Shown one piece after another: positions 1 through 64,000 of a stretch of DNA of 64,000 bases. The DNA comes from Molossus alvarezi (lineage: Eukaryota > Chordata > Mammalia > Chiroptera > Molossidae), in contig CM073907.1 of the NCBI GenBank assembly GCA_037176705.1, positions 14,477,001 through 14,541,000 on the forward strand, given 5' to 3'. How positions within the stretch are numbered: position 1 is the stretch's first letter; each line of letters starts with the position of its first letter. Under the pieces are notes generated by a model that saw nothing but the letters and a program-made list of their open reading frames with translations, ran no database searches and was not told the origin of the DNA. The translations under genes and the position numbers were made by a program.

Positions 1-114
1 TCCTATTTGTGAATTTCTTTATTTGGAATGTCATGAAGAGGTTGAAGAAATCATATGTATTTATATTTAGTAATTCAGTATTATTACCAACATAAAATTT
101 TATAAAATATTAAG
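1..114. other. Non-L1 flank, repeated at 25047
   Basis: AT-rich sequence before the first L1. It matches 25047-25157 almost base for base, including a stretch outside any L1, so the two regions look like segmental copies rather than independent L1 insertions. No gene or motif is seen. Confidence 0.6.
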
Positions 115-2158
115 GGGAAGGAAAAATGGAAGCTACACAAACCTCCTCTGACAACCAGACTGAAACTACCACAAAAATAAAAACACAACATTGGGAAAAA
201 CCAACGCCAAACAGCTGAGAGAACCTGTATAACCAGGGACAGAAAGAGGGTGTCAAATTGTGCCTGGTAGAAACTGTGGAGGTGTGACAGAGCAGGCTGG
301 GGGCCCACAAACAATAGCTGAAGGTTGCTTTAGCAGAGAAGACAGGGGCTTAAAATAGCACAAAATCAAGTACATCCACTTACCTTGGGCTCCAGCAGAA
401 GGAGGGCTGACTGCACGGAAAATGTGAGGAGAGTGTCCAGGACTCTTGGTTCAGAAGATAGCTGGATGGAAGGACATTGGGAGTTTTGTGCTGTTATCAA
501 TTTCTCATAGAACAGCAGTCACCTTATCCAAGAAGCTGCTTCTCAGAGCCTTGGGAGAAGCAATGTCCCCTCTCTCAGGAATTCAACACCACCAGGCTGA
601 CCTTAAAATGCAAATTGAGGCTCATTAACATAAAGTGTCTGACAGAAAGCAAGTGTCCCACCCTCTGGTAATCCTGTTAAACCTAAGGAATTTTTCATAC
701 ATTTGAGGGCTACAAATTGTGGTTCATCAAATTAATGAGACTAATGGCTGCCAGGAAAAAGCTAGAGGTTAAATGAACATTTTCTTGGCCTTCCATACTA
801 CCAAGGAAAATAATCCTTGAGAGTAGTGTTTAACATGGGTTCTTTCACACTGATTCCGGCCCAGCAAAGGAAGCCACAATCAGAAAAACACCAACACCCA
901 CAGGAAAAATTTGGCAGGCTCTGAAACCCACTGAGACAGCCGCGATGACGAAACAAATATACAAGTCCCAAATGAAAGAACAAGATATTCTACAGGAGAA
1001 GGGAATTACGAAATGGATTTAGACAAGATATCAGAGCTAGAATTAGAAGTAATACTATGAGGAAGCTCAACAACATAAGTAAAGAGCTCAACAGCATGAG
1101 TGAAGATAAAGAAAAATTAAAAATTAACAAACTGTAAACAAATAATGAAACAGCAGATATACAGAACACATTGGATGGAATAAAGAGCAGGTCAGAGAAA
1201 GACAAAGATTGGATCAGTGAATTAGAAGACAGGGTAGAAAATATCACCCAATAAAAAAACCAAAAAAAAAAAAAACAATTAAAAAACAGAAAGACACCCT
1301 AAGAGAACTGTGGGACACCAAGAAACACACTAACACACACATCATAGAAGTTCCAGGAAAAGAAGAAATTGAGCAAGGGATAGAGAATATATATGAAGAA
1401 ATTGTGTCAGAAAACACTCATAACTTGGTGAAAGAAAATGGCATATACCTCAAAAAACACAAAGAGGTAAAGCTCTGAAGAATCCAATAACGCCCACATC
1501 GAGACACATAATAATTAAAAGGACAATATTAAAGACAGAAAGAGAATATGAAAGGCAGCAAGAGATAATCAACAGATTACCGACAAAGAAATCCACATAA
1601 CCTTTTCAGTTGAATACTGAACAACAACACTACTGGACAGAGGAGAATGTCATGAAGTGATCAAGGTAAGGAAAAACAAGGATCTGAATCCAACACTACT
1701 CTGTCCAGGAAGACTACCATTGAAAATAGAAAGTTAAATAAAGGAAGAGCTTCCCAGACAAAAAGGCTAATAGAATATGTTAGCAACAAGTAGCTCTCTA
1801 AGAAATGTTAAAAGGGGTGCAATAATAAGCAGAAGAAATAAGAAGAGAAATATAGCCATAATAAATGAAAATTGCAATAAATAAGTACATATCAATAATT
1901 GCTTTTAACAAAAATAGATTAAACACTACCATCAAAAGGCACAGAGTAGGTGAATAGAAAAGAATGCATAGCTCACATATATGATATTTAGAAGAGACCC
2001 CACTCACAACAAATGCCTCACATAGGTAGAAAGTGAAGAAATGGGAAACTAGAAATAAATTACATAAAAATACACAAAAACATTTCAACACATAAAGACT
2101 ACATAGCATGTTATTAAACAATGAATAGGTTCACAAGATCAAAATAAATTAAAAACTT
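115..2158 (+). mobile_element. Old L1 copy, 5' UTR, ORF1 remnant and ORF2 start (split by a half-L1)
   Basis: An L1 of an older family. It holds a 5' region (115-940), a decayed ORF1 (about 945-1735) and the first part of ORF2 from about 1866, where the usual ORF2 opening (AATAAATAAGTACATATCAA) is recognisable. It is internally shortened between the endonuclease start and the segment near 2080. It is cut at 2158 by the half-L1 at 2159-4343 and resumes at 4354. The same family makes 25158-26793 plus 33462-36009. Confidence 0.8.
945..1735 (+). pseudogene. L1 ORF1 (RNA-binding protein) remnant
   Basis: Relic of L1 ORF1p, the trimeric coiled-coil RNA chaperone that packages L1 RNA. Recognisable parts in order are the K/E/N-rich coiled-coil region (about 965-1250), the stretch encoding RELWDT-like residues (about 1300) and the C-terminal segment with the relic of ITFSVE-like residues near 1600. 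Several stops and frame changes lie between them (for example after 1130 and in the A run at 1260-1275), so no ORF1 protein can be made. Confidence 0.7.
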
Positions 2159-4343
2159 GACTTCCAGTCAAGATGGTGGCGTAGGTAAACACGGTATCAT
2201 GTCCTCCCACAACCACATCAAAGTTACAGCTAAACTACAGAACAACCATCATTCAAAACTACCTGAAATCAAGCTGAATGGAAGTCCTAAAACTATGGAA
2301 TTAAAGCAGCAGCCACATCCAGACTTGTAGGAGGGATTGAGGGGCAGAGGCATGAGGGGAGGGCAGGTGGCAAGATGGGCTGGTCCCACACCCACGTGTG
2401 GCTGATAAAAATCAGGAGGATACCTCAGCTGGGAAGGTCCTTCCTGAGGACTGAGGGATCCCTCTCCCAAACCAGGTGCCCTGCTCAGGGTTCCAGCGCC
2501 AGGAAGAGAATCCCCATAACTTCTCGCTGGAAAAACCAGCAGGAACTGAGGCTCGGGGAAGCTGAAGCAGCTGGAGCCCCAGGCAGCTCCTTAGAGGGCC
2601 CGCACACGAACTTATGAGACTCATTCCCTCTAAGCTTGGAGGGGAGGCAGCTTGAGGGACACCAGAGACATACAGGGAAGAACTGAGGTCTTTGGCACGG
2701 GAGCAAGGGCTGGAGAGGGGACTTTCTCCAGGACAAATGTGCTGTCAGAGGCCTTTGTTCCTTTGGTGAGCCCTTCCCTGGGGTGGCATACAGCCACCAT
2801 ATCTGGGACTCCTGCAACCGGGCTCACACTGGTAGCTCCGCCCTGGTGACTCCCTGAGGCCCCGCCCCACCCCACGCAACTTTTAGGCCCACCCAAGCTG
2901 TTGCCACTTGCTTAACCATCAGATTGGCCTGTCTTGGATCCTGCTTCGGGTTTTTCCTAAATTCCTTGAAATGAGCAGCACCTGGTCTCAGCTTGCCCCA
3001 AACAGCTAGGTAAGTAATACACAGAAACAACCACAGGGAGGCAGCCAAAATGAGGAGACAAAGAAACAGGTCTCAAATGAAAGAACAGAACAAAACCCCA
3101 ATAAAAGAACTAAGCGAAATGGACATAAGCAACCTAACAGATGCTGAGTTCAAAAATACTGCTTATAAGGATACTCAATGAACTCAGTGAGGGCTTCAAG
3201 AGCATAAAAAAGGACCAGTCAGAAATGATGGATGCACAGTCAGAAATGAAGGAGGCATGAACTGAAATAAAGAATAATTTACACAGATTCAATAGTAGAG
3301 TACATAAACCCAAGAAGCAAACTATCGATTTGGAATATAATGAAGCAAAAAACGCTCAATCAGAACAGCAAAAAGAAAGAAGAATCCATAAAAATGAGGA
3401 TAGTGTAAGGAGTCTCTGGGACAACTTCAAGCGTGCCAACAGTCACATCTTGGGGGTGCCAGAAGGAGAAGAGCAAGAACAAGAAATAGAAAACCTGTTT
3501 GAAACAATCATGGCAGAAAACTTTCCTAAGTTGGTGCAGGAAACAGACATACAAATCCAGGAAGCACAGAGAGTCCCAAACAAGATGAACCCCAAGAGGC
3601 CCGCACCAAGACATATCATCATCAAAATGCAAAAGGTTCAAGACAAAGAGAGAATCTTAAAAGCAGCAAGAGAAAGGCAGCTAGTTACCTACAAGGGAGT
3701 TCCCATAAGGCTGTCAGCTGATTTCTCAAAAGAAACTTTGCAGGCCAGAAGGGAGTAGCAAGAAATATCCAGAGTGATGAAAGGCAAGAACCTACAACCA
3801 AGATCACTCTATTCTGCAGAGCTGTCATTTAGAATCGATGGCCATATAAAGAGTTTCACAGACAAGAAAAAGTTAAAGTAGTTCATCACCACCAGAACAT
3901 TATTATATGAAATGATGAAGGGTCTTTTTGAAGAAAAAAGATAAAATATATGAACAAACAAAATGGCAATGAGTACATATCTATCAACAATGGAATCTAC
4001 AAACAAAATAAACAGGCAGAACAGAAATATTCTCAAAGATACAGAGAACATTTTGTTGGTTGCCAGATGGGAGGGGGGTTGGGGGATGAGTGAAAAGGGT
4101 GAAGGGATTTAGAAGTACAAATTTATTGCTAGACTGACAAACCTCAAAGGGAAAGGCATTAGGGAGGGTGGGAAGAAATAAACAAAAGAACTTATATGCA
4201 TAAGCAATGGACAGACAACAGTGTGGGGATAGGCGGGAGGGGGATGGGAGGGTGCGGGAGGGGGCCAATGGGGAAAAAATGTGGAACATCTGTAATACAT
4301 TCTACATTCAACAATAAAGATTTATTAAAAAAATAAAGAAAAT
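2159..4343 (+). mobile_element. Half-L1 (HAL1-like) element with ORF1 only
   Basis: A 2.2-kb element starts with an L1-type 5' end (GACTTCCAGTCAAGATGG), carries ORF1 (from 3050), reaches the ORF2 opening near 3965, then jumps straight to a 3' UTR with G-rich tract and an A-rich tail (4060-4340). Almost all of ORF2 is absent. Direct repeats TTAAAAACTT at 2149-2158 and 4344-4353 flank it, and the host L1 continues across them, so it inserted as a unit. Half-L1 elements of this kind are known in mammals as HAL1 and need L1 proteins supplied in trans. The alternative is an L1 with a chance internal deletion. Confidence 0.8.
3050..3885 (+). pseudogene. ORF1 of the half-L1, broken near its N-terminus
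   Basis: ORF1p-like frame beginning at the ATG at 3050 (MRRQRNRSQMKEQ), which stops early near 3178 because of a frame change. The longest open part (3330-3758) encodes the end of the coiled coil, the RRM-like region (SLWDNFKRANSHILGVPEG) and the C-terminal domain with RPAPRHIIIKM and RLSADFSKETLQ. It ends at a TAG in place of the usual WHE-type residues near 3756. It is clearly a different ORF1 family from those at 12579 or 28414. Confidence 0.75.
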
Positions 4344-4353
4344 TTAAAAACTT

Positions 4354-5008
4354 CATTGAAACCAAAGAAAATGAACACACAACACAAAATCAATGGGATT
4401 CAGTGACAGTAGTCCTGATAAAGAAGTTTGTAATATACATGTCTACCTCAGGAAACTAGATTTTCTAATTGACTATCTCACATCAGAACTTAAAAAAACT
4501 AGAAACAAACAAACAAACAAACAGAAAAAAAACACACAGTAAGTAGTAGAAAATGAACAGCAAAGATCACAGCACAAATAGTCAACATACAGACTAAATA
4601 AAATTCAAAAGATGAACAAATGGACAAATTTCTAAAAATACATAGTCTCCCAGAACTGAACAAGGAAGAGATAGAAAACTTGAACAGACCAATCACAACT
4701 AAGAAAATTAAAAATATAATCAAGATTCTCCCAGCAAACAAAAGCCCAGGCTTAGACGGCTTCACGGGGTAGTTTTACTGAACATTCAAAGAACTAACAC
4801 CCATTCTTCTCAAACTATTTCAAAAAATCAAAGACAACGGAACACTTTCACATTCACTTTCTGAGGCCAGCATAATCCTAATTCTGAAACCCCTTAAAGA
4901 CACTACAAACAAAATAAAACTGCAGGCCAATATCCCTGATTAACACAGATGCCAAAATTCTTAACAAAATATTAGCAAATCAAATATTGCAATATATCAA
5001 ACACACAA
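4354..5008 (+). pseudogene. Old L1 ORF2 fragment (linker to early reverse transcriptase)
   Basis: Continues the L1 interrupted at 2158. It covers the region after the endonuclease up to the start of the reverse-transcriptase palm: relics of [15 protein letters not shown] (near 4765), [17 protein letters not shown] and [25 protein letters not shown] residues are readable in shifted frames. A (AAAC)n run sits at 4500-4525. It breaks off at 5008, where unrelated GC-rich DNA begins. Confidence 0.75.
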
Positions 5009-5684
5009 GTGAGGTCCTGAGGCCACTTCACCAGCTTTGGACTTCACCAGCCCGCCCTTTGTGAGTCCCCACAGGATAGGCCCAGGGAGGGGCCAGTGGC
5101 CAGGCTGAAGGGGCTGGTGCATCTGGGTGGGGACAGGCAGGATAGAGGGGCTAGGAATGCGCGGGCTGGGAGCGGGAGGGCGGGCGGTAGGGGCTGGGGA
5201 CACAGGGAAGAGAGCTGGCAGGGCAGGGGTGGGGCTGGGGAGCACAGGGTGGGGAGAGGCCATGGTGCTGGGCCACTGGGATCCTACCTGTGGGGAGAGC
5301 ACGGTGTAAGGAAGGAGAGTGCGGAGGTGAAGTCCTGGTTCCAGTGGCCAGAGGCATTGCTGAGCACCGACAAGCCCTGGCTGCTGCCTCCAGCACCCGG
5401 CCCAGGACCTGCTCGCGCTGTGGCTTGGACAGGCAATTGCGCTCCTGGAGGCTCCACTTCAGCTTGAGCAGCTCCTGGTGCAGCAGGTCCTCAGAGGGAA
5501 GCGCCACCTACAAGAGAACAAGGCACCGAAGACCAGGCAGAGCAGGGCTGCTCACCAGGCTCATGCACGAGCTACTAGCCAGGGAGCAAAACATCTTTCC
5601 ACGCTGGAGCCAGAGGAGAACTGGCCAAGCAGCTCCCCCGCCCCCGCCTTTGTACCCAACCTACCTGCCACGCCCCCGCACCCA
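5009..5684 (-). other. Captured GC-rich genic fragment with exon-like segments
   Basis: A GC-rich island between two L1 pieces with no similarity to L1, SINE or the provirus. On the minus strand a 3' splice-like site (TTGTTCTCTTGTAG) precedes an open segment at 5507 reading VALPSEDLLHQELLKLKWSL. An internal frame change near 5370 moves the more protein-like reading (SNASGHWNQDFTSALSFL) to another frame. A CCCCACAGGTAGGAT junction lies near 5289, and upstream there is a second candidate exon ending at a CCTGGTGAGC donor near 5560. Intron-like sequence is kept, so this looks like genomic DNA rather than a processed cDNA. I do not recognise the parent gene. Confidence 0.5.
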
Positions 5685-6670
5685 AAATAGAAGGTGAAAT
5701 ACAAAGCTTTCCATGCAAATAAAAAACAAAAACAAACAAAAAAAGCCAAGGGAACATATTAGAACCAATACAGCACTCCAAGAAATGCCAATGAACTGCT
5801 GTAAGAAGCAAAATGAAATAGGAAGAGAAACATAACCATAATAAATGAAGATAGCAATAAATATAAGTACACATCAATAATAACTTTAATGTAAATTGAT
5901 TAAACACTCTGATCCAAAGACACAGAGACACTGAATGGATAAGAAAGCATGACTCATATATATGTTGTTTACAATAGATCCAACTCACAAGAAAAGACTC
6001 ACATAGTATGAAAGTGAAAGGATGGAATTTTCCAAGCAAGCAGAAACAAACAAACAAACAAACAAAAACCTGGGGTAGCAATACTTATATTTGATAAAAT
6101 ACACGTCAAAATATATTAACTAGAGACATAGAAGGCCACTACATAACATTGAAAGGATCTATCCAACAGGAACAGGAGAACATAACCTTAGTAAACATAT
6201 ATGCACCCAATAAAGGAGAACAAATACTTTGTAAAACTTCTGGAGGACTTCAAAGAACACACAAAAAGCAACACAATTATAGGAGGAGACTTCAACACCC
6301 CATTGAAATCACTGAATTGATCATCCAAATGAAAATTTAACAATGAATCAAAGACTTTAAATTATGTACTAGATCAAATGGATTTAATAAATACATAGAA
6401 GTACACCACAAAACTGCTTAATTCACATTCTTCTCAAGTGCATATGGGACATCCTCAAAGACAGACCACACGTTAGGACACAAAGTAAGTCTCTTCAAGT
6501 TCAAAAAGATTGAAAAAACAAATAGAGCATCTTCTCAGATCACAATGGCATAAAGGTAGCAGTTAATTACAATGAAAACACTCCAACACAAGCAGGCTAA
6601 ATACTATGTTCTTAAACAAAGAATGGAATACCAAGGAGATCAAGGAAGAGATTTAAAGCTTCCTGGAAAC
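5685..6670 (+). mobile_element. Decayed L1: ORF1 end and ORF2 endonuclease start
   Basis: Begins in the last codons of ORF1 (relic of KIEGQIKSFP at 5690) and runs into ORF2 near 5840. The readable endonuclease relics are GSIQQEQENITLVNIYAPN (6154 onward) and the SDHNG-type region near 6535. Stops and frame changes are frequent. A SINE breaks it at 6671 and it continues at 6945. Confidence 0.75.
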
Positions 6671-6927
6671 CTCCCTGACTGGTTTGACTCAATGGTTAGA
6701 ATGTTGACCTGTGGACCAGAGAGTCCTGGGTTTGGTTCCTGCTGAGGGCATGTGCTTCAGTTGTATTTAGTCTCCAACCTTGTCTGGGGTCATGTGCATG
6801 GCAACCAGTCAATACATCTCTCTCACATCGATGTTTTTCTCTCTCTCTCTCTCATTCCTCTCTTTCTCCTACTGTATCTGAAGAAAAATGAAAAACTGTC
6901 CTCAGGTGACAATACAAAAAGAAAAAG
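6671..6927 (+). mobile_element. Bat VES-type SINE (diverged)
   Basis: tRNA-derived head (CCCTGACTGGTTTGACTCAA, then GGTTTGGTTCC as B box), a central GTGCATGGCAACCAGTCAAT-like body, a CT-rich run at 6839-6870 and the tail motif GTCCTCAGGTGA. Imperfect flanking repeats (AAAGCTTCCTGGAAAC at 6655-6670 and a mutated copy at about 6928-6944) mark the insertion into L1 ORF2. Confidence 0.8.
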
Positions 6928-6944
6928 AAAAACTTCCCTGAGAA

Positions 6945-8605
6945 CAATGAAAATAAAAACACAACAACACAAAATCTGTGGGATGCAGCAAAAGCAGTCC
7001 TGAGAGGACAGTTCATAGCACTACAGACCTACTTCCCAAAACAGAAAACTTTCTAATTGACTATCTAACCCTACAACTTAAAGAACTAGAATGTAAAGAA
7101 AAAGAAAAATTCAGAGCAAGTAGAAGAAAATAAATAGGAAAAGTCAGAGTGAAAATAAATGACATAGAAACTAAAAAACAATTCAAAAGATCAATGAAAC
7201 CAAGAGCTGGTTCCTTAAAAAATAAACAAGATTGATGGACCCTTTGCCAGACTCACCAGGAAACAAAGAGAAAGGATCCAAATAAACAAAATCAGATAAA
7301 AAAAGAGGAGAAGTAACAACTGACACCACAGAAAAACAAGATTGTTTTAAAATGCTATGAACAACTATATGCCAACAAATTGGTCGAAATAGGACAAACT
7401 GACAAATTTGTAGAATCATACAATCTCCGAAAACTGAACCGGGAAGAGACAGAAAACTTCAACAGACTAATAACAACTAAGGAACTTGAAGATGTAATCA
7501 AGAAACTCCCATCAAACAAAAGCCTGGGCTTGGATGGCTTTATAGGGAAGTTTTATTGAACATTCAAAGAATAATTAACACCCATTTTTCACAAGCTATT
7601 CCCAAAAATTTTAAAAAGATGGGGTATTTCCAAAGTTGATTTTAGAGACCAGCATAATTCTAATTAAAAAAACATAATGGCACTACAAAGAAAGAAATGT
7701 ACAGGCTACTATACCTGATTAACATTGATGCCAAAACCCTTCACAAAATATTAGGAAATTGAATTCAGCAATAACATAAAAAAAGTGATAAACCTTGACC
7801 AAGTCAGATACATTCCAGGGATGCATGGCTGGTACAATATTTGCAAATCAATGAATGTGGTACATCATATAAACAAAATGAAAGATAAAAGTCATATGAT
7901 CATATCAATAAATACTGAAAAGTCTTTTGACAGAATTTAGCACTAATTTCTGATAAAAACACTTAGCTATGTAGGAATAGAAAGATCATATCTCAACATA
8001 TATGAAAAACCTACAAACAATATTATACTCAATGGACTAATACTAAAAGCATTATCATTAATAACAGGGTCAAGACAGGAATGGCCACTTTGCAACTTTT
8101 ATTTACCATAGTGCTGGAAGTCTGAGTCAAAGCAATTAAACAACAAGAAAAAATAAAAGAGGTCTGAATTAGAAAGAAGGAAGTGAAACTGGATTAACAG
8201 TACCAGGTATCAGGTTATACTACAAAGTCATTGTAATCAAAATAGCCTGCTACTGGCACAAGAATAGGCATGTAGATCAATGAAACAGAACAGAAAACCC
8301 AGAAATGGTCCCAAGACAGTATGCTCAATTAATATTTGACAAAGGTCGCTAGAGCACACAATGAGGTAAAGACAACCTATTTAATCAATGGTGTTTGGAA
8401 AATTGGACAGCTACATGCAAATATATATATATAACTAGACCAACAACTTGCACCATACACAAAACTACAGTCAAAATGGATAAAAGACTTAAGTGTGACT
8501 TGTGAATCCATAAAACTCCTAGAAGAAAATACAGGGAGCAAAATATCAAACATCACAGGCAGCAGAAATTTTACCAATACATCGCCTAGGGCAAGAGAAA
8601 CAAAA

Positions 8606-8636
<31 letters not shown>

Positions 8637-9160
8637 ACAAACAAACACACACACACACACAGGACTACATCAAACTAATAACTTTCTGGACAGCAAAAGA
8701 AACAAACATAAAAATGAAAAGACAACCCACTCTATGGGAGAGCATAACTGCCAATGATACTTCAGATAAGGGACTAATTTCCAAAATATATAGAGTGCTC
8801 ATACAACAAAAGGAAGACAGACAATTCAAATAAAAATGAACAGAGGACCTATATAGACACCTCTCCAAACAGGACACACATTTGGCCAAGAGACACATAA
8901 AAAATGCTCAACGGTACTAATCAGTTGAGAGATGCAACTTCAGAGGAAGAGAGTGAAGGGGGAGGTATGAGATAAGCCAAAGAACATATCCATGTATACA
9001 TAACCAATAGACATAAACAAAAATGCTTGTGAGGGGGCAGAACAGATAGGTGGGTGTCTGGGGGGAAAAGAAAAAACATCTGTAACAAAAAATGAATAAA
9101 TTAATTGAAATACATAAGTATATGAATAAATAAATAAATAATAAATTTGTTAAAAAAAGA
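6945..9160 (+). mobile_element. Decayed L1 continuation: ORF2 reverse transcriptase to 3' tail
   Basis: Continues the L1 at 5685-6670. It holds the linker, the fingers/palm region (relic of [12 protein letters not shown] near 7800) and then an internal deletion at about 8195: palm sequence joins directly to the distal ORF2 segment (relic of GLYYKAT-type, then [12 protein letters not shown]). A mixed (AAAT)n/(AAAC)n/(CA)n run lies at 8602-8662. The 3' UTR has a G-rich tract near 9035-9065 and ends in A-rich sequence at about 9160. Confidence 0.75.
8602..8662. repeat. Compound microsatellite (AAAT)n(AAAC)n(CA)n
   Basis: Uninterrupted AAAT units change to AAAC and then to CA within L1 ORF2, at the same place where other copies in this window carry AAAT runs (40508, 43955). 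Confidence 0.9.
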
Positions 9161-9395
9161 AAAGTGCCAGATAGATAAAATGATATCAGAAAATACTGGT
9201 AATAGCTCTTAAACCTAAGTAATGAATATTTTAACCTTTACTAGACTATTCTGTAGGCTTTTTGAATACATGTGCATTTTTCCTTTTTATTTAACATTTC
9301 TAATAAAATTGTTTTCCACATCAAGTATTAAATTATCCAGGAATATTAGTCAGCTAACAAGAGTCAGAATAAATACTTGGTAAAATTTTTATTTA
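9161..9395. other. AT-rich non-repeat sequence, nothing recognised
   Basis: About 235 bp between two L1 ends. No open frame, no repeat family and no motif that I can support. Confidence 0.5.
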
Positions 9396-10150
9396 AAAAA
9401 TGATTATGAGGTATTAACTTACACCTGCCAGCATGGCTACCATCAACAAAATATCAAACAACAAGTGCTGTGGAGGGTGTGGAGAAAAGGGGAATCTAGT
9501 ACACTACTTGTGGGAATGCAGACTGGTGCAGCCAGTATAAAAAAAACTCTACGGTGCTTTCTCAAAAAATTAAAAATTGAACTGTGATTTTACCCAGCAA
9601 TCCCACTTCTAGGAATATAATGTAAGAATCCTGAAACACCAATCACAAAGAATATATGTACCCCTATGTTCATAGCAGCACTATTTACAATAGCTAAGTT
9701 CTGGAGAAAGCCCAACTGTCCATCAGTAGATGAATGGATAAAAAGCACTGGTATATACCCACAATAGAGTACTATAAAGCTGTAAGAAAGAAAGATCTCT
9801 TATCCTTTGAGACAACATGGAAAAACCTAGAGAGTATTATCCTAAATGAATTAAGCCAATCAAAGAAAGACAAATACCACATGATCTCACTTATTTGTGG
9901 AATGTAATGTACAAAATAAGCAGATGAACAAAATAGACCCAGAGACATAGAAGTAAGTTTCAGACTGACAAATGTCAGAAGAGGGGGACAGGGAAGAGGA
10001 AAAGATAAACTAAATAACTTATATGCATATATGCATAAACAAAGGACATAGATAACAATGCAGTGAGGAGCTGTGAGGATTGTAAGGAGGGTGTCAGTGG
10101 AGGGGAAAATAAAAATTTATAACAAAAATAAATTAATTAATAAAAAAAAT
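9396..10150 (+). mobile_element. 5'-truncated L1 3' end
   Basis: Starts in distal ORF2 (GAGGTATTAACTTACACCTG) and contains the zinc-knuckle-like segment encoding [18 protein letters not shown] residues in broken form. It then runs through the C-terminal [16 protein letters not shown] codons (near 9750) and a 3' UTR with an A-rich tail at 10125-10150. Confidence 0.8.
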
Positions 10151-11435
10151 CAATAAGAATGGTGTTGGGAAAAGTGGACAACTACATTCAAAATTATAAA
10201 ACTAGACCATCAACTTACATCATAAACAAGAATAAACTCAAAGTGGATAAAAGACTTAAATGTAACCTGTTAATCAATAAAAATCCTAGAAAAAAGTGTA
10301 GGCAAAAAAATTTTGGACATCATATGCAGCAGAGTTTTCACTGATACAGCACCTAAGGCAACAGAAACAAAAAATAAGAAATAAACACATGAAACTACAT
10401 CAAACTCAAAAGCTTCTGCACAGCAAAAGAAACCACCACCAAAATGGAAAGGCAAGCCACTGTATGGGAGAGCATAACTGCCAATGAAATATCAAATAAG
10501 TGGTTAATTTCCAAAATACATAGAGTACACATACAACTCAACAAAAGGAAGACAAAAAACCCAATTAAAAAATGGGCAGAGGAAATAAATAGATACCTCT
10601 CCAAACAGGACATACAAATGGCTAAGAGACATATGAAAAAATGCTCAACAGCACTAATCATCAGAGAGATGCAAATTAAAATAACTATGAGGTATCACCT
10701 CACACGTGTCAGAATGGCTGTCATCCACAAATCATCAAACAACAAGTGTTGGCGAGGGTGTGGAGAAAAGGGGACTCTAGTACAGTGCTGGTGGGAATGC
10801 AGACTGCTGTAGCCACTATGGAAAACAATATGGTGTTATAAAATTAGAAATTGAACTGCCATTTGATCCAGTGATCCCACTCCCAGGAATATTCCCTAAG
10901 AAGTCTTAAAAATCAATCAGAAAGCATATATGGACCCTCATGTCCATAGCAGCACTATTTACAATAGCTAAGATCTGGAAACAGCCCAAGTGTCCATCAG
11001 TAGACGAATGAATAAAAAACAGTGGTACATATACACAACAGAATACTATGGAGCTTTAAGAAAGAATGGTATCTTACCTTTGAGATTACATGGAGGGACC
11101 TGTAAAGTATTATCCTAAGTGAAACAAGCCAAGCAGAGAAAAACAAATATCACATGATCTCACTTATTTATGAAATATAATGAACATAACAGTCTGAGAA
11201 ATTGGGTAGACCCTGAAACGTGAAAGTGAGGTACAGACTGACAACCCTCAGAAGAGGGGGGGGTGGGGGGAGGAAAGAGATAAACCACAGAACTTATATG
11301 CATGTACACAAAACCGATGGACACAGACAATAAAGCCGGGTATGGGGTAAAGAGGATAGGAAGGAGGGTGTCAATGGGGAAAAAAAGGAGAAACATATAT
11401 AACAAAAATAAATTAATAAAAAATTATTAAAAAAA
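10151..11435 (+). mobile_element. 5'-truncated L1 3' end (1.3 kb)
   Basis: Begins at the ORF2 segment preceding LDHQLT-type codons and runs to a tail of AATAAATTAATAAAAAATTATT. The open part at 10444-10812 encodes [17 protein letters not shown] through [20 protein letters not shown], the distal ORF2 C-terminal domain with its cysteine-rich motif. A poly-G tract (11255-11270) lies in the 3' UTR. Stops before and after prevent a longer protein. Confidence 0.8.
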
Positions 11436-11569
11436 ATGTATAGGATGAAAATAAATGGAAAGGGCAATAAGGTCAAATAGAGCAGAGAGAACAGTTAAGT
11501 AAGCAGGAAAGGTGAAGTATATGTTAGAACCTTCATCATACTGTATCCCGTTTTATGCTTCATAGCTTT

Positions 11570-11725
11570 TGGCACCATGTGATATGACTTTTGTTAACTG
11601 CCTGTTTCTCCCCCAGTAGAATGCAAGCTCCATTTGAACAGTAATTTTTGTCTGTTTTGTTCTCTGCTATATCCCCCAAATCTAGTATAGTCAGCAGTCA
11701 TTTTTGTTCAATGAGGGAATAAACC
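11570..11725 (+). mobile_element. Probable ancient LINE-2 (L2) 3' end
   Basis: Between L1 copies lies sequence resembling the 3' end of L2: AGAATGCAAGCTCCATTTGA, then TTTTTGTCTGTTTTGTTCTC, then a CCCCCAAATCTAGTATAGT segment and a CAATGAGGGAATA end. The order and spacing fit the L2 consensus as I know it. The surrounding 11436-11744 is otherwise single-copy DNA with no gene seen. Confidence 0.65.
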
Positions 11726-12578
11726 AGGTATCTCAAGAGTTAGGAAAACAGATTCCAAAATGGTGGCAGAGTGAATGGAAGCTACACAGACTATTTCCCA
11801 GGACAAACTGTATTACAACAATAATAAAGACAAATCATCAGGAAAATGCAACAGAAAACCAGCTTGAAGGATCACATAAACAGGGACACTGACTAAATTC
11901 TGGTAGACTTGCGGATTCGCGACAGGGTGGCTGGGAGCCCAACATAGGCTCCGGCATTAGCTGGGAGCAGCAGGCTTAGTTGTGACCAGTGCCCTCGGGT
12001 TAAGCTCCCAGGTGGCTCCATGACTCAGAGCCTGGGCAGAGGCTCAAAGAGCCACAGCCACTTACCTTGGGCTCTGGCAGAGGCACGCAGACTGGACTGG
12101 AACTGTGTGGGGACACTCGGGATTTGGAGGGTGTTCAGAGCTTTTGCTGAGTGCAGCGATGCAGAACTGTGGTCATCTTACTCCTTCCCAGGGCCCTGGG
12201 AAGAGGTGGTGGCCCCTCCCTCAGAGATTCAACACACAAGGTGGCCACTGATATGCTAATTGAGGTCCATTAACAACCAACATCTGCCCCACCCTCAGGA
12301 AATCCCCTTATGCTGAGCACCTGAGGGAGTTTTTCATTCAACTGAGAAGTCAAGGTTCTTTAGACATATGCTACTGATATCCTCAAGGCAAAAAGCTAGA
12401 GGATTACTGTACCATTCCCTGGGCTAGTAACTATAACCAGGAAAGTAAGACTGACAGTGGTGTGTAAAGTGTGTTCACCCTGACTCATCGAAACCCAGGA
12501 GAGGGAACCAAATACAACAGAATACCAACACCCACAAGGAGATATTGGCAGGCTCCAAAGCCCACTGTGATAACCAAA

Positions 12579-13468
12579 ATGGTCAAACACAGAAACAAAA
12601 GCAAAATGAAAGATCAAGATACCTCTACCGAAGAGGAGATAAATGAACTTCAGTTAAGCAAGTTAACAGAGCTAGAACTCAGAGCCATGATCTTGAGGAA
12701 GTTCAACAGCATGTGTAAGGACATGAGCACCATGAGTAAAGACATAGACATGTTGAAAATCAACCAGTTGGAAATTAAAAACCACCAAGAAGAAATGAAG
12801 AATGACATATGGAAATAAGAAAACACATAGCAGAGCAGAGGAAGCTGAGGACTGGATCAGTGAATTGGAAGATAGGGTAGGAAAAAACAACCAATGAAAA
12901 AAACAAAAGAAAAAGAAGTTAAAAAACAGGAAGACAGCTTAAGAGAAGTGTGGGACAACTGGAAACGTAATAGGAATTCACATAATAGGCATCACTGAAG
13001 AAGAAAATGAGCAAGAATTTGAGAATATATTTGAAGAAATAGTGACAGAAAACTTCCCTAATTTGGTGAAGGAAGAAGGCATTCAAGTTCAAGAAGCACA
13101 GAGAGCGCAAGTAAGAAGAACCCAAACAGGCACACACCAAGACACAAAGTAATCAAAATGCCAAAAATTAAAGACAAAGAGAGAATCCTAAAAGCAGCAA
13201 GACATAAGCAACAGGTTACCTGCAAAGGAAACCCCATAAGGCTCTCATCTGACTTCTCACAAGAAACACTACAGGCCAGAAGGGAATGGCATGAGGTAAT
13301 CAAGGTCATGAGAAACAAGGATCTGAATCCAAGACTACTCTACCCAGCAAGGCTATCATTCAAAATAGAAGGTCAAATAAAGAGCTTCCCCAACAACAAC
13401 AAAAAAGGCTAAGGGAACACATGAGCACCAAACCAGCACTGCAAGAAATGTTAACAGGACTGCTGTAA
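12579..13468 (+). pseudogene. L1 ORF1, broken
   Basis: Starts at ATG 12579 (MVKHRNKSKMKDQDTSTEEE), continues through the coiled coil (KLTELELRAMILRKFNSM) and stops at a TAA near 12818. The RRM-like part (GIHIIGITEEENEQ-type, near 12975) and the C-terminal domain (13158-13412, MPKIKDKERILKAARHKQQV) lie in other frames. The family start context CCAAAATGG is retained. Ends at about 13468 with the usual LTGLL-stop. Confidence 0.8.
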
Positions 13469-13513
13469 TTAGTAGAAGAAATAGGAAGAAAAATATAACC
13501 ACACTAAACAAAA

Positions 13514-16500
13514 ATGGCAATAAGACACAGAGTAGCTGATAGGATAAGAAAGCATGATTCATCTATATGTTGTTTACAAGAGATGCACCTCACAACAAAA
13601 GACTCACATAAGTGGAAAGTGAAGGGATGGAAAAAAATCTTCCAAGCAAATGGAAAGCAAAAAAAAAAAAAAAAAAAAGATGGGGTAGCAATACTCGTAT
13701 CTTACAAAATAGTTTTCAAATTGGAGACGATAACTAGAGATAAAGAAGGCCATTACATAATATTGAAAAGATCTATCCATCAGGAAGATATAACCATGAT
13801 AAACATATATGCACCCAATATAGGAGCACCAAAATATATTAAAAATCTTCTGGAAGACTTCAAAGGAGAAATCGATAGCAATACAATCATAACAGGAGAC
13901 TTAAACACCCCACTGACATCACTGGATAGATCCTCTAGACAAAAAATTAGCAAGGAAACAGAGACTCTAAATGAAGCACTAGACCCAATGGTTCTAATAG
14001 ATATCTACAGAAAAATACACCACAAAACTGCAGAATTCACATTCTTCTCAAGTGCCCATGGGACATTCTCAAAGATAGACCACATGTTAGGAAACAAACT
14101 AGGTCTCTACGAGTTCAAGAAGAGTAAAATCATATCAAGCACCTTCTCAGATCACAATGGCATGAAACTAGAAATCAACTGCAACAAGAACATGCAAAGA
14201 CATTTGAACACATGGAAGCTAAATAGCATGTTATTAAACAATGGATGGATTAATGAGGAGATCAAGGAAGAAATTAAAAACTTCCTGGAATCCAATGAAA
14301 ATGAACACACAACAATACAAAATCTATGGGATAGAGCAAAAGCAGTTCTGAGAGGGAAGAAGTCATACCACTACAGGCTTACCTCAAGAAGCAAAAAAAA
14401 AAAAAATCTCTAATATACTACCTAACCTCACAACTTAAAGAACTAGAAAGCAAACGAAAAGAAAACTCTAGGCCAAGAAGAAAGGAAACACCAAAGTTCA
14501 GAACAGAAATAAGTGACATAGAGTCCAAAAAAAAAAAAAACAAAAAACAATTCAATAGATCAATGAAACAAAGAGCTGGTTTCTCAAAAAGATAAACAAG
14601 ATTGATGAACCCTTAGCTAGATTCACCAACAAACAAAGTGAGAGATCCCAAATACACAAAATCAGAAATGAAGGAGAAGTAATTGATACCACAGAAATAC
14701 AGAAGATTGTTAACAACTACTATGAAAAATTTTATGGCAACAAATTTGCCATTTAAGCAAAATGGACAAACTTCTACAGACAGATAGTCTCCCTAAACTG
14801 GACCTGGAAGAGATAGAAAACTTGAACAGAACAATAACAACAAAAGAAATTGAGGATGTAATCTAGACTCTCCCAGAAACAAAAGCCTAGGCCCATAACG
14901 TTTTATGGGGGACTTTTACCAAACATTCAATGAAGAAATAACACATATTCTCCTCAAACTACTTCAAAAAATTCAAGAGGAAGGAAGACTTCCAAAATAG
15001 TTTTATGAGGCCAACATAATTCTAATTCCAAAACCAGAAAAAGACATTACAAAATAAGAAAACGACAGGCCGATAAACCTGATGAAAATAGATGCCAAAA
15101 TCCCGAACAAAATACTAGCAAATCTGATCCAGCAACACATCAAAAAAATTATTCACTTTGACAAGGTAGAACACATCCCAGGGATTCAAGGATGGTACAA
15201 TATTCCCAAATCAATAAATGTGATACACCACATAAACAAAATGAAGAATAAAAACTACATGATCATATCAATAGATGCCAAAAAAGCATTAGACAAAATC
15301 CAACATCCATGTCTGATAAAAACGCATAGCAATGTTGGAATAGAGGGATCATATCTAGACATATCAAGGCCATATATGAAAGACCTACAGCCAACATCAT
15401 ACTCAATGGGCAAAAACTAAAAGTAATTCCTTTAAGAACAGGAACAAGAGAGGGATGCCCACTCTCACCACTCTTATTGAACCTAGTACTGGAAGTCTTA
15501 GCCACAGCTATTAGACATGAAGAAAACATTTAAAAAATCCAAATTGGAAAGGAGGAAATAAAACAGTCATTATTCTCAGATGGCATGATAGTATACTTAG
15601 AAAACCCCAAAGTCTCCATCAAAAATTTACTAGACTTAATAAATAAACGTGGCAAGTAGCAGGATACAAAATTAACGTCAAGAAATTGATGGCATTCTTA
15701 TACACCTATGATTACCTCACAGAAAGAGAAACTAAGAAAACAATCACATTTACCATATTCCTAAGAATAGAGAGACTATACTGTCCTAAAATCAAATCTG
15801 TATTAATAATACTTTCCTCTTTCCACTATTGGATCCAGTCTAGGATCAGGTGTCTCATTTAGTGGTCATGTGCTCTAAGACTCCTTATCCTGCAATCTTT
15901 CTCCACCTTTTATGACATTGACATATTTTAAAGAAAGAGCCCCTTCCTTTGAAAAAGTTTATTATTTTGTGTTTGTCTTACAATTCCTTATGATTAAATT
16001 TAGGATGTGCATTCTCAACTGGGGTATTGCATACATGAAGTTGTGGCAAAAAAAAATTAACATACCTAGGAATATACTTAACCAAACAAATAAAGGACTT
16101 ATTCACAGAAAACTCCAGGTCACTGAATGAAGAAATAGAGGAAGATATAAAAAAGTGGAAGCACATACCTTGTTCATGGATTGGAAGAATTAACATCATT
16201 AAAATGTCCATATTACCCAAAGCAATCTATAGATTCAATGCAATCCCCATCAAAATACCAATGATATACTTCACACAACTAGAACAAATACTTTAAGAGT
16301 TTATGTGGAACCAAAAAAAAGACCTCGAATAGCCACAGCAATGTTGAAAAAGAAGAACAAAGTAGGAGGGATCACATTACCAGATTGTAGGCTATACTAC
16401 AATGCCACTGGAATCAAAACAGCCTGGTACTGGAACATTAACAGGCATATAGACCAGTGGAACAGAACAGAGAACCCAGTAATGGACCCAAGGCAATATG

Positions 16501-17567
16501 TTCAATTAATATTTGACAAAGGTGGCAAGAGCATACAGTGGAATAAAGATAGCCTCTTTAATAAATGGTGTTGGAAAAATTGGACAGCTACATGCCATAA
16601 AATGAAACTAGACCATCAACTTACACCCTACACAAGAATAAACTCAAAACAAATAAAATATTTAAATGTGACTCATGAATCTATAAAATCCCTAGAAGGT
16701 ACTGTAGCCAACAAAATTTCAGACATCATATGCAGCACAATTTTCACTGATACATCACCTAAGGCAACAGAAACAAAGGATAAAATGAACACATGAAACT
16801 ACATCAAACTCAAAAGCTTTTGCACAGCAAAAGATAAAATCATTAAAATGGAAAGGCTACCCAGTATATGGGAGAGCATAAATGCCAATGATATATCAGA
16901 TAAGGATTTAATTTCCAATATATAAAAAGTGCTCATAAAACTCAACAAAAGGAAGACAAAGAACCCAATTAAAAAATGGGCAGATGAACTAAATAGATAC
17001 CCCTCCAAACAGAACATACTAATGGCTAAAAGATATATGAAGAAATGCTCAACATCACTAATCATCAGAGAGATGCAAATTAAAACAACAATGAGTTATA
17101 ACCTCACACCTGTCAGAATGACCGCCATCAACAAGTATTGGCGACGGTGTGGAGAAAGGAGACCCTAGTACACTGCTGGAGGGAATGCAGACTGGTGAAG
17201 CCACTATAGAAAACAATATGATGTTCCCTAAAAAAATTAAAAATTGAACTTCCATTAGACTCAGTGATCCCACTTCTAGGAATATACCCTACCCATGTTT
17301 GTAATAGCGCTATATAAAATAGTTAAGATCTGGAAACAGCCAAAATGTCCCACATTAGATGAATGCATAAAAAAACAAAACAAAAAAAAAACAAAAAACA
17401 AAAAACTGTGGTACATATACACAATAAAGTACTATTCAGCAGTAAGAAAGAATGATTTCTTATATTTTCAGATGACATGGAGGGACCTGGAAAGTGTCAT
17501 CCTAAGTGAAACAAACCAATCAGAGAAAGAAAGTATCATATGATCTCACTTATTTGCAGAATATAAT
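13514..17567 (+). pseudogene. L1 ORF2 (endonuclease and reverse transcriptase), broken
   Basis: ORF2p normally nicks target DNA and reverse-transcribes L1 RNA. The 299-codon open part (13514-14413) is an almost whole apurinic-type endonuclease domain: [41 protein letters not shown] and the [10 protein letters not shown] catalytic end. It starts with MAIRHRVAD because about 25 N-terminal codons (the NKYISIITLNVNGLN region) are deleted. Poly-A runs at 13659-13678 and 14393-14405 change frame. The reverse-transcriptase part (15082-15750) has its FADD-type site altered (TTCTCAGATGGC at about 15574), and the distal part is readable at 16305-16796 and 16929-17168. Confidence 0.85.
15757..16040. other. 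285-bp non-L1 segment inside L1 ORF2
   Basis: L1 ORF2 is continuous in other copies from CATTTACCAT to TGTGGCAAAAAAATTAA. Here about 285 bp of unrelated sequence lies between those points. It has the look of an old interspersed repeat (TGACATTGACATATTTTAAAG, CTTATGATTAAATTTAGGAT), but I cannot name it with confidence. No clear target duplication is seen. Confidence 0.5.
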
Positions 17568-17800
17568 AAACATAACATTCTGAGGAATGGGGTAGTCCCA
17601 GAGATGTAGAAATGGGGTACAAACTGACTATTCCCTGGAGAGGGGGTGGGGGGGAAAGATATAAACCACAGAACTTATATCCATGTATGCATGAAAAACA
17701 GACATGCATAACAAAGCTGGGGAGAGGTTGGGGAGGGAGAATCAGTGGGGGAAAAGAAAAACATCTGTGACAAATATAAATAAATGAATTAAATTAAAAA

Positions 17801-17985
17801 AAGTAAAACAAAAACAATAAATGCAACAATTTAACTTCTGGTTGAGATAGATCATTAGTGGCTACATAGATGATGGATAAATAATAGATTGAAGATAGAT
17901 AAAGGCAAAATAGATAAATGGAAGCGTAGATGCTAGATAGATGATAGCTAGTTACAGATAGGTTATGTAAATATATATGTGGATT
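17801..17985. repeat. Degenerate GATA-type simple repeat and unique DNA
   Basis: Contains imperfect GATAGAT/TAGATGATG units between two L1 pieces. No gene is seen. Confidence 0.6.
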
Positions 17986-18385
17986 TAACAACAAAATTTT
18001 AGATATCATACACAGCAGAATTTTCACTGACACAACATATAAGACAACAGACATATACGCACCAAAAACAAAAAATGAACATGTGGGACTACATCAAACT
18101 GAAGAGCTTCTGCACAGCAAAAGAAACAACCATCAAGACTGAACGGAATCCTACTATCTGAAGGACCATAATCGCCAATGATGTATCAGATAAGGATTAA
18201 TTTCAAAATATATAGAGCGCTTATAAAACTCAACAATAGGAAGACAAAGAACCCAATTAAGAAATGGGCAGAGGAATAAAATAGACACCTCTCCAAACAG
18301 GACATACAAATGGTAAGAGACATATGAAGAAATGCTCAACATCACTAATCATCAGACAGATGCCAATTTTAAAACAATGAGATAA
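17986..18385 (+). mobile_element. L1 ORF2 C-terminal fragment, truncated at both ends
   Basis: Covers codons of the distal ORF2 domain ([12 protein letters not shown], then [16 protein letters not shown] and GRGIK-type) and ends abruptly at CAATGAGATAAGG, where the GC-rich 5' UTR of the next L1 begins. It keeps neither an L1 start nor a poly-A tail. Confidence 0.7.
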
Positions 18386-19212
18386 GGGGACTCAGCGGGA
18401 AGCTGCTGCCGCCTCGGCTGCGACTCCGGCTGAGTCCTGGGAACTCTGCTGCCTGCTAAGCCCTCAGCTGGTGCTGCACAGACTCGCTGGGACCTGGGGA
18501 CTCTGCTGGAAGCTGCTGCTACCTCGGTAGTGTCTCGCTACCGTGGCTTAGTCCTGTCACTTCTGCTGAGTGTGATGCCCTTAGCTGGGGTGACAGCCGC
18601 GGCCGCCCATGGCCGGAAGCAGCACCCTCTGGTTAAAAGTCACTGGTGGCTTGAAGACGCAGAGTCTAGACACAGGATAAATTGGCAGCAGCCACTGACC
18701 ATGGGCTCCGGCACAGGAAAGACAGACTGGACTGGAACTGTGGGGGGACACTCGGGTTTGGGAGGATGCTCAGAGCTTTTGCTATGTGCAGCCAAGCAAG
18801 ACTGTGGTCATTTTACTCCTTCCCAGGGCCCTGGGGAGAGGGGGCCCCTCCCCCAGAGATTCAACCCCACCTGGTGGCCACTGAAATGCTAATTGAGGCC
18901 CATTAATAACCAGCAGCTGCCCCACTTTCTGGAAATCATCTTACACTGAGGACCAGAGGGATTTATTCAGGCAACTCAGAAACCAAGGTTCTTCATATGA
19001 CCACTACTAATAGCCTCCAGGCAAAAAACGTTAGAGGATAACTACCATTGCCTGGGTTAGCAACACTAACCAGAAAAGTAAGACTTGACAGTGGTGTTTA
19101 AAGTGGGTCCTCCCTGGCTCATCCAAACCCAGGAGAGGGAGCCACAAACAGCAGAACCCCAACACCCACAGGGAAAATTTGGCTGACACCAAAGCCCACT
19201 GTGATAGCCAAA

Positions 19213-20114
19213 ATGGTGTAAAACAAAAATAAAAACCAAATGAAAGAACAAGAGTCCTCTACTAAAGATGAGATACACGAGGCGCAGTTAAGCAAGTTGA
19301 CAGAACTAGAATTTAGAGCCATGATTTTGAGGAAGCTCAACAGCATGTGTAAGGATATGAGCACCATGAGTAAAGACATAGAAATGTTGCAAATCAACCA
19401 GATGGAAATTAAAACCACCAAGAAGAAATAAAGAATGACATATCAGAAATGAAAAACACATGGGAATGACTAAAAAGCAGAGAAGGAGAAGCTGAAGACC
19501 GGATCAGTGAATTAGAAGACAGGGTAGAAAAAATCAACCAATCAGAAAACCAACAGGAAAAAAACGATTTAAAAACAGGAAGACAGCTTAAGAGAAGTGT
19601 GGGACAACTGGAAACATAATAATATTCGCATCATAGGAGTCCCTGAAGAAGAAGAAAAGGAGCAAGGTTTAGAGAAAATATTCAAAGAAATAGTGACAGA
19701 AAACTTCCCTAATTTGGTGAAGGAAGAAGGCATTCAAGTTCAAGAAGCACAGAGAGACCCAAGTAAAAGAACCCAAACAGGCACACACCAAGACACATAG
19801 TAATTAAAAATGCCAAAAATTAAAGACAAAGAGAGAATCCTAAAAGCAGCAAGAGATAAGCAACAGGTTACCTACAAAGGAAACCCTTTAAGGATCTCAG
19901 CTGACTTCTCACAAGAAACACTACAGGTCAGAAGGGAATGGCATGAAGTAATCAAGGTCATGAAAAACAAGAATTTGAATCCAAGACTACTCTACCCAGC
20001 AGGCTATCATTCAAAATAGAAGGCCAAATAAAGAGCTTCCCAGACAAAAAAAGGCTAAGGGAATACATTAGCACCAAACCAGCAATGCAAGAAATGTTAA
20101 AAGGACTGGGGTAA
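19213..20114 (+). pseudogene. L1 ORF1 with a stop at codon 3
   Basis: The conserved start context is present (CCAAAATGGTG), but the third codon is TAA. The rest of the frame is well preserved: coiled coil (19240-19431, KEQESSTKDEIHEAQLSKLT), RRM-like part (19597-19800, WDNWKHNNIRIIGVPEEEE) and C-terminal domain (19810-20019, ILKAARDKQQVTYKGNPLRI). Frame changes occur near 19425, 19575 and 20002. Confidence 0.8.
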
Positions 20115-20159
20115 TTAGCAGGATAAATGGGAGGGAAAACAGAACCACACTAAACAAAA

Positions 20160-23100
20160 ATGGCAATAAATAAGTACATATCAATAATCACCTTAAAGGT
20201 AAATGGACTGAATGCTCCCATAAAAAGACACAGAGTAGCTGATTGAATAAGAAAGCATGACTCATCTATATTTTGTTTACAAGAGACCCACCACACAACA
20301 AAAGACTCACATAGATTGAAAATGAAGGGATGGAAAACAATCTTCAAAGCAAACAAAAAGGAAAAAATAGCTGGGGTAGCAATAGTCATATCTGATAAAA
20401 CAGACTTCAAAATAAAGGCCATAACTAGAGACAAAGAAGGGTACTACATAATATTGAAAGGATCTATCCAACAGGAAGATATAATCTTGATAAACATATA
20501 TGCACCCAACATAGGAGCACCAAAATATATTAAAAAATCTTCTGGAGGATTTCAAAAAAGAACTCGATAGCAATACAATCATAGCAGGGGACTTCTACAC
20601 CCTGCTGACATCACTGGATAGATCTACTAGACAAAAAATTAGCAAGGCAACAGAGACTCTAAATGAAGCACTAGACCCAATGGTTCTAATAGATATCTAC
20701 AGAGAATTACACCCCAATCTTACAGATTTCAAATTCTTCTCAAGTGCACATGGGACATTCTCAAAGATAGGCCACATGTTAGGGTACAAACTAAGACTAT
20801 ACAAGTTCAAAATGACTGAAATCATATCAAGCATCTTCTCAGATCACAATGGCATGAAACTAGAATTGAATTTCAAAAGAATATACAAAGACCTTTGAAC
20901 ACATAGAAGCTAAATAGCATGTTATTAAAGAATTAATGCGTTACTGAGGAGATCAAGGGAGAAATTAAAAACTTCCTAGAGCCCTAGCCAGTTTGGCTCA
21001 GCAGTTAAAGCGTCGACCTGCAGTCCACAGAAACCCGGATTCAATTCCAGCTAAGGGCACGTACCTCGGTGTCAGTTTGTCCCCGGCCCCGGTTTAGTAA
21101 TGTGGGTGGCAACCACTCGATATATTCCTTTCACATCAATGTTTCTCTCGCTCTCTCTCCCTCCCACTCTATCTGAACAAAATATCGAAAAATGTCCTCA
21201 GGTGATGATAAAAATAAATAAATAAATAAAAATAACTATATAAAAACTTCCTAGAAACCAGTGAAAATGAACACACAACAGCACAAAATCTATGGGATGC
21301 AGCAAAAGTAGTTCTGAGAGGGAAATCCATAGCAGTTCAGGCCTACCTCGAAAAAAAAAGTCTCTAATAGATTATCTAACCTCACAACTTAAAGAACTAG
21401 AGAGCAAACAAAAAGAAAACCCCAGAGCCAGTACAGGGAAGGAAATAGTAAATATCAGAGCAGAAATAAATGACATAGAGACCAAAAAACAATTCAAAGG
21501 ATCAATAAAACAAAGACCTGGTTTTTTGAAAAGATAAACAAGATTGATGGACCCTTAGCTAGACTCACCCAGAAACAAAGAGAGAGAAACCAAATACACA
21601 AAAAGGAAAGAGGAGTTCAACAATCTACGCAAAATGGACAAATTTCTAGAAACACATAGTCTCCCAAAACTGGATCACGAAGAGATAGAACACTTGAACA
21701 AACCAATAACAACAGAAGAAATTGAAGATGAAATTAAGGCGCTCCCAGCAAACAAAAGCTCAGGCCCGGATGACTTTACGGGGGAATTTTACCGAACATT
21801 CAATGAAGAACTAATACCCATTCTCCTCAAACTATTTCAAAAAATTCAAGAAGAAGGAAGACTTCCAAACTCGTTTTATGAAGCCAGCATAATTAAGAAA
21901 ATACAAAGAACGAAAACTATAGGCAGATATCCCTGATGAACATAGATGCCAAAATCCTGAACAAAATAGTAGCAAATCGGATCCAGCAATACACCAAAAA
22001 AATTATCCACCATGACCAAGTGGGATTCATCCCAGGGATGCAAAGCTGGTACAATATTCGCAAATACATAAATGTGATACAACACATAAATAAAATGAAG
22101 AATAAAAACAACATGATACTATCAACAAATGCTGAAAAAGCTTTCGACAAAATCCAGCAGCCATTTCTGATAAAAACAATCAGCAGTGTGGGAATAGAGG
22201 CATCGTATCTAGACATAATAAAGGCCATATATGAAAGAACTACAGCCAACATCATACTCAATGGGCAAAAAATAAAAGCATTTCCCTTAAGAACAGGAAC
22301 AAGGCAAGGATGCCCACTTTCACCACTCTTATTTAACATAGTACGGGAAGTCTTAGCCACAGCAATCAGACAGGAAGAAAAAATAAAAGGGATCCAAATT
22401 GGAAAGAAGGAAGTGAAATTGTCATTATTTGCAGATAACATGATACTATACATAGAAAACACCAAAGACTCCATCAAAGGTTTACTAGACTTAATAAATA
22501 AATTTGGCAAAGTAGCAGGATATAAAATTAAAGTCAAGAAATCGATAGCATTCTTATACACCAGTGATTAACTCACAGAAAGAGAAACTAAGAAAACAAT
22601 CCCATTTACCATTGTGGCAAAAAAATTAAGATACCTAGGAATAAACTTAACCAAAGAACTAAAGGACCTATTCACAGAAAACTAAAGGTCATTGAAAAAA
22701 GAAATAGAAGAAGATATAATAAAGTGGAAGCACATACCCTGTTCATGGATTGGGAGAATTAACATCATTAAAATGTCCATATTCCCCAAAGAAATCTATA
22801 GATTCAATGCAATCCCCATCAAAATACCAATGGCATACTTCACAGAATTAGAACAATTACTATAAAAGTTCATATGGAACCAAAAAAGGCCTCAAATAGC
22901 GACAGCAATCTTAAAAAGGAAGAAAAAAGTTGGAGGGATCACATTATCAGATTTCAGGTTATACTGCAAAGCCACTGTAATCAAAACAGCCTGGTACTGG
23001 CATAAGAACAGGCATATAGACCAGTGGAACAGAACAGGGAAGCCAGAAATAGACCCAAGGCAATATGCTCAATGAATATTTCACAAAGGTGGCAAGAACA

Positions 23101-24155
23101 TACAGTGGAGTAAAGACAGCCTCTTTAATAAATGGTGCTGGGAAAATGGGACGACTATTTGTAGAAAAATGAAACTAGACCATCAACTTACACCCTACAC
23201 AAGAATAAACTCAAAATGGATAAAAGACTTAAATGTCACTCACGAATCCATAAAAATCCTAGAAGAAACTATAGGCAACAAAATTTCAGACATCATACGC
23301 AGCAGAATTTTCACTGACACATCACCAAAGGCAATAGAAACAAAGGAGAAAATGAACACATGGGACTACATCAAACCCAAAAGCTTCTGCACAGCAAAAG
23401 ATACAATCATCAAAATGGAAAGGCCACCCACTATATGGGAGAGCATAATTGCACATGATATATCACATAAGGGGTTAATTTCCAATATATATAGAGTGTT
23501 CATACAACTCCACAAAAGGAAAACAACGAACCCAATTAGAAAATGGGCAGAGGAACTAAATGGACACCTCTCTATACAGGACATATAAATGGCTAAGCAT
23601 ATGAAGAAATGCTCATCATCACTAATCATCAGAGAGATGCAAAATAAAACAACAATGAGGTATCACCTTAAACCTGTCAGAATGGCCGTCATCAACAAAT
23701 CATCAAACAACAAGTGTTGTCGAGGGCGTGGAGAAATGGGGACTCTAGTGCACTGCTGGTGGGAATGCAGACTGGTGCAGCCACTATGAAAAACAATATG
23801 GTGTTACCTCAAAATAGTAAAAATTGAACTTCCATTTAACCCAGTGATTCCACTTCTAGGAATATAACATAAGAAGCCTGAAACGCCCATCAGAAAGAAT
23901 ATATGTACCCCCATGTTTATAGCAGCACTATTTACAATAGCAAAGATCTGGAAACAGCCCAAGTGTCCATCAGTAGAGGAATGGATAAAAGAGCTGTGGT
24001 ACATATACACAATGGAGTACTACGCAGCTGTAAGAAAGAAAGATCTCTTATCCTTTGAAACTACATAGAGGGATCTGGAAAGTATCATCCTAAGTGAAAC
24101 AAGCCACACAGAGAAAGAAAAGTTTCATATGATCTCACTTATTTGTGGAATATAA
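20160..24155 (+). pseudogene. L1 ORF2, broken, with SINE insertion and altered RT active site
   Basis: Endonuclease codons are readable at 20316-20570 (AGVAIVISDKTDFKIKAITR) and 20680-20898 ([10 protein letters not shown]). The SINE at 20981 separates them from the reverse-transcriptase part (21634-22571: [20 protein letters not shown], then [18 protein letters not shown]). The catalytic motif reads FADN at 22428-22439 instead of FADD, so the metal-binding second Asp is lost. The distal domain is readable at 23169-23588 and 23589-23789 ([17 protein letters not shown]). Confidence 0.85.
20981..21240 (+). mobile_element. Bat VES-type SINE in L1 ORF2 (ancestral to the segmental duplication)
   Basis: Head GCCCTAGCCAGTTTGGCTCA with A box, B box GGATTCAATTCC, body GTGGGTGGCAACCACTCGAT, CT-rich run and an (AAAT)n tail. 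Perfect target duplication TAAAAACTTCCTAGA at 20966-20980 and 21241-21255. The same insertion, with the same target site, is at 60607-60882. Confidence 0.9.
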
Positions 24156-24392
24156 TGAACATAACAGTGTGAGGAATGGGGTATTCCCAGAGACGTGGAA
24201 GTAGGGTACAGACTGACAATCCCCAGAAGTGGGGGTGTTAGGGGAGAGATAAACCACAGAACTTATATGCATGTGTGCGTGAACAGTGGACATGGACAAC
24301 AAACCAGGGAAAGGGCAGGGAGGGAGGGGGAGGTGGGAATCAGTGAGGGGAAAAAGGAGAAACATTTGTAACAAAAATTAATTAATAAATAA

Positions 24393-24804
24393 ACAGCAAC
24401 TGTGGTACATATACACAATGGAGTACTATGCAACTCTAAGAAAGAAAGATATCTTATCCTTTGTGAAGACATGGAGAGATCTAGAAAGGACTAACCTAAG
24501 CGAAACAAGAAAAACAGAAAGAAAAGTATCACATGATCTCCCTTTTCCGTGGAATATAATGAAGGTAACAGTCTGAGGAATGGGGTAGTCCCAAAGATGT
24601 AGAATTGCGGTACAGACTGACAATCTCCAGAAGAGGGGGTAGTGAGAGAGAGATAAACCACAGAACTTAAATGCATGTTTGAATGAACACTGGACATGGA
24701 CAAAAAAGCTGGAGACAGTGTGGGAGGCAGGGGAAGGAGAAATCAGTGGGGGGAAAGGAGAAACATCTAAAACAAAAAATTAATTAATAACAAAAATAAA
24801 TAAA
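24393..24804 (+). mobile_element. Second, truncated L1 3' end joined to the first tail
   Basis: Right after the A-rich tail of the preceding L1, the last C-terminal ORF2 codons (TGTGGTACATATACACAATG) and 3' UTR appear again, ending in a fresh A-rich tail at about 24800. The same doubled ending occurs at 63497-63940, so it predates the segmental duplication. Confidence 0.8.
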
Positions 24805-24814
24805 TAACTATATA

Positions 24815-24955
24815 TATAAATATAGATGATATAGATAGATTAGATATAGACATAGATGATATAGATAGATAAGGTATGGATATAGATAGATATAGATTAT
24901 ATAGATATAGATATAGAATAGATAGATATAGGCAAGGATACAGATAGATATGGGG
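24815..24955. repeat. GATA/TATAGA microsatellite
   Basis: Imperfect ATAGAT/ATAGATATAG units. The first about 60 bp match the last bases of the window (63945-64000). Confidence 0.9.
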
Positions 24956-25157
24956 TGTTTCAGATCACAGCCAGTGAGTCCCATAATGTGAATTTTGAGT
25001 TCTTTTTACCCTGACCCCTCATGTGTCTTCTCTCAGGGCCTCAGTTTCCTATTTGTGAATTTCTTCATTTGTGATGTCATGAAGAGGTTGAAGACATCAT
25101 ATGTATTTATATTTAGTAATTCAGTATTATTATCAACATAAAATTTTATAAAATATT
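24956..25157. other. Unique flank, nothing recognised
   Basis: Single-copy-looking DNA apart from 25047-25157, which repeats at the start of the window. No gene or known element seen. Confidence 0.5.
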
Positions 25158-26793
25158 AAGGGAAGGAAAAATGGCAGTGGAGTAAATGGAAGCTACACAA
25201 ACCTCCTCCGACAACCAATCTGAAACTACAACAAAAATTAAAACACAACATTGGGTAAAACCAACTCCAAACACCTGAGAGAACCTGTAAAACCAGGGAC
25301 AAATAGAGGGTGCCAAATTGAGCCTGGTAGAAACTACGGAGGTGTGATAGAGCAGGCTGGGGGCCCACAAACAATAGCTAAAGGCTGCTTCATCTGAGAA
25401 GGCAGAGGTTTTAAATAGCACAAAATCAAGTACATCCACTTACCTTGGGCTCCAGCAGAGGGAGGGTTGACTGCACTGAAAATATGTGGCGAGAATCCAG
25501 GACCTTGGTTCAGAAGAGAGCAAGAGGGAAGGACACTGGGAGTTTTGTGCTATTATCAATTTCTCATAGAACAGCAGCCATCTTATTCAAGGGGCTTCTT
25601 CTCAGAGCCTTGGGAAAAGCAATGGCTCCTCCCTCAGGAATTCAGCACCCCCAGGCTGACCTGAAAATGCAAATTGAGGCTAATTAACATATAGCCTCTG
25701 ACAGAAAGCAAGTGTCCCACCATCTGGAATTCCTCTTATACCTAAGGAATCTTTCATTAATTTGAGGGCTAAAAATTGAGGTCCATCAAGTTAATGAGAC
25801 TAATGGCTGCCAGGAAAAAGCTAAAGGACAAATGAACCTTTTCTTGGCATTCCAATCTACCAAGGAAAATAATCCTTGAGAGTAGTGTTTAACATGCGTA
25901 CTTTCATACTTATCCAAACCCAGGAAAGGGAGCCACAACCAGAAAAACACCCACACCCACAGGGAAAATTTGGCGACCTCTAAAACCCAGTGAGACAGCT
26001 GCAATTGTGAAACAAAAAAACAAGTCCCAAATGAAAGAGCAAGATATTCTACAGTAGAAGACATAAATGAAATGGATTTAAACAAGATATCAGACCTAGA
26101 ATTAAAAGTAATACTATGAGGAAGCTCAACAACATAAGTAAAGAGCTCAACAGCATGAGTGAAGATAAAGAAAAACTGAAAATGAACAAACTGGAGATAA
26201 ATAATAAAATAGCAGATATAAAGACCACATAGGAAGGAGTAAAAAGCAGGTCAGAGAAAGCCAAGATCTGGATTGGTGAATTAGAAGACAGGGTACAAAA
26301 TATCAACCAATAAGAGAACAAAAAGGAAACAAATAATTAAAAAACAGAAAGACAGCCTAAGAGAACTGTGGGACACCATGAAACACAATAACACACACAT
26401 CATAGAAGTTCCAGGAAAAAAAGAAAATGAGCAAGGGATAGAGAATATATTTGAAGAAATCTTGTCAGAAAACACTCATAACTTGGTGAAGGAAAATGGC
26501 ATACATCTTCAAGAAGCACAAAGAGCTTCAACTTTGAAGAATCCAGAGGCCCACATCGAGACACATAATAATAGGCAGGCCAAAATTAAAGAGAGAAATA
26601 GAATTTGAAACACAGCAAGAGATAAGCAACAGATTACTGACAAAGAAATTCACATAACCTTAACAGCCGAATGCTCAACACAAACACTTCTGGACAGAGG
26701 AGAAAGTCATGAAGTGATCACGGTTAAGAAAACACAAGGATCTGAATCCAAGAGGACACTATCCAGCAAGAATATCATTGAAAATAGGAGGTG
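25158..26793 (+). mobile_element. Old L1 copy, 5' part (partner of 115-2158)
   Basis: Same family, and apparently the same ancestral insertion, as the L1 at the window start: 5' region to about 25985 and ORF1 remnant 25990-26793. The best-preserved ORF1 piece (26378-26608) encodes NNTHIIEVPGKKENEQGIEN. It is interrupted at 26793 by the full-length L1 and resumes at 33462. Confidence 0.8.
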
Positions 26794-26799
26794 AGGAGC

Positions 26800-27605
26800 C
26801 CAAGGTCCGCAGCAACCTGGGCAGGGGCCAGGGAACTCTGCGGGAAGTTACTCCTACTGCCTCCCTTGCCACCCTGCATGGGCCCTGGGAACTCTGTAGC
26901 CTGCTAAAGTCTCCGCTGGAGCCACACAGACTCTCAGAGACCAGGGAACTCGGCGGGACCAGGGAACTGGGCGGGAAGTTACTGCTACCGCATCCCTTGC
27001 GACCCTGCATGGGCCCTGGGAACTCTGTAACCTGCTAAACTCTCTGCTGGAGGCCCACTGACTCACTGGACCCAGGGAACTCAGCAGGACCAGGAACTCA
27101 GCGGGAAGTTACTCCTACCACCTCCCTTGCCATCCTGCATGGGCCCTGTGAACTCTGTAGCCTGCTAAGCTCTTGGCTGGAGCCACATGGACTCGCGGAG
27201 ACCAGGGGACCCTGTGTGACCAGGGAACTCGGCGGGAAGTTACTCCTACCACCTTCCTTGCCACCCTGCATGGGCCCTGGGAACTGTGTAGCCTGCTAAG
27301 CTCTCAGCTGGAGCCGCACAGACTTGCGGAGACCAGGGGACTCGGCGAGACCAGGGAACTCAGCGGGAAGTTACTCCTACCACTCCCTTGCCACACTGCA
27401 TGGGCCCTGGGAACTTTGTAGCCTGCTAAGCTCTCAGCTGGAGCGGCACAGACTCGCGACCAGGGGACCCGGTGGGACCAGGGACCTCGTCGGGAAGTTA
27501 CTCCTACCGCCTCCCTTGCCACACTGCATGGGCCCTGGGAACTCTGTAGCCTGCTAAGCTCTCGTATGGAGCCGCACAGACTCCAGGAGACCAGGGGACT
27601 CATCA
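26800..27605 (+). repeat. L1 5' UTR monomer array, six copies of about 130 bp
   Basis: The marker CATGGGCCCT recurs at 26877, 27008, 27138, 27269, 27399 and 27527, spacing 128-131 bp. Each monomer includes a CGGGAAGTTACTCCTACC-like segment and AACTCTGTAGCCTGCTAAG. In mouse L1, tandem 5' UTR monomers act as promoter units. That role is inferred here from position only. Confidence 0.85.
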
Positions 27606-28413
27606 GGATTGTGCTACCAATGCTGAGTCTCGCGAACTCTGCATGCTAAGCCCTCAGCGGGCGACGCGTAGACTCGCGGGGAACAGGGGACTGCGCTGGA
27701 AGCTACTGCCACCACTGCAGTGTCCCTCTACCACTACTGCGGCTCAGTCCTTGGGCTTCTGCTGAGTGCAACCCCCTCAGCCGGTGCCACAGCCCCTGCC
27801 ACCCTTGGCTGGAAGCAGCGCTCTCCAGTTAAAAGTCCCAGGCGGCTCCAGGACGCAGAGTCTGGACAGAGGCAAAATTGGCAGCAGCCACTCACCTTGG
27901 GCTCCGGCAGAGGGAAGGCAGGCTGGACTGGAACTGTGTGGGGACACTCAGGTTTTGGAGGGCGCTAAGAGCTTTTGCTGAGTGCAGCCAGGGAGGACTG
28001 TGGTCATTTTACTTCTCAGGGCCCTGGGGAGAGGTGGCGCCCCTCCCTCAGAGATTCAACCCCACCTGGTGGCCATTGAAATGGTAATTGAGGCCCATTA
28101 ACGAGGAACACCTGCCTCACTCTCAGGAATCCTCTTACACTGAGCACCTGAGGGAGTTTTTCAGGCAACTCAGAAACCAAGGGTCTGTAGGTGACCTCTA
28201 CTAATAGCCTCCAGGCAAAAAAAAAAAAAGCTAGAGGATAACCACCATTCCCTGGGCATGCAACACTAACCAGAAAAGGAAAGACTTGACAGTGGTGTTT
28301 AAACTGGGTCCTCCCTGGCGCATCCAAACCCAGAAGAGGGAGTCACAAATAGCAGAACACCAACACCCACTGGGAAAACTTGGCAGACTCCAAAGCCCAC
28401 TGTGATAGCCAAA

Positions 28414-29333
28414 ATTGTGAGTAACAGACACAAAACCCAAATGAAAGAACAAGAGACATCTACAGAAGATGAAATAAATGAGGTACAGTTAAGCAAGTTA
28501 ACAGAACTAGAATTAAGAGCCATGATGTTGCGGAAGCTCAACAGCATGTGTAACTACATGAGCACCATGAGTAGAGACATAGAAATGTTGAAAATAAACC
28601 AGTTGGAAATGAAAAACCAACAGGAAGAAATGAAGAATGACATATCAGAAATGAAAAACACACTGGAAGGTCTAAAAAGCAGTGTAAAAGAAGCTGAGGA
28701 CCGGATCAGTGAATTAGAAGATAGGCTAGAAGAAATCAACCAATCAGAAAACAAAAAACGATTAAAAAACAGTAAGACAGCTTGAGAGAACTGTGGGACA
28801 ACTGGAAACGGAATAATATTCCCATCATAGGACTCCCTGAAGAAGAAGAAAGTAAGCGAGGGCTAGAGAATACAGTCAAAGAAAGAGTGACAGAAAACTT
28901 CCCTAATTTGGTGAAGGAAGAAGCCATTCAAGTTCAAGAAGCACAGAGAGCCCCAAGTAAGAAGAAACCAAACAGGCCCACACCAAGACACATAGTAATC
29001 AAACGGCCAAAAATTAAAGACAAAGAGGGAATCCTAAAAGCAGCAAGAGATAAGCAACAGGTTACCTACAAAGGAAACCCCATAGGGCTCTCAGCTGACT
29101 TTTCACAAGAAACACTACAAGTTAGTAGGAAATGGCATGAAGTAATAATCAAGGTCATGAAAAACAAGGATCTGAATCCAAGACTACTCTACCCAGCAAG
29201 GCTATCATTCAAAATAGAAGGTCAAATTAAGAGCTTCCCAGCCCAAAAAAAAAAAAAAAAAAAAAAAAAAATGCTCAGGGAATACATTAGCACCAAACCA
29301 GCACTGCAAGAAATGTTAACAGTACTGCTGTAA
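28414..29333 (+). pseudogene. L1 ORF1 of the full-length copy; start codon lost
   Basis: The conserved ORF1 start context reads ATTGTG here instead of ATGGTG, so the usual start is gone; the next in-frame ATG is at 28441. The coiled coil (MLKINQLEMKNQQEEMKNDI, ISELEDRLEEINQSEN) is intact to a stop at 28785, where a one-base frame difference occurs. The RRM-like and C-terminal parts run open in another frame (28782-29333: LWDNWKRNNIPIIGLPEEEE, then NPIGLSADFSQETLQ). A run of about 28 A lies near the 3' end (29244-29271). Confidence 0.85.
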
Positions 29334-29378
29334 TTACCAGGAGAAATGGGAAGGAAAATAGAACCACACTAAACAAAA

Positions 29379-33201
<3,823 letters not shown>

Positions 33202-33461
33202 AACATAACGGTTTGCGGAATGGGGTAGTCCCAGAGACATGGAAGCGGGGTACAGACTGACCAATCCCGTAAAAAGTGGGGAGGTGGGGGAGCGATGAAC
33301 CACAGAACTTATATGCATGTATGCATGAACAGTGGACATGGATAACAATTTGGGGAAGGGGCAGGGAGGGAGGGGGAGGGGGGAATCAGTTGGGGAAAAA
33401 AGGAGAAACATCTGTACCAAAAATTAATCAATAAAAAAAAAAAAGAAGAAAATAGGAGGTG

Positions 33462-36009
33462 CAATAATGGAAGAGCTTCCCAGACAAAAAGGCTATTAGA
33501 ATATGTTAGCCACGACCAGCTCTATAAGAAATGTTAAAAGAGGTGCTATAATAAACAGAAGAAATAGGAAGAGAAATATTACCATAATAAATGAAAATTG
33601 CAATAAATAAGTACATATCAATAATTGCCTTAAACACGAGTAGATTAAACACTCCCATGAAGAGACACAGAGTAGATGAATACATAAGAATGCACAGCTC
33701 ATATATATGTTGTTTAGAAGAGACCCAACTCACAACACAAGCGTTACAGACGTAGAAAGTGAAGAGATGGGAAACTAAAAATGAATTACAAAAAAATACA
33801 CAAAAACATTTCAATACATAAAGACTAAATAGCATGTTATTAAACAATGAATAGGATCATAAGAAGATCAAGAAAAAATTAAAAACTTCATAGAGTCCAA
33901 TGAAAATGAACACACAACAACACAAAATCAATGGGATTCAGTGAAAGTAGTCTTGATAGGAAAGTTTATACCATACATGTCTACCTCAGGAAACTAGATA
34001 TTCTAATTGACTATCTTACATCAGAACTTAAAAAACCAGAACAAAAACAAAACAAATAAACAAACAGAAAAAAAGAGTAAGTAGTAGGAAATGAATAGCA
34101 AAGATCACAGCACAAACAGTCAACGTACGGACTAAAAAAAAATTCAAAAGATGAACAAATGAAAAAATTTCTAGAAATACATAATCTCCCAGAACTGAAC
34201 AAGGAAGAGATAGAAAACTTGAACAGACCAATCACAACTAAGAAAATTGAAGATATAACCAAGAATCTCCCAACAAACAAAAACCCAGGCTCGGACGGTC
34301 TCATGGGGATGTTTTATTGAACATTAAAAGAACTCACACCCATCGTTCTCAAACTGTTTCAAAAAATCCAAGAAGATGGAACACTTCCAAACACACTCTA
34401 TGAGGCCAGCCTAAACCTAATTCCCAAACCAGATGAAGACACTACAAACAAAACAAACCTACAGGCCCATATTCCTGATTAACACACATGCCAAAATTCT
34501 TAACAAAATATAAGCCGATCAAATCCAGCAATACATCAAATACATTACTAATCATGACCAAGTGGGTTACATTCCAGGCACTCAAGGATTGTATGATATA
34601 TGCAAATCAATAAATGTGATATAATGCATGAACCAAATAAAAGATAGAAAGCATATGATCATATCAATATATGCTAAAAAAGAATTCGACAAAATCCAGC
34701 ACCCATTTCGGATAAAAACGCTCAGCAATGTGGTAATCGGGGGCCATATCACAATATAATAAAGGCCACATATGAAAAACACAGCCAACAACATACTCAA
34801 TGGTCAAAGACAAAAGGCATTTCCCTTAAGAATGAGAACAAGACAGGGATGCCCACTTTTGCCACTCTTATTGAACATAGCACTGGAAGTCTTACACAAA
34901 GCAATTAGACATGAACAGAAAATAAAAGAGATACAAATTGAAAAGGAAGAAGTGAAACTGTCATTACATGTAAATGACATAATATGGTAAAAAAAACAAA
35001 CAAACAAACAAAAAAAAACATCCTAAAGACTCCATCAAAAATCTACTAGACTTAATAAATGAAATTGGCAAAGTGGCAGGATGCAAAATTAATGTCAAGA
35101 AATTGATGGCATTTTTAGACACCCAATCTGAATTCACAGAAAGAGAAACTAAAAAATCAATTTCATTTACCATCACAGCAGAAGAAATTAAAAATACCTA
35201 GCAATACACTTCACCAAAGAAGTAAAGGACTTCTTCACAGGTGAGTACAGGTCTTTGCAATTAGAAGTGGAGGAAGATATACAAAAATGAAAGCATATAC
35301 CTTGTTCATGGAATAGAAGAATTAACATCCTTAAAATGTCCATACTACCCAAAGCAATCTATACATTCAATGCAATCCTCACAAAAATACCAACAACTTA
35401 CTTCACAGAACTTGAACAAACACTCCAAAAGTTTATATAAAACTAGAAACCAAACCTAGTAGCCACACAAATCTTGAAAAAAAAGAACAAAGTAGGAGGG
35501 ATCACTTTACCAGATTTCAGGTTATACCACAAAGCCACTGTAATGAAAATAAGCCTGGTACTGGCATAGGAATAGGCAGATAGATAAATGCAACAGAACA
35601 GAGAACCAGAAATTGATCCAAGACAATATGCTCAATTAACAATTCACAACGTTGGTAAGAACATACAGAGGAGTCAAGACAGTCTCTTCAATAAATGGTT
35701 TTGGAAAAATTGGACTGCTACTTGCAAAATAAAGTGAAGCTAGACCACCAATTTACAGCATACATGAGAATAAACTCGAAATGGATAAAATACTTAAAGG
35801 TACCTTGTGAATCCATACAAATGCTAGAAGAAAGTGCAGGCAACAAATTTTCAGACATAGAAAAATTTTCACTGATACAATACTTAAGGCAACAGACATA
35901 TACACAACAACAACAACAAAAATCAACATGTGGGACTACATCAAACTGAAAAGCTTCTGCACAGCAAAAGAAAGAACCATCAAAATGGAAAGGGATCCTA
36001 CTTTCTGGA
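33462..36009 (+). mobile_element. Old L1 copy, ORF2 part (continues 25158-26793)
   Basis: Resumes exactly after the target duplication of the inserted L1. It holds the last ORF1 codons, the ORF2 opening at 33599, an internally shortened endonuclease, the linker and reverse transcriptase (34772-34990, [20 protein letters not shown]; the active-site region reads HVNDI near 34970) and distal ORF2 (35695-35949). It breaks off at about 36009, where the GC-rich 5' UTR of another L1 starts; no 3' UTR remains. Confidence 0.8.
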
Positions 36010-37362
36010 AGACACTGATGCAACCCTGGTAGGCTTGCGAGGATGCCAGAGGGCCCCGGGAGCCCATTGTCCTGGGCTGGGACCTGCAGCAGCCTCGGCT
36101 TGGACCTGTGGCCCCAGTTGGAACCTACTACGACCCCATCTGGGACCTGCGGCCCTGGCTGGGACCTTCTGCGGCCTCAGCTGGCACATGAAGCGGTCTC
36201 GGTTGAAACTTGTGGGCTCAGCTGCGACCAGCGGCCTCAGCTGGAAGCTGCGCCCTTGGCTGGGACCTGTGGCTTGGCTGGAACCTGCAGCTTCCTGGGC
36301 TGGGATCAGCGGCCTCTGCTGGATCCTATGACTTCCCTTTGATGCTACGCCCTTGACTGGGAGCTGTTGCAGCCTCACCTACCCTTAGCTGGGAGCAGAG
36401 CCCTCAGGGTAAAGTCTCAGGTTGCTCCACGGTGCAAAACCCGGACAGAGGCTAAATTGGCAGCAGGTACTCACCTTGGGATATGGCAGAGGGAGGGCAG
36501 ATGGGACTGGAACTGTGTGGGGACACTCGGAATTTGGAGGCTGCGCAGAGCTACTGCTGAGTGCAGCCACTCAGGACTCTGGTCATCTGACTCCTTCCCA
36601 GGGCCCTGAAGAGAGGCGACGGCCCCTCCCTCAAAGATTCAAACCCACCAGGTAGCCATTGAAGTCCTAATTGAGGTCCACTATCAACCAGCATCTGCCT
36701 CACCCTCAGGAAATCCTCTTAAAATGAGCACATGAGGGAGTATTTCATTCAACTCAGAAACCAAGGATCTTCAGGTGACCACTACAAATACCTCCAGAGA
36801 AAAACTAGAGGATAACTACCATTCCCTGGGCTAGCAACTCTAACCAGGAAAGTTAAGACTTGACACTGGTGTTTAAAGTGGGTCTTCCCTGCCTCATCCA
36901 AACCCAGGAGAGGGAGCCACAAACAGCAGAACACCAACACCCACAGGGAAAATTTGGCAGACTCCAAAGCCCACTATAATAGCCAAAATGGTGAAACACA
37001 GAAACAAAGGCCAAATGAAAGAACAAGAGACCTATACCAAAGATGAGATAAATGAGGTGCAGTTAAACAAGTTAAGAGAACTAGAACTCAGAGCCATAAT
37101 CTTGAGGAAGACCAACAGCATGTGTAAGGACATGAGCGCCATTAGTAAAGACATACAAATGTTGAAAATCAGCCAGTTGGAAATTAAAATCCACCAAGGA
37201 GATATGAAGAATGACATATCAGAAATAAAAAAATACATTGGAAAGTCTAAATAGCAGAGTGGAGGAAGCAGAGGACCGAATCAGAGAATTAGAAGATAGG
37301 GTAGAAAAATCAACCAATCAGTAAACCAAAAGGAATAAACAATTAAAAAACAGGAAAAGAGC

Positions 37363-37590
37363 CCTGGCCGGTTTGGCTCAGCGGTTAGAGCGTCGGCCTG
37401 CGGTACAGAGAGACCCGGGTTCGGTTCCCGCTAAGAGCGCGTACCTCGGTTGCAGTTTGTCCCCAGTCCTGGTTGGTCGTGTGGGTGGCAATCTCTCTCT
37501 CTCTTCCTCTCTCGCCCTCCAGCTCTGTCTGAACAAACAAAATGCAGAAATGTCCTCGGGTGAGGATAAAACAAAAACAAAAACAAAAAC
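37363..37590 (+). mobile_element. Bat VES-type SINE, best preserved in the window
   Basis: Head CCTGGCCGGTTTGGCTCAGC, A box GGCTCAGCGGTTAGAGCG, B box GGTTCGGTTCCCG, body TGTCCCCAGTCCTGGTTGG, CT-rich run, GTCCTCGGGTGAGGAT and an (AAAAC)n tail. The perfect 18-bp target duplication AAAAAACAGGAAAAGAGC lies at 37345-37362 and 37591-37608. The near-consensus sequence suggests it is younger than the SINE at 6671. Confidence 0.93.
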
Positions 37591-38065
37591 AAAAAACAGG
37601 AAAAGAGCGTAAGAGAACTGTGCGACAACTGGAAATGTAATAACATTCGCATCATAGGAGTCCCTGAAGAAGAAGAAAATGAGCAAGGGATAGAGAATAT
37701 ATTTGAAGAAATGGTGACAGAAAACTTCCCTATTTTGTGAAGGAAGAAGACATTCAAGTTCAAGAAGCAGAGAGAGACCCAAGTAAGAAGAATCCAAACA
37801 CGCTCACACCAAGACACACAGTAATCAAAGTGCCAAAAATTAAAGAAAGAGAGAATCCTAAAAGCAGCAAGAGACAACCATCAGGTTACCTACAAAGGAA
37901 ACCCCATAAGGCTCTCACCTGATTTCTCACAAGAAACACTAGGGGCCAGAAGGGAATGGCATGAGGTAATCAAGGTTACAAGAAACAAGGATTTGAATCC
38001 AAGACTACTCTACCCAGCAAGGCTATCATTCAAAATAAAGTCAAATAAAGAGCTTTTCAGATAAA

Positions 38066-38118
<53 letters not shown>

Positions 38119-38129
38119 CAGTATATATA
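38066..38129. repeat. (GT)n(AT)n microsatellite
   Basis: About 16 GT units followed by AT units, within the end of L1 ORF1. Confidence 0.95.
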
Positions 38130-40507
38130 TGGAATACATTAGCCCCAAACCAGCACTGCAAGTAATGTTGAAAGGACTTCTGTACAGGAAAAAAAGGAAT
38201 AAAAATAGAACCACACTAAAAAAAAATGGCAATAAATAAGTACATATCGATAACCACCTTATATGTAAATGGACTGAATGGACTGAGACCCCCCACACAC
38301 AACAAAGTACTCACATAGGTTGAAAGTGAAGGGATGGAAAAAAAATCCTCCAAGCAAACAGAAAGGGAAAAAAAAAGCTGGGGTAGCAATATTCATATCT
38401 GATAAAATACATTTCAAAATTAAAACAACCAGAGACAAAGAGGGCCACTACATAATATTAAAAGGATGTATCCAACAGGAAGTTATAAACTTGATAAACA
38501 TATATGCACCCAATATAGGAGCACCAAAATATATTAAAAATCTTCTGGAGGAATTCAAAGGAGATATCAATAGCAATACAATCATAGCAGGGGTCTTCAA
38601 CACACCACTAACATCACAGGATTGACCCTCTAGACAAAAAATTAGCAAGGAAACAGAGACTCTAAATGAAGCACTAGGCCAAATGGATTTAACAGATATC
38701 TACAGAGAATTACACCCCAATCTTACAGAATTCACATTCTTCTCAAGTGCACATGGAAGATTCTCAAAGATACACCACATGATAGGACACATACTAAGTC
38801 TCTACAAGTTCAAGAAGACTGAAATTATATCAAGCATCTTCTCAGATCACACTGGCATGAAACTAGACATGAATTGCAACAAAAACATGCAAAGACATTT
38901 GAACACATGGAAGCTAAATAGCATGTTATTAAACAATGAAGGGGTTACTGAGGAGAAAAATGAAGAAATTAAAAACCTCCTGGAAACCAATAAAAATGAA
39001 GACAATAATACAAAATCGATGGGATGCAGCGAAAGCAGTTCTGAGAGGGAATTCCATAGCCCCACAGGCCTACATCTAAAAACAAGAAAAATATCTAATC
39101 GACTATCTAATCTCACAACTTAAAGAACTAGAGAACAAACAAAAAGAAAATTCCAGAGCAAGTAGAAGGTAGAAAATAGTAAATATCAGAGCAGAAATAA
39201 ACGACATAGAGTCCAAACAAAAAAACAATTTAAAGGATCAATGAAACAAAGAGCTGGATTTTTGAAAAGATAAACAATATTGATGGACCCTTAGCTAGAC
39301 TCACCAAGAAACAAAGAGAGAGAATCAAAATACACAAAATCAGAAATGAAAGAGGAGAAGTAACAACTGATACCACAGAAATACAAAGATCGTCAACAAC
39401 TACTATGAACAATAATATGGCGAAAATTCGACAATCTAAGTGAAATGGGAAAATTTCTAGAACCACATAGTCTACCAAAACTGGACCAGGAAGAGTTTGA
39501 AAACTTGAACTGACCAATGACAAAAGAAGAATTTGAACATATAATTAAGACACTCCCAGCAAACAAAAGCCCAGATCCCGGTGGTTTCACGGGGGAGTTT
39601 GACCAAACATACAAAGAAGAACTAAAACACATTCTCCTCAAACTATCTCAAAAAATTCAAGAAGAAGGAAGACTTCCAAATTAGTTTTATAAAGCCAGAA
39701 TAATCCTAATTACAAAACCAGAAAAAGACACTACAAAGAAAGAAAACTACAGGCCAATATCCCTGATAAACATAGATGCCAAAATCCTGAACTAAATACT
39801 AGCTAATCAAATACAGGAATACATAAAAAAATCTACCCACCATGATCAAGTAGGATTCATCCCAGAGATGCATGGCTGGTACAATATTCGCAAATCAATA
39901 AACGTGATATACCACATAAATGAAATGAAGAATAAAAACAACATAATCATATCAATAAATGCCTTTGACAAAATCCACCATCCATTTCTAATAAAAAGGC
40001 TCAGCAATAATAGAGGGGTAATATCTAGACATAATAAAGATAATATATGAAAGCCAACAGCCAACATCATACACAATGGACAAAAACTAAAACAATTTTC
40101 CTTAAGAACAAGAACAAGCCACTCTTATTTAACATAGAACTGGAAGTCTAAACACAGCAATTACACATGAAGACAAAATAAAAGGGATCCAAATTGGAAA
40201 GGAGCAAGTGAAACTGTCATTATATGAAGATGACATAAAATGGCACATAGAAAAACCCTAAGGACTCCATCAAAAATCTACATTAATTTAATAAATGTAT
40301 TTGACAATGTGGGAGGACACAAAATTAATGTCAAGATATTGATGGCATTTTATACACCAAAAATGAAATAACAGAAAGAGAAACTAAAAAACAAATTTCA
40401 TTTACCATTACAGATTTTAGAAAAAAGTGCAGGCCACGAAATTTCAGACATAGCCAGCAGATTTTTCACTGATATAACACCTAAAGCTACAGACACATAT
40501 ACACCAA

Positions 40508-40560
40508 AATAAATAAATAAATGAATAAATAAATAAAATAAGTAAATAAATAAATAAAAA
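40508..40560. repeat. (AAAT)n microsatellite
   Basis: AAAT units with single variants; longer in the duplicate at 43955-44035. Confidence 0.9.
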
Positions 40561-40766
40561 GTCAATAAACATGTCTCACTACTTCAATCTGAAAAGCTTC
40601 TGCAAAGCTACTAAAGAAATAACACTCAAAACTGAAACGGATCGTAGTATCTGGAAGACCAAAATTGCCGATGATGAATCAGAGCAGAGTTAATTTCCAA
40701 AATATGGAGTGTGTATATAATTCAATAATAGGAAAACAAAGAACCCAATTAAAAAATGGGCAGGGG

Positions 40767-41015
40767 GCCATGGCCAATTAGGGTCAGCGGTTACAGCATC
40801 GGCCTGCTGTCCTGAGAAACCCGGGTTCGGTTCCCGCTAAGGGCGCGTACCTCGGTTGCAGTTTGTCCCCAGCCCTGGTCGGTTGTGCGGGTGGCAGCCA
40901 CTCGATGTGTCCCTTTCCCATCGATGTTTCTCTCTCTCTCTCTGTTAATTTCTCCCCCCCGCCCCACTCTACCTGAACAAAAAATGGAAAAATGACCTCG
41001 GGTGAGGATTAAAAA
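40767..41015 (+). mobile_element. Bat VES-type SINE present in only one duplicate arm
   Basis: Head GCCATGGCCAATTAGGGTCA, B box GGTTCGGTTCCCG, body TGCGGGTGGCAGCCACTCGA, CT-rich run and poly-A tail. Target duplication AAAAAATGGGCAGGGG at 40751-40766 and 41016-41031. The other arm (44216-44240) has a single uninterrupted copy of that target, so the SINE arrived after the duplication or on a different allele. Confidence 0.92.
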
Positions 41016-41900
41016 AAAAAATGGGCAGGGGAACTGAACAGACACCTCTCCAAACAGGACATACAAATGGTAAGAGACATAAGAAGAAATGCTCCACATC
41101 ACTAATCATCAGAGAGATGCAAATTAAAACAACAATGAGATATCACCACACACCTGTCAGAATGGCCGCCATCAACAAATCCTCAAACTGCAAGTCTTGG
41201 CGAGGGTGTGGAGACAAGGCACTCCAGTACACTGCTGGTGGGAATGCAGAACGGTGCAGCCACTGTGGAAAACAATATGGTGTTACCTCACAAACTGAAA
41301 AATTGAACTTTCATTTGACCCAGAGATCCTACTTCTAGGAATATACCCTTAAAACCTGAAACACCCATGAGAAAGAATGTATTCACCCCCAGGTGTGTAG
41401 CAGCACTATTACAATAGCTAAGATCTGGACACAGGCCGAGTGTCCATCAGTAGATGAATGGATACAAGAGCTGTGGTACATATACACTATGGAGTACTAT
41501 GCAGATGTAACAAAGAAAGATCTCGTATACTTTGACACGACACGGAGGGAACCGGAAAGTAGGATCCTAAGCAAAACATGCCAAACACAAAGAGACAAGT
41601 ATCACATGATCTCACCTATTCATGGAATATAATGAACATAACATTCTGAGGAATGGGTTAGTCCCAGAAATGTGGAAGTGGGGCACAGACTGACAATCTC
41701 CAGAATAGGGGGTGGAGGGGGAGAGATAAACCACAGATCTTATATGCATGTACTCATGAAGAATGCACATGGACAACAAAGCTGGGGACAGGGCAGGGAA
41801 AAAGGGGGAGGTGAGAATCAGTGGTGGGGAGGATAAACAGCTGAAACGATAATTAATTAATTATTAATAAAATATGTTAACAATCTAAAATAAAATAAAT

Positions 41901-44900
41901 CATGAATGGGTTCACAGGGAGATCAAGGAAAAATTAAAAACTACTTGGAAAACCATGAAAGTGAACACACAACAACACAAAATCAATGGGATTCCGTGAC
42001 AGTAGTTCTGATAGGGAAGTTGATACCCCACATGTCTACCTCAGGAAACAAGATTTTCTAATGGACTATCTCACATCAGAACTTAAAAAACTAGAAAGAA
42101 AATAAAATAACAAACAAACAAATACCTCAAACTCAGCACTAGGAAATGAATAGCAAAGAACAGAGCAGAAAGAGACTACAAAGAGACTAAAAATAATTCA
42201 AAAGATGAACAAATGGACAAATTTCTGGGATTACATAATCTCACAGCACTGAACGGGCAAGAGATGGAAATCTTGAATAGACCAATCACAGCTAACTAAA
42301 TCGAAGACATAGTCAAAAATCTCCCAGCAAACAAAAGCCCGGGCTCCGATGGCTTCACGGGGGAGTTCTTCGGAACATTCAAAGAACTACCACCCACTCT
42401 CCTAAACTATTTAATAAATCCAGCGAGACAGAACACTTCCAAACACACTTTCTGAGGCCAGCATATTCCAATTCTCAAACCACATGAAGACACTGTAAAC
42501 TACAGAAAAATACAGGCCAATATCCCTGATTAACACAGATGCCAACATTCTTAACAAATTATTAGCAAATCAAATCCAGCAATACATCAAACACATTATT
42601 CATCTTGACTGAGTGGGTTACATTCCGGGAACTCAAGCACGGTACAATATGTGCAAATCAATAAATGTGATACATCGCAGAAACCAAATAAAACATAAAA
42701 ACCGTATGATCATATCAATATATGCTAAAAAAGCATTCGACAAAATCCAGCACCCATTTCTGATAAAATCGCTCAGCCATGTGGGCATAGAAGGGCCATC
42801 TCGCAATATAATAAAGGCCACATATGAAAAACACAGCCACAAACATACTCAATGGGAAAAAACAAAAAAGCAGTCCCCTTAAGAATGAGAACAAGACAGG
42901 GATGCCCACTTTTGCCACTCTTATTTAACATACAACTGGAAGTCTTACACACTGCTATTACACATGAAGACAAAATAAAAGGGATCCAAATTGGAAAGGA
43001 GCAAGTGAAACTGTCATTATATGAAGATGACATAATATGGTACATAGAAAAGCCTAAGGACTTAACAAAAATCTACATTAATTTAAAAAATGCATTTGAC
43101 AATGTGGCAGGACATAAAATTAATGTCAAGAAATCGATGGCGCTTTTATACACCAAAGATGAAATCACAGAGAGAGAAACTAAAAAATCAATTTCATTTA
43201 CCTTCACAACACAAAAAAATTAAAATACCTAGGAATAAACTTCACCAAAAAAGTAAAGGACTTCTTCACAGATAACTACAGGTCATTGAAATTAGAAATG
43301 GAGGAAGATATAAAAAAGTCAGAGCATATACCTGGTTTTGGATTGGAAGAATTAACATCAGGAACATGTCGATACTACCCAAAGGAATCCAGCGATTCAA
43401 TGCAATCCTCACCAAAATACCTACGACTTACATCACAGACCCAGAACAAACACTCCAAAAGTGTATATAACACTAAAAAAGACCCCTAATAGCCACAGAA
43501 ATCTTGAAAAAGAAGAACAAAGCAGGAGGGATCACATGACCAGATTTCAGGTTATACCACACAGCCAGGTCATAAAAATAAGCTTGGTACTGGCCCAGGA
43601 ACAGGCATATAGGTCGGTGGGACAGAATAGAGAATCCAAAAATGAACCAAGACAATATATTCAATTATCATTTGACAATGTTGGCAACAACATACAGTGG
43701 AGTCAAGACAGGCTCTGCAATAAATGGTGTTAGAAAAATTGGACAGCCACTTGAAAATAAAAACCAAAAGACATGACGTTAGACCACGACTTTACACCAT
43801 CCCTGAGGATAAACTCAAACTGGACAAAAGACGTAAATGTAACTCGTGAATCCATACCAATTCTAGAAGAAAGTGCAGGCCACAAAAATTCAGACATAGC
43901 CAGCAGATTTTTCACTGATATAACACCTAAAGCTATAGACACATACACACCAATATAAATAAATAAATGAATAAATAAATCAGTAAATAAATAAATAAAT
44001 AAATAATAAATAAATAAATAAATAAATAAGTCAATAAACACGTCTCACTACTTCAAACTGAAAAGCTTCTGGCACAGGTAAAGAAACAACCCTCAAAACA
44101 GAAAGGGATCGTAGTATCTGGAAGACCAAAATTGCCGATGAGGAATCAGAGCAGGGTTAATTTCCAAAATATGGAGTGCGTATAAAATTCAACAATAGGA
44201 AAACAAAGAACCCAATTAAAAAATGGGCAGGGGAACTAAACAGACACCTCTCCTAACAGGACATACGAATGGTAAGAGACATATGAAGAAATGCACAAAA
44301 TCACTAATCATCAGAGAGATGCAAATTAAAACAACAATGAGATATCACCACACCCCTGTCAGAATGGCCGCCATCAACAAATCCTCAAACTGCAAGTCTT
44401 GGCGAGGGTGTGGAGACAAGGCACTCCAGTACACTGCTGGTGGGAATGCAGACCGGTGCAGCCGCTATGGAAAACAATATGGTGTTAAATCACAAACTGA
44501 AAAATTGAACTTTCATTTGACCCAGAGATCCTACTTCTAGGAATATACCCTGAGAAACCTGAAACACCCATGAGAAATAATGTATTCACCCCCAGGTGTG
44601 TAGCAGCACTATTACAATAGCTAAGATCTGGACACAGGCCGAGTGTCCATCAGTAGATGAATGGATACAAGAGCTGTGGTACATATACACAATGGAGTAC
44701 TATGCAGATGTAAGAAAGAAAGGTCTCGTATGCTTTGACACGACACGGAGAGACCCGGAAAGTAGGATCCTAAGCAAAACATGCCAAACACAGAGAGACA
44801 AGTATCATATGATCTCACCTATTCATGGAATATAATGAACATAACATTCTGAGGAATGTGTTAGTCCCAGAAATGTGGAAGTGGGGCACAGACTGACAAT

Positions 44901-45026
44901 CTCCAGAATAGGGGGTGGAGGGGGAGAGATAAACCACAGAACTTATATGCATGTACTCATGAAGAATGCACATGGACAACAAAGCTGGGGACAGGGCAGG
45001 GAAAAAGGGGGAGGTGGGAATCAGTG
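41901..45026 (+). mobile_element. L1 copy truncated at its 5' end and split by the provirus
   Basis: Begins in ORF2 (relic of NEWVHREIKEKLKNYLE-type), passes through the linker, the palm (42852-43223: [20 protein letters not shown] and the YEDD variant at 43020) and the distal domain (43773-43958; 44223-44540, [20 protein letters not shown]). It reaches the 3' UTR, where the provirus is inserted at 45026. The 3' remainder is 54068-54150. An (AAAT)n run lies at 43955-44035. Confidence 0.82.
43955..44035. repeat. (AAAT)n microsatellite
   Basis: Long AAAT run in L1 ORF2, the duplicate counterpart of 40508-40560. Confidence 0.9.
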
Positions 45027-45434
45027 TGTTGTAACCCAGGAGACCGACCACACTCAGACTTAATTCTTTAGATTTGAATGTGCTTTATTATGCTAAAGCC
45101 TGCATGCAGGGTCTGCCACCTAAGGACACAGCCCAGAGCAGCAGCCCCCAGGAGCTAGTATGGCTGAGTTTTATAGGGGGGGTTGTGGTGCAAATTGCAA
45201 GCAAGCAGGATGTACAGAAGCAGATATCAGCGGTTAGCTGGCCTTGCAGAAGCATTCTTTGGCAGGTACACCCTGCAGGTGGTTTTCCCAAGGCTCAAGA
45301 CGCTCTCAAGATGTCCTTGGAGAATTGCTAGGAAAGGGAGGGGGTTTAGCTAGGAGAAGACTGGAAAATTTTCTTTGGCCCTTTGTTTCCCGCGAAGGTC
45401 TCTGGGAGCCTTGGGGCACTCTCAGACCCTAACA
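45027..45434 (-). repeat. 3' LTR of the provirus
   Basis: 408 bp, starting TGTTAGGG and ending TTACAACA in sense orientation. It carries an intact TATA box (TATAAAA, plus-strand TTTTATA at 45169-45175) and the poly(A) signal AATAAA (plus-strand TTTATT at 45084-45089) about 85 bp downstream. It differs from the 5' LTR by five single-base substitutions and no indel. Confidence 0.95.
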
Positions 45435-45446
45435 TTCCCCACTCCT
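45435..45446 (-). other. Polypurine tract
   Basis: AGGAGTGGGGAA in sense orientation directly abuts the start of the 3' LTR, where plus-strand DNA synthesis of a retrovirus would be primed. Confidence 0.9.
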
Positions 45447-45458
45447 GTTGCTAGTGTG

Positions 45459-47420
45459 TCAAACCCTTGACTCATCAAATGGGTCCCCTCGCTGGGGGAG
45501 CTTCTGGTATGGCTGAGCTAGTACCATGAGCTTTACTGATTGGACTCTTTCCTTTATGAAAGCTATGAGCTTGTTTAGTACTATGGGGCCACAGGTGAAC
45601 CCTAAGAGCAATAAGAATAGCGGCCCAGCTATGGCAGATATTAAGGTTGTGAGCCAGGGGGACCAATTAAATAGACTCTGATACCATGACTCGTGGGACC
45701 TCTCTTCAAGTTCCCTTTCTCTCAGCCTCTTCTGGAGTTCTTGCATGGACTGTCTAATAATTCCTGAATGGTTGGCATAAAAGCAACACGTCTCCCCGAG
45801 GGCCGCACATAATCCTCCTTGTTTCAGAAATAGTAAGTCTAACCCTCGCCTATTTTGCATGACCATCTCAGCTAGGGAGTCAACTTGTCTTTCTAAGTAT
45901 CCGACCTGTGTTTGGAGGAGGGAGATGTCCTTGGAAAATGTGGCAGACAGCTTTTTAATATTTATGTTATTTGTAATTAAGGCTGAGGTGCCAACCGCTG
46001 CTGACCCGGCTATACCTAAAGTGGCCAGAATGGGGATTAGAATAGGGGTCCTCCTCTGCAACCGGGAAGGCTGATCTTGGGCTAAGAAATGGGCATCTCC
46101 TGTGGGCCCAGCATATAGGTAGACCTGTGGAATAATATAGGTACTTATACAGAGATCAGGCCTGCTTCCTGGGGAGATACATCTATTAATCCCCGATGTA
46201 CAGGCAAACCAAGTCCCATTCGGTGCTATGAGGGTCCAAGGGCTGTTAGTGGGTTTCAGCGAGGTGTTGGTCAAGCAGTTGTCTCTATATGGCGAGTAAT
46301 CCAGGCTGTAGTCCCCAATGGTGAAGCAGGTTCCCTGTCCTTGTAAGTCGCTAAGAGTCAGTCTGCCTTGGCTGGCACAAGCCGTTAGATTTCCAGTCCC
46401 GGGGCTGTCGGAGTCTGAGAGGGTGACATTCCGGAAAGTGGATCCTCCGGTGATATTAGCTCCAATTCCCACGTAATAAGGAGGCGCTGGATCAATGCAT
46501 AGCCAGCAGTCTCTGGTGATGGTGGCTTGAGTCTCATTCAAAAGAGAGAAAACAGAGTCTAACATGGTTAGTAGAGAATTGCTAAATGTAGTGGGCGGAA
46601 CCTGAGGGAGATTGTCGACTGATGGGGCATTGGTAGTATTCAGCCTTCCAGTGGAGTTGTAGTTCGGGTTAAGAATCTGATTAGGGCCTATGGGAGTCTT
46701 TATAGGGAGGCCGAAGTGGGGGTCCTCAGTGCGCATTGGAGGAACCCAGGGGAGCTTCTGAATAGTGAAAAGTACCCCTGGGTCAGTCCCCGCTGAGTAG
46801 AGCCTTAGTCCCCAAGTCTTTCCGGTGACCCATGTTGGGTCATGGGGATTGTTTATAGTTACAGTTGTAGGGTTACAAGTCTGACTTTCACATTTAGGGT
46901 CAGGATCCTCTCTGTTAATAAGTTGGGGTTTGGGGCTGGTGTACCTATGGAAGAGGATATCAGGGTCCCCTTTGGTTGGCACCCATGAAAGGGCCAGAGT
47001 TTCGCAACCCCAGGCCTTACAGTAAAAGTCAGATAGGGACCCACAGGTGAAGCGCCTGCCCGAGGGCGTTTCAGGACAGATATAATGGGGGGTATTCCAC
47101 AGGCCCTGGTTCATCTTTCCTTCGGAGCATTCCCCAAGAGATAGCCCCTCAGCGGTGATAGTCCCCCCCGGCCATCTAGTTAAGAATAGTCCCGTATCAC
47201 AAAGTTTATCATCAAAGAACTTGGAGAAATCAGTAGTAAGTTTGACCATACCAGTCGACCAAGTAGCGTTGGTAGCAATCTGCCTGCCATCAGTGGTCCG
47301 GATAATGACCCACTGGAATTTAGGTGGGGTAGTGTCAGAAACTCCAAGCAAAATGGTCATCAAGAAACCGAGACAAATTTGAGTTTTAATGAATCCCCTT
47401 GGTCCCGATGCACTTTCCAT
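45459..47420 (-). CDS. env: Envelope glycoprotein (Env), uninterrupted
   Basis: 653 codons from the ATG at 47420, the first ATG in a frame open from 47474. The surface subunit starts with a hydrophobic signal segment (ICLGFLMTILLGV), has many N-glycosylation sites and a CWLC motif (residues 305-308) typical of a covalently linked gammaretroviral Env. A basic furin-type site (RLQRR, to residue 457) is followed by a hydrophobic fusion-peptide region. The transmembrane subunit carries the immunosuppressive-type segment (QNRRGLDLLFLKQGG, from residue 522), the CX6CC motif (Cys538, Cys545, Cys546), a membrane span (about 589-615) and a tail with YQKL. Its start overlaps the end of the pol frame by about 60 bp. 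No stop or frameshift is seen; expression is not shown. Confidence 0.93.
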   Translation of the reverse strand: MESASGPRGFIKTQICLGFLMTILLGVSDTTPPKFQWVIIRTTDGRQIATNATWSTGMVKLTTDFSKFFDDKLCDTGLFLTRWPGGTITAEGLSLGECSEGKMNQGLWNTPHYICPETPSGRRFTCGSLSDFYCKAWGCETLALSWVPTKGDPDILFHRYTSPKPQLINREDPDPKCESQTCNPTTVTINNPHDPTWVTGKTWGLRLYSAGTDPGVLFTIQKLPWVPPMRTEDPHFGLPIKTPIGPNQILNPNYNSTGRLNTTNAPSVDNLPQVPPTTFSNSLLTMLDSVFSLLNETQATITRDCWLCIDPAPPYYVGIGANITGGSTFRNVTLSDSDSPGTGNLTACASQGRLTLSDLQGQGTCFTIGDYSLDYSPYRDNCLTNTSLKPTNSPWTLIAPNGTWFACTSGINRCISPGSRPDLCISTYIIPQVYLYAGPTGDAHFLAQDQPSRLQRRTPILIPILATLGIAGSAAVGTSALITNNINIKKLSATFSKDISLLQTQVGYLERQVDSLAEMVMQNRRGLDLLFLKQGGLCAALGETCCFYANHSGIIRQSMQELQKRLRERELEERSHESWYQSLFNWSPWLTTLISAIAGPLFLLLLGFTCGPIVLNKLIAFIKERVQSVKLMVLAQPYQKLPQRGDPFDESRV

Positions 47421-50400
47421 GTCCGGGGAACTTGGTCTGGATGTGCCTTTTTCACCTGGGTGTGGTGGATCCAATGCTTTCTCCCGGCTACCTTGAAGGC
47501 CGTGGGTGTTGACAGGATCACAAGGTGAGGGCCTTCCCAGGTGGGTTCTAATGTCTCCTTGCTGAACTTCTTAGTCCAAATCCAATCTCCTGGTTCTATA
47601 TCCAGGGCAGGAGGTGAAGCAGTCTTTGGTTGAGGTCTCTGGTCTGCTAACAATTTTGCTTCTTTTCTGATTGCTTGGATTGCCTGTAAGGACTTAAGAA
47701 ACTCTTGGTTAGTCAATTCATTTATGTATTCTAAAGGGACTCTGGGGAGGATAGGTGGGGGCCTTCCAATATAGGATCTCAAATGGTGTTAGGTGCTTCA
47801 AGTAGGGGGTACACCTAGTTCTTAATAATGCAAAGGGAAGAAGGTTTACCCAATTCTCACCAGTCTCTAATTTTAATTTTGTTAACGTTTCCTTCAGAGT
47901 CCTGTTCATCCTTTCTACCTGCCCTGAGCTCTGAGGTCGATAAATGCAATGTAATTTCCAATTAATATTCAGAGCCTTTGCTAAGATTTGGGAGATTTTG
48001 GCCGTAAAAGCCGGCCCATTGTCAGACCCCAGTGCTAAGGGTAAGCCAAATCGTGGGAGGATTCCGGCCAGGAGGTGACGGGCTACAATGGAGGCAGTTT
48101 CCCCCTTTGTGGCGAAAGCTTCAGTCCATCCCGAGTAAGTGTCTATGAAAACTAATAAATATTTGTAGCCATATCTGCTTCGGCCCACTTCAGTGAAATC
48201 CAATTCCCAGTGTTCTCCTGGTTCGTGTCCCTGATTCCTTATCCCTATGTTCTTGGATACAGAGGGCCCCGGGTTTACTTGAGCACATGGCAAGCAGCGG
48301 GTAACTTCCGAGGTAACTATAGTTCTCAAGTCTGGAACATAGAAATGTTTGTTAATTAGAGAAATCAGTTTAGAAATTCCTAGGTGAGTGCTCCGGTGGA
48401 GGTCCTGGACCAGGGTTATTCCTAATGCCTTGGGGAGTAATAGGCGCCCATCGGGGAGCTTTTTCCAGTCTCCTTCCCCTTTAACACAGTGTAGCTTTGC
48501 CCCTAATTCTTGTTCCTCCTTGTTGTAATTAGGGGAAGTAGGCAAAGTTCTGCAAGGCAACAAGGGCAAGATCTCGAGGGGTTGCACTTCTTCCGTGGCA
48601 ACCCTTCTCGCCGTCTCATCAGCTAAATTATTGCCCTTGTGGGTTGAATCCGGCCCTTTCTTGTGTCCTCTACAGTGAATAATAGCTATTTCCTTGGGCA
48701 GCCATATAGCTGACAAAAGGGCCAAAATTTCTTGCTTATTCTTAATTTCTTTACCGGCTGAAGTCAAATGGCCCCTTTCTTGGTATAGGGCCCCATGCAC
48801 CAAGGCAGTTGCGAAGGCATATCTACTGTCCGTGTAGATATTTACCCTCTTTCCTTTAGCCCAGTGCAAAGCTTGTGTTAGGGCTATTAGTTCAGCCTTC
48901 TGGGCTGAAGTGCCCTGGGGTAGTGCCTGAGCCCATATTACCTGATGTTCTGTAGTTACAGCCGCTCCAGCGTATCGTTGCCCATTCTTCAAATAGCTGC
49001 TCCCATCCGTGTAAAGTTCATAGTCGGAGTTAGTTAAGGGAGTGTCCTTCAAGTCCGGCCGACCAGCAGACAGGGTATCTAATAATTCTATGCAGTCATG
49101 GAGGAGTCCGTCCTGATTAGCATCAGGCAATAGGGTGGCCGGGTTCAGGGCCGTGGACTTTGAGAAAGTCACATGGGGCGGGTTTAGCAATAGTACCTGA
49201 TACTGAGTGAGGCGGGCATTTGAGATCCATCTGTCAGGGGGCGTCCTCAGGAGTGCCTCAGTGGTGTGGCCTCCGATAATTTGGAGGTCCTGGCCCAGGG
49301 TTAATTTCTGGGCCTCCTTGACAAGCAGGGCGGTGGCAGCTATCACCCTCATACAGGAGGGCCATCCCGCTGCCACCGGGTCCAGTCTCTTAGAGAGATA
49401 AGCCGTCGGCCTCTTCCAAGGGCCTAAGGTCTGTGTGAGGACCCCTTTCGCGACGCCCCCCTTCTCTGCAACAAAGAGCTGGAAGGGTTTGGTGACGTCT
49501 GGCAGTGCTAAAGCCGGAGCCGAAATCAGGGCCTGCTTGAGGGCCCGAAAAGCCTTCTCCTCTTGGTCTGTCCAAATTAAGTCTGTGCTTTTTCCCCCTG
49601 TGCTGGTATAGAGAGGCTTAGCTATTTCTGCAAACCCTAGAATCCATAGTCTGCAATAACCCACAGCGCCGAGGAATTCTCGGACTTGTTTCTTGGTAGT
49701 TGGAGTGGGTATATTCTGAATGGCTTCTACTCTACTGGCGGATAGGGACCTCTTACCTCCTTGTAGTTGATATCCCAGGTATGTGGCCCTCCGCACGCAT
49801 ATCTGGGCCTTCTTGGCTGAAACCCGGTATCCCATCCTCTCCAGTTCCCTCAGAAGGGCCTTGGTGGTCTCTAGGCATTCCTCTGCGGTTGCAGCTGCCA
49901 GGAGGAGATCATCAACATATTGCAATAGGGTTACCTGAGGCTGGGATTCCCTGAATCCCAGTAAGTCTTGGCTTAATGCCTCATCAAAAAGGGTTGGCGA
50001 GTTCTTAAATCCTTGAGGCAGGCGCGTCCAGGTGAGTTGTCCAGAGAATCCTCCTTCAGGATCCGTCCATTCAAAGGCGAAAATCAGTTGGCTCTGGGGA
50101 GCCAGCGGGAGGGTGAAGAAGGCATCCTTCAGGTCTAAAACAGAGTAGTACGTTCTATCTGGAGGCAAGAGACTTAGGAGAGTGTAAGGGTTAGGCACAG
50201 TTGGGTGTATAGTCTCAATTCTGGAGTTTACCTCTCTAAGGTCCTGCACCGGGTGATAGTCCTCAGTACCAGGCTTCCCTACAGGCAGGAGAGGAGTGTT
50301 CCAGGATGATTGGCAAGGCCTGAGAATCCCCGTCTCCCTTAGTCTTTTTATGTGCTTGGCGATGCCAATTTTGGCCTTCTGGGGTATCGGATATTGCTTG

Positions 50401-50960
50401 ACCCGTACCGGGGAAGCAGAGCTCAACAACTGGACAATGATCGGGGGTTGATGCGAGGCCAACCCTGGTGGGTTTTGCTCTGCCCATACCCCAGGAATCT
50501 GTGTCAATAGCTCTTGCATCTGAATAGAGGGGGTTTCAGGTTTTTCCTGAGAGGCATAGAGTAAGTATTCCTCCGATATAGGGATGGTTACCATTATAGA
50601 TTGGGAGGGTTGTTTTCCCAACCGTAATATTGTCCCTTCGTCCCCAAAGGAGATAGTAGCTTGCAATTTCTGGAGCAGGTCTCGCCCTAGCAAGGGGTAA
50701 GGGCAATCCGGCAGCACTAGGAAGGAGTGCGTGATAGTGCCCTTTCCCAAGTCGGTAATGCGGGCTCGTGTCCAAGGATAGGACTCAGGCTTTCCCGTTG
50801 CCCCTATGATAGAAGTCTTTTGTGAGGTGAGTTCCCCATCACTCTTTTTTAAAACAGAGAATGTGGTCCCTGTGTCTACTAGGAATTCAACAGGTTTCCC
50901 CTCGACGGTTAATGTTAGCGTGGGTTCCTGGGGGCCTAATTTGTAGGAACCCTGACTCCC
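47360..50960 (-). pseudogene. pol: Pro-pol polyprotein with one frame break in integrase
   Basis: Continues in the gag frame directly after the UGA at 50961-50963. Protease: LVDTGTTFSVL (near 50880) and GRDLLQKL. Reverse transcriptase: VLDLKDAFF, LPQGFKNSPTLFDEAL and the catalytic YVDD at 49908-49919. RNase H: ELYTDGSS, KAELIALTQAL, YTDSRYAF. Integrase: HRSTHLG with LPCAQ (zinc-binding HHCC), then ELDFTEVG, SDNGPAFT and SSGQVERMNRTLKE as the D,D,E core. The frame is open for 1080 codons but ends at 47718. The integrase C-terminal domain (47782-47360, DIEPGDWIWTKKFSKETLEP) lies in another frame after a one-base difference near 47768. As it stands, integrase would lose that domain. Confidence 0.93.
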
Positions 50961-50963
50961 TCA
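50961..50963 (-). promoter_or_regulatory. Gag stop codon (UGA) at the gag-pol junction
   Basis: GAAGAC-TGA-GGGAGT in sense orientation, with protease continuing in the same frame. Gammaretroviruses make Gag-Pol by reading through this stop, most often UAG. Here it is UGA. I did not fold the downstream pseudoknot. Confidence 0.7.
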
Positions 50964-52532
50964 GTCTTCAGCCTCCAACAGCAGGCGTGCTTGTCGAGGC
51001 TTTTGTTCCTCTGCCCCTTTCTCGCTTATTCGCTTTTTGCACTCAGATTTCCAGTGGCCGCGCTCCTTGCAATAAGCACATTGGTCTCGGTGTAGAGGCG
51101 GTTTCTTAGCTCTTTTCTTTACCTTATTTTCTTGCTTTTCAGGCGTGGCTAATAGGATTCGGGACAACTGCTTAGTTTGTTCCCTGATGGGATCCTCCCG
51201 ATTCTGGTATACTTTCTGGGCTATTTCTATTAGTTCACTTATAGCCTTTCCTTCAAAGCCCTCTAATTTCTGTAATTTCTTTCTTATGTCTGGGGCTGAC
51301 TGAGAGACGAAGGCCATATTAACCATTCGTCTGTTATTCTCATTATTTGGGTGTAAGGGAGTATATATTCTATATGCCTCCAGCAATCGCTCTAAGAAAG
51401 CGGCGGGAGATTCATCTTTTCCCTGTATGGTAGCATTCACCTTGGCCAAATTAGTGGGCTTCTTGGCTGCAGCCCTTAGACCCCTAAGCAGAGACTGGTG
51501 ATAATGGCGCAAAGCCGTCATCCCTGCATCTGTATTCGGATTCCATCTGGGGGGGCTCGTGGGGAGTTGTTCCTCTAGTTCATCCCTTCTGGTATGTGAG
51601 TCCCCTTCTACATCCCCTAGGATAATTTTTGCCACCTCCCTGTGGATTCTCTCTCTTTTCTCTGAAGAAAACAAAGTTTGCAAAATTTGTTGGCAATCAT
51701 CCCAAGTGGGCTGATGTGTACGAAAAATGGTTTCAAGAAGAGATATTAATTTCTGTGGATCCTCTGAGAAAGGAGGATTCTGATGTTTCCAATTATATAA
51801 ATCAGATGTTGAGAAAGGGACATAAACCATCCGGGGCGGCCCCTGGGGTGCCCCTGGTTGCGGGGGAACTTCCCTTAAGGGCAAAAGAGGCACAGAGGAA
51901 TCCGGGCCCAGCGGGGGCTGGTAGAAGGTTCCGCCCCTAGTGTGAGGAGGGCTTTGGACTCTAACATCGGGTCCTGGTTCTGGGGCCCGTGGCTCCGGAT
52001 CTTGGGGTGAGCCTCTTGGATAAGGTGGGGGATTGAATAGCCCGTCCGCAATGTCATCATTGTCACCTGAAAGAACAGGGTATAGCCTAGGCTTAGGTTT
52101 TTCCCGGCTCGGAGCTCTCTCTTTTTCTTCTCTACTCGTATGAGGTATAGACTTCCCTTGCGGCTTAGGAGCTGCAACCAAAATAGTCTTCCTACCTACT
52201 CTGGCATACATCTCCCCTGCCTTTAGTTGCTGGCATTTTTTGATGTAACTAGCCTTGTCAGACACGATGTCTACCCAAACATCAATGTATACCCTTTGAT
52301 TGGGGTGGGGAACCCCGTACACAACAGACCTCACAGCAAACAAAAGACTCAAGTCAAAAGACCCCTCGGATGGCCAATTAACTTGGAATGTTGGCCACTC
52401 CAATTCACAAAGGGTCCGGAGGACCCCTGGATCGGCTGGTGTTCCGTAGCCTTGGGATCTCCTGGAAAAGTCAGAAAAGTTAGCAAGAAGGCATTCAAGG
52501 GGGGTACGGGGTGTTGACGGTCCTTGTCCCAT
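50961..52532 (-). CDS. gag: Gag polyprotein, uninterrupted
   Basis: 523 codons from ATG 52532. The N-terminus MGQGPSTPRT has the Gly2 expected for myristoylation of matrix (about residues 1-125). A PPPY late-budding motif is at 168-171 in the p12-like region. Capsid follows (from about 219), with the major homology region around residues 369-390 (IQGKDESPAAFLERLLEAY). The nucleocapsid has one CCHC knuckle, CAYCKERGHWKSEC (485-498). The length is near that of murine leukaemia virus Gag. The frame closes with UGA, immediately followed in frame by protease. Upstream the same frame stays open for another 278 or more codons through the leader. Confidence 0.94.
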   Translation of the reverse strand: MGQGPSTPRTPLECLLANFSDFSRRSQGYGTPADPGVLRTLCELEWPTFQVNWPSEGSFDLSLLFAVRSVVYGVPHPNQRVYIDVWVDIVSDKASYIKKCQQLKAGEMYARVGRKTILVAAPKPQGKSIPHTSREEKERAPSREKPKPRLYPVLSGDNDDIADGLFNPPPYPRGSPQDPEPRAPEPGPDVRVQSPPHTRGGTFYQPPLGPDSSVPLLPLREVPPQPGAPQGPPRMVYVPFSTSDLYNWKHQNPPFSEDPQKLISLLETIFRTHQPTWDDCQQILQTLFSSEKRERIHREVAKIILGDVEGDSHTRRDELEEQLPTSPPRWNPNTDAGMTALRHYHQSLLRGLRAAAKKPTNLAKVNATIQGKDESPAAFLERLLEAYRIYTPLHPNNENNRRMVNMAFVSQSAPDIRKKLQKLEGFEGKAISELIEIAQKVYQNREDPIREQTKQLSRILLATPEKQENKVKKRAKKPPLHRDQCAYCKERGHWKSECKKRISEKGAEEQKPRQARLLLEAED

Positions 52533-52619
52533 CCTACTGAAAGCAAAACAGTTAGAGCAGCAGAGAACACGGAACACAAATAGACAGACAACCGTGGTCA
52601 AAACACAAAATACTAATTT
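52533..52619 (-). other. Leader segment in the gag frame encoding a hydrophobic anchor-like stretch
   Basis: The 29 codons just before the gag ATG are open and in frame. They encode LVFCVLTTVVCLFVFRVL, a continuous hydrophobic run of membrane-span length, then a short polar link (SNCFAFSR) into Gag Met1. Glyco-Gag of murine leukaemia virus is an N-terminally extended Gag started at an upstream CUG, with a hydrophobic anchor in the added part. No in-frame ATG lies upstream here, so use as protein would need a non-AUG start. Confidence 0.55.
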
Positions 52620-53345
52620 CAGAACAGACGCACCCGAAAGTGCCAGGCGCACCCGAAAGTGCCAGATGGAAACCCACCGGGTCTCCTGCACCCGAAAGTG
52701 CCAGACGCACCCGAAAGTGCCAGACGCACCCGAAAGTGCCAGATGCACTCGAAAGTGCCAGACGCACCCGAAAGTGCCAGATGGAAACCCACCGGGTTTC
52801 CTGCACCCGAAAGTGCCAGACGCACCCGAAAGTGCCAGATGCACCCGAAAGTGCCAGATGGAAACCCACCGGGTCTCCTGCACCCGAAAGTGCCAGATGC
52901 ACCCGAAAGTGCCAGACGCACCCGAAAGTGCCAGATGGAAACCCACCGGGTTTCCTGCACCCGAAAGTGCCAGACGCACCCGAAAGTGCCAGATGCACCC
53001 GAAAGTGCCAGATGGAAACCCACCGGGTCTCCTGCACCCGAAAGTGCCAGATGCACTCGACAGTGCCAGACGCACCCGAAAGTGCCAGATGCACCCGAAA
53101 GTGCCAGATGGAAACCCACCGGGTCTCCTGCACCCGAAAGTGCCAGACGCACCCGAAAGTGCCAGATGGAAACCCACCAGGTCTCCTGCACCCGAAAGTG
53201 CCAGATGCACCCGAAAGTGCCAGATGGAAACCCACCGGGTCTCCTGCACCCGAAAGTGCCAGATGCACCCGAAAGTGCCAGATGGAAACCCACAGGGTCT
53301 CCTGCACTCGAAAGTGCCAGATGCACCCGAAAGTGCCAGATTAAA
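52620..53345 (-). repeat. Leader minisatellite: about 28 copies of a 19-mer with a recurring 20-mer
   Basis: Plus-strand unit CACCCGAAAGTGCCAGATG (or ..ACG), 19 bp, repeated about 28 times. After every two to four units a 20-bp piece GAAACCCACCGGGTCTCCTG occurs (about 9 times). Both edges carry the same AATTTCAGAACAGA (near 52615 and 53358), which suggests growth by slippage or unequal exchange between short repeats of the leader. No unit contains a stop in any of six frames, so long frames cross the array on both strands. It lies between the primer site and gag, where packaging signals of gammaretroviruses sit. Confidence 0.95.
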
Positions 53346-53639
53346 ACAGATTGGTACCAATTTCAGAACAGATGGAAACCCACCGGGTTTCCCAGGTCAG
53401 GAGTCGGCGTCCCGACCCTGAGGGGGAAGTGCGGTTGAGCGGCGTCCCGCCCGCAACAATCCCAGAACTCTCCGGAGCTACCGAAAGGGAAATCCCTTAC
53501 CCAGATCCTCCAGGCCGAAGTCCTAGTCCGAATTAGCCAAATCAAAAGCCAGAACGAATGTAGGTGCAGAGGGCGAGGAGGCAGCCCTCCCCATCGTCTG
53601 AGGAGGTCGACCCCACAGAAAAGGGGGACCTCGCGGCTG

Positions 53640-53657
53640 ATCTCGCTGGGGCCTCCA
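53640..53657 (-). other. Primer binding site, tRNA-Thr type
   Basis: TGGAGGCCCCAGCGAGAT in sense orientation, two bases inside the 5' LTR. It is complementary to the 3' end of a tRNA ending CTCGCTGGGGCCTCCA, which matches tRNA-Thr(UGU) as I know it. Most exogenous gammaretroviruses use tRNA-Pro. Confidence 0.8.
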
Positions 53658-53659
53658 AA

Positions 53660-54067
53660 TGTTGTAACCCAGGAGACCGACCACACTCAGACTTAATTCT
53701 TTAGATTTGAATGTGCTTTATTATGCTAAAGCCTGCATGCAGGGTCTGCCACCTACGGACACAGCCCAGAGCAGCAGCCCCCAGGAGCTAGTATGGCTGA
53801 GTTTTACAGGGGGGGTTGTGGTGCAAATTGCAAGCAAGCAGGATGTACAGAAGCAGATATCAGCGGATAGCTGGCCTTGCAGAAGCATTCTTTGGCACGT
53901 ACACCCTGCAGGTGGTTTTCCCAAGGCTCAAGACGCTCTCAAGATGTCCTTGGAGAATTGCTAGGAAAGGGAGGGGGTTTAGCTAGGAGAAGACTGGAAA
54001 ATTTTCTTTGGCCCTTTGTTTCCCGCGAAGGTCTCTGTGAGCCTTGGGGCACTCTCAGACCCTAACA
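53660..54067 (-). repeat. 5' LTR of the provirus
   Basis: 408 bp, TG...CA ends. The poly(A) signal AATAAA is kept (plus-strand TTTATT at 53717-53722). The TATA box region reads TGTAAAA (plus-strand TTTTACA at 53802-53808) where the 3' LTR has TATAAAA. The other four differences from the 3' LTR lie outside recognisable core signals. Confidence 0.95.
53802..53808 (-). promoter_or_regulatory. Altered TATA box of the 5' LTR
   Basis: TGTAAAA in place of TATAAAA of the 3' LTR (45169-45175). This position would set the start of proviral transcription, so the change may weaken the 5' promoter while the 3' LTR keeps the consensus. Confidence 0.7.
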
Positions 54068-54150
54068 AGTGGTGGGGAGGATAAACAGCTGAAATGATAA
54101 TTAATTAATTAATTATTAATAAAATATATTGACAATCTAAAATAAAATAA
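54068..54150 (+). mobile_element. 3' remainder of the L1 split by the provirus
   Basis: GTGGGGAGGATAAACAGCTG, then an A/T-rich tail, matching 41819-41900. It begins with the AGTG target duplicate of the provirus. Confidence 0.85.
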
Positions 54151-54152
54151 AT

Positions 54153-57104
54153 CATGAATGGGTTCACAGGGAGATCAAGGAAAAATTAAAAACTGCTTGG
54201 AAAACCATGAAAGTGAACACACAACAACACAAAATCAATGGGATTCCGTGACAGTAGTTCTGATAGGGAAGTTGATACCCCACATGTCTACCTCAGGAAA
54301 CAAGATTTTCTAATGGACTATCTCACATCAGAACTTAAAAAACTAGAAAGAAAATAAAATAACAAACAAACAAACACCTCAAACTCAGCACTAGGAAATG
54401 AATAGCAAAGAACAGAGCAGAAATAGACTACAAAGAGACTAAAAATAATTCAAAAGATGAACAAATGGACAAATTTCTGGGATTACATAATCTCACAGCA
54501 CTGAACAAGGAAGAGATGGAAAACTTGAATAGACCAATCACAGCTAACTAAATCGAAGACATAGTCAAAAATCTCCCAGCAAACAAAAGCCCGGGCTCCG
54601 ATGGCTTCACGGGGGAGTTCTTCGGAACATTCAAAGAACTACCACCCACTCTCCTAAACTATTTAATAAATCCAGCGAGACAGAACACTTCCAAACACAC
54701 TTTCTGAGGCCAGCATATTCCAATTCTCAAACCACATGAAGACACTGTAAACTACAGAAAACTACAGGCCAATATCCCTGATTAACACAGATGTCAACAT
54801 TCTTAACAAATTATTAGCAAATCAAATCCAGCAATACATCAAACACATTATTCATCTTGACCGAGTGGGTTACATTCCGGGAACTCAAGCACGGTACAAT
54901 ATGTGCAAATCAATAAATGTGATACATCGCAGAAACCAAATAAAACATAAAAACCGTATGATCATATCAATATATGCTAAAAAAGCATTCGACAAAATCC
55001 AGCACCCATTTCTGATAAAATTGCTCAGCCATGTGGGCATAGAGGGGCCATCTCGCAATATAATAAAGGCCACATATGAAAAACACAGCCACAAACATAC
55101 TCAATGGGAAAAAACAAAAAAGCAGTCCCCTTAAGAATGAGAACAAGACAGGGATGCCCACTTTTGCCACTCTTATTTAACATACAACTGGAAGTCTTAC
55201 ACACTGCTATTACACATGAAGACAAAATAAAAGGGATCCAAATTGGAAAGGAGCAAGTGAAACTGTCATTATATGAAGATGACATAATATGGTACATAGA
55301 AAAGCCTAAGGACTCCAACAAAAATCTACATTAATTTAATAAATGCATTTGACAATGTGGCAGGACATAAAATTAATGTCAAGAAATCGATGGCATTTTT
55401 ATACACCAAAGATGAAATCACAGAAAGAGAAACTAAAACATCAATTTAATTTACCATCACAACTCAGAAAAATTAAAATACATAGGAATAATCTTCACCA
55501 AAGAAGTAAAGCACTTCTTCACAGATAACTACAGGTCATTGAAATTAAAAATGTAGGAAGATATAAAAAAGTCAGAGAATATACCTTGTTTATGGATTGG
55601 AAGAATTAACATCATGAAAATGCCCATACTACGCAAAGGAATCTACCCATTCAATGCAATCCTCTCCAAAATACCTACGACTTACATCACAGACCTAGAA
55701 CAAACACTCCAAAGTGTATATAACACTAAAAAAGACCCCTAATAGCGACAGAAATCTTGAAAAAGAAGAACAAAGCAGGAGGGATCACATGACCAGATTT
55801 CAGGTTATACCACACAGCCACTGTCATAAAAATAAGCCTGGTACTGGCCCAGGAACAGGCATATAGGTCAATGGAACAGAATAGAGAACCCAGAAAATGA
55901 ACCAAGACAATATATTCAATTATCATTTTATAATGTTGGCAACAATATACAGTGGAGTCAAGACAATCTCTGCAATAAATGGTGTTGGAAACATTGGACA
56001 GCTATTTGCAATTAAAAGCCAAAAATTGAAGCTAGACCACGACTTTACACCATCCATGAGAATAAACTGGAAATGGATAAAATATGTAAATGTAAGTCGT
56101 GAATCCATACAAATTGCAGAAGAATGTTCAGGCCACACAATTTCAGATATAGCCAGCAGAATTTTTACTGATATAACACCCAAAGCATCAGAAACGTACA
56201 CAACAATATAAATAAATACATAAATAAGGAAGTAAATAATTAAGTAAATAAACATGCGACACTACTTCAAACTGAAAAGCTTCAAACTGAAAAGCTTCTG
56301 CACAGCTAAAAAACAGCCATTGAAACGGACAGGGATTGTACTATCTGGAACACCAAATTGCTGATGATGAATCAGAGAAGGTTTAATTTCCTAAATATGG
56401 AGTTCTTATAAAATTCAACAACAGGAAAACAAAGAACCCAATTAAAAAAATTGTCAGAGGAACTAAACAAACTCCTCTCCAAACAGGACATACAAATGGT
56501 AAGAGACATATAACGGAATGCTCCACATCACTAATCACCAGAGAGATGCAAATTAAAACAACAATGAGATATCACCACACTCCTGTCAGAATGGCCGCCT
56601 TCAACAAATCATCAAACTGCAAGTCTTGGCGAGGGTGTGGAGATAGGGGACTCTAGTACACTTTTGGTGGGAATGCAGACTGGTGCCGCCAGTATAGATA
56701 ATAATATGGTGTTACCTCAAAAACTTAAAAATTGAACTTTCATTTGATCCAGAGATCCCACTTATAGGAATATACCCTAAGAAGCCTGAAACACCGATCT
56801 GAAAAAATATATGTACCCCCAGGTTTATAGCAGCACTATTTACAATAGCTAAGATCTGGACACAGCCCAAGTGCTCATCAGTAGATGAATCAATACTAAA
56901 GCTGTGGTACATATACACAATGGAGTACTATACAGATGTAAGAAAAAAGATTTCTCATCTTTTGAGACTACACAGAGGGTTCTGGAAAGTATTATATAAT
57001 TAAAACATGCCAAACAGAGAGAGACAAGTATCATATGATCTCACTTATTTGTGGAATATAATGAACATAACAGTCTGTGAAATGGGGTAGTCCCAGAAAC
57101 GTGG
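54153..57104 (+). mobile_element. L1 copy, 5'-truncated (third unit of the tandem series)
   Basis: Starts at the same ORF2 point as 41901 and matches it closely to about 55480, then less closely. The reverse-transcriptase region (55104-55334) has [20 protein letters not shown] and the YEDD variant (55272). The distal domain is open at 55897-56211 (LDHDFTPSMRINWKWIKYVN) and the cysteine motif region lies near 56620. The 3' UTR is cut at about 57104, just after the GGGGTAGTCCCAGAAACGTG segment, where another L1 5' UTR begins. Confidence 0.82.
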
Positions 57105-58872
57105 GAGCCCACAGACAGCAGAATTCTTAGCTATAACCAGAGCACTTGAGGCATAAAGACCAAGCCCACTCCACAGAGCAGGGAGCAGGAAGAGAATGCT
57201 AAAATAGTCACAGCCACTGACCTGGGAGATAGGTCACAAAGAGGTTAGACTGGGCTTGAAGTCTGTGCGGACACCTGGGATCTGTAGGGCACTAAATTTT
57301 TTTGCTGAGTTGCGGTCACAAAGAACGGTGGCCAGTGTGCACCTTCTGGAAGCTGTGGAAAAAAGCAGCAACACCCCTCCTCGGAGATTCATACTTTCCC
57401 TGGTGAGACAAAGAAATGCATATTGAGGCTTATTAATAATGAGCATCTATCCCAGCTTCTGGAAATACTCTTATGCAGAGCACCAGGGTTAAATTCCAAG
57501 GCACTGATTAACTGAGATCACTACCCACCAGGAAAAAACTAGAGGATAATTTAACCTGTCCTGGGCTTGCAAATCTACCCAGAAAAGTTAAGACTCAACA
57601 GTGGTGTTTAATGTGGGTCCCCCGAGGCTCATCCAAACACAGTAGAGAGAGCCCTAAACAGCAGAACACCAACACCCATAGGGGAAATTTGGCAGGCTCC
57701 AAAACCCACTGAGTTAGCCAAAATGATAAAACAAACAAACATATTCCAAATGAATGAACAAGGGAATTCTATCAAAGATGAGATCAATTAAATGTAGCTA
57801 AGCAAATTATCAGAGGTACAATTCAGAGCCATGATCTTGAGGAAGCTCAACAGCATGAGTAAGGACATCATCACCATGAGTAAAGATTTAGAAACAATGC
57901 AAACCAACCAAGTGGAAATGAAGAATGACACAGCAGAAATTAAGAACACACTGCAAGGACTAACCAGCAGAGTAGACGAACCTCAGGACCGGATCAGTGA
58001 ATTAGAAGACAGGGAAGAAAAAAATCAACCAACCATGAAATAAAAATGAAAACACAATTAAAAAACAGGAAGACAGCTTAAGTCAACTGGGGGGCAACTG
58101 GAAACGGAATAAAATTCGCATCATAGGATTCCCCGCAGAGGAAGAAAATGGCCAAGGATTACAGAATATATTTGAAGAAATACTGACAGAAAACATTCCT
58201 CACTTGGCGAAGGAAGAAGGCATTCAAGTTCAAGAAGCACAGAGAGCCCCAAATAAGAACCCAAACAGGCCCACACCAAGACACATACTAATTAAAATGA
58301 CAAAAAGTTAAAGACAAAAAAAAACAGAATCCCAAAGGCAGCAAAAGATAAGCAACAGCTTACCAACAAAGGAAACCCCAAAAGGCTCTTAGCTGACTTC
58401 TCAACAGAAACACTACATGCCAGAAGGGAGTGCCATGAAGTAATCAAGGTCATGAAGAACAAGGATCTGTATCCAAGACTACTATATCCAGCAAGGCTAT
58501 CAATCAAAATAGGTCAAATAAAAACTTTCCAGAACAAATAAAAACAAAAAACAAAAACTAAGGGAATATATTAACACAAATCCAGCACTGCAACATATGC
58601 TAAAAGGACTGCTGTAATTAATAGAATAAATGGGAAGAAAAATAGAACCACACAAAAAAAATGGAAATAAATAAGTACATATCAATTATCACCTTAAATG
58701 TACATGGTTTGAATGCTCTGGTAGAAAGATGTAGAGTAAATGACATGGAAATTGATAAAACAAAGCTGGGGATGGGGAAGGGAGGGAAAGGGGAAGAGGG
58801 TGTTAATGGGGGAAAAATGAGAAGCATCTGTAATAGAAACAAATGAATAAATAAAAAATTTAAAAAAAATAA
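57105..58872 (+). mobile_element. Second half-L1: 5' UTR and ORF1 joined to a 3' tail
   Basis: 5' UTR (57105-57722), ORF1 (57723-58617) and the ORF2 opening at 58660 (KYISIITLNVHGLNALVERC). At about 58740 the sequence jumps to the distal 3' UTR (ACAAAGCTGGGGATGGGGAA) and ends in an A-rich tail near 58872. All catalytic ORF2 parts are missing. The layout parallels 2159-4343, but the sequence is from a different L1 family, so the two arose separately. I could not find a clear target duplication. Confidence 0.7.
57723..58617 (+). pseudogene. ORF1 of the second half-L1, broken
   Basis: Start context CCAAAATGATAAAACAAACA. The coiled-coil part is open at 57831-58043 (MILRKLNSMSKDIITMSKDL, ISELEDREEKNQ). 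RRM-like codons (IRIIGFPAEEENGQGLQNIF) lie near 58115 in another frame, and the C-terminal part near 58320 has a poly-A frame change. Ends GLL-stop at 58617. Confidence 0.75.
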
Positions 58873-59478
58873 AGACAAAGAGAAAGCTGTCTCGTTGAAA
58901 AATAATCAATGAAACAAAGAGCTGTTTCTTTGAAAAGGTAAACACGATTGTTCAACTCTTAGCCAGACTCACGAAAAAACAAAAAGGAGTGCCCCCATAA
59001 ACAAAATCAGAAATGTAAGAGGAGAAGTAACAACTGATACCACAGAAATACAGATCATTAAAACATACTTCAAACAATTATATGCCAATAAATTGGATGA
59101 TCTCGGCAAAATTAACAAATTTCTATAAACAGAGTCTCCCAAAACTGAACTGGGAAGAGACAGAAAACTTGAACAGACCAAGAACTAAGGAAATTGAAGA
59201 TACAATCAAGAAACTTCTAGCAAGCCAAACCCCAAGGATAGATGGCTTCATCGCGAGTTTTATCAAACATTCAAAGAAGATCTAACACCCACTCTCCTCA
59301 ACCTATTCTAAGAAAATTCCAAGAAGATGAAAGACTTCCAAACTCATTGTATGAATCCAGCATAATATAAATTCCAAAACCAGATAGAGACACTGCAAAG
59401 AAAGACAACTACAGGCCAATATCCCTGATGAACACAGATGCCAAAATACTTAACAAAACCTCAGCAAATGGAATCCAG
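58873..59478 (+). mobile_element. L1 ORF2 fragment (linker to palm), truncated at both ends
   Basis: Relics of LFLYFEKVNTIVQLLARLTKK-type and, openly at 59082-59285, LPKLNWEETENLNRPRTKE. It ends abruptly at about 59478 within the region encoding ANGIQQ-type residues, where ORF1 sequence of the segmental copy begins. Confidence 0.75.
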
Positions 59479-60606
59479 CAAGAGAAAAGCAACAGGACAC
59501 CAACAAAGGGAACCCCATAAGGCTCTCAGCTGACTTCTCACAAGAAACAGTACAGGCCAGAAGGGAATGGCATGAAGTAATCAAGGTCATGAAAAACCAG
59601 GATCTGAATCCAATACTATTCAACCCAGCATGTTATCATTCAAAATAGAAGGTCAAATAAAGAGCTTCCTAGACAAAAAAAAGGGAAGGGAATACATTAG
59701 CACCAAACCAGCACTGCAAGAAATGTTAAATGACTGTGGTAATTAGCAGGAGAAATGGGAGGGAAAACAGAACCACACTAAACAAAAATGGCAATAAACA
59801 AGTACATATGAATATTCACCTTAAATGTAAATGGATTGAATGTTCCCATAAAAAGACACAGAGTAGCGGATTGGATAACAATGCATGACTTACCTATATG
59901 TTGTTTACAAGAGACCCACAACACAACAAAAGACTCACATAGATTGAAAATGAAAGGATGGAAAACAATCTTCGAAGCAAACAAAAAGGAAAAGATAGCT
60001 GGGGTAGCAATAGTCATATCTGATAAAACAGACTTCAAAATGAAGGCCATAACTAGAGACAAAGAAGGGTACTACATAATATTGAAAGGATCTATGCAAC
60101 AGGAAGATATAACCTTGATAAACATATATGCACCCAACATAGAGCACCAAAATATATTACAAATCTTCTGGAGGACTTCAAAAAAGAAATCAATAGCAAT
60201 ACAATCATAGCAGGGGATTTCAACACCTAGCTGACATCACTGGATAGATCCCCTAGACAAAAAATTAGCAAGGACACAGAGGCTCTAAATGAAGCACTAG
60301 ACCCAATGGTTCTAATAGATATCTACAGAGAATTTCACCCCAATCTTACAGATTTCAAATTCTTCTCAAGTGTACATGGGACATTCTCAAAGATAGACCA
60401 CATTTTAGGGTACAAACTAAGTCTATACAAGTTCAAGAAGACTAAAATCATATCAAGCATCTTCTCAGATCACAATGGCATGAAACGAGAATTGAATTTC
60501 AAAAGAACATACAAAGACCTTTGAACACATGGAAGCTAAATAGCATGTTATTAAACAATGAATGGGTTACCTAGGAGATCCAGGGAGAAATTAAAAACTT
60601 CCTAGA

Positions 60607-60836
60607 GCCCTAGCCAGGTTGGGTCAGCAGTTAAAGCATCGACCTGCAGTCCACAAAAACCCGGATTTGGTTCAAGCTAAGGGCACGTACCTCGGTGTCA
60701 GTTTGTGCCCAGCCCTGGTTTGGTAATGTGGGTGGCAACAACTCGATATATTCCTTTCACATCAATGTTTCTCTTGCTCTCTCTCCCACCCACTCTATCT
60801 GAACAAAATATCGAAAAATGTCCTCAGGTGATGATA

Positions 60837-60871
<35 letters not shown>

Positions 60872-60882
60872 AAATAACTATT
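60607..60882 (+). mobile_element. Bat VES-type SINE, same insertion as 20981
   Basis: Head GCCCTAGCCAGGTTGGGTCA, body GTGGGTGGCAACAACTCGAT, CT-rich run, GTCCTCAGGTGATGAT and a longer (AAAT)n tail (60838-60876). Target repeats TAAAAACTTCCTAGA (60592-60606) and TGAAAACTTCCTAGA (60883-60897) match those of the first copy, with one substitution. Confidence 0.9.
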
Positions 60883-62460
60883 TGAAAACTTCCTAGAAAC
60901 CAGTGAAAATGAACACAAAACAGCACAAAATCTATGGGTTGCATTCTAAGACGGAAGTTCATAGCAGTTCAGTCCTACCTCAAAAAACAAGAAAAAGCTC
61001 TAATAGATTATCTAACCTCACAACTTAAAGAACTAGAGAGCAAACAAAAAGAAAACCCCAGAGCAAGTAGAAGGAAGGAAATAGTAAATATCAGAGCAGA
61101 AATAAATGACATAGAGACCAAAAAACAATTCAAAGGATCAATAAAACAAAGAGATGTTTTTTTCAAAAAGAAGAACAAGATTGATGGACCCTTAGCTAGA
61201 CTCACCAAAAAACAAAGAGAGAGAAACCAAATACACAAAAAGAAAAGAGGAGTTCAACAATCTAAGCGAAATGGACAAATTTCTAGAAACACATAGTCTC
61301 CCAAACCTGGATCACGAAGAGATAGAAAACTTGAACAGACCAATAACAACAGAAGAAATTGAAGATGTAATCAAGACTCTCCCAGCAAACAAAAGCCCAG
61401 GCCCGGATGGCTTTATGGGGGAGTTCTACCGAACATTCAATGAAAAACTAATACCCAATCTCCTCAAACTATTTCAAAATATTTAAGAAGAAGGAAGACT
61501 TCCAAACTCGTTTTATGAAGCCAGCATAATTCTAATTCCAAAATAAGAAAAAGATAATACAAAGAACAAAAACTATAGGCAGATATCCCTGATGAACATA
61601 GATGCCAAAATCCTGAACAAAATAGTAGCAAATCGGATCCAGCAATACACCAAAAAAATTATCCACCATGACTGAGTGGGATTCATCCCAGGGATGCAAG
61701 GCTAGTACAATATTTTCAAATCCATAAATGTGATACAACACATAAATAAAATGAAGAATAAAAACCACATGATAATATCAATAGATGCTGAAAAAGCCTT
61801 CGACAAAGTCCAGCAGCCATTTCTGATAAAAACACTCAGCAGTGTGGGAATGGAGGCATCATATATAGACATAATAAAGGCCATATATGAAAGAACTACA
61901 GCCAACATCATACTCAATGGGCAAAAAATAAAAGCATTTCCCTTAAGAACAGGAACAAGGCAAGGATGCCCACTTTCGCCACTCTTATTTAACATAGTAC
62001 TGGAAATCTTAGCCACAGCAATCAGACAAGAAGAAAAAATAAAAGGGATCCAAATTGGAAAGAAGGAAGTGAAATTGTCATTATTCGCAGATAACATGAT
62101 ACTATACATAGAAAACACCAAAGACTCCATCAAAGGTTTACTAGGCTTAATAAATGAATATGGCAAAGTAGCAGGATATAAAATTAAAGTCAAGAAATTG
62201 ATGGCATTCTTATACACCAATGATGAACTCACAGAAAAACTAAGAAAACAATCCCATTTACCATTGCGGCAAAAAAATTAACATACCTAGGAATAAACTT
62301 AACCAAAGAAATAAAGGACCTATTCGCAGAAAACTAAAGTCATTGAAAAAAGAAATAGAGGAAGATATAAAAAAGTGGAAAAACATACCCTGTTCATGGA
62401 TTGGAAGAATTAACATCATTAAAATGTCCATATTACCCAAAGCAATCTATAGATACAATG

Positions 62461-62608
62461 CAGTTTGTCCCCGGCCCTGGTTGGTCGTGCGGGTGGCAGC
62501 CACTCGATGTGTTTCTTTCGCATCGATGTTTTTCTCTCTCTCTCTGTTCCTCTCTCTCCCTCCCACTCTACCTGAACAAAAAATGGAAAAATATCCTCGG
62601 GTGAGGAT
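62461..62608 (+). mobile_element. 5'-truncated SINE at a target deletion
   Basis: Contains only the SINE body and tail (GTTTGTCCCCGGCCCTGGTT, TGCGGGTGGCAGCCACTCGA, CT-rich run, ATCCTCGGGTGAGGAT); the tRNA head is missing. It sits exactly where about 680 bp of ORF2 is absent relative to 22815-23490, with only two shared bases (CA) at the left joint and no target duplication. Confidence 0.85.
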
Positions 62609-63496
62609 AGAGTGCTCATACAACTCCACAAAAGGAAAACAATGAACCCAATTAGAAAATGGGCAGAGGAACTAAATAGACACCTCTCTAAACAGGACAT
62701 ATAAATGGCTAAGAAACATATGAAGAAATGCTCATCATCACTAATCATCAGAGAGATGCAAATTAAAACAACAATGAGGTATCACCTTACACCTGTCAGA
62801 ATGGCTGTCACCAACAAATCATCAAACAATAAGTGTTGACGAGGGTGTGGGGACAGGGGGCTCCAGCACACCGCTGGTGGGAATGCAGACTGGTGCAGCC
62901 ACTATGAAAAACAATATGGTGTTACTTCAAAATATTAAAAATTGAACTTCCATTTGACCCGGTGATTCCACTTCTAGGAATATAACCTAAGAAGCCTGAA
63001 ATGTCCATCAGAAAGAATATATGTACCCCCATATTTATAGCAGCACTATTTACACTAGCAAAGATCTGGAAAGAGCCTAAGTGTCCATCAGTAGAAGAAT
63101 GGATACAAGAGCTGTGGTACATATACACAATGGAGTACTACGCAGCTGTAAGAAAGAAAGATCTCTTATTTTTTGAAACTACATAGAGGGACCTGGAAAG
63201 TATCATCCTAAGTGTAACAAGCCACACAGAGAAAGAGAAGTTTCATATGATGTCACTTATTTGTGGAATATAATGAACATAACAATGTGAGGAATGGGGT
63301 AGTCCCAGAGACGTGAAAGTAGGGTACAGACTGACAATCCCCAGAAGTGGGTGTGGTACGGGAGAGATAAACCACAGAACTTATATGCATGTGTGCGTGA
63401 ACAGTGGACATGGACAACAAACCAGGGAAAGGGCAGGGAGGGAGAGGGAGGGGGGAATCAGTGGGGGGAAAAAAGGAGAAACATCTGTAACAAAAA

Positions 63497-63940
63497 TTAA
63501 TTGATATAAAACAACAACTGTGGTACATATACACAATGGAGTACTATGCAGCTCTAAGAAAGAAAGATATCTTATCCTTTGTGAAGACATGGAGGGATCT
63601 GGAAAGTACAAATCTAAGGGAAACAAGAAAAACAGAAAGAAAAGTATCTTATGATCTCCCTTATCCATGGAATATAATGAAGGTAACAGTCTGAGGAATG
63701 GGGTAGTCCCAAAGATGTAGAATTGCAGTACAGACTGACAAACCCCAGAAGAGGGGGTAGTGAGAGAGAGATAAACCACAGAACTTAAATGCATATTTGA
63801 ATGAACACTGGACATGCACAAAAAAGATGGAGACAGGGCGGGAGGCAGGGGAAGAAGAAATCAGTTGGGGGAAAGGAGAAACATCTAAAACAAAAATTTA
63901 ATTCATTAATAACAAAAATAAATAAATAACTATATATAAA
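63497..63940 (+). mobile_element. Second, truncated L1 3' end (partner of 24393-24804)
   Basis: Repeats the final ORF2 codons and 3' UTR straight after the previous tail, with a new A-rich tail, as in the first segmental copy. Confidence 0.8.
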
Positions 63941-64000
63941 TATAGATGATATAGATAGATTAGATATAGACATAGATGATATAGATAGATAAGGTATGGA
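63941..64000. repeat. GATA-type microsatellite at the window end
   Basis: ATAGATGATATAGATAGATT and following units match 24815-24872, so the segmental match continues to the last base of the window. Confidence 0.9.

What the first reader, a model, noticed from the sequence alone, without database searches (positions are those of the whole stretch)
52533..53399. Gag frame runs without a stop through the leader into a membrane-anchor-like segment
Seen: from the TGA near 53398 to the gag ATG at 52532 the gag frame is open (about 288 codons). The last 29 codons encode a run of membrane-span length (LVFCVLTTVVCLFVFRVL) joined to Gag Met1. A CTG is in frame at 53364-53366, and there is no upstream ATG in this frame. 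Known: murine and feline leukaemia viruses make glyco-Gag, an extended Gag with an upstream CUG start and hydrophobic anchor. Inferred: this provirus may encode a glyco-Gag-like protein whose outer part is the repeat array.
Basis: partly seen in the sequence, partly recalled or inferred. Interest (0 to 1): 0.75.

Follow-up and report, generated by a model that had tools for sequence, protein, structure and literature searches.

The report
Possible short membrane-anchored Gag in provirus
Just before its main structural gene, a young retrovirus copy in this mammalian genome carries a 30-codon stretch that could make a membrane-anchored form of the Gag protein, but the long repeat array in front of it is probably not part of that protein, and the stretch could instead be a U-rich RNA signal.

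Summary
The frame is as described, but the long open run is not evidence of a protein: the 19/20-nt array has no stop in any of six frames, its units lie in all three phases, and a second copy with the same flank differs by a 58-nt block, which changes the frame. An extension kept in evolution must start after the array. What remains is 52533-52622: CTG (52622-52620) plus 29 codons, hydrophobic, joined to Gag Met1. In 41 copies of this family the first codon is CTG (39) or ATG (2), in frame with the gag start in 35; in a sister family it is GTG in 19 of 19, in frame in 15. Anchor-like segments sit at the same place in 21 of 21 database Gags with an extension of 18 or more residues. A short glyco-Gag-like extension is the best single reading, about 50%. 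The main rival is a U-rich tract with branchpoint and AG, a splice-acceptor or ribosome-landing element whose hydrophobic reading is incidental: one related family is hydrophobic in every frame, one has a stop, and no excess of synonymous change was found. Translation is not shown.

The parts
52533..52622 (-). candidate N-terminal extension of Gag: CTG (52622-52620) plus 29 codons, hydrophobic, in frame with gag ATG
52620..52622 (-). candidate non-AUG start codon CTG (context GTT CTG A); ATG in two family copies, GTG at the matching place in sister family B
52534..52557 (-). branchpoint-like CTCTAAC (52557-52551), pyrimidine tract and AG (52538-52537; second AG 52535-52534): rival splice-acceptor reading
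52630..53341 (-). tandem array of 19-nt and 20-nt units, the four unit types folded each form a hairpin; free of stops in all six frames, length variable between copies
53374..53393 (-). separate 20-nt B-type unit in front of the array
53495..53503 (-). splice-donor-like TGG|GTAAGG between primer site and array (GT at 53500)
   Evidence: rank 6 of 295 GT sites with a recalled weight matrix
50961..52532 (-). gag, 523 codons then TGA; Gag_MA and Gag_p30
53660..54067 (-). 5' LTR
   Evidence: 403 of 408 identical to the 3' LTR
45027..45434 (-). 3' LTR

Best explanation
The 30 codons directly before gag act as a short glyco-Gag-like extension. A minority of ribosomes start at the CUG at 52622-52620 (AUG in two family copies, GUG in sister family B), so that Gag carries a signal-anchor next to MA and enters the secretory pathway, while most start at the gag AUG and make ordinary Gag. 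The array upstream is not translated as part of it; it is a run of RNA hairpins in the leader. Shown: the frame, the hydrophobicity, the kept start-capable codon, anchor-like segments in related families. Inferred: initiation, membrane insertion, function.
For: Start-capable codon: CTG in 39 and ATG in 2 of 41 family A copies, in frame with the gag start in 35 of 41; GTG in 19 of 19 family B copies, in frame in 15 of 19; G at -3 and A at +4 in all 60. From this codon to Met1 it is 90 nt in A and 105 in B, so the frame is kept over a length change of 15 nt. In the copies shown for A (window), B (L077) and D (L100) the gag frame is the most hydrophobic of three and the only open one; L100 has only 0.34 T, no acceptor-like end, and an in-frame ATG 42 codons upstream. 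P0002 shares 11 of 17 core residues in register: 24 of 100000 permutations score as high; neutral drift of 1 change per site reaches 11 with frequency 0.00011 or in 0 of 11742, but 0.025 and 0.054 at 0.5. Of 122 Gag relatives held, 21 have an extension of 18 or more residues, and 21 of 21 have an anchor-like 18-mer 0-10 residues before Met1, against 0 of 1996 windows inside the same Gags (some are near-copies, and most are MLV-like, where glyco-Gag is known). MLV has its TM segment at the leader/MA junction (PMC12530543, passages).
Against: No translation data. Composition alone makes most open shuffles hydrophobic. Family C copies shown are hydrophobic in all three frames; family E (L093) has a stop and hydropathy 1.39 in the gag frame. 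Between A and B (one pair, window and L077) the segment shows no codon periodicity (differences .55/.37/.42, dN .67, dS .70) while MA does (.22/.16/.56), and part of the matching T-rich DNA is read in different frames. Frame-breaking indels: 6 of 41 A, 4 of 19 B, many in C. The gag frame is best in three of five families, which by my own reckoning is not significant alone. The P0002 likeness is one of 19 comparisons, its DNA unknown; P0121 and P0006 show none. Flank charges do not fix a type II orientation.
Confidence: 0.5

Rival explanations
1. A U-rich RNA element before gag: branchpoint, pyrimidine tract and AG form a splice acceptor (with the donor-like site at 53500 the whole array would be an intron), or the tract is an unstructured ribosome-landing site. 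Hydrophobic codons follow from the T content and mean nothing as protein.
For: Families A and B share TGCTCTAACTGTTT and CTTTCAG next to gag, the best kept DNA of this stretch between them. B keeps AGG after TTC/CTC in 18 of 18 rows and A keeps the last AGG in 37 of 40. Donor-like 53500 ranks 6 of 295; acceptor AG 52537 ranks 12 and AG 52534 ranks 21 of 564 in the provirus (recalled matrix). Family C copies shown are T-rich (0.57-0.58) and hydrophobic in all frames. No codon periodicity between A and B.
Against: The AG at 52537 is present in only 5 of 40 A rows (the AG 3 nt on is kept in 37). Family C has no AG in the last 20 nt before the gag start in 20 of 31 copies (11 have one), and L100 is neither T-rich nor acceptor-like there, yet its gag frame is hydrophobic. 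It does not account for CTG/ATG/GTG at one place, nor for stops in the other two frames in A and B.
Confidence: 0.37
2. One reading: translation starts upstream (CTG 53366) and runs through the array, giving a long repeat-rich domain.
For: The frame is open for 288 codons in the window and for 64-296 codons in 7 of the 8 other family A copies held with the leader. The distance from the single-copy leader to the start-capable codon is a multiple of three in 6 of 9 copies, somewhat more than one in three (copies are related).
Against: All six frames of the array are open. The distance is not a multiple of three in 3 of 9 copies: the copy with the same flank (75 of 75 nt) has 58 nt more, and L048, whose gag match is free of stops, is also out of phase. 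L077 and L100 show no tandem array in the 351 and 339 nt before gag.
Confidence: 0.03
3. Chance: a T-rich stretch that happens to be open, with no role as protein or signal.
For: 23.8% of shuffles open, joint chance 1.6%; within-family changes look neutral.
Against: Hydrophobic segments recur next to Gag Met1 across families, and the start-capable codon is kept.
Confidence: 0.1

Closest known systems
Glyco-Gag (gPr80gag) of murine leukaemia virus
   Same: In-frame extension of Gag from a leader non-AUG (CUG) codon; membrane segment at the leader/MA junction (PMC3423011 and PMC12530543, passages)
   Different: MLV adds 88 residues with a leader domain described as cytosolic; here about 30, almost all anchor. 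MLV has three N-glycosylation sites, here two sequons (N18, N366). No translation or function shown here.
Reticuloendotheliosis virus and Galidia/Echidna ERVs
   Same: Gag groups with these (15 rows, support 100/100); REV gag 51% identical over 60% of the query
   Different: No paper tying glyco-Gag to REV was found (listings; passages of two papers); the window family has a tandem array in the leader
Upstream ORF before gag in bat betaretroviruses (PMC3621094, passage)
   Same: Open frame upstream of gag in the gag frame
   Different: That ORF ends 3 nt before the gag start; another genus

Membership tests
Gammaretroviral glyco-Gag | open frame upstream, in frame with gag AUG | tested here: met
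   33 of 39 copies; 35 of 41
Gammaretroviral glyco-Gag | non-AUG (CUG) or AUG start upstream | tested here: inconclusive
   start-capable codon kept as CTG/ATG/GTG; use not shown
Gammaretroviral glyco-Gag | membrane segment at the leader/MA junction | tested here: met
   hydropathy 2.66 over 18 residues; hydropathy only, no membrane-topology program was at hand
Gammaretroviral glyco-Gag | type II orientation with cytosolic leader domain | tested here: inconclusive
   N side +1 (or +3 if read from the array), C side +1; a start at 52622 leaves nearly no cytosolic part
Gammaretroviral glyco-Gag | N-glycosylation of Gag part | tested here: inconclusive
   two sequons
Gammaretroviral glyco-Gag | purifying selection on the frame | tested here: not met
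   no synonymous excess within families (no power; gag control equally neutral) or between A and B (one pair)
Gammaretroviral glyco-Gag | protein made; aids release or counters host restriction | not testable with these tools
   needs cells or peptide data
Leader splice acceptor | branchpoint, pyrimidine tract, AG before gag | tested here: met
   ranks 12 and 21 of 564 AG sites, so not outstanding
Leader splice acceptor | spliced RNA | not testable with these tools
   no RNA data

The most novel reading that the evidence does not exclude
REV-like gammaretroviruses of mammals make a short glyco-Gag consisting of little more than an anchor, started at an NUG codon that lies at the exit of the leader structure, and in this family an expandable hairpin array directly in front of that codon tunes how often it is used; copy-number change of the array is free because the protein starts only after it.
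Probability: 0.15. Interest if true: 0.65.

Novelty: new variant of a known kind. Interest (0 to 1): 0.42.

Why it matters
Glyco-Gag is shown for MLV and reported or predicted for FeLV, GALV and KoRV (PMC3423011, passages); if the REV-like side has it too, it may predate that deep split, and loss or shortening can be traced. The family also gives a clean case where a stop-free frame through a repeat array misleads, and where one short stretch may serve both as RNA signal and as protein.

Tried and rejected
Looked for relatives with DNA in viral contigs and genome contigs: none. Rfam over 52400-53700: only two sub-threshold mir-204 hits inside the array, taken as chance. Within-family N/S counts: rejected as a test, because gag MA codons look equally neutral (family A 71 N to 23 S against 18 to 9 in the segment). 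Whole-leader folding z of -12.4 is inflated by the repeats and not used. Fisher test of variable paired against unpaired positions in the array units: p 0.09, suggestive only. The protein-guided alignments of the segment between families are gapped and weak. P0121 was not searched in the host genome (unanswered, not repeated). A paper search for a leader tandem repeat in bat gammaretroviruses found nothing. On rechecking, the array-phase count was refined (one of the four copies out of phase owes it to the 4-nt loss at its gag ATG), and my first claim that family C has no AG before gag was narrowed to 20 of 31; odds left unchanged.

Full report
What is there. The window holds a provirus on the minus strand: LTRs 54067-53660 and 45434-45027, 403 of 408 positions identical, flanked by CACT on both sides (read). 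gag (52532-50961) has Gag_MA and Gag_p30, ends in TGA and is followed in the same frame by pol; env matches TLV_coat. Gag is closest to proteins of the REV-like side: in a tree of 31 Gag proteins (the window and 30 of the 122 held, chosen by me) it falls in a 15-row group with REV and the Galidia and Echidna ERVs (support 100/100), next to P0001, P0002 and P0004 (100/99). The window lies in a 2.5-Gb host assembly.

The long open frame. But the stretch 52640-53340 has no stop in any of the six frames. The region consists of 28 units of 19 nt and 10 of 20 nt (one of these in front of the array), and the 19-nt units start in all three phases (10, 9, 9). The four unit types folded form small hairpins, -4.4 to -11.2 kcal/mol, and the changes seen at paired places (one in the 19-nt, two in the 20-nt unit) keep the pair (counts, structure). 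Among nine family A copies the distance from the single-copy leader to the start-capable codon is a multiple of three in six and not in three (to the gag start: five and four, L008 lacking 4 nt at its gag ATG). Six of nine is rather more than one in three would give, and speaks a little for phase; the copies are related. But the copy on contig C68, whose 75 nt of flank held are identical to the window's flank, has 30+11 units against 28+10, 58 nt more. It is an allele or duplicate of this insertion, and there the upstream CTG is out of frame. L048, whose gag match is free of stops, is out of phase too. L077 (family B) and L100 (family D) show no tandem array in the 351 and 339 nt held before gag; L056, the same copy as L048, has a short one. 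The array is best seen as an RNA feature of one family, and a kept Gag extension must begin after it.

The 30 codons before gag. The segment from the CTG at 52622 reads LKLVFCVLTTVVCLFVFRVLCCSNCFAFSR and joins Met1. Its hydropathy maximum is 2.66; the other two frames reach 1.98 and 1.72 and contain stops. Shuffles show that composition gives much of this. I therefore turned to relatives.

Proteins. Of 312 Gag relatives found 120 were listed (only 7991 candidates were scored); with later searches 122 were held. Twenty-one have an in-frame extension of at least 18 residues aligned from near Met1, and all 21 have an anchor-like segment 0-10 residues before it; of 1996 windows inside the same Gags none has. 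Dropped before that count: extensions under 18 residues (for example P0036, P0047, P0050) and proteins aligned only from residue 11 or later. The 21 include near-copies (P0041, P0045, P0088) and are mostly MLV-like; REV-like are P0002 and P0006 and, by its likeness to P0002, P0121. P0002 shares 11 of 17 core residues with the window in register, about as high as MA (71 of 115) and capsid (137 of 201). The 18 other extensions compared, P0006 and P0121 among them, did not stand out as much (lowest permutation value 0.027).

Copies in the host genome. A DNA search gave 225 matches, with 40 of 111 candidates scored; I took the 39 places besides the window whose match reached the gag side. In 33 of 39 the segment is open and in frame with the gag start; L019, L029 and L030 have indels inside, L015, L032 and L046 lack 4 nt at the gag ATG. 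Thirty-one of 39 read Met-Arg where Gag has Met-Gly, and 11 of 39 have a shifted run of C soon after, so many are gag-defective. A protein search with P0002 gave 82 matches, 77 of 4228 candidates scored; 59 begin at residue 44 or earlier, and I fetched 53 of these. In 46 of 53 there is no stop in the last 30 codons. By family, assigned by a simple rule of mine in which C takes the remainder: A 41 with the window, B 19, C 31, D (L100) and E (L093). Distinct copies open over 30 codons in gag frame, +1, +2: A 31, 0, 6 of 34; the others 36, 25, 27 of 43. In the others the median hydropathy is the same in all three frames (2.55, 2.51, 2.54).

Start codon. In A the first codon is CTG in 39 and ATG in 2 of 41 (L041, L056); in B the matching codon is GTG in 19 of 19, with G at -3 and A at +4 throughout; distance to the gag start is a multiple of three in 35 of 41 and 15 of 19. 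A and B differ by 15 nt in this distance. L100, 66% identical to P0006, has ATG 42 codons before Met1 and a gag frame that alone is open and hydrophobic (2.94 against 1.24 and 1.17) with only 0.34 T.

Against. In the C copies shown all frames are hydrophobic; in E the gag frame has a stop and 1.39. C subfamilies differ by a 7-nt indel that changes the frame. Between A and B (window and L077) the MA codons differ mostly at third places (.22/.16/.56), the segment does not (.55/.37/.42; dN .67, dS .70), and the best-kept DNA of the stretch is TGCTCTAACTGTTT with CTTTCAG, which looks like branchpoint, tract and acceptor. Within families amino-acid and silent changes are in neutral proportion, but so they are in gag itself, so this test cannot decide.

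Judgement. The two main readings do not exclude each other; MLV's leader also holds packaging stem-loops in the glyco-Gag coding region (PMC3423011, passage). The kept NTG codon, the frame kept from A to B, and L100 tip me towards a translated short extension, at about even odds. Searches for REV together with glyco-Gag in three spellings gave one, two and two papers (the last two calls gave the same pair); passages of that pair do not describe a REV glyco-Gag, and the remaining one (PMC3651342) was seen in the listing only. Most subscription literature is not covered.

Noticed in passing
52630-53341: Array of small RNA hairpins in the leader, 4+2 to 30+11 units among nine family A copies; differs by 58 nt between the window and contig C68 at the same flank.
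   Followed up: partly
53523-53594: The only ATG found in the leader between 53700 and the gag ATG: a 23-codon upstream frame in front of the donor-like site.
   Followed up: no
52530-52532 and L010-L047: 31 of 39 family A copies read Met-Arg at the gag start: the glycine needed for myristoylation (recalled) is lost; database protein P0121 also reads MRQ.
   Followed up: no
L015, L032, L046: Three copies share a 4-nt loss at the gag ATG, perhaps a subfamily spread without its own gag start.
   Followed up: no
50961-50963: gag and pol are in one frame separated by TGA, the read-through arrangement, with TGA.
   Followed up: no
L058, L067, L068, L072-L075: Near-identical family C copies on several contigs, most of them small, probably duplicated host segments.
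   Followed up: no
26824-27601: Tandem array of a 131-nt unit, about 6 copies.
   Followed up: no
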